Source: Clostridia bacterium | GTDB lineage: Bacteria; Bacillota; DTU086 | Assembly (NCBI GenBank): GCA_012523575.1 | Contig: JAAYIF010000047.1 | Span: 1 to 36,655 of the forward strand | Direction: 5' to 3' | Length of the DNA: 36,655 nt | Shown: in pieces, positions 1 through 36,655 of the stretch | Layout of the letters: the number at the start of each line of letters is the position of its first letter | How positions within the stretch are numbered: position 1 is the first letter of the stretch | Notes under the pieces: model-generated | Databases searched by the model: none | Seen by the model: only the letters and a program-made list of their open reading frames with translations | Told to the model about the DNA's origin: nothing | Position numbers and translations under genes: made by a program

Positions 1-689
1 ATGTTAATGTTCATTATGGAGCAATCTGGGCCTTGAAAAGGATCAACCTTACAGTGGGTGAAGGGGAGATTGTCAGCCTGATCGGGGCCAATGGGGCTGG
101 CAAAAGCACCACGCTGAGGGTAATCTCCGGGATAGTCAAAATCTCTTCAGGCAGAATCATTTTTCAAGGTGAAAACATCTCCAAAACCCCGGCCCATGAC
201 ATTGTAAAAAAGGGAATAGCCCATGTGCCCGAAGGTCGCCGTGTTTTTGCCAATCTAACAGTTATGGAAAATCTTGAACTGGGTGCCTATCTCCGTAAAG
301 ATAAAGAAGGGATTAAAAAAAGTCTGGAGAAAGTTTTTGAACACTTCCCCCGACTGAAGGAGAGAAAGCATCAAAAGGCAGGAACATTGAGCGGCGGCGA
401 ACAGCAGATGCTCGCCATAGGGCGAGCTTTGATGTCCAAGCCAAAACTTCTGCTCCTTGATGAACCTTCCATGGGGCTTGCGCCCATTTTGGTGCAGGAA
501 ATATTTAATATCATTAAGGAGATAAACCAGACCGGGACAACCATTCTGCTGGTTGAACAAAACGCCCATATGGCACTGCAGATAGCAGATAGGTCTTACG
601 TTCTTGAGACGGGAAGAATAGTTCTTTCCGGAAAGGCTAGGGAACTGGCAGAAACCGAAGAGGTAAAGAAAGCCTATTTAGGCGGTTAA
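1..689 (+). CDS. livF: Branched-chain amino-acid ABC transporter ATP-binding protein LivF, 5' end outside window
   Basis: This is the cytoplasmic ATPase that powers uptake of branched-chain amino acids (LivFGHMJ-type system). The reading frame is open from base 3, and the residues before the first in-window TTG read VNVHYGAIWALKR, which matches the family N-terminus, so the gene begins upstream and is truncated by the window edge. Visible motifs, in order, are Walker A GANGAGKST, the ABC signature LSGGEQQ, Walker B LLLLDEP and the switch region LVEQNAHMAL, whose EQNA is typical of LivF rather than LivG. The C-terminus is intact and ends at TAA 687-689 just before a strong terminator, so this is the last gene of its operon. 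The other liv genes would lie to the left. Confidence 0.93.
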   Translation, partial: VNVHYGAIWALKRINLTVGEGEIVSLIGANGAGKSTTLRVISGIVKISSGRIIFQGENISKTPAHDIVKKGIAHVPEGRRVFANLTVMENLELGAYLRKDKEGIKKSLEKVFEHFPRLKERKHQKAGTLSGGEQQMLAIGRALMSKPKLLLLDEPSMGLAPILVQEIFNIIKEINQTGTTILLVEQNAHMALQIADRSYVLETGRIVLSGKARELAETEEVKKAYLGG

Positions 690-706
690 AAAGATAAGGA
701 AAAAAC

Positions 707-737
707 AGGGGCGAAAAAGCCCCTTTTTATTTTTTAT
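707..737. terminator. Intrinsic terminator, probably bidirectional, between livF and the thioesterase gene
   Basis: The perfect 6-bp stem AGGGGC (707-712) / GCCCCT (719-724) has a GAAAAA loop and is followed by a T-rich run on the plus strand. On the minus strand the same stem is followed by GTTTTTTCC, so it can also end the convergent thioesterase transcript. Confidence 0.85.
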
Positions 738-1137
738 CCGAAAGTATGTAGCACGTTCCCGTGGCCAGGGCCACAAGGTTGTTTTGGGAATCAAAAATCT
801 TAACGGAATAAATTCCCGTTTTCCTTGTCCTCTTTACCTCCACTGCTTCCGCCCTTAAAACCTCTCCCTCTCTTGTGGCGCGAATAAAATTAATATGGAC
901 ATTAAGGGCTACGGAGCTAATTTCACTGCTGTTTGAAGCAAGCCCCAGTGCTGTATCCGCAAGGGAAAAGATAACTCCCCCGTGGGTGATGCCGAAAAGA
1001 TTTAAATGTTCCTTTTTTACCTCCATTTCTACCTCTGCCCTGCCGTTCTCCACCTTCAGAAGCTTTATCCCCAGAAACTGAGGATAAAGATCCTTTAAAA
1101 ATTTTCCCCCAAAATCAATATTGCCTTTTCTTTCCAT
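727..1137 (-). CDS. PaaI-type hotdog-fold thioesterase
   Basis: This is a probable acyl-CoA thioesterase of the hotdog superfamily (PaaI/YdiI-like); the natural acyl-CoA substrate cannot be read from sequence. The diagnostic helix segment is present: FGITHGGVIFSLADTALG, with the HGG turn and the SLADxA active-site stretch. The ATG at 1135-1137 is chosen because GGTGGAGG lies 8 bases upstream; a TTG at 1155 extends the frame by six residues but would place that ribosome site inside the gene. The product is 136 aa, normal for the family. It is a single gene, convergent with livF, with its own promoter candidate upstream. Confidence 0.86.
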   Translation of the reverse strand: MERKGNIDFGGKFLKDLYPQFLGIKLLKVENGRAEVEMEVKKEHLNLFGITHGGVIFSLADTALGLASNSSEISSVALNVHINFIRATREGEVLRAEAVEVKRTRKTGIYSVKIFDSQNNLVALATGTCYILSDKK

Positions 1138-1171
1138 CCTGACATCCTCCACCAATTAAAAATTTTTCAAA

Positions 1172-1200
1172 ATTATAGCAGATAAATTATTGTTTTAGAA
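1172..1200 (-). promoter_or_regulatory. Promoter candidate for the thioesterase gene
   Basis: Read on the minus strand: TTCTAA, 17 bases, then TATAAT with an extended -10 (TGCTATAAT). It lies about 35 bases upstream of the chosen ATG. Confidence 0.5.
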
Positions 1201-1210
1201 GGCTTTAAAA

Positions 1211-1239
1211 TTGTTTGGGAAGAATAAATTAGATTAAAT
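1211..1239 (+). promoter_or_regulatory. Weak promoter candidate for the M1-type peptidase
   Basis: TTGTTT (1211-1216), a 17-base spacer, then TTAAAT (1234-1239). The match to sigma-A is only fair; it is listed because it is the best pair upstream of the gene. Confidence 0.3.
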
Positions 1240-1321
1240 TTACCATTTTCGATCGGTATTTATTGAAACCGGCTGAGTGCCGAAATATTTTTTAATAGAA
1301 AGTGATCAGGCGGCAAAGAAA

Positions 1322-2683
1322 ATGAGGAAATTTGTACTTTTTGTCATTTTAACAACTGTTTTTTTGCTGTGGGTTCTGCCGGTGAGCGGCGATTATGATA
1401 TAAGCTTTGGGTTTGGGAATATATTCCATGAAAATAATTCAGCTTTTACCCAAAGCCCAGGAGTAGGGGAAAATAAAAATTTTCCCCACTACAGCATTAA
1501 AGCCATTTATTCCGGTAAGAAAATATACGGCGAGGAAGAGGTTCTTTATACCAATACCACAGGCAGGACATTAAAATATATATTCTTTGTGCTGCCCGCT
1601 TCCGCTGTGACCCCCGGGGCAGAGATAAAGATATATAGCGTTTCGGTTAATGATCAACCGGCAGAATGGGAGGCAAAGAATACTTATTTAGTGGTTTACC
1701 TGCCCTTTTACCTTTCTCCCCTTGAAAAATGCAGGGTTAGCATATCCTTTGATACCATAGTACCCGAAAGCCCCCACAGGCTGGGGAAGTGGAACGGAAC
1801 CTCAATGCTTACCTGCTGGTATCCCGCCGTCCCCATTAATTGGGATGTAGTGGTTCCCAGCAGCTTCGGTGATCCATATTCCTTTTTAGCGGCATCCTAT
1901 GACGTTGAAATTTCCGTGGACCCCGAGCTTATGGTTTTAAGCGGCCTCACTAAAGGGGACTGCACCGCTAGTTATAATGGCAGAAAAGTATATACTTTTT
2001 CTTCTGCCACGCCCATTCGGGACGCTTCCTTTGTGGTGGGAAGGTTTAATATTAAAACCTATGATGTGGGAGGCAGAAATATAATCTATGCATATAAAAC
2101 CTATGACCGTAATATGATTAAACACGCCCTTGATTCTTTCAAAACCTTTCAGAAGTGGTTTGGAGATTATCCATATCCCTCACTGGCTCTTGTGGATGTG
2201 CCTTTAAAAAGTTTTCGGGGTATGGAGTATGGTGGTGTACTTTTTTTCAGTACCTTAAATCCTCCTGATATTTTTACGGTGGTTCATGAAATGGCCCATC
2301 AGTGGTGGTACGGGCTGGTGGGGAACGATCAGGAGGAGGAGCCCTGGATTGATGAAGGGCTGGCCAACTACAGCGCCCTTCTTTACATAGAGGAGAAAAT
2401 GGGAAAAGGGGAATATCTTTCCCGGATAAAATCCCTTGAAAACAGGGCTAAGGGCATAAGAGTGCCTGAGGAACTATCCCTTTCCCATTATTCATCAAAG
2501 GAACACTACCACATTAACGCGTATATAAGGGGGGCGTTGTTCTGGCATGATGTGCGGGTAAAGCTGGGGGATAGGGAAAAAGTTATACAGCTTCTAAGAG
2601 GCATTCAGGACCGCCACAGGTACGGGCACATAACCTGGGATGAGATAAAATACCTTTTAAGGAAAGAAAATATTTTCTTTTGA
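1322..2683 (+). CDS. Exported M1-family zinc metallopeptidase (aminopeptidase N-like)
   Basis: This is a zinc peptidase of the gluzincin M1 family, predicted to act outside the membrane. The zinc site is complete: HEMAHQWWYG (H322, E323, H326) followed after 18 residues by E345 in DEGLANY. The upstream substrate-binding stretch is FRGMEYGG, in the position of the GAMEN motif. The ATG at 1322 is preferred over an upstream GTG at 1277 because it begins a clear signal peptide or anchor (MRKFVLFVILTTVFLLWVLP); the ribosome site AGGCGG is only moderate. At 453 aa it keeps the N-terminal beta domain and catalytic domain but lacks the long C-terminal helical domain of full aminopeptidase N. Whether it is an aminopeptidase or another M1-like enzyme is unknown. 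Confidence 0.85.
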   Translation: MRKFVLFVILTTVFLLWVLPVSGDYDISFGFGNIFHENNSAFTQSPGVGENKNFPHYSIKAIYSGKKIYGEEEVLYTNTTGRTLKYIFFVLPASAVTPGAEIKIYSVSVNDQPAEWEAKNTYLVVYLPFYLSPLEKCRVSISFDTIVPESPHRLGKWNGTSMLTCWYPAVPINWDVVVPSSFGDPYSFLAASYDVEISVDPELMVLSGLTKGDCTASYNGRKVYTFSSATPIRDASFVVGRFNIKTYDVGGRNIIYAYKTYDRNMIKHALDSFKTFQKWFGDYPYPSLALVDVPLKSFRGMEYGGVLFFSTLNPPDIFTVVHEMAHQWWYGLVGNDQEEEPWIDEGLANYSALLYIEEKMGKGEYLSRIKSLENRAKGIRVPEELSLSHYSSKEHYHINAYIRGALFWHDVRVKLGDREKVIQLLRGIQDRHRYGHITWDEIKYLLRKENIFF

Positions 2684-2771
2684 AGTTCTACCCCCGTTCT
2701 GTTTAGGGAAGGATTCAATATTTCCTATATGGAATTAAGGCATAAAAAATCATTGAAAAGGGGGTATCACG

Positions 2772-2897
2772 GTGTCCCAGTACGTCTGCATGGTTTGTAA
2801 CTATATTTACTATGAAAGAGAAGGAAAAGCATACGAAGATCTGCCCGAGGATTGGGTTTGTCCCCAGTGCGGTGCTCCAAAAACCCATTTTCAATAG
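2772..2897 (+). CDS. Short rubredoxin-like protein (41 aa)
   Basis: This is a probable one-iron electron carrier. Translation from GTG 2772 gives two CxxC pairs, YVCMVCNYIY and DWVCPQCGAPKTHF, the Fe(Cys)4 arrangement of rubredoxin. It also has the conserved YEDLPEDW stretch before the second pair. It is shorter than the usual 52-54 aa: the loop that normally carries the GIPPGT segment is missing. GGGGG lies 7 bases before the GTG start. A terminator follows directly, so it is transcribed alone or as the tail of the peptidase transcript. It could serve oxygen or peroxide defence, as other small iron proteins do, but no partner is adjacent. Confidence 0.88.
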   Translation: MSQYVCMVCNYIYYEREGKAYEDLPEDWVCPQCGAPKTHFQ

Positions 2898-2905
2898 GAT
2901 TTTAG

Positions 2906-2934
2906 AGACCCGGCTTTTTGTCGGGTCTTCTTCT
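2906..2934 (+). terminator. Terminator after the short rubredoxin gene
   Basis: Stem AGACCCGGC (2906-2914) / GTCGGGTCT (2920-2928), with one G-T pair and a TTTTT loop, followed by a moderately T-rich TCTTCT tail. Confidence 0.7.
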
Positions 2935-2962
2935 AATTTATATATACACCCTGCATATTTGA

Positions 2963-2968
2963 TATAAT
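2963..2968 (+). promoter_or_regulatory. -10 element candidate for hflX
   Basis: A perfect TATAAT lies 42 bases before the hflX ATG. No good -35 at 16-18 bases is seen; the nearest T-rich hexamers give a spacer of 19-20. Confidence 0.35.
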
Positions 2969-3010
2969 AGAATTTACAGAAAATTTTAAAGTCTATGGAA
3001 AGGGGAAAAT

Positions 3011-4306
3011 ATGTCGGACTTATGGGATGCTGCTGAAAACAGAGTGGAAAACAGAGCCCTTCTTGTAGCCCTTCATCTATCCGGGGATTCTAAGGAAAAA
3101 ATTGAAGTTTCCTTGGATGAACTTAAAGGGCTTGTGGAAACTGCAGGATGCACCGCCGTTGGCTATGAAGTGCAGAAAAGGAAGAAACCCTGTGCCTCAC
3201 TTTTTTTGGGGAAGGGTAAGGCTTTGGAGCTGGAAAAGAGGAGAAGGGCCGGGGAATTTGATCTGCTGATTTTTAATCATGATCTTTCTCCCACACAACA
3301 GAGAAACCTTGAGGACATAATTCAATGCCCCATAATTGACAGGACAACCCTTATTCTGGACATCTTCGCCATGCGGGCTAAAACCAGGGAAGCCAAACTT
3401 CAGGTGGAGCTGGCCCAGCTACAGTACAGACTTCCCCGCCTTACGGGTAAAGGAGAAGAGTTGAGCAGGCTTGGGGGCGGCATTGGCACCAGGGGGCCCG
3501 GTTTGACCAAACTGGAAGTTGACAGAAGAAAGATTCGGGACAGAATAGCTTTTATATCAAAGGAACTTAAAAAAATTGAAAAGCACCGCCGCCTCATAAG
3601 AAAGCGCAGGGTTTCCCGGGATATCCCCGTGGTTGCCCTGACAGGATATACCAATGTGGGTAAAAGCACTCTCCATGATTTGTTATCGGGTTCCGGGACC
3701 TATGCCGATGACCGTTTGTTTGCCACCCTTGATTCCACTGCCCGGAAGGTTGTTCCCAAAGAGGGCGAACCCTACGTATTAATTGACACTGTGGGTTTTA
3801 TTCGCGACCTGCCCCCTAAACTGGTGGCTGCTTTCAGATCTACCCTGGAAGAGCTTCAATACAGCGATCTCCTGCTGCATGTGGTGGACAGCAGCAGCAC
3901 AGATATGGAACAGGAAATTGAGTTGGTGGAAAAGATATTGGGAGAACTGGAAGTTCTAAAAAAGCCCAGAATACTGGTGTTTAATAAAATTGATAAGGTT
4001 GAGGGGAAAATACCAAAGGTTTCCCATGGAGCGAAAAGGGAGGTTTACCTTTCAGCCCTTAAGGGGATTGGCATAGAAGAGTTAAATAAAGCAATTCAGG
4101 AGGAAATAATCGGGGACAGGGAAGAAATGGAAATATATATTCCCTTTGAACAATACAAGCTCCTTGATTTGATTCATGAAGAAGGCATTGTATTGGAGCA
4201 GGAGCCCCGGGAAGGGGGTACCTTTTTAAAAGTAATTTTGAAAAGTTCCACTGCCGGAAAAATAAAAAAAGAACTGGGCGAGAAATTCCCTACTTCTTCT
4301 GTATAG
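3011..4306 (+). CDS. hflX: Ribosome-associated GTPase HflX
   Basis: HflX is a translational GTPase that binds the 50S subunit and splits stalled or stressed ribosomes. The layout is canonical at 431 aa: an N-terminal HflX domain, a glycine-rich linker LSRLGGGIGTRGPG (about 151-164), a helical coiled segment, then the G domain. The G-domain motifs are G1 GYTNVGKST (212-220), G3 DTVGF (259-263) and G4 NKID (about 326). The ATG at 3011 has AAAGGGG five bases upstream. It is followed almost without a gap by a membrane-protein gene, with which it probably shares a transcript. Nothing is missing from the active site. Confidence 0.95.
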   Translation: MSDLWDAAENRVENRALLVALHLSGDSKEKIEVSLDELKGLVETAGCTAVGYEVQKRKKPCASLFLGKGKALELEKRRRAGEFDLLIFNHDLSPTQQRNLEDIIQCPIIDRTTLILDIFAMRAKTREAKLQVELAQLQYRLPRLTGKGEELSRLGGGIGTRGPGLTKLEVDRRKIRDRIAFISKELKKIEKHRRLIRKRRVSRDIPVVALTGYTNVGKSTLHDLLSGSGTYADDRLFATLDSTARKVVPKEGEPYVLIDTVGFIRDLPPKLVAAFRSTLEELQYSDLLLHVVDSSSTDMEQEIELVEKILGELEVLKKPRILVFNKIDKVEGKIPKVSHGAKREVYLSALKGIGIEELNKAIQEEIIGDREEMEIYIPFEQYKLLDLIHEEGIVLEQEPREGGTFLKVILKSSTAGKIKKELGEKFPTSSV

Positions 4307-4319
4307 GAGTGTGTTTGTA

Positions 4320-5156
4320 TTGGATATTAAGGAAACGGGTCTTATCAGGCTGTACATGGCAAACCTTGAACACCATTTTGTTTTGAAAAGGGCTTTGGCC
4401 CTGGCTCTTGTTCTCCTTGCGGTGTTAAATTTTCTTTTAATTTTTTTATCCGGCAATGCTAAATTAAATCTTCTGCTTTTTGTAGCCCTTATCTATCTGG
4501 GAATATATTTTGTCTTTGGGGAATTTATTGTGGGTTTTATCGCCTATAAGCCCCCCGAGGTAATTGCAGCCAGGGTGTCCAGTAAGAAGATCATCCTAGG
4601 GGATGAAGAGAATGCCGGAGAGATAATTTATTATGCCTTTAAAAAATTTCGCAACGGAAACATTGAAGAGAGCAGGGAAGCCCTGGGTAAATTTTTTGAT
4701 CTAAAATACGTTTCCATGGAAATGGTGAGGTTTGCTTATTTAATCCTGGCGGATTCCTATTTGGAAGAGGATAAGTCCGGTAAAAGTTTGAAAATTTTAA
4801 AAAATCATATTCTCAAAAGGGATGATTCGGATAGTTTAAGTCAGTTTATTTACGGCAGGGCTCTCCTTGATCAGGGAGTATATGATAAAGCCCTGCACGC
4901 CCTTGAGCAGTCCTGGGACAGTTTTTTGTCCAGGGATTTTGGAATTCCCAATATTTTTAGGTCCGGACAAAGAAACAGCGAACTTAGGGCAGTCTACCGC
5001 GGCACTTTGGAGGTTTTTATACCTTACTACATGGCAAAGGCTTACTTAATGGTTGGAAATAGAAAAAAGGCAGGGGATTTTTTCCGATCTTCCCTGGCAC
5101 TATGCAGAAATAAACATTTAAGGCCACTGCTGGAAAAAAACTTTGAGCGTTTTTAA
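4320..5156 (+). CDS. Unknown membrane protein with TPR-like cytoplasmic region
   Basis: I do not recognise this family. The N-terminus has two hydrophobic helices in close succession (ALALALVLLAVLNFLLIFL, then a segment of about 25 residues starting LNLLLFVALIYLG). A helical soluble region of about 190 residues follows; its A/G/Y spacing (for example FIYGRALLDQGVYDKALHAL) resembles tetratricopeptide repeats. TTG 4320 is chosen because AGGAG (4305-4309) lies 10 bases upstream; a GTG at 4311 is in frame but touches that ribosome site. The gene begins 13 bases after the hflX stop, so co-transcription with hflX is likely. A role as a membrane-anchored scaffold is inference only. Confidence 0.75.
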   Translation: MDIKETGLIRLYMANLEHHFVLKRALALALVLLAVLNFLLIFLSGNAKLNLLLFVALIYLGIYFVFGEFIVGFIAYKPPEVIAARVSSKKIILGDEENAGEIIYYAFKKFRNGNIEESREALGKFFDLKYVSMEMVRFAYLILADSYLEEDKSGKSLKILKNHILKRDDSDSLSQFIYGRALLDQGVYDKALHALEQSWDSFLSRDFGIPNIFRSGQRNSELRAVYRGTLEVFIPYYMAKAYLMVGNRKKAGDFFRSSLALCRNKHLRPLLEKNFERF

Positions 5157-5251
5157 ATTTATTTTAATTTAACGGACATTCTAAAAGGATATTTTACTCC
5201 CTTGTAGAACATAAGTTGAGGTATGAAAATTTAATTCAGGAGGTGTTAAGG

Positions 5252-5365
5252 ATGAATAAGGGCGATATTCTGGTATGTAAAGTCTGCGGAATGAAAATTG
5301 AGTTCCTGGAAGACGGAGAAGGCCCCATCGTATGCTGCGGTCAGGATATGGAACCTGCTTCCTAA
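5252..5365 (+). CDS. Desulforedoxin-like small iron protein (37 aa)
   Basis: This is a very small protein with the desulforedoxin cysteine pattern: CKVCG, then a glycine/acidic turn, then VCCGQDM. In desulforedoxin and the N-terminal domain of desulfoferrodoxin, four such cysteines hold a single iron. The ATG has an excellent ribosome site, AGGAGGTG, about 7 bases upstream. It stands alone and ends before a strong hairpin terminator. It probably moves electrons in oxygen or superoxide detoxification; that role is inferred from the fold class, since no desulfoferrodoxin catalytic domain is attached. A second related gene lies at 6523-6711. Confidence 0.87.
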   Translation: MNKGDILVCKVCGMKIEFLEDGEGPIVCCGQDMEPAS

Positions 5366-5409
5366 GGTTTGAATTTCGATAAACAGGCCTGATAATTTTA
5401 AGTTTTGTT

Positions 5410-5437
5410 AAAAAGCCCACAAAAGGTGGGCTTTTTT
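5410..5437. terminator. Bidirectional terminator
   Basis: AAAAA, then stem GCCCAC (5415-5420) / GTGGGC (5426-5431), then TTTTTT. The A-tract and T-tract on either side let it work for the desulforedoxin gene on the plus strand and for the convergent 5454-5759 gene on the minus strand. Confidence 0.88.
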
Positions 5438-5453
5438 GTAATATCGCTGATTT

Positions 5454-5759
5454 TTATTTTCTGCTGAAGTAGCTTTTTATTTTTCTGAACATTACTGAAT
5501 TGGCGGCATAGTAGGTTTTACCGTCAATATATACCCTTTCATGCCAGTCGCTGTACTTTACGGGAACCTCACCGTCCCCCACCGGCTCATTTCCCTCAAG
5601 AAGCTCCGATTGAAAAAGAAAAAAGTGGTCCGGATCCGCCTCGAAAATATTCTCCTTATGGGGAAAAAGGGTAATGCTGTTTTTACTGGAAAAATTTATT
5701 CCGTTCTCGGAAAGATAAATTTTATAGAACTCTTCCAAATTAGAAATACAATACTTCAT
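5454..5759 (-). CDS. Hypothetical protein, 101 aa
   Basis: I do not recognise the family. The gene is judged real because the ATG is preceded at 8 bases by a strong GGAGGAA site and because it ends just before a bidirectional terminator. The protein is soluble and rich in aromatic residues (for example DPDHFFLFQSELL and KYSDWHERVYIDGKTYY), with no signal peptide, membrane segment or cysteine pair. A plus-strand frame across the same bases lacks a ribosome site and is taken as a shadow. It is a single gene, transcribed away from the Rrf2 regulator that starts about 200 bases to the right, so the two may share a divergent control region. Confidence 0.65.
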   Translation of the reverse strand: MKYCISNLEEFYKIYLSENGINFSSKNSITLFPHKENIFEADPDHFFLFQSELLEGNEPVGDGEVPVKYSDWHERVYIDGKTYYAANSVMFRKIKSYFSRK

Positions 5760-5856
5760 TTTACGGTTTCCTCCAAGAGATTTTTACAGTGGTTTCGCAA
5801 ACCCCAGCGGATACCCTTTGTCAACAAGCTGAAATTTCTTCTTTTCTAATATAAAA

Positions 5857-5867
5857 TATACAGTATA
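5857..5867. promoter_or_regulatory. Palindrome in the divergent region upstream of the Rrf2 gene; operator candidate
   Basis: TATAC-A-GTATA is a perfect 5-bp inverted repeat around one base. It overlaps a weak promoter-like pair (CTGAAA 5829-5834, 17 bases, TAAAAT 5852-5857) in the 207-base divergent gap. Autoregulation by the Rrf2 protein is possible; the motif is short and AT-rich, so chance is not excluded. Confidence 0.28.
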
Positions 5868-5966
5868 CTCATTAATATTGAAAGAAATTCCTAATTTTTT
5901 TAAAAATAAAATTCTCGCGAAAATGTTTAAAAGAGTTTCAGCGCCAAAGGGCAGGAGGTTTATAGG

Positions 5967-6401
5967 ATGTTTCGCATTTCTACAAAGGGTTCCTACGGCC
6001 TTCGGGCCGTTCTTGACCTTGCTGGGAACAGCGGGGGCAGGCCCGTTCCTTTAAAGGAAATAGCAAAGCGTCAGGAAATTTCTGAGGGGTATCTTGAACA
6101 GCTTCTCACAACCCTTCGAAAAGCAGGAATAGTTAAGAGCGTAAGAGGACAGCGCGGTGGCTTTGTATTGGCTAAAAGCCCCCGGGATATTACTGTGGGT
6201 GATATTATCCGCATTTTGGAAGGCCCCATTGCTCCCATGGACTGCGTACAGGATGACAGTCATGTTTCCTGCGAGCAGATAAGCAGCTGCGTTTTAAGAC
6301 TGGTCTGGCTTAGATTAAAGGAAAATATTCAGGAAGCAGTGGATTCTATCACCATTGAAGACCTCGCTGCGGAGGCTAAACGAAGGCAGCAGACGGGTTA
6401 A
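5967..6401 (+). CDS. Rrf2-family transcriptional regulator, IscR-like
   Basis: This is a winged-helix DNA-binding regulator of the Rrf2 family. The N-terminal signature FRISTKGSYGLRAVLDLA, the recognition-helix region SEGYLEQLLTTLRKAG (39-54) and the wing VRGQRGGFVLAK are all clear. Three cysteines lie where IscR binds its [2Fe-2S] cluster: C93, C102 and C108 (CX8CX5C; E. coli IscR has tighter spacing). AGGAGG lies upstream of the ATG, and 144 aa is standard. iscS/iscU, the usual neighbours of iscR, do not follow. Instead the gene sits between two desulforedoxin-like genes. It likely senses Fe-S or redox status; CymR-type cysteine control is the alternative but is less likely given the cysteine triplet. 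Confidence 0.9.
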   Translation: MFRISTKGSYGLRAVLDLAGNSGGRPVPLKEIAKRQEISEGYLEQLLTTLRKAGIVKSVRGQRGGFVLAKSPRDITVGDIIRILEGPIAPMDCVQDDSHVSCEQISSCVLRLVWLRLKENIQEAVDSITIEDLAAEAKRRQQTG

Positions 6402-6430
6402 AGGCTTTTTTTTAAAACTGCTTCTAGAGG

Positions 6431-6460
6431 TTGACTATGCATAAATTGATGGATTATAAT
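6431..6460 (+). promoter_or_regulatory. Sigma-A promoter for the 6523 desulforedoxin-like gene
   Basis: TTGACT (6431-6436), an 18-base spacer, then TATAAT (6455-6460), which is close to consensus. The start site would fall near 6467, giving a leader of about 55 bases that contains the G9 tract. Confidence 0.72.
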
Positions 6461-6506
6461 TAGTGAGGGTAATTAAATGTTGTGAAAGGCGCTGCTGGCT
6501 TTGAAA

Positions 6507-6515
6507 GGGGGGGGG
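6507..6515 (+). promoter_or_regulatory. G9 homopolymer serving as ribosome-binding site
   Basis: Nine consecutive G residues lie 7 bases before the ATG at 6523 and are the only Shine-Dalgarno-like sequence for that gene. Homopolymers of this length can slip during replication, which would alter spacing to the start codon. Confidence 0.6.
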
Positions 6516-6522
6516 TGAAAAC

Positions 6523-6711
6523 ATGGCAACAACAAAGGATCAAAAATACGAATGCCAGGAATGCGGCAACTTAGTTGTAGTTGTTGAGGGTGGCGAAGGC
6601 ATGCTTTACTGCTGCGACTTCCCAATGAAGCTGGTCCGTGAGAAGAAGGCCACAGCTGCAGACTTCATGAATGCATTTGGTCCAGATTACAAAAATAGAA
6701 CACTGCAGTAG
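6523..6711 (+). CDS. Desulforedoxin-like iron-binding protein (62 aa)
   Basis: The N-terminal half has the desulforedoxin pattern YECQECGN, then GMLYCCDFPM: a CxxC pair and an adjacent CC pair that would hold one iron. The C-terminal 25 residues (KKATAADFMNAFGPDY region) extend beyond the iron-binding core and contain no cysteine. The gene follows the Rrf2 regulator by about 120 bases but has its own near-consensus promoter and a terminator after it. Its smaller relative at 5252 lies on the other side of the regulator. It likely acts as an electron carrier or iron-site protein in oxidative-stress defence. The family is assigned from the cysteine spacing; the physiological partner is unknown. 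Confidence 0.85.
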   Translation: MATTKDQKYECQECGNLVVVVEGGEGMLYCCDFPMKLVREKKATAADFMNAFGPDYKNRTLQ

Positions 6712-6818
6712 TAGGGGTATAAGAGAGTTATAGAAAAAAGAGATTTTAAAAGTTAATTATGATTTCCCAATGATATATATTTTTTGGTTTTTAATTTGTG
6801 TTAGCCTTGTGTTAACAA

Positions 6819-6847
6819 AGTGCTGGTGAATGCCAGCACTTTTGTTT
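6819..6847 (+). terminator. Terminator after the 6523 desulforedoxin-like gene
   Basis: Stem AGTGCTGG (6819-6826) / CCAGCACT (6833-6840) with a six-base loop, followed by TTTGTTTT. Weaker pairing continues outwards (AACAA / TTGTT). Confidence 0.85.
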
Positions 6848-6890
6848 TAAAACCTCAAAGGTCAGACTGTCCATAAATCATCCAAAGTAA

Positions 6891-7100
6891 ACTTTATGAG
6901 GTATCTGCTGCGGTTTGCGAGCCGACTTAACGAACGCCGGCTAAAACCGGGAGACACGGGCAGGACGTCTGCGCCAGCCATTCTCTCGCACGGATGCCGA
7001 ATTTGGGGCGGTCCGGTTTTGCCCATAACACTGCGCTTAGAGCTGTCCGGCGTGAGTTCGTAAGTAAAGAAAACCGCAGCAGATACCTTTTATATAAAGT
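6891..7100. ncRNA. Large nested inverted repeat; candidate structured RNA or palindromic mobile element
   Basis: This is a non-coding block between two genes. Layers, from outside in: ACTTTAT (6891-6897) / ATAAAGT (7094-7100); a perfect 18-bp pair, 6899-6916 with 7071-7088; CTTAACGAAC plus GCCGG (6926-6940) with CCGGC-GTGA-GTTCGTAAG (7047-7064); AAAACCGG (6943-6950) with CCGGTTTT (7013-7020); and a small apical GCTTAGAGC hairpin at about 7035-7043. The paired positions form one coherent branched fold of about 210 bases, far more than chance. I see no frame with a ribosome site inside. The strand is undecided; on the plus strand the outer stem ends in TTTTAT. I do not recognise a T-box, cobalamin, SRP, tmRNA, 6S or RNase P signature. 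A clostridial large RNA (such as the raiA motif) or a MITE-like element are the main alternatives. Confidence 0.5.
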
Positions 7101-7196
7101 CTGCTCATAGGTTTCCCTTTTTTGGGAGGGAAAAAGACCAATAATAAAAAACGTTATATATAAATAAATTTGATAAAAGTTAGGGGGGAGGATGTT

Positions 7197-10100
7197 GTGA
7201 GCCTGCGTTTAATTGTGGGAAGGGCGGGAACCGGAAAGACAAGATACTGTGTGGAAAGCTTTATAAGGGAGCTTTCCCAAAGCCCCAAGGGGCCGTCCTT
7301 AATTATGCTGGTCCCGGAACAAGCTACTTTTCAAATGGAGCAGCAGCTTATAAAAAGGGGTCTTAAAGGATTTATTCGAGGCCAGGTGCTGAGTTTTCGA
7401 AGGCTGGCCTATCGGGTGTTTCAGGAGGTGGGAGGAGCAAGCAGAAGGCCCATTGACGAAGTAGGCAAAAGCATCCTGCTCCGCTCCATACTCCAGCGTA
7501 AAAGGGAGGCTTTAAAGCTTTTCCAGAAGTGCGGCTGTGAACCCGGTTTTATTGATTCCCTTTTGAGTCTCTTCTCTGAACTGCACTCCTACAATCTCAC
7601 CTCTGACAAACTTGATTCCTGCCGGGATATTTTAGAAAAATTGGACGAGCAGCAGTTTCTTACAGGCAAAATCCATGATCTATGCCTGATTTTTCAGGAA
7701 TTGAACGAGGAATTAAAGGGGTTATATATTGACCCCGATGATTATCTAACCCTTTTAAGCAGGAAAGCTGATAAATCGGAATTAATAAAAAATGCACGGA
7801 TCTGGGTTGACGGTTTTGCGGGCTTCACTCCTCAGGAGTATGAAGTTTTGAAAAAGCTCATGCACCTTGCAGAAAGAGTAGAAATCACTTTATGCCTAGA
7901 CGGCGAGGAGTTGGACAGGGAATATACGGAGGAATACCTTTTCTGCCGCACCCGGGAAACTTACGACAGACTGGTGGAAATGGCGCGGCAGGAAGGAATT
8001 GTGTTGGAGGAGCCCCTGGTCCTGGATACATCCCAAACCCCTGAAAGATTTAAGGATGCTCCGGCATTGGCCCATTTGGAGCGGGAATTTTCCCGCAGAG
8101 TACCGCGGCCCTTTAAGGACACACCCGAAAACATAAAACTGGTATCCGCCCTTAATCCCCGGGCGGAGGTGGAGGCCTGCGCCGGGGAGATTGTCAGCCT
8201 GTGCAGGGATAAGAATTATCGCTGGAGAGATATAAGCGTAATTTTAAGGAATATAGAGCCCTACGAGGATCTGATTAAAGAAATCTTTGACCAGTACGGG
8301 ATACCCTTTTTTATGGATAAGAAAAAGAAGCTGGGGTATCATCCCGCTGCGGAGCTTATAAAATCGGCCCTGGAAATAATTATCAATGACTGGCCTACCC
8401 AGGCCCTCTTCAGATTCCTGAAAACGGATTTAATCCCTGTCCAAAGGGATGCCGTTGATATTCTGGAAAATTATTCTCTGTTCTCGGGTATAAGGGGCAG
8501 GGAAAATTGGCTTAAAAAGAAATGGCTTCAAAAAATTTTAAACAACTCCTGCCGGGATGGGGAGGAAAGGGCCTTTGATGATCTGTTGAAAATTCTGGAT
8601 ATTCTAGACCGGTTTGACCGGAGCTTTAATGAAGCTCCGAAGGCCGAAGATATGACCAGGGCGGTTTTTAATCTGCTTTATGAACTGGGGGTTCAGGAAA
8701 CCCTTGAAAAATGGAGGCAGGAAGCTGTGGAAAAGGGAAGCCTCCTTGATGCACAGGAGCATTCCCAGGTCTGGAACTGCATCATAAGCCTCCTGGATCA
8801 GATCGTGGAAATAGTGGGCCCACGGAAGCTTGGGGCTATGGAGTACTATGAAATTATTAATTCCGGCCTTGAGGCATTAAGATTTAAGCTGATTCCCCCA
8901 AGCCTGGACCAGGTTCTGGTGGCTTCCATTGAACGCTCCCGACATCCGGAAGTGAAAGCTTCCTTTATTCTGGGAGTTAATGAGGGAATCTTTCCGGCAA
9001 AAATCCCCGAAGATGCCCTGCTCAACGACGCCGAAAGGGAGTATCTAAAGGAGGTTGTGGAAATAGAGCTGTCCCCCACAAGCTCCCTTAAGCTTATTCA
9101 GGAGCAGTTTTATGCCTACATAGCCCTGACCAGGCCCAGTGAGTTTTTATGGATAAGCTATTACCTGGCAGGGAATGACGGAAGAACGTCGCTGCCTTCG
9201 GGAATAGTTTCCGCTGTAAAGGATATTTTCCCGGCTCTTCAGGAAGAGCAGTCAGTGGGGGAACCTTCGGAAAGGGAGCAGTTGACGAAAAGCCTCAGCT
9301 CCAGAACCACTGTTTTAAGGGCGCTGCTAAAAAAATTAAGGAGCAGCCCCGAGATCAGTGATTGGGAATACTGCTGGGTGGAAACCCTGCGGTGGTTTTT
9401 GGAGGATCCTTTGGGGAGAAGCAGGTACCGTAAATTCTTTGACAGCCTGTATTTTGTTAACCATGAACCGGCGCTGTCCCCTCCTTTAGTTGAGCGCCTT
9501 TATGGTTCCCGGCTTAAAGGGGGCATATCCAGCCTGGAGGATTTTGCAGCCTGTCCCTTTGCTTATTTCTTAAAGAGAACCCTTAATCTTAAGCCCAGAG
9601 AGAAATATATTTTTTCCCCCGCTCACAGGGGTACTCTGTTCCATGTTGCCCTAAAGTTATTTGTGGAACATCTGCTAGAGAAAGGAATTGATTGGAGCAG
9701 CCTGGACGAAAAAAGGGCAGAGGAAATTATGGACGGTATCTTCTGCGAGCTTATATCCGTGGTTGACGGTGAAATACTCCAGAGCTCCCACAGCCTGTCT
9801 TATGCCGCAGAGGAGATTCGCGGAACCTTAAAGAAGGCTGTGCGCATATTATGCCAGCATTCCAGGAGGAGTTCCTTTAAGCCCGTTGGAGTGGAGGTTT
9901 CCTTTGGGGAAAGGGAAAAGCTGGGGCCCTTGGTACTGGAGCTTGATAATGATCGTCAATTTCTCCTTGTGGGAAGGATGGACAGAATTGATATGGCGGA
10001 GCACGATGATAAGTTATATGTTAGGGTGCTGGACTATAAAAGCAGTTCCCGAAAATTTAGGCTGTACAATCTGTATCACGGACTTGAGCTACAGCTGATG

Positions 10101-10646
10101 GCTTATCTGTCTTTAATTGTGGAAAAGGGTGAAGAGCTGTTTGGGCGCACGGTTTTCCCCGCAGGCATTCTCTATTTTGCAGTAAGAAGCCCCATGACCC
10201 AGGGGAGAAAGCCCCTGAATGAAGCAGAACTGGAAAGAAACCTAAGGAAAGAGTTTAAAATGACCGGGCTTTTGCTGGACGATAAGGAGATCCTGCGGCT
10301 CATGGACTGCGACTCTCCACAGTATTCCGATATCATTCCCGTGGTTTTCACCAAGGATGGGGTCGGCAAGAGTTCAAGCACTGCCACTCTGGAGCAGTTT
10401 GGCGTTTTAATGGCTTTTACCAAAAGAAAACTGGCTCAGCTGGCAAAAAGAATTTTTGAGGGGGACGTTTCCATTTTCCCCTACCGCTGCCGTGATGAAA
10501 ATGCATGTGAGAATCTGCATTGTGAATACAGGCCGGTCTGCTTTTTTGACCCTCTTTTGGGTAATTTTTACCGGGACATCTATCCCGAAGGAGATCAGGA
10601 GATTATGAGGCGAATTTATGAGGAAATGGGTGAGGATAATGGGTGA
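7197..10646 (+). CDS. addB: ATP-dependent helicase/nuclease subunit B, AddB
   Basis: AddB is the partner of AddA in the double-strand-break resection enzyme that replaces RecBCD in Bacillota. GTG 7197 is chosen because GGGGGGAGG lies 5 bases upstream and translation then starts MSLRLIVGRAGTGKT, the family N-terminus with Walker A at 8-15; a TTG at 7170 is in frame but precedes this site. The nuclease domain is complete: LVGRMDRID, then VLDYKSS with D946 and K948. The iron-sulfur cysteines are C786 (AACPFAY) and a C-terminal set C1104, C1109 and C1115, where the first pair is spaced CX4C instead of the usual CX2C. The product is 1149 aa, normal for the family. Its end overlaps the addA start by 29 bases, indicating coupling. 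Confidence 0.95.
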   Translation: MSLRLIVGRAGTGKTRYCVESFIRELSQSPKGPSLIMLVPEQATFQMEQQLIKRGLKGFIRGQVLSFRRLAYRVFQEVGGASRRPIDEVGKSILLRSILQRKREALKLFQKCGCEPGFIDSLLSLFSELHSYNLTSDKLDSCRDILEKLDEQQFLTGKIHDLCLIFQELNEELKGLYIDPDDYLTLLSRKADKSELIKNARIWVDGFAGFTPQEYEVLKKLMHLAERVEITLCLDGEELDREYTEEYLFCRTRETYDRLVEMARQEGIVLEEPLVLDTSQTPERFKDAPALAHLEREFSRRVPRPFKDTPENIKLVSALNPRAEVEACAGEIVSLCRDKNYRWRDISVILRNIEPYEDLIKEIFDQYGIPFFMDKKKKLGYHPAAELIKSALEIIINDWPTQALFRFLKTDLIPVQRDAVDILENYSLFSGIRGRENWLKKKWLQKILNNSCRDGEERAFDDLLKILDILDRFDRSFNEAPKAEDMTRAVFNLLYELGVQETLEKWRQEAVEKGSLLDAQEHSQVWNCIISLLDQIVEIVGPRKLGAMEYYEIINSGLEALRFKLIPPSLDQVLVASIERSRHPEVKASFILGVNEGIFPAKIPEDALLNDAEREYLKEVVEIELSPTSSLKLIQEQFYAYIALTRPSEFLWISYYLAGNDGRTSLPSGIVSAVKDIFPALQEEQSVGEPSEREQLTKSLSSRTTVLRALLKKLRSSPEISDWEYCWVETLRWFLEDPLGRSRYRKFFDSLYFVNHEPALSPPLVERLYGSRLKGGISSLEDFAACPFAYFLKRTLNLKPREKYIFSPAHRGTLFHVALKLFVEHLLEKGIDWSSLDEKRAEEIMDGIFCELISVVDGEILQSSHSLSYAAEEIRGTLKKAVRILCQHSRRSSFKPVGVEVSFGEREKLGPLVLELDNDRQFLLVGRMDRIDMAEHDDKLYVRVLDYKSSSRKFRLYNLYHGLELQLMAYLSLIVEKGEELFGRTVFPAGILYFAVRSPMTQGRKPLNEAELERNLRKEFKMTGLLLDDKEILRLMDCDSPQYSDIIPVVFTKDGVGKSSSTATLEQFGVLMAFTKRKLAQLAKRIFEGDVSIFPYRCRDENACENLHCEYRPVCFFDPLLGNFYRDIYPEGDQEIMRRIYEEMGEDNG

Positions 10647-12417
10647 AGCAGGAAAAAGTAAACAAACCCAAACCGCCCCCCTAAGCGGTGCTGCAGGGGC
10701 AGAGGCAATTCCCGAACCCTGGGATAAGAATCAGTGGGAAGCTATTTCAGAAAAAGGCAATAATATTTTGGTTTCCGCCGGTGCCGGAGCGGGAAAGACA
10801 GCGGTGCTGGTGGAGCGCATCATTAGGAAGATTATTGACCCAAAGGATCCCCTAAGGGTTGATAACTTACTGGTGGTTACCTTTACCGAGGCTGCGGCGG
10901 CGGAGATGCGGGACCGCATTGCCGCCGCTTTAAGGGAGAGGCTTGCAGAAGATCCGGGAAATGAATATCTTTATAGGCAGTTTTTGATGCTGGACAGTGC
11001 AGACATATCCACCATTCACTCTTTCTGCGCCAAAGTGGTGAAGAAATACTTTTACCTTTTGGGTATTGATCCCCAGTTTGAGGTGCTGGATGAGGTCCAA
11101 TCGCGGATGCTCCAATGGGAAGTGGCGGACGAACTATTTGAACACTGGTACGGAGACGAGGAAAAAGGGCGCAGGCTTGCAGCCCTTAGGGAGCATTACG
11201 GAAGCAGGGATGATGTAGTACTAAAAGAAGCGGTTTTGCGCATATATGACCTTTCCCGGAGCCAGCCCTTCCCCGAGCGGTGGCTTAAATCCCTTAAGGA
11301 ATTTTATGCTTCCCTGGAAATAGAAGATTTTTCCCGGGGGGAATTGACTGAAATTGTTTTTCAGCATGTGACCATTGATCTTACCCATTGTCTGGATCTA
11401 ATCAAAAGGGCCGTAAAGGTGGCATCCTTACCGGGGGGCCCTGCTGGATATTTGGACACCCTGAATGATGATATGGAGAGGTTGAAAAACCTATTATTTC
11501 TGGCCCAAAGGGATGATTTTGACGGCCTTTATAAGGGCTTCCTTTCCCTCCACTTTCCCCAGCTAAAACGTCAGAAAAAGGGGGAAGCTGACGAGGACCT
11601 GAAGGAAAGGGTGAAAAATTTAAGGAATAAAGCTAAGGAAATTGTGTCTATTTTAAGGGAAAAATACTTTTCCCGATCCCTTGCGGAGCATGGGGAAGAA
11701 ATAAATGGGCTTGGGGCCTTTGCGGATACCCTGGTGGATCTGGTGCTGGAATTTGGAAGGGATTTTGACGGCGCCAAAAGGGAACTGGGCTGCCTTGACT
11801 TCAGCGATCTGGAGCATTACTGCCTCAGAGTGCTTTTAAAGGAAGGGGAAGGGGACAGCCCGACTCCTTCGGAAGCGGCGGAGGAGATCAGAAACCATTA
11901 TGAGGAAGTTCTGGTTGACGAATATCAGGATACCAACTCCATCCAGGATTATCTTTTAACGCTGGTATCAAAACCCCATAACCGCAACCTCTTTATGGTG
12001 GGGGACGTTAAACAGAGCATATACCGCTTCCGGCTGGCCGAACCGGAACTTTTCCTGGACAAATACAAAAGATATTCGGAGGATCGGGAACAAGGAAAGA
12101 AAATTGACCTCACCTTCAACTACCGCAGCCGAAGGGAGGTCATTGACGGCGTAAATTTCCTCTTTCGACAAATTATGACCCCTGAGGTGGGTGAGATTAA
12201 ATATGACAGCAGTGCGGAACTCCGGTGCGGAGCACAATATCCGGACTTCCCGCAGGAAGGGAAGGAAGAAAATCAAGGGGACGACAAAAGAGCCGGAGTT
12301 TTAAATGACCCCGTTGAACTTCATCTCATTGAGCGCAGAAGAGAAGACGATTCTTCAGAACCGGAAGAGGTTTTGGTATGGAGAAATATAGAAAAAGAGG
12401 CTCTGGTCATTGGCTAA
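10618..12417 (+). CDS. AddA N-terminal part (599 aa), upstream of the in-frame stop
   Basis: This half carries the first RecA-like lobe. The Q motif is NQWEAI (38-43), Walker A is VSAGAGAGKT (52-61), and motif Ia is VTFTEAAAAEMRDR. Walker B is VLVDEYQDTNS, motif III is VGDVKQSIYRFR, and motif IV is TFNYRSRREV. The first 30 residues (rich in A, G, Q and T) extend beyond the family core. Walker A has GAGAGKT where GSGKT is usual in this family; the catalytic Lys60 and Thr61 are kept. It ends at TAA 12415-12417, in the middle of the region that normally leads into the second helicase lobe. Confidence 0.8.
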   Translation: MRKWVRIMGEAGKSKQTQTAPLSGAAGAEAIPEPWDKNQWEAISEKGNNILVSAGAGAGKTAVLVERIIRKIIDPKDPLRVDNLLVVTFTEAAAAEMRDRIAAALRERLAEDPGNEYLYRQFLMLDSADISTIHSFCAKVVKKYFYLLGIDPQFEVLDEVQSRMLQWEVADELFEHWYGDEEKGRRLAALREHYGSRDDVVLKEAVLRIYDLSRSQPFPERWLKSLKEFYASLEIEDFSRGELTEIVFQHVTIDLTHCLDLIKRAVKVASLPGGPAGYLDTLNDDMERLKNLLFLAQRDDFDGLYKGFLSLHFPQLKRQKKGEADEDLKERVKNLRNKAKEIVSILREKYFSRSLAEHGEEINGLGAFADTLVDLVLEFGRDFDGAKRELGCLDFSDLEHYCLRVLLKEGEGDSPTPSEAAEEIRNHYEEVLVDEYQDTNSIQDYLLTLVSKPHNRNLFMVGDVKQSIYRFRLAEPELFLDKYKRYSEDREQGKKIDLTFNYRSRREVIDGVNFLFRQIMTPEVGEIKYDSSAELRCGAQYPDFPQEGKEENQGDDKRAGVLNDPVELHLIERRREDDSSEPEEVLVWRNIEKEALVIG

Positions 12418-12429
12418 AGGATTAAGGAA

Positions 12430-14475
12430 TTGGTGGAAGGGGACGAAAAACCCTATTACGTCTATGATAGGGGAAGAAAGGAGTACCGCAGGCTCTCCTA
12501 CGGTGATATTGCGGTTTTAATGAGGTCGGCCAGGGGCAAAGCTCCCTATCTAGTGGACATTCTAAGGCGCATGGGCATACCGGTGTACGTTGAGCTGGAT
12601 ACCGGCTATTTTGAGGCCACGGAAGTCAATGTTGTGCTGTCCCTGCTGGAAATCATTGAAAACCCAAGGCAGGACATTCCCCTTGCGGCGGTGCTGCGGT
12701 CTCCCATAGTGGGCTTAAAGGCAGAGGACATGGCAGAAATAAGGCTTTATAAGCCCAAGGGTGATTATATAGATGCCCTCAGGGAAGGGGCCCAAAGGGG
12801 TGACAATGAGCTTTCCCGACGTATAAGGGAATTTTTAAGCCTTCTTGAGGAATGGAGAACCGCTGCCCGAAGGGGTTGCCTCCACGATCTTATATTGGAC
12901 ATATACAGAAAAACGGGGTATTACGAATATGTGGGAGGCCTTCCTCTGGGTTCCCAGCGCCAGGCAAACCTTAGCTTTCTTTTGGAGCAGGCCAGGGGTT
13001 TTGAAAACCGCATGGGACAAGGGCTGACGGGATTTCTTCAGTACCTGAGGCGAATTAGATCCGGGGAAGTGGATCTGGGCAGGGCCCAGGAGCTGGTGGC
13101 TGAGGAAGGTGCCGTGCAGGTAATGAGCATCCATAAGAGCAAAGGGCTGGAATTTCCCGTGGTCTTTGTTGCCGACCTGGGAGGCCCTTTACATCAAAAA
13201 AGCAAAGGAGAAAGGGACATAATGGTCCATCGCAGATTGGGCTTGGGTTTTATGGTGGTGGACCCCGAAAGGGGGTATAAATACCCCTCCCTTCCTTATA
13301 GCTGTATTGAATTTATAAATAAAAGGGAAGAGCTGGCGGAGGAACTTAGAATTTTGTACGTGGCTGCCACCAGGGCCAGGGAAAAGCTAATTTTGGTGGG
13401 TTCTGCCGGCGATTTGGAGGCTAAAAGCCGAAACTGGTGCGATCACATTTTCTGCGAGGAGTGGGAGCTTCCCAATTATTTCCTCACCGGTGCGGCAAGC
13501 ATGCTGGACTGGGTATGCGCCGCCCTTGCCAGGCACGGTTCCGGTGAGCCCATAAGGAGGCATGCCGGCATAGAAGATCCTCCCTCCTTTGCCCCTGCAT
13601 ATAATGACTGCTCCCGGTGGAAGATTACCCTTTGGGAAACCGACGGGGGCGAAAGACTGCCGGAGCCGGAGGAAACAGCGGATGCCAAAACCCCCGGGAG
13701 CTTTGAGGGCCTGGTTCAAAAGGTCGGAGAAATGGATAGAAATGAAGACCTGGCCAAAGAAATAAAGAGAATAATGGACTGGAAATATCCCTATGAAAAA
13801 CTATCGGAAAAAGCGGCTAAAGCTGCCCTTAGAGATATCAAATACCGCTTCAATGTTTGGGAAGAGGAGGATGTTGAGGAGATAGCCCTTTTACCCCTTA
13901 TTAAAAAACCTGCTTTTTTGGATGAAGAAAGGGAAGCTTCGGCTGTGGAAAGGGGAACTGCTTACCATTCGGTTCTCCAGCACCTTGATCTTATGGGAAA
14001 GCTGGACGAAAAGGACATAGCTTTGCAGATAGAGGAAATGGTTGAGCAGGAAATACTTTCTCCCCAGGAGGCATCCCTGGTGAAACTGGAAAAAATTGCT
14101 GCATTTTTCCGCACCCCTTTGGGGAAAAGGCTCCTTGCTCGGTTTCCATCGGGGGTTTCCCGGGAGGTTCCCTTTACCCTGGGGTTACCCGCCTGCGAAG
14201 TATACCCCGATCTTTCACCGGAGGAATCCCTTGGGGAAAAGGTTCTGGTTCAGGGGATTATTGACTGTTTAATTGAAGAAGAAGACGGCTTTGTCCTCAT
14301 TGATTTTAAAAGTGACGATGTGGGAACGGTAGAAAAATTGAAAAAAAGAGCGGAAGAATACAGGCCTCAAATAGCTTTTTATGCTGAGGCCCTGAAAAAA
14401 ATATGGAATAAACCCGTTAAGGAAGCCTATCTGTACTTTTTATCAGCGGAGGAAGCGGTGGAGATAAAGGTTTAA
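12430..14475 (+). CDS. AddA C-terminal part (681 aa), downstream of the in-frame stop
   Basis: This is the same frame as the N-terminal part. It carries motif V (VQVMSIHKSKGLEFPVVF), motif VI (LYVAATRAREKL) and the C-terminal RecB-type nuclease. The nuclease shows ERGTAYHSVLQHL, VQGIIDCL, the catalytic LIDFKSDD and YRPQIAFYAEAL. TTG 12430 and GTG 12433 could serve as restart codons: AAGG at 12424-12427 lies just upstream, and the stop is only 12 bases before, which is compatible with termination-reinitiation. Whether any product is made, and whether it could assemble with the N-terminal half, cannot be told from sequence. Confidence 0.7.
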   Translation: MVEGDEKPYYVYDRGRKEYRRLSYGDIAVLMRSARGKAPYLVDILRRMGIPVYVELDTGYFEATEVNVVLSLLEIIENPRQDIPLAAVLRSPIVGLKAEDMAEIRLYKPKGDYIDALREGAQRGDNELSRRIREFLSLLEEWRTAARRGCLHDLILDIYRKTGYYEYVGGLPLGSQRQANLSFLLEQARGFENRMGQGLTGFLQYLRRIRSGEVDLGRAQELVAEEGAVQVMSIHKSKGLEFPVVFVADLGGPLHQKSKGERDIMVHRRLGLGFMVVDPERGYKYPSLPYSCIEFINKREELAEELRILYVAATRAREKLILVGSAGDLEAKSRNWCDHIFCEEWELPNYFLTGAASMLDWVCAALARHGSGEPIRRHAGIEDPPSFAPAYNDCSRWKITLWETDGGERLPEPEETADAKTPGSFEGLVQKVGEMDRNEDLAKEIKRIMDWKYPYEKLSEKAAKAALRDIKYRFNVWEEEDVEEIALLPLIKKPAFLDEEREASAVERGTAYHSVLQHLDLMGKLDEKDIALQIEEMVEQEILSPQEASLVKLEKIAAFFRTPLGKRLLARFPSGVSREVPFTLGLPACEVYPDLSPEESLGEKVLVQGIIDCLIEEEDGFVLIDFKSDDVGTVEKLKKRAEEYRPQIAFYAEALKKIWNKPVKEAYLYFLSAEEAVEIKV

Positions 14476-14536
14476 TTTAGTAACTTAGCCCCCTTATGGA
14501 AAAATTATCGTAAAAAAACTTTTCCTGCACACAAAC

Positions 14537-14543
14537 TTCGACA
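14537..14543 (-). promoter_or_regulatory. Spo0A-box-like site upstream of the histidine kinase gene
   Basis: TTCGACA on the plus strand is an exact TGTCGAA on the minus strand, the core of the Spo0A binding consensus. It lies about 28 bases upstream of the TATAAT at 14571-14576. A seven-base match in a gap of 150 bases has a small but real chance of being random. Confidence 0.35.
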
Positions 14544-14570
14544 TGTTTCTTACATTCCTGGGGTTATTAT

Positions 14571-14576
14571 TATAAT
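14571..14576 (+). promoter_or_regulatory. -10 element candidate for the histidine kinase gene
   Basis: A perfect TATAAT lies 51 bases before the ATG. The -35 region (TTTCTT or TTCTTA near 14546-14552, spacer about 18) is poor, which would fit an activator-dependent promoter. Confidence 0.4.
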
Positions 14577-14626
14577 ACAATTTTGTATATCAAAATTTGC
14601 CAAATCCTGGTGAGGGGGTTGGGGGA

Positions 14627-15943
14627 ATGAATGAAATTTCAACAATTATTTTGCTCATTGGGGCATCCTGTGGTTTTTTATTGCTTAATCTCACTTTTTT
14701 TTGTGTAAGGGAAAAAAAGTGTATACAGGAGGCACCTTTTTTAACCTGTGGTGATATTGCCGAACAGGGGGTAATTAATGAAAATTATGGTGCTTCCTGC
14801 TGCATAACTTGCCCCTTAGCCAAAAAAAACTGTATTATGTATAAACCCTTTTATAATTATGGGAGCTGGGGTCTGATCTTTAGGAAAATAGTAAGGGCAG
14901 TTATAAGAAGTGAAAATTTAAGCTGCATTGCCATAGACAGTTATGGGAAAATTTCTTTGGTTAGTCCTGGGGCGAAGAAAATATTTAAAAAAGCAATAAG
15001 AGGAAAGGGATACGGTGAAGTTTTCCCTAAAGCCTCGGTATTAAATAGTTTAATAAGAAATGCCTTGCAAGAAGGAAAAAGCTTTTACAAAGAAATTGTA
15101 ATAAATATTGAAGGAAAAAATTATTTTCTGCAGGTTTTCTTCGAAGCTGTGAAGGATTGGAAGGGAACCCCTGCGGGGGCTGTGCTGTTTTTCAAGGATA
15201 TTACCAAAGAAAAAGAACAGGAATTGGCGGACAGGGAGGAAGAGAGGCTTACTGCGATTAAGCAGCTTGCGGCTGGAGTGGCCCATGAAATGAGACAGCC
15301 CCTCACTGTAGTCAAGGGCTTTGCTCAACTTATTCAGAAAGATGTGGGTGACAGCATTAAATTAAACAGTTTCTGCCAAATAATTATTAAAGAAATGGAT
15401 AGAATGAATGGAATCATCTCAAATTTTCTTGAACTGGCAAACCCTTGTGTGCTGTCTACGGAAAAGGTTTCCCTGAATAAAATAGTACAGGAAAGCGCTG
15501 AGGAGATAAGGGATAGGTGTAAAGAAAGGAACATTAAAATTAAATTTAAGCTGGCAAAGTTTCTTCCGGAGATTAAGGCCGATAAAGCTAAGCTTAAGCG
15601 GGCGCTGATGCATATACTGGACAATGCGTTGGATGCTATGGAGGAAAAAAATGGGGGTGTTTTAACCTTCACTACGGGGCTGGAAAGGGATGGGGTTTTT
15701 CTGTCCGTTTCCGATACGGGATTTGGAATTCCTGAGGACCGCATTTCTAAAACAGCGGAGCCCTTTTTCTCCACCAAGAAGGAAGGTACGGGTCTGGGAT
15801 TAAGTGTGGCCAAAAGCATAGTGGAACACCACAATGGAGAAATGGAAATACAATCAAAGTTGGGAAGGGGCACCACTGTCAAATTGAGGTTTTCCCTGGA
15901 TTTTTGCTGGTTTCAAAACTATCTGTTAGTTGAGGATCTTTAA
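14627..15943 (+). CDS. Orphan sensor histidine kinase with cysteine-rich N-terminus
   Basis: This is a membrane-anchored sensor kinase of 438 aa. ATG 14627 has a G-rich ribosome site; an in-frame upstream start at 14597 would add ten glycine/proline residues. In order it has one membrane helix (about 6-27), a cysteine-rich segment with C26, C32, C41, C58, C59, C62 and C69 (CCITCPLAKKNC), and a PAS-like domain (about 95-195). The HisKA segment carries phosphorylatable H220 in VAHEMRQPLTVVKG; the ATPase domain shows N box DNALDAM, G1 DTGFGIP and G2 TGLGLSVAKS. No response regulator is adjacent. The H-box PLTVVKGF resembles sporulation kinases, so input to Spo0A is possible (inference). The cysteine cluster suggests a metal or redox sensor. 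Confidence 0.87.
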   Translation: MNEISTIILLIGASCGFLLLNLTFFCVREKKCIQEAPFLTCGDIAEQGVINENYGASCCITCPLAKKNCIMYKPFYNYGSWGLIFRKIVRAVIRSENLSCIAIDSYGKISLVSPGAKKIFKKAIRGKGYGEVFPKASVLNSLIRNALQEGKSFYKEIVINIEGKNYFLQVFFEAVKDWKGTPAGAVLFFKDITKEKEQELADREEERLTAIKQLAAGVAHEMRQPLTVVKGFAQLIQKDVGDSIKLNSFCQIIIKEMDRMNGIISNFLELANPCVLSTEKVSLNKIVQESAEEIRDRCKERNIKIKFKLAKFLPEIKADKAKLKRALMHILDNALDAMEEKNGGVLTFTTGLERDGVFLSVSDTGFGIPEDRISKTAEPFFSTKKEGTGLGLSVAKSIVEHHNGEMEIQSKLGRGTTVKLRFSLDFCWFQNYLLVEDL

Positions 15944-16074
15944 TGGAGAATTAACGGCGGTAAGCACCCCTGGGGTCCCATGCAGAATGTATTGTTTAAA
16001 ACAGAGGTTTGTGATAAATTAAAAATGTGGACGTATATTGGAACCGCAAAATACTTAATAAAGGGGGAAGGACA

Positions 16075-16332
16075 GTGAGCGAAAAAGTACCCGACAAAAT
16101 CGTGGAGGAGCTCAGGAAAGCTGCTCGTTCAGGGGATTTAAAGGCCCTTGGAAAAGCGATCAATAGAAATAAGCGCGACCTTCCCGAGGATCTTCTGGAA
16201 GCAGCGGAGGATCACAGGGTTTTAAAGGAAACCATGAGGCTTATTAACAAAGACAAGGTTAGAATATACAGCGAAGGTGTTAGGCTCAATGTAGAGGACT
16301 GTTGTGAAGAAGAGAGGAAAACCAGACATTAA
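16075..16332 (+). CDS. Small hypothetical protein, 85 aa
   Basis: I do not recognise this family. GTG 16075 is chosen because GGGGGAAGGA lies just upstream; a longer in-frame version from 16027 has no ribosome site. The protein is charged and mostly helical (KIVEELRKAARSGDLKALGK, then LLEAAEDHRVLKETMRL), with a CC pair near the C-terminus and no membrane segment. The first half has an alternating pattern resembling a small helical repeat. It is a single-gene unit closed by a strong terminator. It sits between the histidine kinase and a membrane protein, and nothing links it functionally to either. Confidence 0.65.
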   Translation: MSEKVPDKIVEELRKAARSGDLKALGKAINRNKRDLPEDLLEAAEDHRVLKETMRLINKDKVRIYSEGVRLNVEDCCEEERKTRH

Positions 16333-16347
16333 AAGATAAATATAGCG

Positions 16348-16376
16348 CCCGGTTTTATGTGAAACCGGGTTTTTTT
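16348..16376 (+). terminator. Strong intrinsic terminator
   Basis: Perfect 8-bp stem CCCGGTTT (16348-16355) / AAACCGGG (16362-16369) with loop TATGTG, followed by seven T residues. Confidence 0.92.
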
Positions 16377-16435
16377 ATTGGAAAAAAGGCAGTAAGTTCC
16401 TGTATAAAATTTTCAAAAATTTACAAACTTAGTTT

Positions 16436-16840
16436 ATGATTGCTAGGGCAGCAATATATGGAATGTTAGGTTTAATGGCGGAAATACTGTGGACAGGTAT
16501 GGGCTCCTTTTTGTCGGGGGATCCAAGCCTTAGGAGCTATACATATCTGTGGATGTTTCCCATATACAGCCTGGCTATTTTTTTGGAGCCCATTCATGAC
16601 CGCATGAGAAGCCATTTCTGGTTTTTCAGGGGATTGATATATATGACCTTGTTCTTTACCGGGGAATATATAACGGGAACGCTTTTAAAGCTTTTGATCG
16701 GCCTGTGCCCCTGGCATTACAGCTCACCCTTTGCCGTCAATGGCTTAATACGTCTGGATTACGGCCCGGCCTGGTTTTGTGCAGGCTTAATTTTTGAAAA
16801 GGTGCATGATTTTCTTGATCTTCGGGTTTTTTCAAAATAA
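16436..16840 (+). CDS. Small integral membrane protein, CmpB-like (putative ABC transporter type IV family)
   Basis: 134 aa with four hydrophobic segments. The stretch GEYITGTLLKLLIGLCPWHYS, followed by a conserved N-G-I/L and YGPAW, resembles the pattern ExxTGxxLxxxxGxxxWDYS...N of the CmpB-type membrane family (PF06541), in which the function is not established. The W-H-Y-S replaces the usual W-D-Y-S. The start is uncertain: ATG 16436 has no ribosome site, and ATG 16460 (with TAGGG upstream) would shorten the protein by eight residues. It follows a strong terminator, so it has its own promoter, which I cannot place. The family assignment is by eye and moderate. Confidence 0.62.
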   Translation: MIARAAIYGMLGLMAEILWTGMGSFLSGDPSLRSYTYLWMFPIYSLAIFLEPIHDRMRSHFWFFRGLIYMTLFFTGEYITGTLLKLLIGLCPWHYSSPFAVNGLIRLDYGPAWFCAGLIFEKVHDFLDLRVFSK

Positions 16841-16889
16841 ATTTAAAAATTGGAATAAAACATGCCCAATTTAACCAGAATATTTTTGG

Positions 16890-16957
16890 GGGTAGTTAGG
16901 CGGATAGAATAAAGCAAATCATCTTGCGAACCATATGGCCGCCCTACCCTTTTTTTA
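16890..16957 (+). terminator. Long hairpin with T-tract before the acyl-CoA synthetase gene
   Basis: Outer stem GGGTAG (16890-16895) / CTACCC (16944-16949) and, after a three-base bulge, GGCGG (16899-16903) / CCGCC (16939-16943). An inner GCAA / TTGC hairpin lies at 16914-16927. Eight pyrimidines including seven T residues follow. It terminates the 16436 gene; alternatively it is an attenuator in the leader of the downstream synthetase gene. Confidence 0.7.
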
Positions 16958-17041
16958 TTAAATTAAGCCCTTAAAAAACTCGTTGCTTGGGATGGGTTGA
17001 TGTGGTAGATTAATAAAAAATATGCTGGGGGAGGGGGCCCT

Positions 17042-18688
17042 ATGGAGCGCAATCATAATATGACCGATTATGCCCAGTGTTATAAAAATTTCCGGCTGGA
17101 AGTTCCGGAATACTACAATTTCGTAGTGGATGTGGTGGATAAGTGGGCAGAAAAAGAAGACAAGCCGGCTCTTTTATGCGTTGATGATTTTGGGAATGAG
17201 ACCCGGTATACCTTTGGGGACTTAAAAGAAAAGTCCGATAGAGTAGGGGCTCTGCTGCAGAGAGTTGGGGTAAATAAAGGGGATAGGGTTTTTGTGATGC
17301 TTCCCCGGATACCCCAATGGTGGGAGATTGTTCTTGGCATATTAAAGGCCGGTGCCGTGGCTATGCCCGGTACGGTGCAGCTGACGTCCAAGGATGTTGC
17401 TTACAGGATTAAAATCAGTGAAGCCAAAGTAGCTGTAACGGATCCGGAAAACGCTCCTAAAATTGAAGAGGTAAAGGACCAGTGTCCCCAATTGGAAACA
17501 TTGCTTATTGTAGGAGGCAAAAGGCCCGGATGGATCAGTTATTCTGATGAAATGAACAAACCATATAATTTTGTCCCTGTAAAAACAAAATCTTCGGAAG
17601 AAGCGATCCTGTACTTTACATCGGGAACCACCGGCTATCCCAAAATGGTCCTCCATACCCATGCCAGCTATCCCCTGGCTCACCTTATTACCGGGAAATA
17701 TTGGCTTGATTTAAAAACCTGGGACCGCCATTGGAACGTGTCGGATAATGGTTGGGCAAAGGCTGCGTGGAGCAGTCTTTTTGGCCCCTGGCATATGGGA
17801 GCCGAGGTTTTTGTACATAATACCAAGGGTCGGTTCAACCCAAAGTTGTTCCTTGAATTAATAGAAAAGTATAAAATTACAACTCTGTGCGCACCTCCTA
17901 CGGCATACAGGCTATTCGTTTTTGAGGATCTGTCATCCTATAATTTTAGCTCCCTTCGGCACTGCGTCAGCGCAGGGGAACCGCTGAATCCCGAAGTTAT
18001 ATCCATATGGGAAAAACATACGGGGTTAAAAATTTATGACGGTTATGGACAGACGGAAACTGTCGTTCTGGTGGCTAATTTTCCATGTATGGAAGTAAAG
18101 CCGGGCTCAATGGGAAAACCCGTTCCCGGGTTTAAGGTGGATATTATAGACGAAAACGGGGTTCCCGTTCCCGGAGGAGAAGAGGGCAACATTGCTGTCA
18201 AGGTTTCCCATTGCAGGCCCGTGGGTATGTTTAAAGAATACTTGAAGGACCCCGAAGGAACTGAAAGCCGCTTTAAGAACGGATGGTACCTCACCGGGGA
18301 CAGGGCATACAAAGATGAGGACGGGTACTTCTGGTTTGTGGGCCGGGCTGATGATGTAATCATCAGTGCGGGATACAGGATAGGTCCCTTTGAGGTGGAA
18401 AGTGCCCTCATTGAACATCCGGCAGTGGTGGAGGCAGCGGTTGTGGGCTCACCGGACCCTGTGCGGGGTGAAATTGTGAAGGCTTTTATAATCCTTGCCG
18501 AGGGATACGAACCTTCGGAGGAACTGGCAAAGGAAATCCAGGAATTTGTAAAATCCAATACTGCTCCCTATAAATATCCCCGGGAAATTAAGTTTGTAGA
18601 GAGACTGCCAAAAACCATTAGCGGAAAAATACAGCGGGTAAAATTAAGGGAGGAAGAAAGAAAACGGAAGCTGAAAGCCCGGCTATAA
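17042..18688 (+). CDS. AMP-forming acyl-CoA synthetase, medium-chain (ACSM-like)
   Basis: This enzyme activates a carboxylic acid to its CoA thioester through an acyl-AMP intermediate, in the cytoplasm. ANL-superfamily motifs are complete: the P-loop YFTSGTTGYPKM (about 190-201), the A5-type DGYGQTE, the hinge GRADDVIIS, and the C-terminal KTISGKIQR with the catalytic Lys (about 528). Length (548 aa) and the PRIPQWWE and NVSDNGWAK stretches fit the medium-chain/benzoate-type group rather than acetyl-CoA synthetase. The true acid (medium-chain, branched or aromatic) cannot be read. The ATG is preceded by GGGGGAGGGGG. The last codons and stop lie inside a terminator hairpin. The gene is monocistronic, convergent with the Asp23 gene. 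Confidence 0.9.
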   Translation: MERNHNMTDYAQCYKNFRLEVPEYYNFVVDVVDKWAEKEDKPALLCVDDFGNETRYTFGDLKEKSDRVGALLQRVGVNKGDRVFVMLPRIPQWWEIVLGILKAGAVAMPGTVQLTSKDVAYRIKISEAKVAVTDPENAPKIEEVKDQCPQLETLLIVGGKRPGWISYSDEMNKPYNFVPVKTKSSEEAILYFTSGTTGYPKMVLHTHASYPLAHLITGKYWLDLKTWDRHWNVSDNGWAKAAWSSLFGPWHMGAEVFVHNTKGRFNPKLFLELIEKYKITTLCAPPTAYRLFVFEDLSSYNFSSLRHCVSAGEPLNPEVISIWEKHTGLKIYDGYGQTETVVLVANFPCMEVKPGSMGKPVPGFKVDIIDENGVPVPGGEEGNIAVKVSHCRPVGMFKEYLKDPEGTESRFKNGWYLTGDRAYKDEDGYFWFVGRADDVIISAGYRIGPFEVESALIEHPAVVEAAVVGSPDPVRGEIVKAFIILAEGYEPSEELAKEIQEFVKSNTAPYKYPREIKFVERLPKTISGKIQRVKLREEERKRKLKARL

Positions 18689-18701
18689 CGCTGGGCTTTT
18701 T
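18674..18701 (+). terminator. Terminator overlapping the end of the acyl-CoA synthetase gene
   Basis: Stem AAAGCCCGGC (18674-18683) / GCTGGGCTTT (18690-18699), with one G-T pair and further T residues after it. The TAA stop at 18686-18688 is in the loop, so the hairpin is partly coding sequence. Confidence 0.8.
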
Positions 18702-19059
18702 ACTTTTCCTTCTGCTGGGGCTGATCTGGAACCTCTAGACCCGTAACATTTATGTCCACTGCTATTACTTTCAAACCGGTGAGCTTTTCCACCTGTTCCT
18801 TTACCTTTTCCTGTATCCGGCTGCAAACCTCGGGGATATGGACGCCATATTTAATAACAACTTTTATTTCAATGGTAACCCCTTCGTTATTCTGCTCAAC
18901 CTTTATTCCCCTGGCCCACTGCTTTTTCCCAAATCGCTCCGCAATTCCGTGTGTTATCCCTGCGGGAAAAGCAATTTCCTCAATTTCCTGGGCGGCATTT
19001 AGGGTAATGGCTGCAATTACTTCATCGGAAATGATATGGCTTCCCTTTATTTCGCTCAC
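18700..19059 (-). CDS. Asp23/Gls24 family envelope stress response protein
   Basis: 119 aa, typical length. The family signature is clear: GSHIISDEVIAAITLNAAQE at the start, AFPAGITHGIAERFGKK in the middle, then the beta-strand segment EGVTIEIKVVIKYGVHIP, a long amphipathic helix VCSRIQEKVKEQVEKLTG, and VIAVDINVTGLEV. Members are small, membrane-associated proteins linked to cell-envelope stress and alkaline shock; the biochemical role is not known. The GTG start has AAGGAGG about 10 bases upstream. It is monocistronic, with an extended -10 candidate at about 19123-19131. It is commonly found beside accB or fatty-acid genes in Clostridia, but not here. Confidence 0.92.
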   Translation of the reverse strand: MSEIKGSHIISDEVIAAITLNAAQEIEEIAFPAGITHGIAERFGKKQWARGIKVEQNNEGVTIEIKVVIKYGVHIPEVCSRIQEKVKEQVEKLTGLKVIAVDINVTGLEVPDQPQQKEK

Positions 19060-19122
19060 CTTTAAAAAGCCTCCTTAAGAAAAGAGTCTTTTTTTCCTTT
19101 AAATCGGCATCCGCTTAATTTA

Positions 19123-19131
19123 ATTTTAGCA
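19123..19131 (-). promoter_or_regulatory. Extended -10 candidate for the Asp23 gene
   Basis: TGCTAAAAT on the minus strand is an extended -10 about 65 bases upstream of the GTG. No convincing -35 is present, as is usual for extended -10 promoters. Confidence 0.33.
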
Positions 19132-19237
19132 TGGGACGGTTTTTTTATTAATAAAAAATATCCTTTAAAATTACAAAATAAGACGAAATTTCTAATCAAC
19201 CCGAAAAAAATAAGCGGATAAAACTTTTTTTGCTCAA

Positions 19238-19249
19238 CTTGTTAACAAG
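19238..19249. promoter_or_regulatory. 12-bp perfect palindrome downstream of the hydrogenase operon
   Basis: CTTGTTAACAAG lies in the gap between the protease remnant and the Asp23 gene (19060-19272). It has no T-tract, so it is not an obvious terminator. It could be an operator for the Asp23 gene on the minus strand. Nothing else is seen in this gap. Confidence 0.22.
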
Positions 19250-19272
19250 ACGGCAAAAACATTTTCAGCTTC

Positions 19273-19737
19273 TTAAAGGTCTATTTCCGTTAAAACTACT
19301 TCAATTACTTGGGGCACCGTTTTTTTAAGGGTTTTTGAAAGACCCGTTTTGAAAGGGGTAAGGTCTTCCGCTTCAACCCCTATAATTATTATTTCATCAG
19401 CGATCCTGTCTGGGTAGAGCTGCTGCCCCAGCTTGATAATCTGGCCTATTTCTAGTCTGTGAAGGCTCAGGCTTTTTTCACTGTTTTCCAGATCCTGGGG
19501 CTTTAGGCGGTAAATTTTTCACGGCTGGCCCGGGCCCTTCACCGCATCCACAATGATTGCTTTTTTCACGTTCTGGATTACGCCTAGAAGGCCTAGGGGA
19601 TCGGTTCCCGCCGCCACAGCTTCCACATTGGCAGGCAGGTTCAGCTTATTAAGTTCTTCAATAACATAAACCCCCAGGCAGTCATCGGATGCCAGGGGGT
19701 TTCCGCAGCCGATAATCCTTATTTTTTCCTTTCCCAT
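19273..19737 (-). pseudogene. [NiFe] hydrogenase maturation protease, interrupted by in-frame TGA
   Basis: This is the endopeptidase that removes the C-terminal tail of the hydrogenase large subunit after nickel insertion (HycI/HyaD/HybD family). Frame 19737 to 19273 would encode 154 residues, normal length, but a TGA at 19519-19521 stops it after 72. Before the stop: IIGCGNPLASDDCLGVYVIE and IIVDAV. After it, in the same frame: IYRLKPQDL and LSLHRLEIGQ, carrying the conserved His. The family has glycine where the TGA falls (GGxPGTIY), so one G-to-T change from GGA explains it. The metal-ligand His lies beyond the stop, so the short product would be inactive. The gene begins 2 bases after the large-subunit stop. 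Confidence 0.85.
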
Positions 19738-19739
19738 AA

Positions 19740-21029
19740 TTAGCTTTCCCTTTTATTTATCTTCAGAAAATGGGCCGAGCAGGAGAAGCAGGGATCGTAG
19801 GCCCTTACCAGCATTTCGCACCTAAGCTGCATTTCTTCTTCCGGAAGGGAAATGATTTGGGGCAAATACTCTTCCAGGTCCTTTTCTATGTTAAAGGCGT
19901 TGTGGGCCGTGGGAGAAACGATGTCTGCTTCCACAATTTCTCCTTTATTGTTTATTTTATACCAGTGATACAGAAGTCCTCGGGGAGCTTCTCCAACTCC
20001 GGCACCCGTTCCCTCTTTAGGAGTGATGGAGGGTTGATCCGCTTTCAGCTTAAGATCTTCCAGGAGATCAATGCATGTTTCAATGCTGTGAAGTACTTCC
20101 ACTGCCCTGGCCGGAATGCTGTAGAAGGGGTTCATATAGGGGAACTTAAGCCCGTTATTTTCAGCAGCCCTGCGGGCTTCCCCGGCCAGAAGGCTGTAAT
20201 TCAGATTAACCCTTGCCAGGGGACCCACCATAAAGGAGGATCTCCCTATAACATAGGAATGCAGGGCGTTGGAGTGGGGCACGTGGACCTCGTGAATGTG
20301 TTTTCTATAATCCTCTTTTTTGAATTTAAGCCCTTTATTGGAAGCTAGCATTCCGCTTATAACAGGGTATTCCTGGGGAGGAGAGGTTAGGGCTAAGTAT
20401 TCAATATCCCTTGTAAAGTCAGGAAGCTTAATTTGGGTGGTGATTTCTACCATGTTTTGGGCGTCCTTTCTTGCTTCCCTAAATCTTTTTAGGAGATCCT
20501 TTACCACATCCCTTGGAGGGACATGGGTAAAACCTCCTATCACCGGAGTAACGGGATGCACTTCCCTACCCCCAATGGCCACCGTGAGGTCGTTCCCCAG
20601 CCTTTTTAAGCGGAGGGCCTGCTCCACCAGCTCCCGGTGCTCTGGGATCATACTGAGCACACTTTCGTATCCGAAATAATCGGGAATGGCTAGCATATAG
20701 GTGTGAAGGGTGTGGCTCTGAATCCACTGGCTTAAAGCAAGGAGCTTTCTAAGGCGCATGGTTTCTCCGCTGGGTACAATTTCCATAGCATCTTCCAAAG
20801 CCTGAATGGCGGTAAGCATATGGGAAACGGGACAGATGCCGCAGATTCTGGCAACAAGCTCCGGTATCTCGTCAAATTTTCTACCTATCAAAAAGCTTTC
20901 AAAAAAACGTGCGGGTTCAAAAATGTTGAGCTTGAGGTTTTCAATTTTGCCGTTGGAAACCGTTATATTTAGTGCCGCTTCTCCTTCCACCCGGGCCATA
21001 TAATCCACTTTTATTTTTTTCTCCTTCAC
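19740..21029 (-). CDS. hydA: [NiFe] hydrogenase large (alpha) subunit, group 3b-like
   Basis: This is the catalytic subunit holding the Ni-Fe(CN)2CO site, 429 aa. N-terminal ligands are RICGICPVSH (C63, C66) and C-terminal ligands are DPCFSCSAH (C414, C417, H420). Nine residues (FLKINKRES) follow H420; this is the tail that the maturation protease cleaves, so the gene encodes the immature form. The RVEGEAALNI start and the gene order (beta, gamma, delta, alpha) fit the cytoplasmic NAD(P)-linked sulfhydrogenase type; F420-reducing and methyl-viologen types are less likely since an FAD/NAD subunit is present. The GTG start overlaps the delta stop by four bases (GTGA), with AAGGAG upstream. Confidence 0.95.
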   Translation of the reverse strand: MKEKKIKVDYMARVEGEAALNITVSNGKIENLKLNIFEPARFFESFLIGRKFDEIPELVARICGICPVSHMLTAIQALEDAMEIVPSGETMRLRKLLALSQWIQSHTLHTYMLAIPDYFGYESVLSMIPEHRELVEQALRLKRLGNDLTVAIGGREVHPVTPVIGGFTHVPPRDVVKDLLKRFREARKDAQNMVEITTQIKLPDFTRDIEYLALTSPPQEYPVISGMLASNKGLKFKKEDYRKHIHEVHVPHSNALHSYVIGRSSFMVGPLARVNLNYSLLAGEARRAAENNGLKFPYMNPFYSIPARAVEVLHSIETCIDLLEDLKLKADQPSITPKEGTGAGVGEAPRGLLYHWYKINNKGEIVEADIVSPTAHNAFNIEKDLEEYLPQIISLPEEEMQLRCEMLVRAYDPCFSCSAHFLKINKRES

Positions 21030-21787
21030 TTTATTCCAGCTCCTTCTTTAAAAGCCTGAGTTTCTCCGGCGTATTTAATAAATTTTAACCTGACTTCCTC
21101 CGGAGTAAGTCCATACTCCAGCATGGTTCTGGCAAGGGAAGGGGTATTGGGGTCACTGGCAGGTCCCCTACACCCTTCACAGGCCCTGTGCCTTGAGGGG
21201 CAGAGGGCGCCGCATCCCGCGCTTGTTACGGGCCCCATACACACTTCACCCTCGATTAAAAAAATGCAGGGATTTTCCCGGAGTTTGCACTCTACACACA
21301 CGCTGTGGGGCCGCAGATTAGGCTTTATTTGCAGCAGCGTGCTCTTAACCACTTCAATGAACTCGTTTTTATCTATGGGACAACCCCTGACATAAGCGTC
21401 CACCTTTACGTATTGGTCAATTCCAAAAGCCTTTGTGGAGTGGACTGCCGTAAGATCCGTATATACCTTTTCTTCCAGCTCCCGCTGAGTTTTCTGGTTT
21501 TTTATTGAAGCTATTCCTCCGTAGCAGGCGCATGCTCCCAGAGCCACAAGGATTCTGCATTTTTCCCTGATTTCCTTAATCCGTATAATCTCGTCGGTAC
21601 TGGTAACGGCTCCTTCCACAAAGCCTATGTCGAAGGGGCCCTCCCCGGAATCCACGCCGGCCATGGGGAAATAGGTGATATTGATGAGATTCAGTAGATC
21701 AAAAAGTTCCCTTTCCATATTGAGAATTTGAAGCTGGCAGCCGCCGTCAGAAGTAAACTTGAAAACCCCTACAGAAGGTTTTTTCAT
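21026..21787 (-). CDS. hydD: [NiFe] hydrogenase small (delta) subunit; proximal ligand Cys replaced by Asp
   Basis: This is the electron-relay subunit with Fe-S clusters that pair with the alpha subunit. ATG 21787 is chosen because TAGGAGGAATTGG lies just upstream; a longer frame to 21895 overlaps the gamma gene and adds 36 unrelated residues. The family has TSCxGCQLQ at the start of the proximal-cluster site. Here it reads TSDGGCQLQ, so the first cysteine is D14 while C17 is kept. GACACYGG and VRGCPIDK supply further ligands. The rest is cysteine-rich: SVCVECKLRENPC, then CMGPVTSAGCGALCP, then CEGCRGP, enough for two additional 4Fe-4S clusters. The product is 253 aa. Confidence 0.92.
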   Translation of the reverse strand: MKKPSVGVFKFTSDGGCQLQILNMERELFDLLNLINITYFPMAGVDSGEGPFDIGFVEGAVTSTDEIIRIKEIREKCRILVALGACACYGGIASIKNQKTQRELEEKVYTDLTAVHSTKAFGIDQYVKVDAYVRGCPIDKNEFIEVVKSTLLQIKPNLRPHSVCVECKLRENPCIFLIEGEVCMGPVTSAGCGALCPSRHRACEGCRGPASDPNTPSLARTMLEYGLTPEEVRLKFIKYAGETQAFKEGAGIK

Positions 21788-21798
21788 TCCAATTCCTC

Positions 21799-22644
21799 CT
21801 AAAATATCTTTTCCGTAAGGTTGCGCAGTTCGTAATAGCTGAAAACGGGACCGTCCTGACAGACAAACTTCGGTCCGATTTGGCACAGCCCGCACTTGGA
21901 AATACCGCAGTTCATCCTCCTTTCCATGGACAGGTAGATGTCTTTATCTTTAAAACCCATTTCCAGAAGATTATGTACCGCAAATTTCATCATTATCTCC
22001 GGCCCGCACATTAAAACTGCGGTCTCAGAGGGATTTAGGCTTATTTTATCAAAGAGGAGGGTGACAACCCCCACATCATGCTCCCATTTCGTTCCTTCGG
22101 GCACATTATCCACCGTCAAAAGAAGCCTAGTATTAGGTATTTCCCTCCATTCATCAAATTCCCTGCGGTAGAGGCAGTCCTTTGGGGTACGGGCTCCGTA
22201 GAGAATTTCCACTTTTCCGTAATTATCCCTATTCTCTTTAATGTAATAGATAACGGAACGCAGTGGAGCAAGGCCGATTCCCCCGGCAACAATGAGAATG
22301 TCCCTGCCTTTGATTTTATCCAGGGGCCAGCCGTTGCCGTAAGGCCCCCTGGCTCCAAAAGTATCCCCTACATTGAGCCTGGTGATTGCGCCAGTGACGT
22401 TTCCCACCCTTCGTATGGTGTGGCTGAAATAGTCTCCTTCACCGGGGGCCGAGCTTATGGATAAGGGAGCTTCCCCAACGCCCAGCACCGTGAGCATATT
22501 GAACTGACCGGGCTTAAAGGAGAAATTCTTTTGGGTTTGTTCATCCACAAAGATCAGTTTTATGGTTTTTGTATCCCCGGTTTCTTCAATGATATCAATA
22601 ATCTTAACCAGGGATGGCATATAAGGGTTATGACTGCTGCTCAA
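21799..22644 (-). CDS. hydG: Hydrogenase gamma subunit, FAD/NAD(P)-binding with [2Fe-2S] site
   Basis: This is a diaphorase-type subunit of the ferredoxin-NADP reductase superfamily that passes electrons between the Fe-S chain and NAD(P). The FAD part has KPGQFNMLTVLG and APLSISSAPGEG; the nucleotide part has IVAGGIGLAPLRSVIYYI and CGPEIMM. The C-terminus carries CX4CX2CX7C (C246, C251, C254, C262), as in PyrK-like [2Fe-2S] domains. The TTG at 22644 is supported by AGGAGG seven bases upstream; it overlaps the beta gene by 17 bases, implying coupled translation. The product is 281 aa. It does not show whether NADH or NADPH is preferred. Confidence 0.93.
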   Translation of the reverse strand: MSSSHNPYMPSLVKIIDIIEETGDTKTIKLIFVDEQTQKNFSFKPGQFNMLTVLGVGEAPLSISSAPGEGDYFSHTIRRVGNVTGAITRLNVGDTFGARGPYGNGWPLDKIKGRDILIVAGGIGLAPLRSVIYYIKENRDNYGKVEILYGARTPKDCLYRREFDEWREIPNTRLLLTVDNVPEGTKWEHDVGVVTLLFDKISLNPSETAVLMCGPEIMMKFAVHNLLEMGFKDKDIYLSMERRMNCGISKCGLCQIGPKFVCQDGPVFSYYELRNLTEKIF

Positions 22645-23716
22645 TGGGCTCCCTCCTTATTTCAGCTATAATTTCGCGAGGATCTATCTTTTTAATGCAG
22701 TATCTTATGCATCTTCCGCATCCCACACATCCCCTTATGTAAAACTGGTGCTCAAAGGAATACAGCTTGTGATAGATCCTCTGCTTTATTCGAGCAGCCC
22801 GCTCTCTGCGGAAATTGACTCCCAAAGCCACTTCTGCGAATTCCAGCAGCATGCAGGAATCCCATACCCGCTGGCGCTGACCGCTTTTTAAGGTCAGGTC
22901 CACTTTATCCACAATGGTAAAGCAGTAACAGGTGGGGCAAACAATGGTGCAGGAACCGCAGGCAAGGCATTCCTCCTTTAAATTGTCCCAGAGGGGGTGG
23001 TTTACATTTTGCTCCAGAAGCTCGGGTAAATTTTCTGTATTCATCTTATTTTTGATTTTGTTTTCGATGACCTCCAGCTTGGCGTTTTTGAGCCTGTGGT
23101 ATTCCATTAAAATTGAGCTGTCAGTGCTCAAAGCTTCGCCGTATTGGTTAAGGATCTCTTCTCCCCTGGGGCTTCCAATTTCAACCAAAAAGTTGTCCAC
23201 CAAAGGGGTTATTAGAATGTCATATCCGCGGTCTATCCTGGGTCCCGTACTGAAGCTGGTGCAGTAGCATGTTTCGTGGGCATCGTTGCAGGTAAGGGCT
23301 ATGATGATGGAATTTTTTCTCCTTTTCAAGTAGTAAGGATCTTCATATCTTTTGCTAAAAACCTTATCCAGTATTTCAACGGCCCTGACATCACAGGGAT
23401 GGAGGCCCAGTAAAATCTGCTTTTTTTCAGCAATTTCTTCATTTTCACTGATAATTTTTCCCCCGTCTTCAAAGGAAAAAAGTTTTTCGAAGGGCTTGTG
23501 GAGAAATTTTTTGGGTGAGATCTGGGTTGTTTCGTAATCCCAAACAATTTCCCCGGGATTTTCCACCTTTTCAAAGACTATTTGTTTTCCTTTTTTTATT
23601 GGGGCGTATACCTCATAGGAAGCCGACAGATTCCTAATGAAATCATTCATACTGCTCTGGGATAAAAGACGGGATTTTTCCAGAAGCAATGATACTTCCT
23701 TATTCTTTAGGGGCAT
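22628..23716 (-). CDS. hydB: Hydrogenase beta subunit, 4Fe-4S dicluster protein
   Basis: The product is 362 aa and is the first gene of the hydrogenase operon. Two 4Fe-4S motifs lie in the C-terminal third: CLACGSCTIVCPTC (C250, C253, C256, C260) and CVGCGRCIRYC (C330, C333, C336, C340). The N-terminal part (VYAPIKKGKQIVFEK and LLGLHPCDVRAVEILDK) matches the sulfhydrogenase beta/anaerobic sulfite reductase A family, which passes electrons to or from the flavin subunit. The ATG has AGGAGG 11 bases upstream, which is slightly distant. It is followed directly by the gamma gene with overlap. Confidence 0.92.
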   Translation of the reverse strand: MPLKNKEVSLLLEKSRLLSQSSMNDFIRNLSASYEVYAPIKKGKQIVFEKVENPGEIVWDYETTQISPKKFLHKPFEKLFSFEDGGKIISENEEIAEKKQILLGLHPCDVRAVEILDKVFSKRYEDPYYLKRRKNSIIIALTCNDAHETCYCTSFSTGPRIDRGYDILITPLVDNFLVEIGSPRGEEILNQYGEALSTDSSILMEYHRLKNAKLEVIENKIKNKMNTENLPELLEQNVNHPLWDNLKEECLACGSCTIVCPTCYCFTIVDKVDLTLKSGQRQRVWDSCMLLEFAEVALGVNFRRERAARIKQRIYHKLYSFEHQFYIRGCVGCGRCIRYCIKKIDPREIIAEIRREPIEQQS

Positions 23717-23770
23717 TTAATGTATAACCTCCTGACTTAAAAGATAAGTTTAAAAATAAAAATTAAAAAA

Positions 23771-23776
23771 ATTATA
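23771..23776 (-). promoter_or_regulatory. -10 element candidate for the hydrogenase operon
   Basis: TATAAT on the minus strand (plus ATTATA) lies about 55 bases before the beta ATG, in an AT-rich gap just past the nth terminator. No convincing -35 is seen. Confidence 0.35.
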
Positions 23777-23787
23777 TCATAATATTT

Positions 23788-23831
23788 AAAAAGCGCCTTA
23801 GAAAAAGCATAATAAAAATGCAGCGCTTTTT
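23788..23831 (-). terminator. Terminator after nth
   Basis: On the minus strand the stem AAAAAGCGC / GCGCTTTTT has an inner GCAT / ATGC hairpin, ending in a T-tract. It separates nth from the hydrogenase operon promoter. Confidence 0.68.
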
Positions 23832-23881
23832 CTGCGTTTATTTTTGGTGGGAGAAGAAAAATGTGCTTATTCTGGTCTATT

Positions 23882-24526
23882 CTATTTTTTCTGGTAATGA
23901 CTGCACCATTTTCCCAGGGTGCAGCTGGAACATTTGGGGTTTCTGGCGGTGCAGACCTTTCTGCCGTGGTGGATAAGCCAGTGGTGCAGCCGGGACCACA
24001 ATTTTTTATCCACAGCTTTTTGAAGATCCCTTTCCGTGCCCAGGGGCGTGCTGCTCTTAGCCAGTCCCAGCCGGTTTGCTACCCTGAACACGTGGGTATC
24101 CACGGCTATGGCATCCTTTCCAAAACCGCTGCTTAAAACCACATTGGCTGTTTTCCTTCCCACCCCGGGAAGTTCAACTAGGCTTTCAAAGTCCTGGGGC
24201 ACTTTTCCCCCGTACTTTTCAACTAAGATTCTGCTTGTTTCAATGATGTTTTTGCTTTTATTCCTGTACAGGCCGCATCCTTTGATTTCCTTTTCCAGTT
24301 CTTCGGGCTTTAGGGCTGCAAAATCTTCTGGGGTGGAATATTTTTTAAAAAGGTGTTTCGTAATTTTGTTTACCTGTTTATCCGTTGTCTGGGCGGAGAG
24401 AATTGCGGCAATCAACAGCTCAAAGGGATTGGAAAATTCCAGGGCGGTTTTTGCATCGGGATAAAGCCTTTCCAGTTCTTTTATAATCTTCTCAACTTTT
24501 TCTTTATCAGGTTTAAAAGACAACAC
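23882..24526 (-). CDS. nth: Endonuclease III (DNA glycosylase/AP lyase)
   Basis: This base-excision-repair enzyme removes oxidised pyrimidines and nicks AP sites. The helix-hairpin-helix is LPGVGRKTANVVL with the catalytic Lys125, followed by AVDTHVFRV with the catalytic Asp143. The C-terminal 4Fe-4S loop is complete: CTARNPKCSSCTLGKWC (CX6CX2CX5C, C192, C199, C202, C208). GTG 24526 is chosen because GAGGGG lies 6 bases upstream; an in-frame TTG at 24550 would add eight residues containing that site. The product is 214 aa, as in other bacteria. It is monocistronic and ends before its own terminator. Confidence 0.95.
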   Translation of the reverse strand: MLSFKPDKEKVEKIIKELERLYPDAKTALEFSNPFELLIAAILSAQTTDKQVNKITKHLFKKYSTPEDFAALKPEELEKEIKGCGLYRNKSKNIIETSRILVEKYGGKVPQDFESLVELPGVGRKTANVVLSSGFGKDAIAVDTHVFRVANRLGLAKSSTPLGTERDLQKAVDKKLWSRLHHWLIHHGRKVCTARNPKCSSCTLGKWCSHYQKK

Positions 24527-24704
24527 TGGGATCCCCTCTACTACCTTCAATATTTTATAATTAAAATCTTAATTTGTATATACTATTTAACCTTAAATTG
24601 ATTTAATTTGATGCACAGTTGGTTAAAAAAGCATAACATTTTTGTTTGTTTAATTTAAAGAAAGGGATAACGAAAGGGAAGCCCTTTATAAAACAATTTT
24701 GTTA

Positions 24705-24734
24705 TTGACATTTTACGCTATGTAGAGGTTAAAT
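24705..24734 (+). promoter_or_regulatory. Sigma-A promoter candidate for fapA
   Basis: A perfect TTGACA (24705-24710) is followed after 18 bases by TTAAAT (24729-24734); the -10 is imperfect. It lies about 45 bases upstream of the fapA ATG. The rest of the 24551-24779 gap is AT-rich, with nothing else that I can name. Confidence 0.45.
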
Positions 24735-24779
24735 TTAAGTAAAAGTATTTTTTGGTAAATTGGGAGGATATTAATAATT

Positions 24780-26609
24780 ATGGTTTCAAAGGAAGATTTG
24801 GATTCGAAGGATGGTTTGGAAAATTTAGAAAATGCGCCCGCAAGAAACGGGACTGTCCGGGTGGAAAAGGGAAAAGTTTTGGTTCGGGATCCCGTGGGAA
24901 ATGGAGAGCCGGCAACAATTGAGCCGGGCTTAAATGTTGAAGTATTTGTGGATGGAAAAAAAATTACTGAAAAAACGGAAGTTACTTCAAAAAACAAAAT
25001 TGAAATTAAACCGGCAACAATATCCCCCAAGCAGGAGATAAAAGTTAGAATTGACAAGGATAAAATGAAAGCATACCTTTCCGTTACACGCACACCCGGC
25101 AGAACCTATGAAGTTGAGGACCGCCGGGAAGTCAAGGATCTGGTAATAGATGCCGTTAGATCCCAGGAGCAGCTGCCCGATCCTCCCACCTTTGACGAGA
25201 TTAAGAAAGCCTTATCGGAGAAAGGCATAGTGTACGGTATAAAAACAGAGGCAATAGCAGAGGCCATTGCCGCTGGGGACGGGCAGGAGGTGGTGGTTGC
25301 TTCAGGTACCCCTCCCGTAAAAGGTAAAGACGCTTACATAGAGCTTAGTTACAAAAAAATGCTGCAAAGGAACCAGGAGGATTCCCTTAGAGTTGATACC
25401 CTTGATTACGGGAGGATAGTTTCCGTGGAGCCCGGTACATTGGTTGCCAGAAAGATACCCCCTGAACCCGGGACGCCGGGGATCAATGTCCTTGGGGAGA
25501 AGGTAGCCCCTCCTGCCCCAAAGGATTTGGAGCTTAGGGCCGGAAAAGGGGTGGAGTTAAGAAACGACGGTCTTGAAGCTGTGGCTGTGATCAGCGGGCG
25601 TCCAGAAATAAAGGGCAGCAGTGTTTTCATATCGCCTGTTCATACGGTTTATGAAGATGTGGGCAAAAAAACGGGGAATATATATTTTAAAGGTGACGTT
25701 GTAATTGAAGGAAATGTTTTGGACGGTATGACGGTGAGAGCTACGGGAAACGTTACCGTGAAGGGATCCGCTACCCACTGTAGCATTTTTGCCGGGGGAG
25801 ATATTGTGATAAACAGGAGTGCTGTAAGCGCCACAGTAAAAGCCGGAAACAAAGGGGTGCAGCTCCACTCAGTCAAGGATAAACTCCTTTCTTTAAGCAC
25901 CGATGTGGAGAGGGTGGTGGATGCCTTTTACATCCTTGCGAAAAACCCCAATTTTACCGGCAGAGCCGAGGTGAAAAAATACGGCATTGGGGTTGGGCTG
26001 AAGCTTCTTTTTGACACCAAGTATTTGGGGGTTCAGGAAAAATTCAAGAAGCTCTATAAGGAAATAATGGAAATGGATGACAACGCTGCGGAAAGGCATT
26101 TGGGAAAAGAATTTGTATTATTTTTAAACAGGGCTAAGGAAATAATAACGGGGCGGGGAGCCCTGGAGTTTAAATCGGTGGAAAGGGTCAAAGATTTTGT
26201 TTCTGAATTCAAAGAAATCGCATCGGATGCTGCTGCTGATATAGAGCGCTCCCTTAAGCAGAACTCCAGTATAACCGTCGGATATGCCCAGCATTCCACC
26301 CTTGAGGCCGTAGGAGATGTGATAATTACCGGAAGGGGCGCCTACAATACACAGATTTTTGCCGGAGGCAATGTGGTGGTTAAAAACCCCAAGGGCTTTT
26401 TCAGAGGTGGGGAAATTGTAGCCGAAGGCAGTGTGGAAATATATGAGCTGGGTTCTGAAGGGGGTGCCATTACCACCGTTTCTGTTCCCGCGGGACAGGA
26501 CATTAAGTATACGGTGGTTCATTCAGGGGTGAAGCTGAAGGTAGGCACCACCATCAAAAAATTTGAAATGAAAATAGGGGACCTGGAAGCCCAGGAGAGA
26601 AAAAGATAA
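24780..26609 (+). CDS. fapA: Flagellar assembly protein A-like (FapA, DUF342)
   Basis: 609 aa, DUF342/FapA family. The N-terminus has a short acidic lead (KEDLDSKDGLENL) and then the conserved region VRIDKDKMKAYLSVTRTPG through GDGQEVVVASGTPP, followed by a long beta-helix with repeated glycine-rich turns (YFKGDVVIEGNVLDGM, VTVKGSATHC, IFAGGDIVIN), a helical insertion (about 360-475), and a second beta-helix (GDVIITGRGAYNTQIFAGG). FapA proteins occur in flagellar and cell-division contexts, with the mechanism still unclear. GGGAGG lies about 12 bases before the ATG, slightly distant. The gene stands alone; no flagellar gene is adjacent. Confidence 0.83.
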   Translation: MVSKEDLDSKDGLENLENAPARNGTVRVEKGKVLVRDPVGNGEPATIEPGLNVEVFVDGKKITEKTEVTSKNKIEIKPATISPKQEIKVRIDKDKMKAYLSVTRTPGRTYEVEDRREVKDLVIDAVRSQEQLPDPPTFDEIKKALSEKGIVYGIKTEAIAEAIAAGDGQEVVVASGTPPVKGKDAYIELSYKKMLQRNQEDSLRVDTLDYGRIVSVEPGTLVARKIPPEPGTPGINVLGEKVAPPAPKDLELRAGKGVELRNDGLEAVAVISGRPEIKGSSVFISPVHTVYEDVGKKTGNIYFKGDVVIEGNVLDGMTVRATGNVTVKGSATHCSIFAGGDIVINRSAVSATVKAGNKGVQLHSVKDKLLSLSTDVERVVDAFYILAKNPNFTGRAEVKKYGIGVGLKLLFDTKYLGVQEKFKKLYKEIMEMDDNAAERHLGKEFVLFLNRAKEIITGRGALEFKSVERVKDFVSEFKEIASDAAADIERSLKQNSSITVGYAQHSTLEAVGDVIITGRGAYNTQIFAGGNVVVKNPKGFFRGGEIVAEGSVEIYELGSEGGAITTVSVPAGQDIKYTVVHSGVKLKVGTTIKKFEMKIGDLEAQERKR

Positions 26610-26636
26610 CTCCGGAAACTTTCCGGAGTTATTTTT
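26607..26636. terminator. Bidirectional terminator shared by fapA and mrp, containing both stop codons
   Basis: Perfect 9-bp stem TAACTCCGG (26607-26615) / CCGGAGTTA (26623-26631) with a seven-base loop, followed by TTTTT on the plus strand. The left end is the TAA stop of fapA; the right end read on the minus strand is the TAA stop of mrp. Confidence 0.88.
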
Positions 26637-27693
26637 CTTCCAATTGATCTATCCTTTCTAAAATAGCCCTGGTTATATCGTTTAAAAGGTCCTGTCCCTG
26701 GCCTCCCATAAGGGTTACCGGATTGCCCTCATCGCTTCTCTCGCGGATTTCGGGCACCAGGGGTATCCTCCCCAGTATGGGCACATTGAGGCTTTTGGCC
26801 ATTTCCTCCGTTTCCCCTTCACCGAAAATTTTGTACTCCTTCCCGCAGTGAGGGCAGGTAAAATGGGACATATTCTCCACAATGCCCAGAATCTCAACCT
26901 TTACTTCCCTGGCCATAAAGCCAATCCTTCCCGCCACATGGGAAGCCGATGCCTGGGGTGTGGTGATTAAAAGAAGAAATGAATTGGGGAGCATTTGCAT
27001 TACGCTTAAGGGCGCATCTCCGGTTCCCGGAGGAAGGTCCACAAAGAGGTAGTCCAGATTTCCCCAGTCCACTTCCAGAATAAACTGCTTCAACACACCC
27101 CCAATTACCGGACCCCTCCATATAATGGGTCTGTCTTCGTTGTCTATAAAGCTGCCCATTGATATTACCTTAACCCCATTTCTTTCCAGGGGGATCATTT
27201 TATTGTTCTTTTCCTTGACCCTTTTGCCTTCAAGGCCCACCAGGCGGGGGATGCTGAAACCGTGGAAGTCCGCATCCAGTATTCCTACATTATACCCCAG
27301 CTTCCCTGCGGCAAAGGCCAGATTAGCTGTCAAAGTTGATTTCCCAACGCCCCCTTTTCCGCTGCCCACCAGTATCACATGGGTATCTTTAAAGACCTGG
27401 GCCAGCTTCTCCATATCCAGCTTTAAGAGTATCATTTTTTTCTTTTCCGGGGACATTTCACCAAAGGCAACTTCCACTTCCTCTATGCCTTCAATTTCTA
27501 ATACTGCCTGCTCCACGTCAGCTTTAATTTTGTTTCTTAAAGGGCAACCCTTGGTGGTAAGGGCAATTTTAATCCGGGCAGTGTTTCCTTCTGCTGCCAC
27601 TTCTTCCACCATACCCAGTTCCACTAAACTTCGTTTAAGCTCAGGATCCTCAACCTTTTCCAGAGCTTTGTAAATTTTTTCTCTAAGTTCCAT
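26629..27693 (-). CDS. mrp: Mrp/NBP35-family P-loop ATPase, Fe-S cluster carrier (ApbC-like)
   Basis: This is a cytoplasmic Fe-S cluster scaffold or carrier. It has an N-terminal MIP18 (DUF59) domain (residues 1 to about 80), then the ATPase domain with the deviant Walker A SGKGGVGKST (111-120), the loop DADFHGFSIP, and DLPPGTGDAPLSVMQ. A CPHC pair lies in the C-terminal half and would bind the bridging cluster in a dimer. ATG 27693 is chosen because GAGGTG lies 6 bases before it; a GTG at 27702 overlaps the site. The product is 354 aa. Fe-S loading of the hydrogenase subunits nearby is plausible but not shown; it is in a separate transcript. Confidence 0.93.
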   Translation of the reverse strand: MELREKIYKALEKVEDPELKRSLVELGMVEEVAAEGNTARIKIALTTKGCPLRNKIKADVEQAVLEIEGIEEVEVAFGEMSPEKKKMILLKLDMEKLAQVFKDTHVILVGSGKGGVGKSTLTANLAFAAGKLGYNVGILDADFHGFSIPRLVGLEGKRVKEKNNKMIPLERNGVKVISMGSFIDNEDRPIIWRGPVIGGVLKQFILEVDWGNLDYLFVDLPPGTGDAPLSVMQMLPNSFLLLITTPQASASHVAGRIGFMAREVKVEILGIVENMSHFTCPHCGKEYKIFGEGETEEMAKSLNVPILGRIPLVPEIRERSDEGNPVTLMGGQGQDLLNDITRAILERIDQLEEK

Positions 27694-27904
27694 GGTTGTC
27701 ACCTCACCGGTTAGTGTGTCCTGTGCCGCTCAGCTATTTTAATAAATACCCTTATTAGGCTCTCATTATTTTGTTTCTTTTTCAAAGGACAAAAAAACAG
27801 CATATAAAGTTTTTCGGGAGTTTTCTGGCAGAAAATCTCCCTTTTTAGCGATAATTGTCAATTTTCGATGCTGTCAGAACTCTTTTTCCTTTTCCAGAGG
27901 ATAA

Positions 27905-27933
27905 TTGTTATGAGCTGGTACCTGTGTTATAAT
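27905..27933 (+). promoter_or_regulatory. Sigma-A promoter for degSU
   Basis: TTGTTA (27905-27910), exactly 17 bases, then TATAAT (27928-27933). It lies 28 bases before the degS ATG, leaving a short leader with AGAGGAGG. Confidence 0.75.
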
Positions 27934-27961
27934 CAGGATATGGGTTAGAGGAGGTAGTTTG

Positions 27962-29098
27962 ATGCTCGATGCAAGCGCTCTAGACAGAATATTGAAGGAA
28001 ACCATAGAAAACATAAAAAAGAGTCAGCATCAGTTATTTGATATTGCTGAAACCGCACGGAAAGAATATGAGCGCGTTAAGTCAGAGCTGGAGGAAGTTA
28101 AAAAAAGGACCCGGATGATAATTGATCAGGTGGACAGCCTGGTTATGAAGGAAAAGCTTGCTCGCGTCCGATTGGCTCAGGTGAGCAAAAATTTTCAAAG
28201 ATACGGGGAAGAAGAAATTCAAATTGCCTATGAAGAAGCAAAAAATCTTAAGGTTGAGCTGGTTCTACTGCGGGAAAAGGAAAAGCAGCTTAAGGAAAAA
28301 CGCCGTGAGCTGGAAATGGGATGCGTAAGGCTTAAGAAATTGGTCCAAAAGGCGGAAACCCTGATTTCCCAGGTGGGCATTGCCCTTAATTTTCTGGAAA
28401 ACAATCTTGAAGATATATGGGATGAGGTGGAGAGGTCCAGGGTCATAGAAGAGGCAGCTTGTTCAATAATTAAGGCCCAGGAGGAGGAGAGACTCCGCAT
28501 TGCCAGGGACATCCACGACGGCCCGGCCCAGTCCCTGGCCAATCTAGTGATGCAGGCAGAGTATTGTCAGAAACTTCTGGCAATACATCCCGAAGAAGTG
28601 CCTTCCGAGCTGAGCCAGCTTAAGGAAACTGCCAGGACAAGTCTTGAGAGCATAAGAAAAATAGTCTTTGCCTTAAGGCCCATGGATCTAGATAACCTGG
28701 GCCTTGTCCCCGCGGTAAAAAGGATGCTCAACGAGCTTAGGGACAGCAGCAGCAGCTTGGTTTTTGAATTCAAATCCGTGGGCCGCAGCTGCCGGTATCC
28801 CTCTGCCGTTGAGGTGGCTGTTTTTAGAATAATTCAAGAAGCGGTGAACAATGCCCTTAAGCATTCTAAGGCATCCACTTTGAGGATAATTTTGGAGACC
28901 CAGCCTTCCATGATTGCGGCAGCTATTAAGGATGACGGCATTGGCTTTAACGAGGGCAGCATAAGGGAGGATAGTTTGGGTATAAAGGGAATGCGGGAGA
29001 GGGCGGCCCTTTTAAAGGGGGATATAAAGATAATAAGCAGGCCAGGTAAGGGAACGGAAGTTGTGCTTAAAATTCCCGTACGGGAGGAGGAGTTTTAA
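27962..29098 (+). CDS. degS: Sensor histidine kinase DegS
   Basis: This is a cytoplasmic sensor kinase that phosphorylates DegU. ATG 27962 follows AGAGGAGG at 7 bases; an in-frame TTG three bases earlier adds one residue. The first 160 residues are one long coiled coil with no membrane segment, matching the DegS sensor domain. HisKA_3 holds the phosphorylated H185 in ARDIHDGPAQSL. The ATPase domain shows a VNNALKHSKA N box, DDGIGFN, and LGIKGMRERAALLKG. The product is 378 aa. It is translationally coupled to degU through TAATG. It could take input from the chemotaxis or cell-density state; this is not visible in sequence. Confidence 0.95.
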   Translation: MLDASALDRILKETIENIKKSQHQLFDIAETARKEYERVKSELEEVKKRTRMIIDQVDSLVMKEKLARVRLAQVSKNFQRYGEEEIQIAYEEAKNLKVELVLLREKEKQLKEKRRELEMGCVRLKKLVQKAETLISQVGIALNFLENNLEDIWDEVERSRVIEEAACSIIKAQEEERLRIARDIHDGPAQSLANLVMQAEYCQKLLAIHPEEVPSELSQLKETARTSLESIRKIVFALRPMDLDNLGLVPAVKRMLNELRDSSSSLVFEFKSVGRSCRYPSAVEVAVFRIIQEAVNNALKHSKASTLRIILETQPSMIAAAIKDDGIGFNEGSIREDSLGIKGMRERAALLKGDIKIISRPGKGTEVVLKIPVREEEF

Positions 29099-29745
29099 TG
29101 GAGCCCGTCATTAGGGTTTTTGTTGTGGATGATCACCCTCTGGTTAGGGAGGGCATAACGAAAATCTTGGGTTTGGAAGAAAGCTTTCAAATAGTGGGAG
29201 AAGCGGACAGTGGGGGAGAGGCCCTAAGGCTTATAGTTGAGAACAGGCCTGATATCATTCTTTTGGATCTAAAGCTTCCGGACATGACGGGGATTGAGGT
29301 TTGCAGGGAGATTAAAAAGCTTTATCCCGAGGGGAAGGTGATTGCCCTTACCATTTACGATGATGAAGCTCACGTCATTGAAAGCGTTAGGGCAGGGGTT
29401 GTGGGCTATCTTCCCAAGGATGTGGATCCCGATACCCTGATAGAGGCGGTGAAGTATGCTGCCCAGGGGAAGACCTACTTTCATCCCAGCATTGCGGGGA
29501 AAATTATTAATGAAACGCTGTGTCAAGGTTTTAACCCCTGCAGGATTAGCAGAAAACGGCTTACGTCCAGGGAAATTGAAGTGCTGTCCCTGGTGGCCAG
29601 GGGTTATACAAACAAGGATATTGCCGAAGAACTATATATAAGCGAAAAGACCGTTAAAAATCACATGACAAATATTTTTAGAAAGCTTGAGGTTAATGAC
29701 AGGACAGAGGCGGTGGTGTATGCCATGCGGGCGGGGCTGATATAG
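29098..29745 (+). CDS. degU: Response regulator DegU (NarL/LuxR-type)
   Basis: DegU is the DNA-binding partner of DegS. The receiver domain has D11 and D12, the phosphorylation site D57 in PDIILLDLKLPDMTG, and K107 in GYLPKD. The LuxR-type helix-turn-helix (about 148-212) is LTSREIEVLSLVARGYTNKD, then ISEKTVKNHMTNIFRKL. The product is 215 aa. In Bacillus this pair controls motility, exoenzymes and competence. The position ahead of a receptor and the chemotaxis block fits a motility role, but direct regulation is inference. The ATG overlaps the degS stop. Confidence 0.95.
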   Translation: MEPVIRVFVVDDHPLVREGITKILGLEESFQIVGEADSGGEALRLIVENRPDIILLDLKLPDMTGIEVCREIKKLYPEGKVIALTIYDDEAHVIESVRAGVVGYLPKDVDPDTLIEAVKYAAQGKTYFHPSIAGKIINETLCQGFNPCRISRKRLTSREIEVLSLVARGYTNKDIAEELYISEKTVKNHMTNIFRKLEVNDRTEAVVYAMRAGLI

Positions 29746-29797
29746 CTCCCTTTCAGCATTGCCCTGCCCATGGGCTTGCCTAAAAACCGTCAGACGG

Positions 29798-29840
29798 CCC
29801 TCATTCAGTGTTGTTAGCCCTACTTTGAGGGGTATTTTTT
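29798..29840 (+). terminator. Terminator after degU
   Basis: CCCTCA (29798-29803) pairs with TGAGGG (29826-29831) across a 22-base loop, and six T residues follow. It is a weaker stem than the others in this window. The palindrome GCCCATGGGC (29766-29775) lies just upstream. Confidence 0.5.
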
Positions 29841-29859
29841 ATTTTTGAGAGGAATTTTT

Positions 29860-29889
29860 TTCAAAAGATAGAAATAGGTGAAATATAAT
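29860..29889 (+). promoter_or_regulatory. Promoter candidate for the 29986 gene and receptor
   Basis: TTCAAA (29860-29865), 18 bases, then a perfect TATAAT (29884-29889). The predicted start near 29896 is about 90 bases before the GTG of the next gene and upstream of the hairpin at 29932-29948. Confidence 0.4.
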
Positions 29890-29931
29890 AGTTTTATTTT
29901 TATCCGCTTAGCTTTACAAAGACAGCGGCTG

Positions 29932-29948
29932 AAAAGCTTCGGCTTTTT
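29932..29948 (+). terminator. UUCG-loop hairpin with T-tract in a leader region; possible attenuator
   Basis: AAAAGC-TTCG-GCTTTTT is a six-pair stem closed by the stable C(UUCG)G tetraloop, with five T residues on its 3' side. It lies between a promoter candidate and the GTG at 29986, so it could cut transcription short or be a second terminator for degU. Confidence 0.55.
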
Positions 29949-29985
29949 GGGGCGGCTTTTCTTGAGCAGGAGGGGGGCTGAAGTA

Positions 29986-30246
29986 GTGAAATCCGCTAAC
30001 AGTAAATTCAAAAGCTGCTATCAGTGTGTCGCTCTGCTCAGGTGCTTTCCTTATGCCAAGCTGGACAGGGAGGAGGCGAGGGAATTAGCGGCTTCATGTA
30101 CCAAGCCCTATAAGGGGATTACAACGGATATTGTGGAAGTAAAGGGTCAGAGCAGGGGCATGAGTCGGAAGAAGGCCTTTAAATATTTCATGGACGGAAA
30201 GGCAAAATGGATAGGTAAGGACCGCATCGAACTTTATTTGGATTGA
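29986..30246 (+). CDS. Small cysteine-containing hypothetical protein (86 aa)
   Basis: I do not recognise the family. GTG 29986 is chosen because AGGAGGGGGG lies just upstream; longer in-frame versions cover the leader hairpin and are unlikely. The N-terminus has [19 protein letters not shown] (C10, C13, C20), with a fourth cysteine at ELAASC (C38); spacing could support a metal or Fe-S site, though it matches no common motif. The C-terminal half is basic and helical ([21 protein letters not shown]). It ends 19 bases before the chemoreceptor start and probably shares its transcript. Confidence 0.65.
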
Positions 30247-30265
30247 ACCAGGGGAGGGAAAAAAT

Positions 30266-32494
30266 TTGGAGGAAGGTAAATTTTTATCCTTTGGAGGACT
30301 CAGGGGAAAGCTGACACTGGTTTTTCTGCTAACTGCCCTTGTACCTCTCCTTGTATTAGCAATTATAGGATTAAAGGAATATACTGAAAGTCTAACTTCG
30401 GAGATCATGGGCGGATACGAGGAAAGGGCTGAGGGAATCTTCGAGGGCATAGAAATGACCCTTCATGAAGGCAGAAAAACGGTGGGGGTAATTGCCGCCT
30501 CTCCCCATATAAGGGATTGTGTTACGGCTGCGGCGGTTGCCGCTGGGGAGGCAGGGCTGACCAGCATGAGCGTTGATGAGATTGAAAGCTTTATGAAGGG
30601 AAAAAGCCTGGATGTTCCCGGTAGGGGCAGTGTAAACCTTTATCTTAAAGAAATAGTGGATGCCTCTGACGGAAAGTTTTCAGAGCTCTTTATTACCGAC
30701 AAGTACGGCTATACCGTAGCGGGTTCAGGTCAGACTTCCGACTTTGTGCAGAGCGATGAAGAGTGGTGGCAGAGGGCATTTTCCGAAGGGGAATATGTGG
30801 GTAATGTGGAGTTTGATGATTCTGCAGGCACCTATGCGGTGCGCATTGCCCTTGCCGTAAAGAATGCAGAAGGGGCAACCATTGGAGTTATAAGCAGCGC
30901 CTTCAACTATTCCATGCTTCTGGCCGTGCTGGACGAAGCCGTGGCAGACGTCCCCCAGGGGGAAGCTTTTTTAGTGGACCACCAGGGGATGCTCCTTGGG
31001 GATACCTCTTCCGGACATAAGGATATTTTAACCCGAAATCTTTTAGAAGAAAAGGGCTCCTTGGGAGAACAGATCCTTAAGGATTCAAAGGAAAAGGGCG
31101 CTCTTGTTTTAACGGAAAAGGGAAAAGGTGATTACATAGCCGGTTTTGTTAATAAAAAAGCCGTTGGCGGATTTGAAGATCTTCACTGGATAGCGGCGGT
31201 TTCCGTCCCCACCAAAGTGGTACTGGCACCCGTGGCAGCCATGCGCAATATGGTGATAATTTTGGGATTGGTTTTTGCCGTACTGGTTTTTATTGCGGGG
31301 AACCTGTTAATCCGCAGAATAACCGATCCCATAGTCAGACTTGCGGAGGAATCTGCAAAAATTAGTAGGGGCGACTTTACCGCTGCGGTTTCCATGGAAG
31401 ATATGGGCAGCGATGAGCTGGGCGTCCTTGCCCGATCTTTCGGCACAATGCTGGAGCATATAAAGGACATCATAATGCGGACCAGGGAAATGGCGGAAAA
31501 AACCGCCCGCTCCGCCCGGGATCTCAGTGCCGCTGCAGAAGAAAACACCCGGGGGGCGGAGGAAATTGCCGTCACTGTTCAGGAAATTTCCCAGTCCGCA
31601 TCCAAGCAGAACGAACTGGCTGAAAATGTTATGGAATCTGTCAACCAGAGAACTGAATTTGTAAATCAGCTTGCTTTAAGCGCCAAAGCCGTTTCTGATT
31701 CTGCTGAGGAAGCAACAGGCAGAGCGGAGATGGGCAATAAATCCATAGCCACCGCCGTAAGGCAGATGAATTCCATCAACAAAGTGGTGAAGCAGTCCGC
31801 TGAGGAAGTTTTTCAGCTGGGAGAAAGGGCAAAGCACATCGGCAGAATCATTGATACCATCACCGACATAGCTGAGCAGACCAACCTTCTTGCTTTAAAC
31901 GCCGCCATTGAAGCAGCCAGGGCTGGAGAGCAGGGCAGGGGATTTGCTGTGGTGGCCGACGAAGTCAGAAAGCTTGCAGAGGAATCCTCTCAGGCTGCGG
32001 AAGAGATAGGCAGGCTTATCAGTGAGATTCAGAAGGACATTCTGGAGGCTGTAGAGGCCATTGAGTCGGGAATTGGAGAAGTGGAAACGGGCATGAAGGC
32101 TATGGGAGAGGCAGGAAAAGCCTTCCAGGAAATCCGCAGAGCCATTAAACACATATCAGAGCAGGCACGGATGTCTTCCGAGGCTGCCCAGGAGCTGGAT
32201 CAGGGCAGTGCTTTAATACAGGAGGCTGTGGAAGGGGTAGTTAAGTTTACCCGGGAGACCGCTGCGGGCACCCAGAATGTGGCCGCGGTTACGGAGGAGC
32301 AGACTGCATCTATGGAGGAAGTTGCTTCAGCGGCCAACGCCCTTTCTGAAATGGCGGACGACCTCATAAGATATTTTGCGGAATTTAAGCTAAAGTCCCA
32401 GGGGATTGAAGAAGGGGCCGAAGATGAAGGTGAGAAAGGGGATTTAGAGGAAGAAACTCCCGATATAGAGGAAGATATTGAGGAAAATCCTTAG
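30266..32494 (+). CDS. Methyl-accepting chemotaxis protein (membrane chemoreceptor)
   Basis: This transmembrane receptor feeds the CheA-CheW kinase complex. TTG 30266 has GGGGAGGG eight bases upstream. TM1 is about residues 14-35, then an extracellular sensor region (about 36-325, probably a dCache-type domain, with [19 protein letters not shown]), TM2 about 327-349, a HAMP domain (about 350-403), and the MCP signalling helices. The highly conserved tip [20 protein letters not shown] is at about 537-556. The tail after residue 700 is glutamate-rich and ends without a CheR-tethering pentapeptide. The ligand cannot be read from sequence. It is transcribed in the same direction as cheWAB. Confidence 0.95.
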
Positions 32495-32638
32495 AAAGAA
32501 TGGGATATACGGGTAAAACAAGCGGAATTAAATAAGTTTTATATAAAAATACGGCAGCATGGCAGGAAATAACAGTCTGCAGTGAAATGGGTTAACAGCC
32601 CTATATTCTTAAACTAATTGAAAAGAGGTGTTGAAAAG

Positions 32639-33154
32639 ATGGAGGAAAAAAGAAGCGGTACAGCAGGAGAGGAGCAGCTGGTTGTTTTCACTCTGGCCAA
32701 TGAAACCTATGGTATAGATATCTCCTCAGTTAATGAAATTATAAGAATGCAGGATATTACGGAAGTTCCCAGAACCCCAGATTTTGTTGAAGGGGTGATC
32801 AACTTACGGGGCAGGATTGTTCCCGTTATTGACTTAAGAAAGCGCTTTGGCCTTGAGGTGTCTGAGAAGACCCAGGCTTCCAGAATAATTGTGGTGGAAA
32901 TGGATGATGTAACGGTGGGTATGGTGGTGGATTCCGTCACTGAAGTGCTGAGACTTCCCAAAGAAAACATTGAACCCACTCCTCCAATGGTGACAGGGGT
33001 GGATTCCGCATATCTCAGGGGAGTTGGAAAGTGGAACGACCGCTTGATCATACTCCTGGACATCAACAAGGTTCTATATAAAGAAGAAAAGGAAGAGATG
33101 AGCCAGGCTCTGGAGGAAGCATCTGCTGCTGTGGATGATGGTGGTGGCAGATAA
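32639..33154 (+). CDS. cheW: Chemotaxis adaptor protein CheW
   Basis: CheW couples receptors to CheA. The family stretches are clear: LVVFTLANETYGIDISSVNE, ITEVPRTPDFVEGVINLRG, VPVIDLRKRFGL and LRGVGKWNDRLIILLDINKVL. ATG 32639 is chosen because GAGGTG lies 8 bases upstream; a longer in-frame start at 32618 lies before that site. The product is 171 aa. The stop overlaps the cheA ATG (TAATG), so translation is coupled. The gap from the receptor gene (143 bases) shows no terminator. Confidence 0.95.
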   Translation: MEEKRSGTAGEEQLVVFTLANETYGIDISSVNEIIRMQDITEVPRTPDFVEGVINLRGRIVPVIDLRKRFGLEVSEKTQASRIIVVEMDDVTVGMVVDSVTEVLRLPKENIEPTPPMVTGVDSAYLRGVGKWNDRLIILLDINKVLYKEEKEEMSQALEEASAAVDDGGGR

Positions 33155-35352
33155 TGAGCGACTTTGATATGTCCCAGTATCTAAGTCTTTTTTTGGAAGA
33201 AGCCGAGGAGCAGCTGCAGCTTTTGGATGAAGGGCTCATTCTACTGGAGCAGGACAGACAGAACCGAGATCTATTAAACCAGATCTTCAGGGCCGCCCAC
33301 ACTTTAAAGGGTTCTGCTGCTTCCATGGGCTTTGATAAGATAGCTGTCCTTACCCACAGCATGGAAAACGTGCTGGACCGGTTCAGGGATGGAGAGCTGG
33401 AGGTAACTCAGGAAGTGGTGGACGTGCTCCTAGAGTGTTTGGACGCCCTTCAGGCTTTAAAAGTGGAAGTCATTGAGCAAAAGGACACAATTGACGTATC
33501 CGGACTTCTGGAAAAGCTGCAGGCTCTGCAGGAAAAAGAATCTCCCGGGGAGGCACCGGGGGAAGCCACCGGAGAGGATTCATGGGTGGCTTCTTCTTCG
33601 GATTCAGGGGAAAGCAAAGGAGAAGAGGCGGCAGCAGTGGAAGCGGCTCCAAAGGCACCCTCTACTGAATTTTTAAATGATACGGAAAAGTTAGTGCTTA
33701 GAAGCGCCCTGGAAAAGGGCTATAAAAGTTACCACATAACCGTGGATTTGGAACCGGATTGCGTTATGAAGTCCGTGAGGGCTTACCTTGTCTTCAGCAA
33801 CCTGGAAAAGGTGGGGGAAATAATCAAAACCGTCCCCACCACCGAAGAAATAGAGGAAGAAAAATTTGATTACCGCTTCGAGCTAATACTTATAACCAAA
33901 GAACCCCTGGATAGAGTTAAGGAAATTGTGCTGTCCATAAGTGAAATCCGAAATGTATCAGTCCTGGAATTTCCAAAGCCTGAGGATTTAAACGGGGTTA
34001 AAGTGGAACAGAGGGAAGCTGAACAAAAAGTAAAGGCAGAACCAAAACCTGCCGGTATTGAAATTGAAAGGAAAAAGAAGGAAGTAAAGACAGACACCCC
34101 TGCTGGGGCCAAAAGAGAAGCGGATAAAAAAAGGGATAACAGGAGAATAAGCCAGACCGTAAGGGTTGACGTAAATCGCCTGGACACCCTGATGAACCTT
34201 GTGGGGGAACTGGTAATTGAAAGGTCCAGGCTGGAATCCGTAGGGGAAAGCATCCGGGACACCCTGGGAGCAGGGGGGCTTACGGATTCCCTGGAGGAAA
34301 TTTCCCTGCACATAGGCCGCCTGAGCGGCGAGCTGCAGGAGGAGATTATGCGCGCCCGCATGTTCCCCATTGAACAGGTCTTTAACCGCTTTCCCAGGAT
34401 GGTAAGGGATCTGGCAAGGAAGTTTAGAAAGGAGATAAACTTTATCGTTGAAGGTAAGGAAACGGAGCTGGACCGCACCGTCATTGAAGAGATCGGCGAC
34501 CCCCTTATCCACCTTTTGAGAAACGCCATTGACCACGGCATTGAGCCTCCGGAAGAAAGGAAGAAACTGGGCAAGCCCTCCGCGGGAGTGGTGCGCTTAA
34601 ATGCTTTCCATCAGGAGAACCAGATTGTTATCACCGTGGAAGACGACGGTAGGGGGATGGACCCTGATAAAATTAAGGAAAAGGCTGTAAGTAAGGGCAT
34701 TATCACTCCTGAAGCGGCGGAAAAGCTGACGGATCAGGAAGCTGTGAACCTGATCTTTGTCCCCGGCTTTTCCACGGCGGAACAGGTTAGCGATGTTTCC
34801 GGCCGCGGCGTGGGAATGGATATCGTAAAAAGCCACATTGAGAAGATAAACGGCATTATAGACATAAGCACCAAAAAAGGTGCAGGAACCAAATTTACCA
34901 TTAAGCTGCCCTTAACCCTGGTGATCAACAGATCCCTTCTCATCAGGCATAATGGTAGGATGTTTGCCTTTCCTTTGGCCAATGTGGTGGAAATTGTGGA
35001 AGTCAAGGAAGAGGAAATCCAGTACATGCAGCAGCAGAGGGTTGTTTTTATCAGGGACAGCTTCCTGCCTCTTTTCGACCTCGAATTCCTCCTGGGAGAA
35101 AGGGCAGAGGAAGACCTCAGCTCCCAGACACAGGAAGGTCTGCTCTTTGTGGTGGTTGTGGGAATTTCGGAGAGAAGAGTGGGCATAGTGGTGGAAGAGC
35201 TCATAGGAGAACAGGAAATTGTGATCAAGTCCCTGGGCAACTACATAGGGGATATCCCCGGCCTTGCAGGGGCAACCATTCTTGGCGACGGAAGCGTGGC
35301 TTTAATCCTGGACGTCAGGGGACTAATTGAAAAGTCAGGAGTGGAAAAATGA
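33154..35352 (+). CDS. cheA: Chemotaxis histidine kinase CheA
   Basis: CheA is the central kinase of chemotaxis; it phosphorylates CheY and CheB. Domains in order: P1/Hpt with the phosphorylated His in FRAAHTLKGSAASMGF (about 44-59), a proline/glycine/glutamate-rich linker, P2 (about 170-270), the P3 dimerisation helix (RVDVNRLDTLMNLVGELVIE), the P4 ATPase (HLLRNAIDHGIEPPEE, VEDDGRGMD, GRGVGMDIVK), and the CheW-like P5 (LTLVINRSLLIR, VVEIVEV). The product is 732 aa. It overlaps cheW (TAATG) and cheB (ATGA), so the three are one translation unit. No cheY is in the window. Confidence 0.96.
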   Translation: MSDFDMSQYLSLFLEEAEEQLQLLDEGLILLEQDRQNRDLLNQIFRAAHTLKGSAASMGFDKIAVLTHSMENVLDRFRDGELEVTQEVVDVLLECLDALQALKVEVIEQKDTIDVSGLLEKLQALQEKESPGEAPGEATGEDSWVASSSDSGESKGEEAAAVEAAPKAPSTEFLNDTEKLVLRSALEKGYKSYHITVDLEPDCVMKSVRAYLVFSNLEKVGEIIKTVPTTEEIEEEKFDYRFELILITKEPLDRVKEIVLSISEIRNVSVLEFPKPEDLNGVKVEQREAEQKVKAEPKPAGIEIERKKKEVKTDTPAGAKREADKKRDNRRISQTVRVDVNRLDTLMNLVGELVIERSRLESVGESIRDTLGAGGLTDSLEEISLHIGRLSGELQEEIMRARMFPIEQVFNRFPRMVRDLARKFRKEINFIVEGKETELDRTVIEEIGDPLIHLLRNAIDHGIEPPEERKKLGKPSAGVVRLNAFHQENQIVITVEDDGRGMDPDKIKEKAVSKGIITPEAAEKLTDQEAVNLIFVPGFSTAEQVSDVSGRGVGMDIVKSHIEKINGIIDISTKKGAGTKFTIKLPLTLVINRSLLIRHNGRMFAFPLANVVEIVEVKEEEIQYMQQQRVVFIRDSFLPLFDLEFLLGERAEEDLSSQTQEGLLFVVVVGISERRVGIVVEELIGEQEIVIKSLGNYIGDIPGLAGATILGDGSVALILDVRGLIEKSGVEK

Positions 35353-36404
35353 TTCTAGGGCCTATTAAGGTCTTCATTGTGGATGATTCTGCCTTTATGA
35401 GGCAGATGATTGCCATGATGCTGGAAAAGGATCCCCGCATCAAGGTGGTGGGGAGGGCAAGAAACGGTAAGGAAGCCCTTGAAAAGATTCCCAAGGCCGA
35501 TCCCCATGTGGTGACCATGGACGTGGAAATGCCCGTCATGGACGGGTTGGAAACCCTTACACGCCTCATGGAAATCCATCCCGTTCCCGTTGTGATGGTG
35601 AGCTCCCTCACCCATAGGGGAGCCCTTACCACCATGAAGGCCCTTGAGCTGGGGGCAGTGGATTTTATTCCCAAGCCTTCCCGGGGCAGTGATATAAAGG
35701 AAATTGCCCAGCTCCTTGCCGGGAAAATAAAGCTTGCGGCGGCTGTGGACGTTAAGGCAAAGGTAAAGGGCGTGAGGCGGGTAGTGAATCCTGCGGTTCA
35801 GACCGCGGGAAAAATTCCTCCCTGTAAAATAGAAGTTGTGGTCATTGGCACTTCCACCGGCGGCCCCGCGGCTCTGCAGCAGGTGATACCCAGGCTGCCC
35901 CAGGATTTTCCGCCGGTGATCATTGTTCAGCACATGCCCAAGGGATTTACCAAAGCCCTTGCCGAGCGTCTGGACCGCAACAGTGTCCTTGAGGTGAAGG
36001 AAGCGGAAGAGGGCGATGTTTTAAAGAAAGGGACTGCCCTTGTGGCCCCTGCGGGAATGCAGATGGTGTTTCAAAGAAGGGCAGGGGGAATATATGTGCG
36101 TTTAACGGAAGAATCCCCTGTTCCTACGCTTTTCAAACCCTCGGTGGATGTGGTGATGCTTTCCGCAGCGGAAATTTTTAAAGACAGGGTACTGGGAGTT
36201 ATTATGACCGGCATGGGAAACGACGGCGTGCGGGGGCTGAAAAAAATTAAAGAATATGGAGGAAAGTCTTTGGCTGAATCCGAGGAAACCTGTGCCGTAT
36301 ACGGCATGCCCAAATCTGCCGTTGAAGCGGGAGTGGTGGATGAAATTCAGCCTCTTTACCGACTGGCTGAAAGAATTTCAGAAATTGTTGCTGACTGCGC
36401 CTAA
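35349..36404 (+). CDS. cheB: Chemotaxis methylesterase/deamidase CheB
   Basis: CheB removes methyl groups from receptors and deamidates glutamines. The receiver domain has acidic D12/D13 and phosphorylation site D58 (VVTMDVEMPVMDG). The esterase domain has the catalytic triad S169 (GTSTGGP), H195 (VQHMPKGF) and D292 (GMGNDG). The product is 351 aa, the full length. The ATG overlaps the cheA stop by four bases (ATGA). A terminator follows. cheR and cheD are not in the window, so they are elsewhere. Confidence 0.95.
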   Translation: MILGPIKVFIVDDSAFMRQMIAMMLEKDPRIKVVGRARNGKEALEKIPKADPHVVTMDVEMPVMDGLETLTRLMEIHPVPVVMVSSLTHRGALTTMKALELGAVDFIPKPSRGSDIKEIAQLLAGKIKLAAAVDVKAKVKGVRRVVNPAVQTAGKIPPCKIEVVVIGTSTGGPAALQQVIPRLPQDFPPVIIVQHMPKGFTKALAERLDRNSVLEVKEAEEGDVLKKGTALVAPAGMQMVFQRRAGGIYVRLTEESPVPTLFKPSVDVVMLSAAEIFKDRVLGVIMTGMGNDGVRGLKKIKEYGGKSLAESEETCAVYGMPKSAVEAGVVDEIQPLYRLAERISEIVADCA

Positions 36405-36432
36405 GCTTAAAAGGGCCATATCGTTTAGTCAA

Positions 36433-36466
36433 AAACAAGCACCGGCATCTTTGGTGCTTGTTTTTT
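36433..36466 (+). terminator. Terminator after cheB
   Basis: AAACAAGCACC (36433-36443) pairs with GGTGCTTGTTT (36453-36463), an 11-bp perfect stem with a nine-base loop, then a T-tract. Confidence 0.9.
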
Positions 36467-36478
36467 ATTTTTCTTTGA

Positions 36479-36506
36479 TAAAGTTTTTTTGAATCTGTGC
36501 CGATAA
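36479..36506 (+). promoter_or_regulatory. Sigma-28 (SigD/FliA) type promoter upstream of flgM
   Basis: TAAAGTTT (36479-36486), 12 bases, GCCGATAA (36499-36506). Both hexamer-type elements match the flagellar sigma factor consensus exactly; spacing between TAAA and GCCGATAA is 16 bases, in the known range. It lies just after the cheB terminator and 37 bases before the flgM start. Confidence 0.85.
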
Positions 36507-36543
36507 CCTATATATAAGGGACGAAGAAGGACGGGGGATTACG

Positions 36544-36655
36544 TTGAAAATAAGCGGTATAAACGGGCGTCAGGTTGCAGGAATTTATAAGCAGAATCAC
36601 GTCCAGGGAAGAAGCTCAGCGGACAGAACTTCTGAAGGCACAAAGGACACCGCTG
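36544..36655 (+). CDS. flgM: Anti-sigma-28 factor FlgM, N-terminal part; 3' end outside window
   Basis: FlgM inhibits the flagellar sigma factor until the hook is complete and then is exported. Only 37 codons are visible: MKISGINGRQVAGIYKQNHV and a polar, serine/glutamate-rich stretch, which is the disordered export end of FlgM; the sigma-binding helices lie beyond the window edge. The TTG start follows GGGGGATTACG. A sigma-28-type promoter directly upstream gives the classical feedback arrangement and strengthens the assignment. Length and intactness cannot be judged. Confidence 0.75.
   Translation, partial: MKISGINGRQVAGIYKQNHVQGRSSADRTSEGTKDTA

Follow-up and report, generated by a model that had tools for sequence, protein, structure and literature searches.

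A high-copy IS1182-type MITE with a TwoAYGGAY core in Clostridia and its candidate link to CsrA

The palindromic element at positions 6863-7103 of the stretch of Clostridia bacterium DNA analysed here (36,655 nucleotides, hereafter the window) is almost certainly a decayed copy of a high-copy IS1182-type MITE that carries a TwoAYGGAY core. The MITEs have their terminal repeats and their target in common with IS1182 elements, many copies are found in the host genome, the syntenic site of a relative is empty, and the TwoAYGGAY core covaries. If read-through transcription is set apart, the identification of a MITE together with an RNA core is highly probable. What is new here is the link between TwoAYGGAY and a mobile element with its target; no mention of TwoAYGGAY mobility was found in the literature covered, and prior notice is possible in subscription journals and supplements, which mostly lay outside that scope.

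The window copy and its family

The element is about 240 bp long, and the ends of the window copy were placed from the conserved ends of sibling copies. The features of the window are listed below, the plus strand of the element being the strand of the GGA loops.

6863..7103, plus strand: complete TwoAYGGAY-type MITE copy, 241 bp, with ends as in sibling copies, matched at E = 1.2e-76 by a profile built from the other copies only (window copy left out); about 242 bp are absent from the syntenic 41_269 site
6863..6877, plus strand: left terminal inverted repeat CAGACTGTCCATAAA, two mismatches to the family form CAGACTGTNGACAAA
7089..7103, plus strand: right terminal inverted repeat TTTATATAAAGTCTG, decayed from the family form TTTGTCAACAAGCTG
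6854..6862, no strand: possible left target-site duplication CTCAAAGGT, inside the short palindrome ACCTCAAAGGT, 8/9 identity to 7104-7112
7104..7112, no strand: possible right target-site duplication CTCATAGGT; the candidate duplication is 9 bp with one mismatch, which is weak for the window copy alone
6899..6916, plus strand: 5' arm of the perfect 18-bp outer stem, AGGTATCTGCTGCGGTTT, paired in the minimum-energy fold
7071..7088, plus strand: 3' arm of the same stem, AAACCGCAGCAGATACCT, paired in the minimum-energy fold
6944..6950 and 7013-7019, plus strand: 5' arm AAACCGG and 3' arm CCGGTTT of the stem around both hairpins, 94.5% of cells paired in 29 copies, a percentage inflated by the choice of those copies partly for intact hairpins
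6953..6975, plus strand: hairpin 1, loop AGGAC, GGA at 6963-6965, lower stem decayed in the window copy
6988..6997, plus strand: hairpin 2, loop ACGGAU, outer 5' arm (CCCCAA in intact copies) replaced in the subfamily of the window copy
5796..5839, plus strand: truncated relic of a second copy, profile E 5.6e-5, with a TTTGTCAACAAGCTG end at 5817-5831 (two mismatches)

The palindrome, first noticed in a sequence-only reading of the window, is real. Its 18-bp arms match without error, an outer pair ACTTTAT/ATAAAGT is present close to the ends of the element, and a 221-nt region folds at -91 kcal/mol, compared with -67.7 +/- 4.5 for shuffled sequences (z = -5.2, 0/200). The opposite strand of this region folds equally well, as is expected of a palindrome. 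The span given in that reading, 6891-7100, takes in the palindrome but misses the left end of the element, which begins at 6863. The element contains no ORF of at least 60 aa; no tRNA was found in the window, and no Rfam family reached its own cut-off on the window copy or elsewhere in the window, the other matches, at high E-values, being weak and scattered. The relic at 5796-5839 lies immediately upstream of an Rrf2/IscR-like gene.

A 231-base DNA query recovered at least 40 copies from the host genome (1.64 Mb, 65 contigs) at 71-88% identity and E < 1e-28, the 40 being the scored matches among 86 candidates, and the loci that were fetched add more copies and bring the total to at least 45. 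The aligned host copies make up one family, mostly of 215-270 bp and with optional paired arms, which begins with CAGACTGTAGACAAA on the left and ends with TTTGTCAACAAGCTG on the right; TIR-like sites number 37 in the host, compared with 0 for a reversed control pattern. In the relative Clostridia bacterium 41_269 the syntenic site can be aligned on both sides and measures 167 bp, against 409 bp in the window, so that the two sites differ in length by 242 bp and the element itself measures 241 bp. Related elements occur elsewhere in the 41_269 genome and also in a third genome of the same family (G002). The family is thus short, non-coding and dispersed in many copies, as a MITE is.

The TwoAYGGAY core and its distribution

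Against the TwoAYGGAY model (RF01731) the window copy scores 21.8 bits, under the cut-off of 43, and it retains the loops AGGAC and ACGGAU on weakened stems. The Rfam comparison had been proposed in the sequence-only reading; carried out on the siblings as well, it gives scores above the cut-off, which reach 73.6 bits for host copies, 53.7 for those of 41_269 and 63.0 for those of G002. Since the siblings pass the cut-off and the window copy falls below it, we assign the element family to TwoAYGGAY and regard the window copy as a decayed member on the strength of these scores.

The covariation analysis that the same reading had called for was made on 29 copies from three genomes, in which 11 pairs have changed on both sides and the two hairpins covary (0.232 vs 0.133, a score reached by 0/500 shuffles), with the reservation that the copies were picked partly for intact hairpins, that many of the loci from 41_269 and G002 were fetched at matches to the Rfam model, and that relatedness and template switching in palindromes can also inflate such counts. 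When the partners were slid along the alignment the covariation signal was lost. At the level of the family, two AYGGAY-type loops are therefore found on covarying stems. At locus L041 (1541-1616) hairpin 1 is inverted in place (GGCGCCAACCTCCTGTTGGCGCC) and its loop reads CCTCC, not GGAGG, which points to an inversion, or to template switching inside the palindrome, and such events do occur here.

Loops of the form A-N-GGA-Y or AGGAY are found on stems of wholly different sequence in more than 20 genomes, a conservation that stems partly from the choice of those loci with the Rfam model. In the host, many copies are without the first GGA loop, and a large subfamily that was amplified has lost it. 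The stems retain bulges and tandem G-A and have not been mended to a perfect palindrome. The asymmetry between G-U and A-C events (25 vs 19) is weak and does not assign the functional strand. One TwoAYGGAY element of 41_269 has a 6S RNA gene (114.5 bits, L141 1898-2083) some 0.6 kb away.

The published description of TwoAYGGAY (Weinberg 2010, PMC2864571) presents it as a probable RNA with no assigned function, and the element shares with that description, in the parts accessible to us, the two-hairpin core, the GGA loops and the outer stem. It differs in that those parts of the publication do not mention mobility, terminal repeats or a target, and in the score of the window copy, which is below the cut-off.

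In a survey of 399 Bacillota genomes, 51 had TwoAYGGAY and 348 did not, and at least 35 of the 51 positive genomes had two or more matches, with six candidates per genome as the most that were scored. Copies within a single genome are mostly 72-95% alike in the four genomes G246, G222, G120 and G178. IS1182-type ends are present on TwoAYGGAY loci of five genomes from three families (the host, 41_269, G002, G120 and G161). The elements of most other lineages have the core between other ends, so IS1182 is not the sole carrier, and the core appears, from the ends so far read, to have carriers of several kinds. In G246 (L179-L182) the TwoAYGGAY cores lie in repeats ending GAGTCACGGGGACGGTTCT.., a carrier other than IS1182.

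Terminator targets and the IS1182 partner

In 41_269, all five copies examined lie between two copies of a terminator-like hairpin; AGGGCCGTTTTTACGGCCCT stands on either side of the element at L141 and AAACTGCTTCCTAAGAAGCAG at L248. Flank pairs of 11/40 host copies score above the 99th percentile of permuted pairs, the best having AAACCGCCCCTGCCGAGGCGGTTT on both sides, and we take the host copies to be older than those of 41_269. G120, a Bacillota genome from another family, has 117 sites that differ from the terminal repeat by no more than one mismatch. Those of its elements that are readable at both ends are also found in duplicated terminators. Target-site duplication, in the form of duplicated terminator hairpins, is thus a property seen at the level of the family, and the copies of 41_269 and G120 look like young insertions with their duplications intact.

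G120 also contains elements of about 110 bp with the same ends and without the two GGA hairpins (L234 1134-1244 and L235 1066-1181). These derivatives either still moved or arose by deletion on the spot, and in the former case transposition does not need the hairpins. A 159-bp MITE without a long ORF, with the same ends and duplicated terminators, lies on a phage-collection contig (L315 2096-2254), palindromes of 46 bp that are nearly just two terminal repeats lie on phage-collection contigs (L281 10488-10533 and similar loci), and a 64-bp palindrome was returned from G078 by a pattern made from the IS left end.

A search of IMG/VR for the terminal repeat returned four elements of 1.5-1.7 kb that are bounded by it (L267, L303, L327 and L335), and CAGACTGTNGACAAA ends are common to the MITEs and to these IS1182 elements. 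L327 lies inside AAGCATCCTTCGGGATGCTT, duplicated on both sides, and L267 inside AAGGGTGCTTCAAGCACCCAT, both perfectly duplicated terminator-like palindromes. The transposases of these ISs match the IS1182 family model NF033551 at 440 and 485 bits (cut-off 270) and have DUF772 and DDE domains. A DUF772 search gave 0 matches in the host assembly and in 41_269, and no intact IS1182 transposase was found in the host. Six contig ends of 41_269 (L134-L136, L130, L131 and L133) consist of two IS end sequences in three identical copies each, with the TIR CAGACTGTCGACAAA; they resemble the ends of L303 and L327 and lie mostly in duplicated palindromes. Since several contigs break in identical IS ends, a multi-copy IS1182-like element is probably present in 41_269 but unassembled. 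The IS ends of 41_269, G002 and G161 are solo ends or contig breaks in which no transposase is readable, and the DUF772 transposases of G120 and G161 were rejected as partners on account of their different terminal repeats. Neither a relative of the element nor a usable IS match came from the plasmid collection, and scanning viral sequences for the end in its CGAC form yielded just a truncated IS end or chance matches.

The IS1182 member IS1272 (IS1272/TnSha1) targets terminator hairpins and no fixed sequence (PMC4923244), as do the elements described here. For IS1272, however, blunt cuts and deletion of part of the hairpin were reported in that paper, whereas the elements described here have the hairpin duplicated in full; the MITE also differs from IS1182 ISs in having a conserved RNA-like core.

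We propose that an IS1182-family transposase, by recognising the 15-bp ends, mobilises the MITE in trans, and that insertion would take place at a terminator hairpin, which would then be duplicated on both sides. As read from the sequences, the hairpin alone is duplicated, so that the copy met first by RNA polymerase is separated from its U-tract, which stays with the distal copy. With a proximal hairpin that has lost the U-tract and a distal one that has kept it, host transcription should enter the element and stop beyond it. An RNA made from a sense-oriented element would display two GGA-loop hairpins and could bind a CsrA dimer, for which reason the likeliest role of the cargo, borne by a selfish element, is that of a CsrA-binding decoy or protective structure.

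CsrA and the alternative explanations

GGA in the loops of both hairpins is a CsrA-binding signature, and the host encodes CsrA (G000:C27:698-850, 87 bits). CsrA is present in 49/51 genomes with TwoAYGGAY vs 236/348 without it (Fisher P 3.9e-6, uncorrected for phylogeny). CsrA binding by TwoAYGGAY was proposed in 2014 from motif matching alone (PMC4333381), and the co-occurrence is an addition of the present analysis. No sense bias relative to neighbouring host genes was found (8 sense, 16 antisense, 9 convergent and 5 divergent copies), and, by our reading of the host genome, the first GGA loop is kept no better in sense than in antisense copies; neither orientation nor loop decay in the host gives a sign that a sense transcript is selected for. 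We would put the chance that the core acts by way of CsrA just short of even.

Paired hairpins with GGA loops and the presence of CsrA in the host recall the CsrA-sequestering RNAs of the CsrB/RsmY type, from which the element differs in having only two sites per element and in its many dispersed copies. Its position between two terminators is like that of the E. coli RNAs RrA, RrB and RrF, CsrA-binding sRNAs that are transcribed by read-through (PMC8144298). CsrA binding is a property of those RNAs and a candidate one of the element; the E. coli RNAs are fixed in rRNA operons and immobile, and no sequence relation is claimed.

The alternative that we take most seriously, and still consider somewhat improbable, is a plain selfish MITE, in which the palindrome matters as DNA only (through transposase or target mimicry, or as a cruciform), the loops have their GGA by chance, and what Rfam lists as the RNA family TwoAYGGAY is in truth a transposon. 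Equal folding of both strands, the absence of sense bias, the amplification of subfamilies with a broken hairpin 1 and the weak wobble asymmetry all agree with it, as does the inversion at L041, since template switching of the kind it suggests can mimic compensatory change. Against it stand the persistence of the A-N-GGA-Y and AGGAY loops across genomes in which the stems are wholly different, a two-hairpin core that stays while ends and carriers vary by lineage, the co-occurrence with CsrA, and bulges and tandem G-A that have been kept rather than corrected.

Domestication by the host, with the dispersed copies maintained by host selection as sRNA genes that form a CsrB-like sponge spread over many loci, would fit the paired GGA hairpins, the CsrA gene of the host and the precedent of the E. 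coli RNAs, but we think it improbable: the sole comparable syntenic site is empty in the relative, the host copies decay freely, and the copies of 41_269 and G120 resemble young insertions. A structured RNA of the raiA class encoded by a single-copy gene, raiA having been named as an example in the sequence-only reading on the basis of size and clostridial context, can be set aside with near certainty. No match to raiA (RF03072) was found in the host genome (the control genomes of that search likewise gave none), and copy number rules out a single-copy gene; the search of the host genome suggested in that reading showed the locus to be high-copy, and in place of a single-copy locus at a syntenic position the nearest relative has an empty site. 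Structured RNA and MITE-type palindrome were put forward in the same reading as an either/or. Both descriptions hold and the two are not alternatives, the element being a high-copy MITE with the core of a structured-RNA family already known.

An orphan among RNA families since 2010, TwoAYGGAY now has a carrier. Its high copy number, insertion at terminators and ends shared with IS1182 could explain its patchy distribution, and genome-wide counts of TwoAYGGAY should be read with the caution that they include transposon copies. Insertion with duplication of the terminator is a means by which a promoterless element could be transcribed with termination undisturbed. If the GGA hairpins bind CsrA, this would be a case of RNA decoys for a global regulator borne on mobile DNA. 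It may even be, though we think it somewhat less likely than not, that TwoAYGGAY is mobile-element cargo of this kind across the Bacillota, and that insertion into terminators, by letting host transcripts run into the element, would display dozens of CsrA-binding hairpin pairs.
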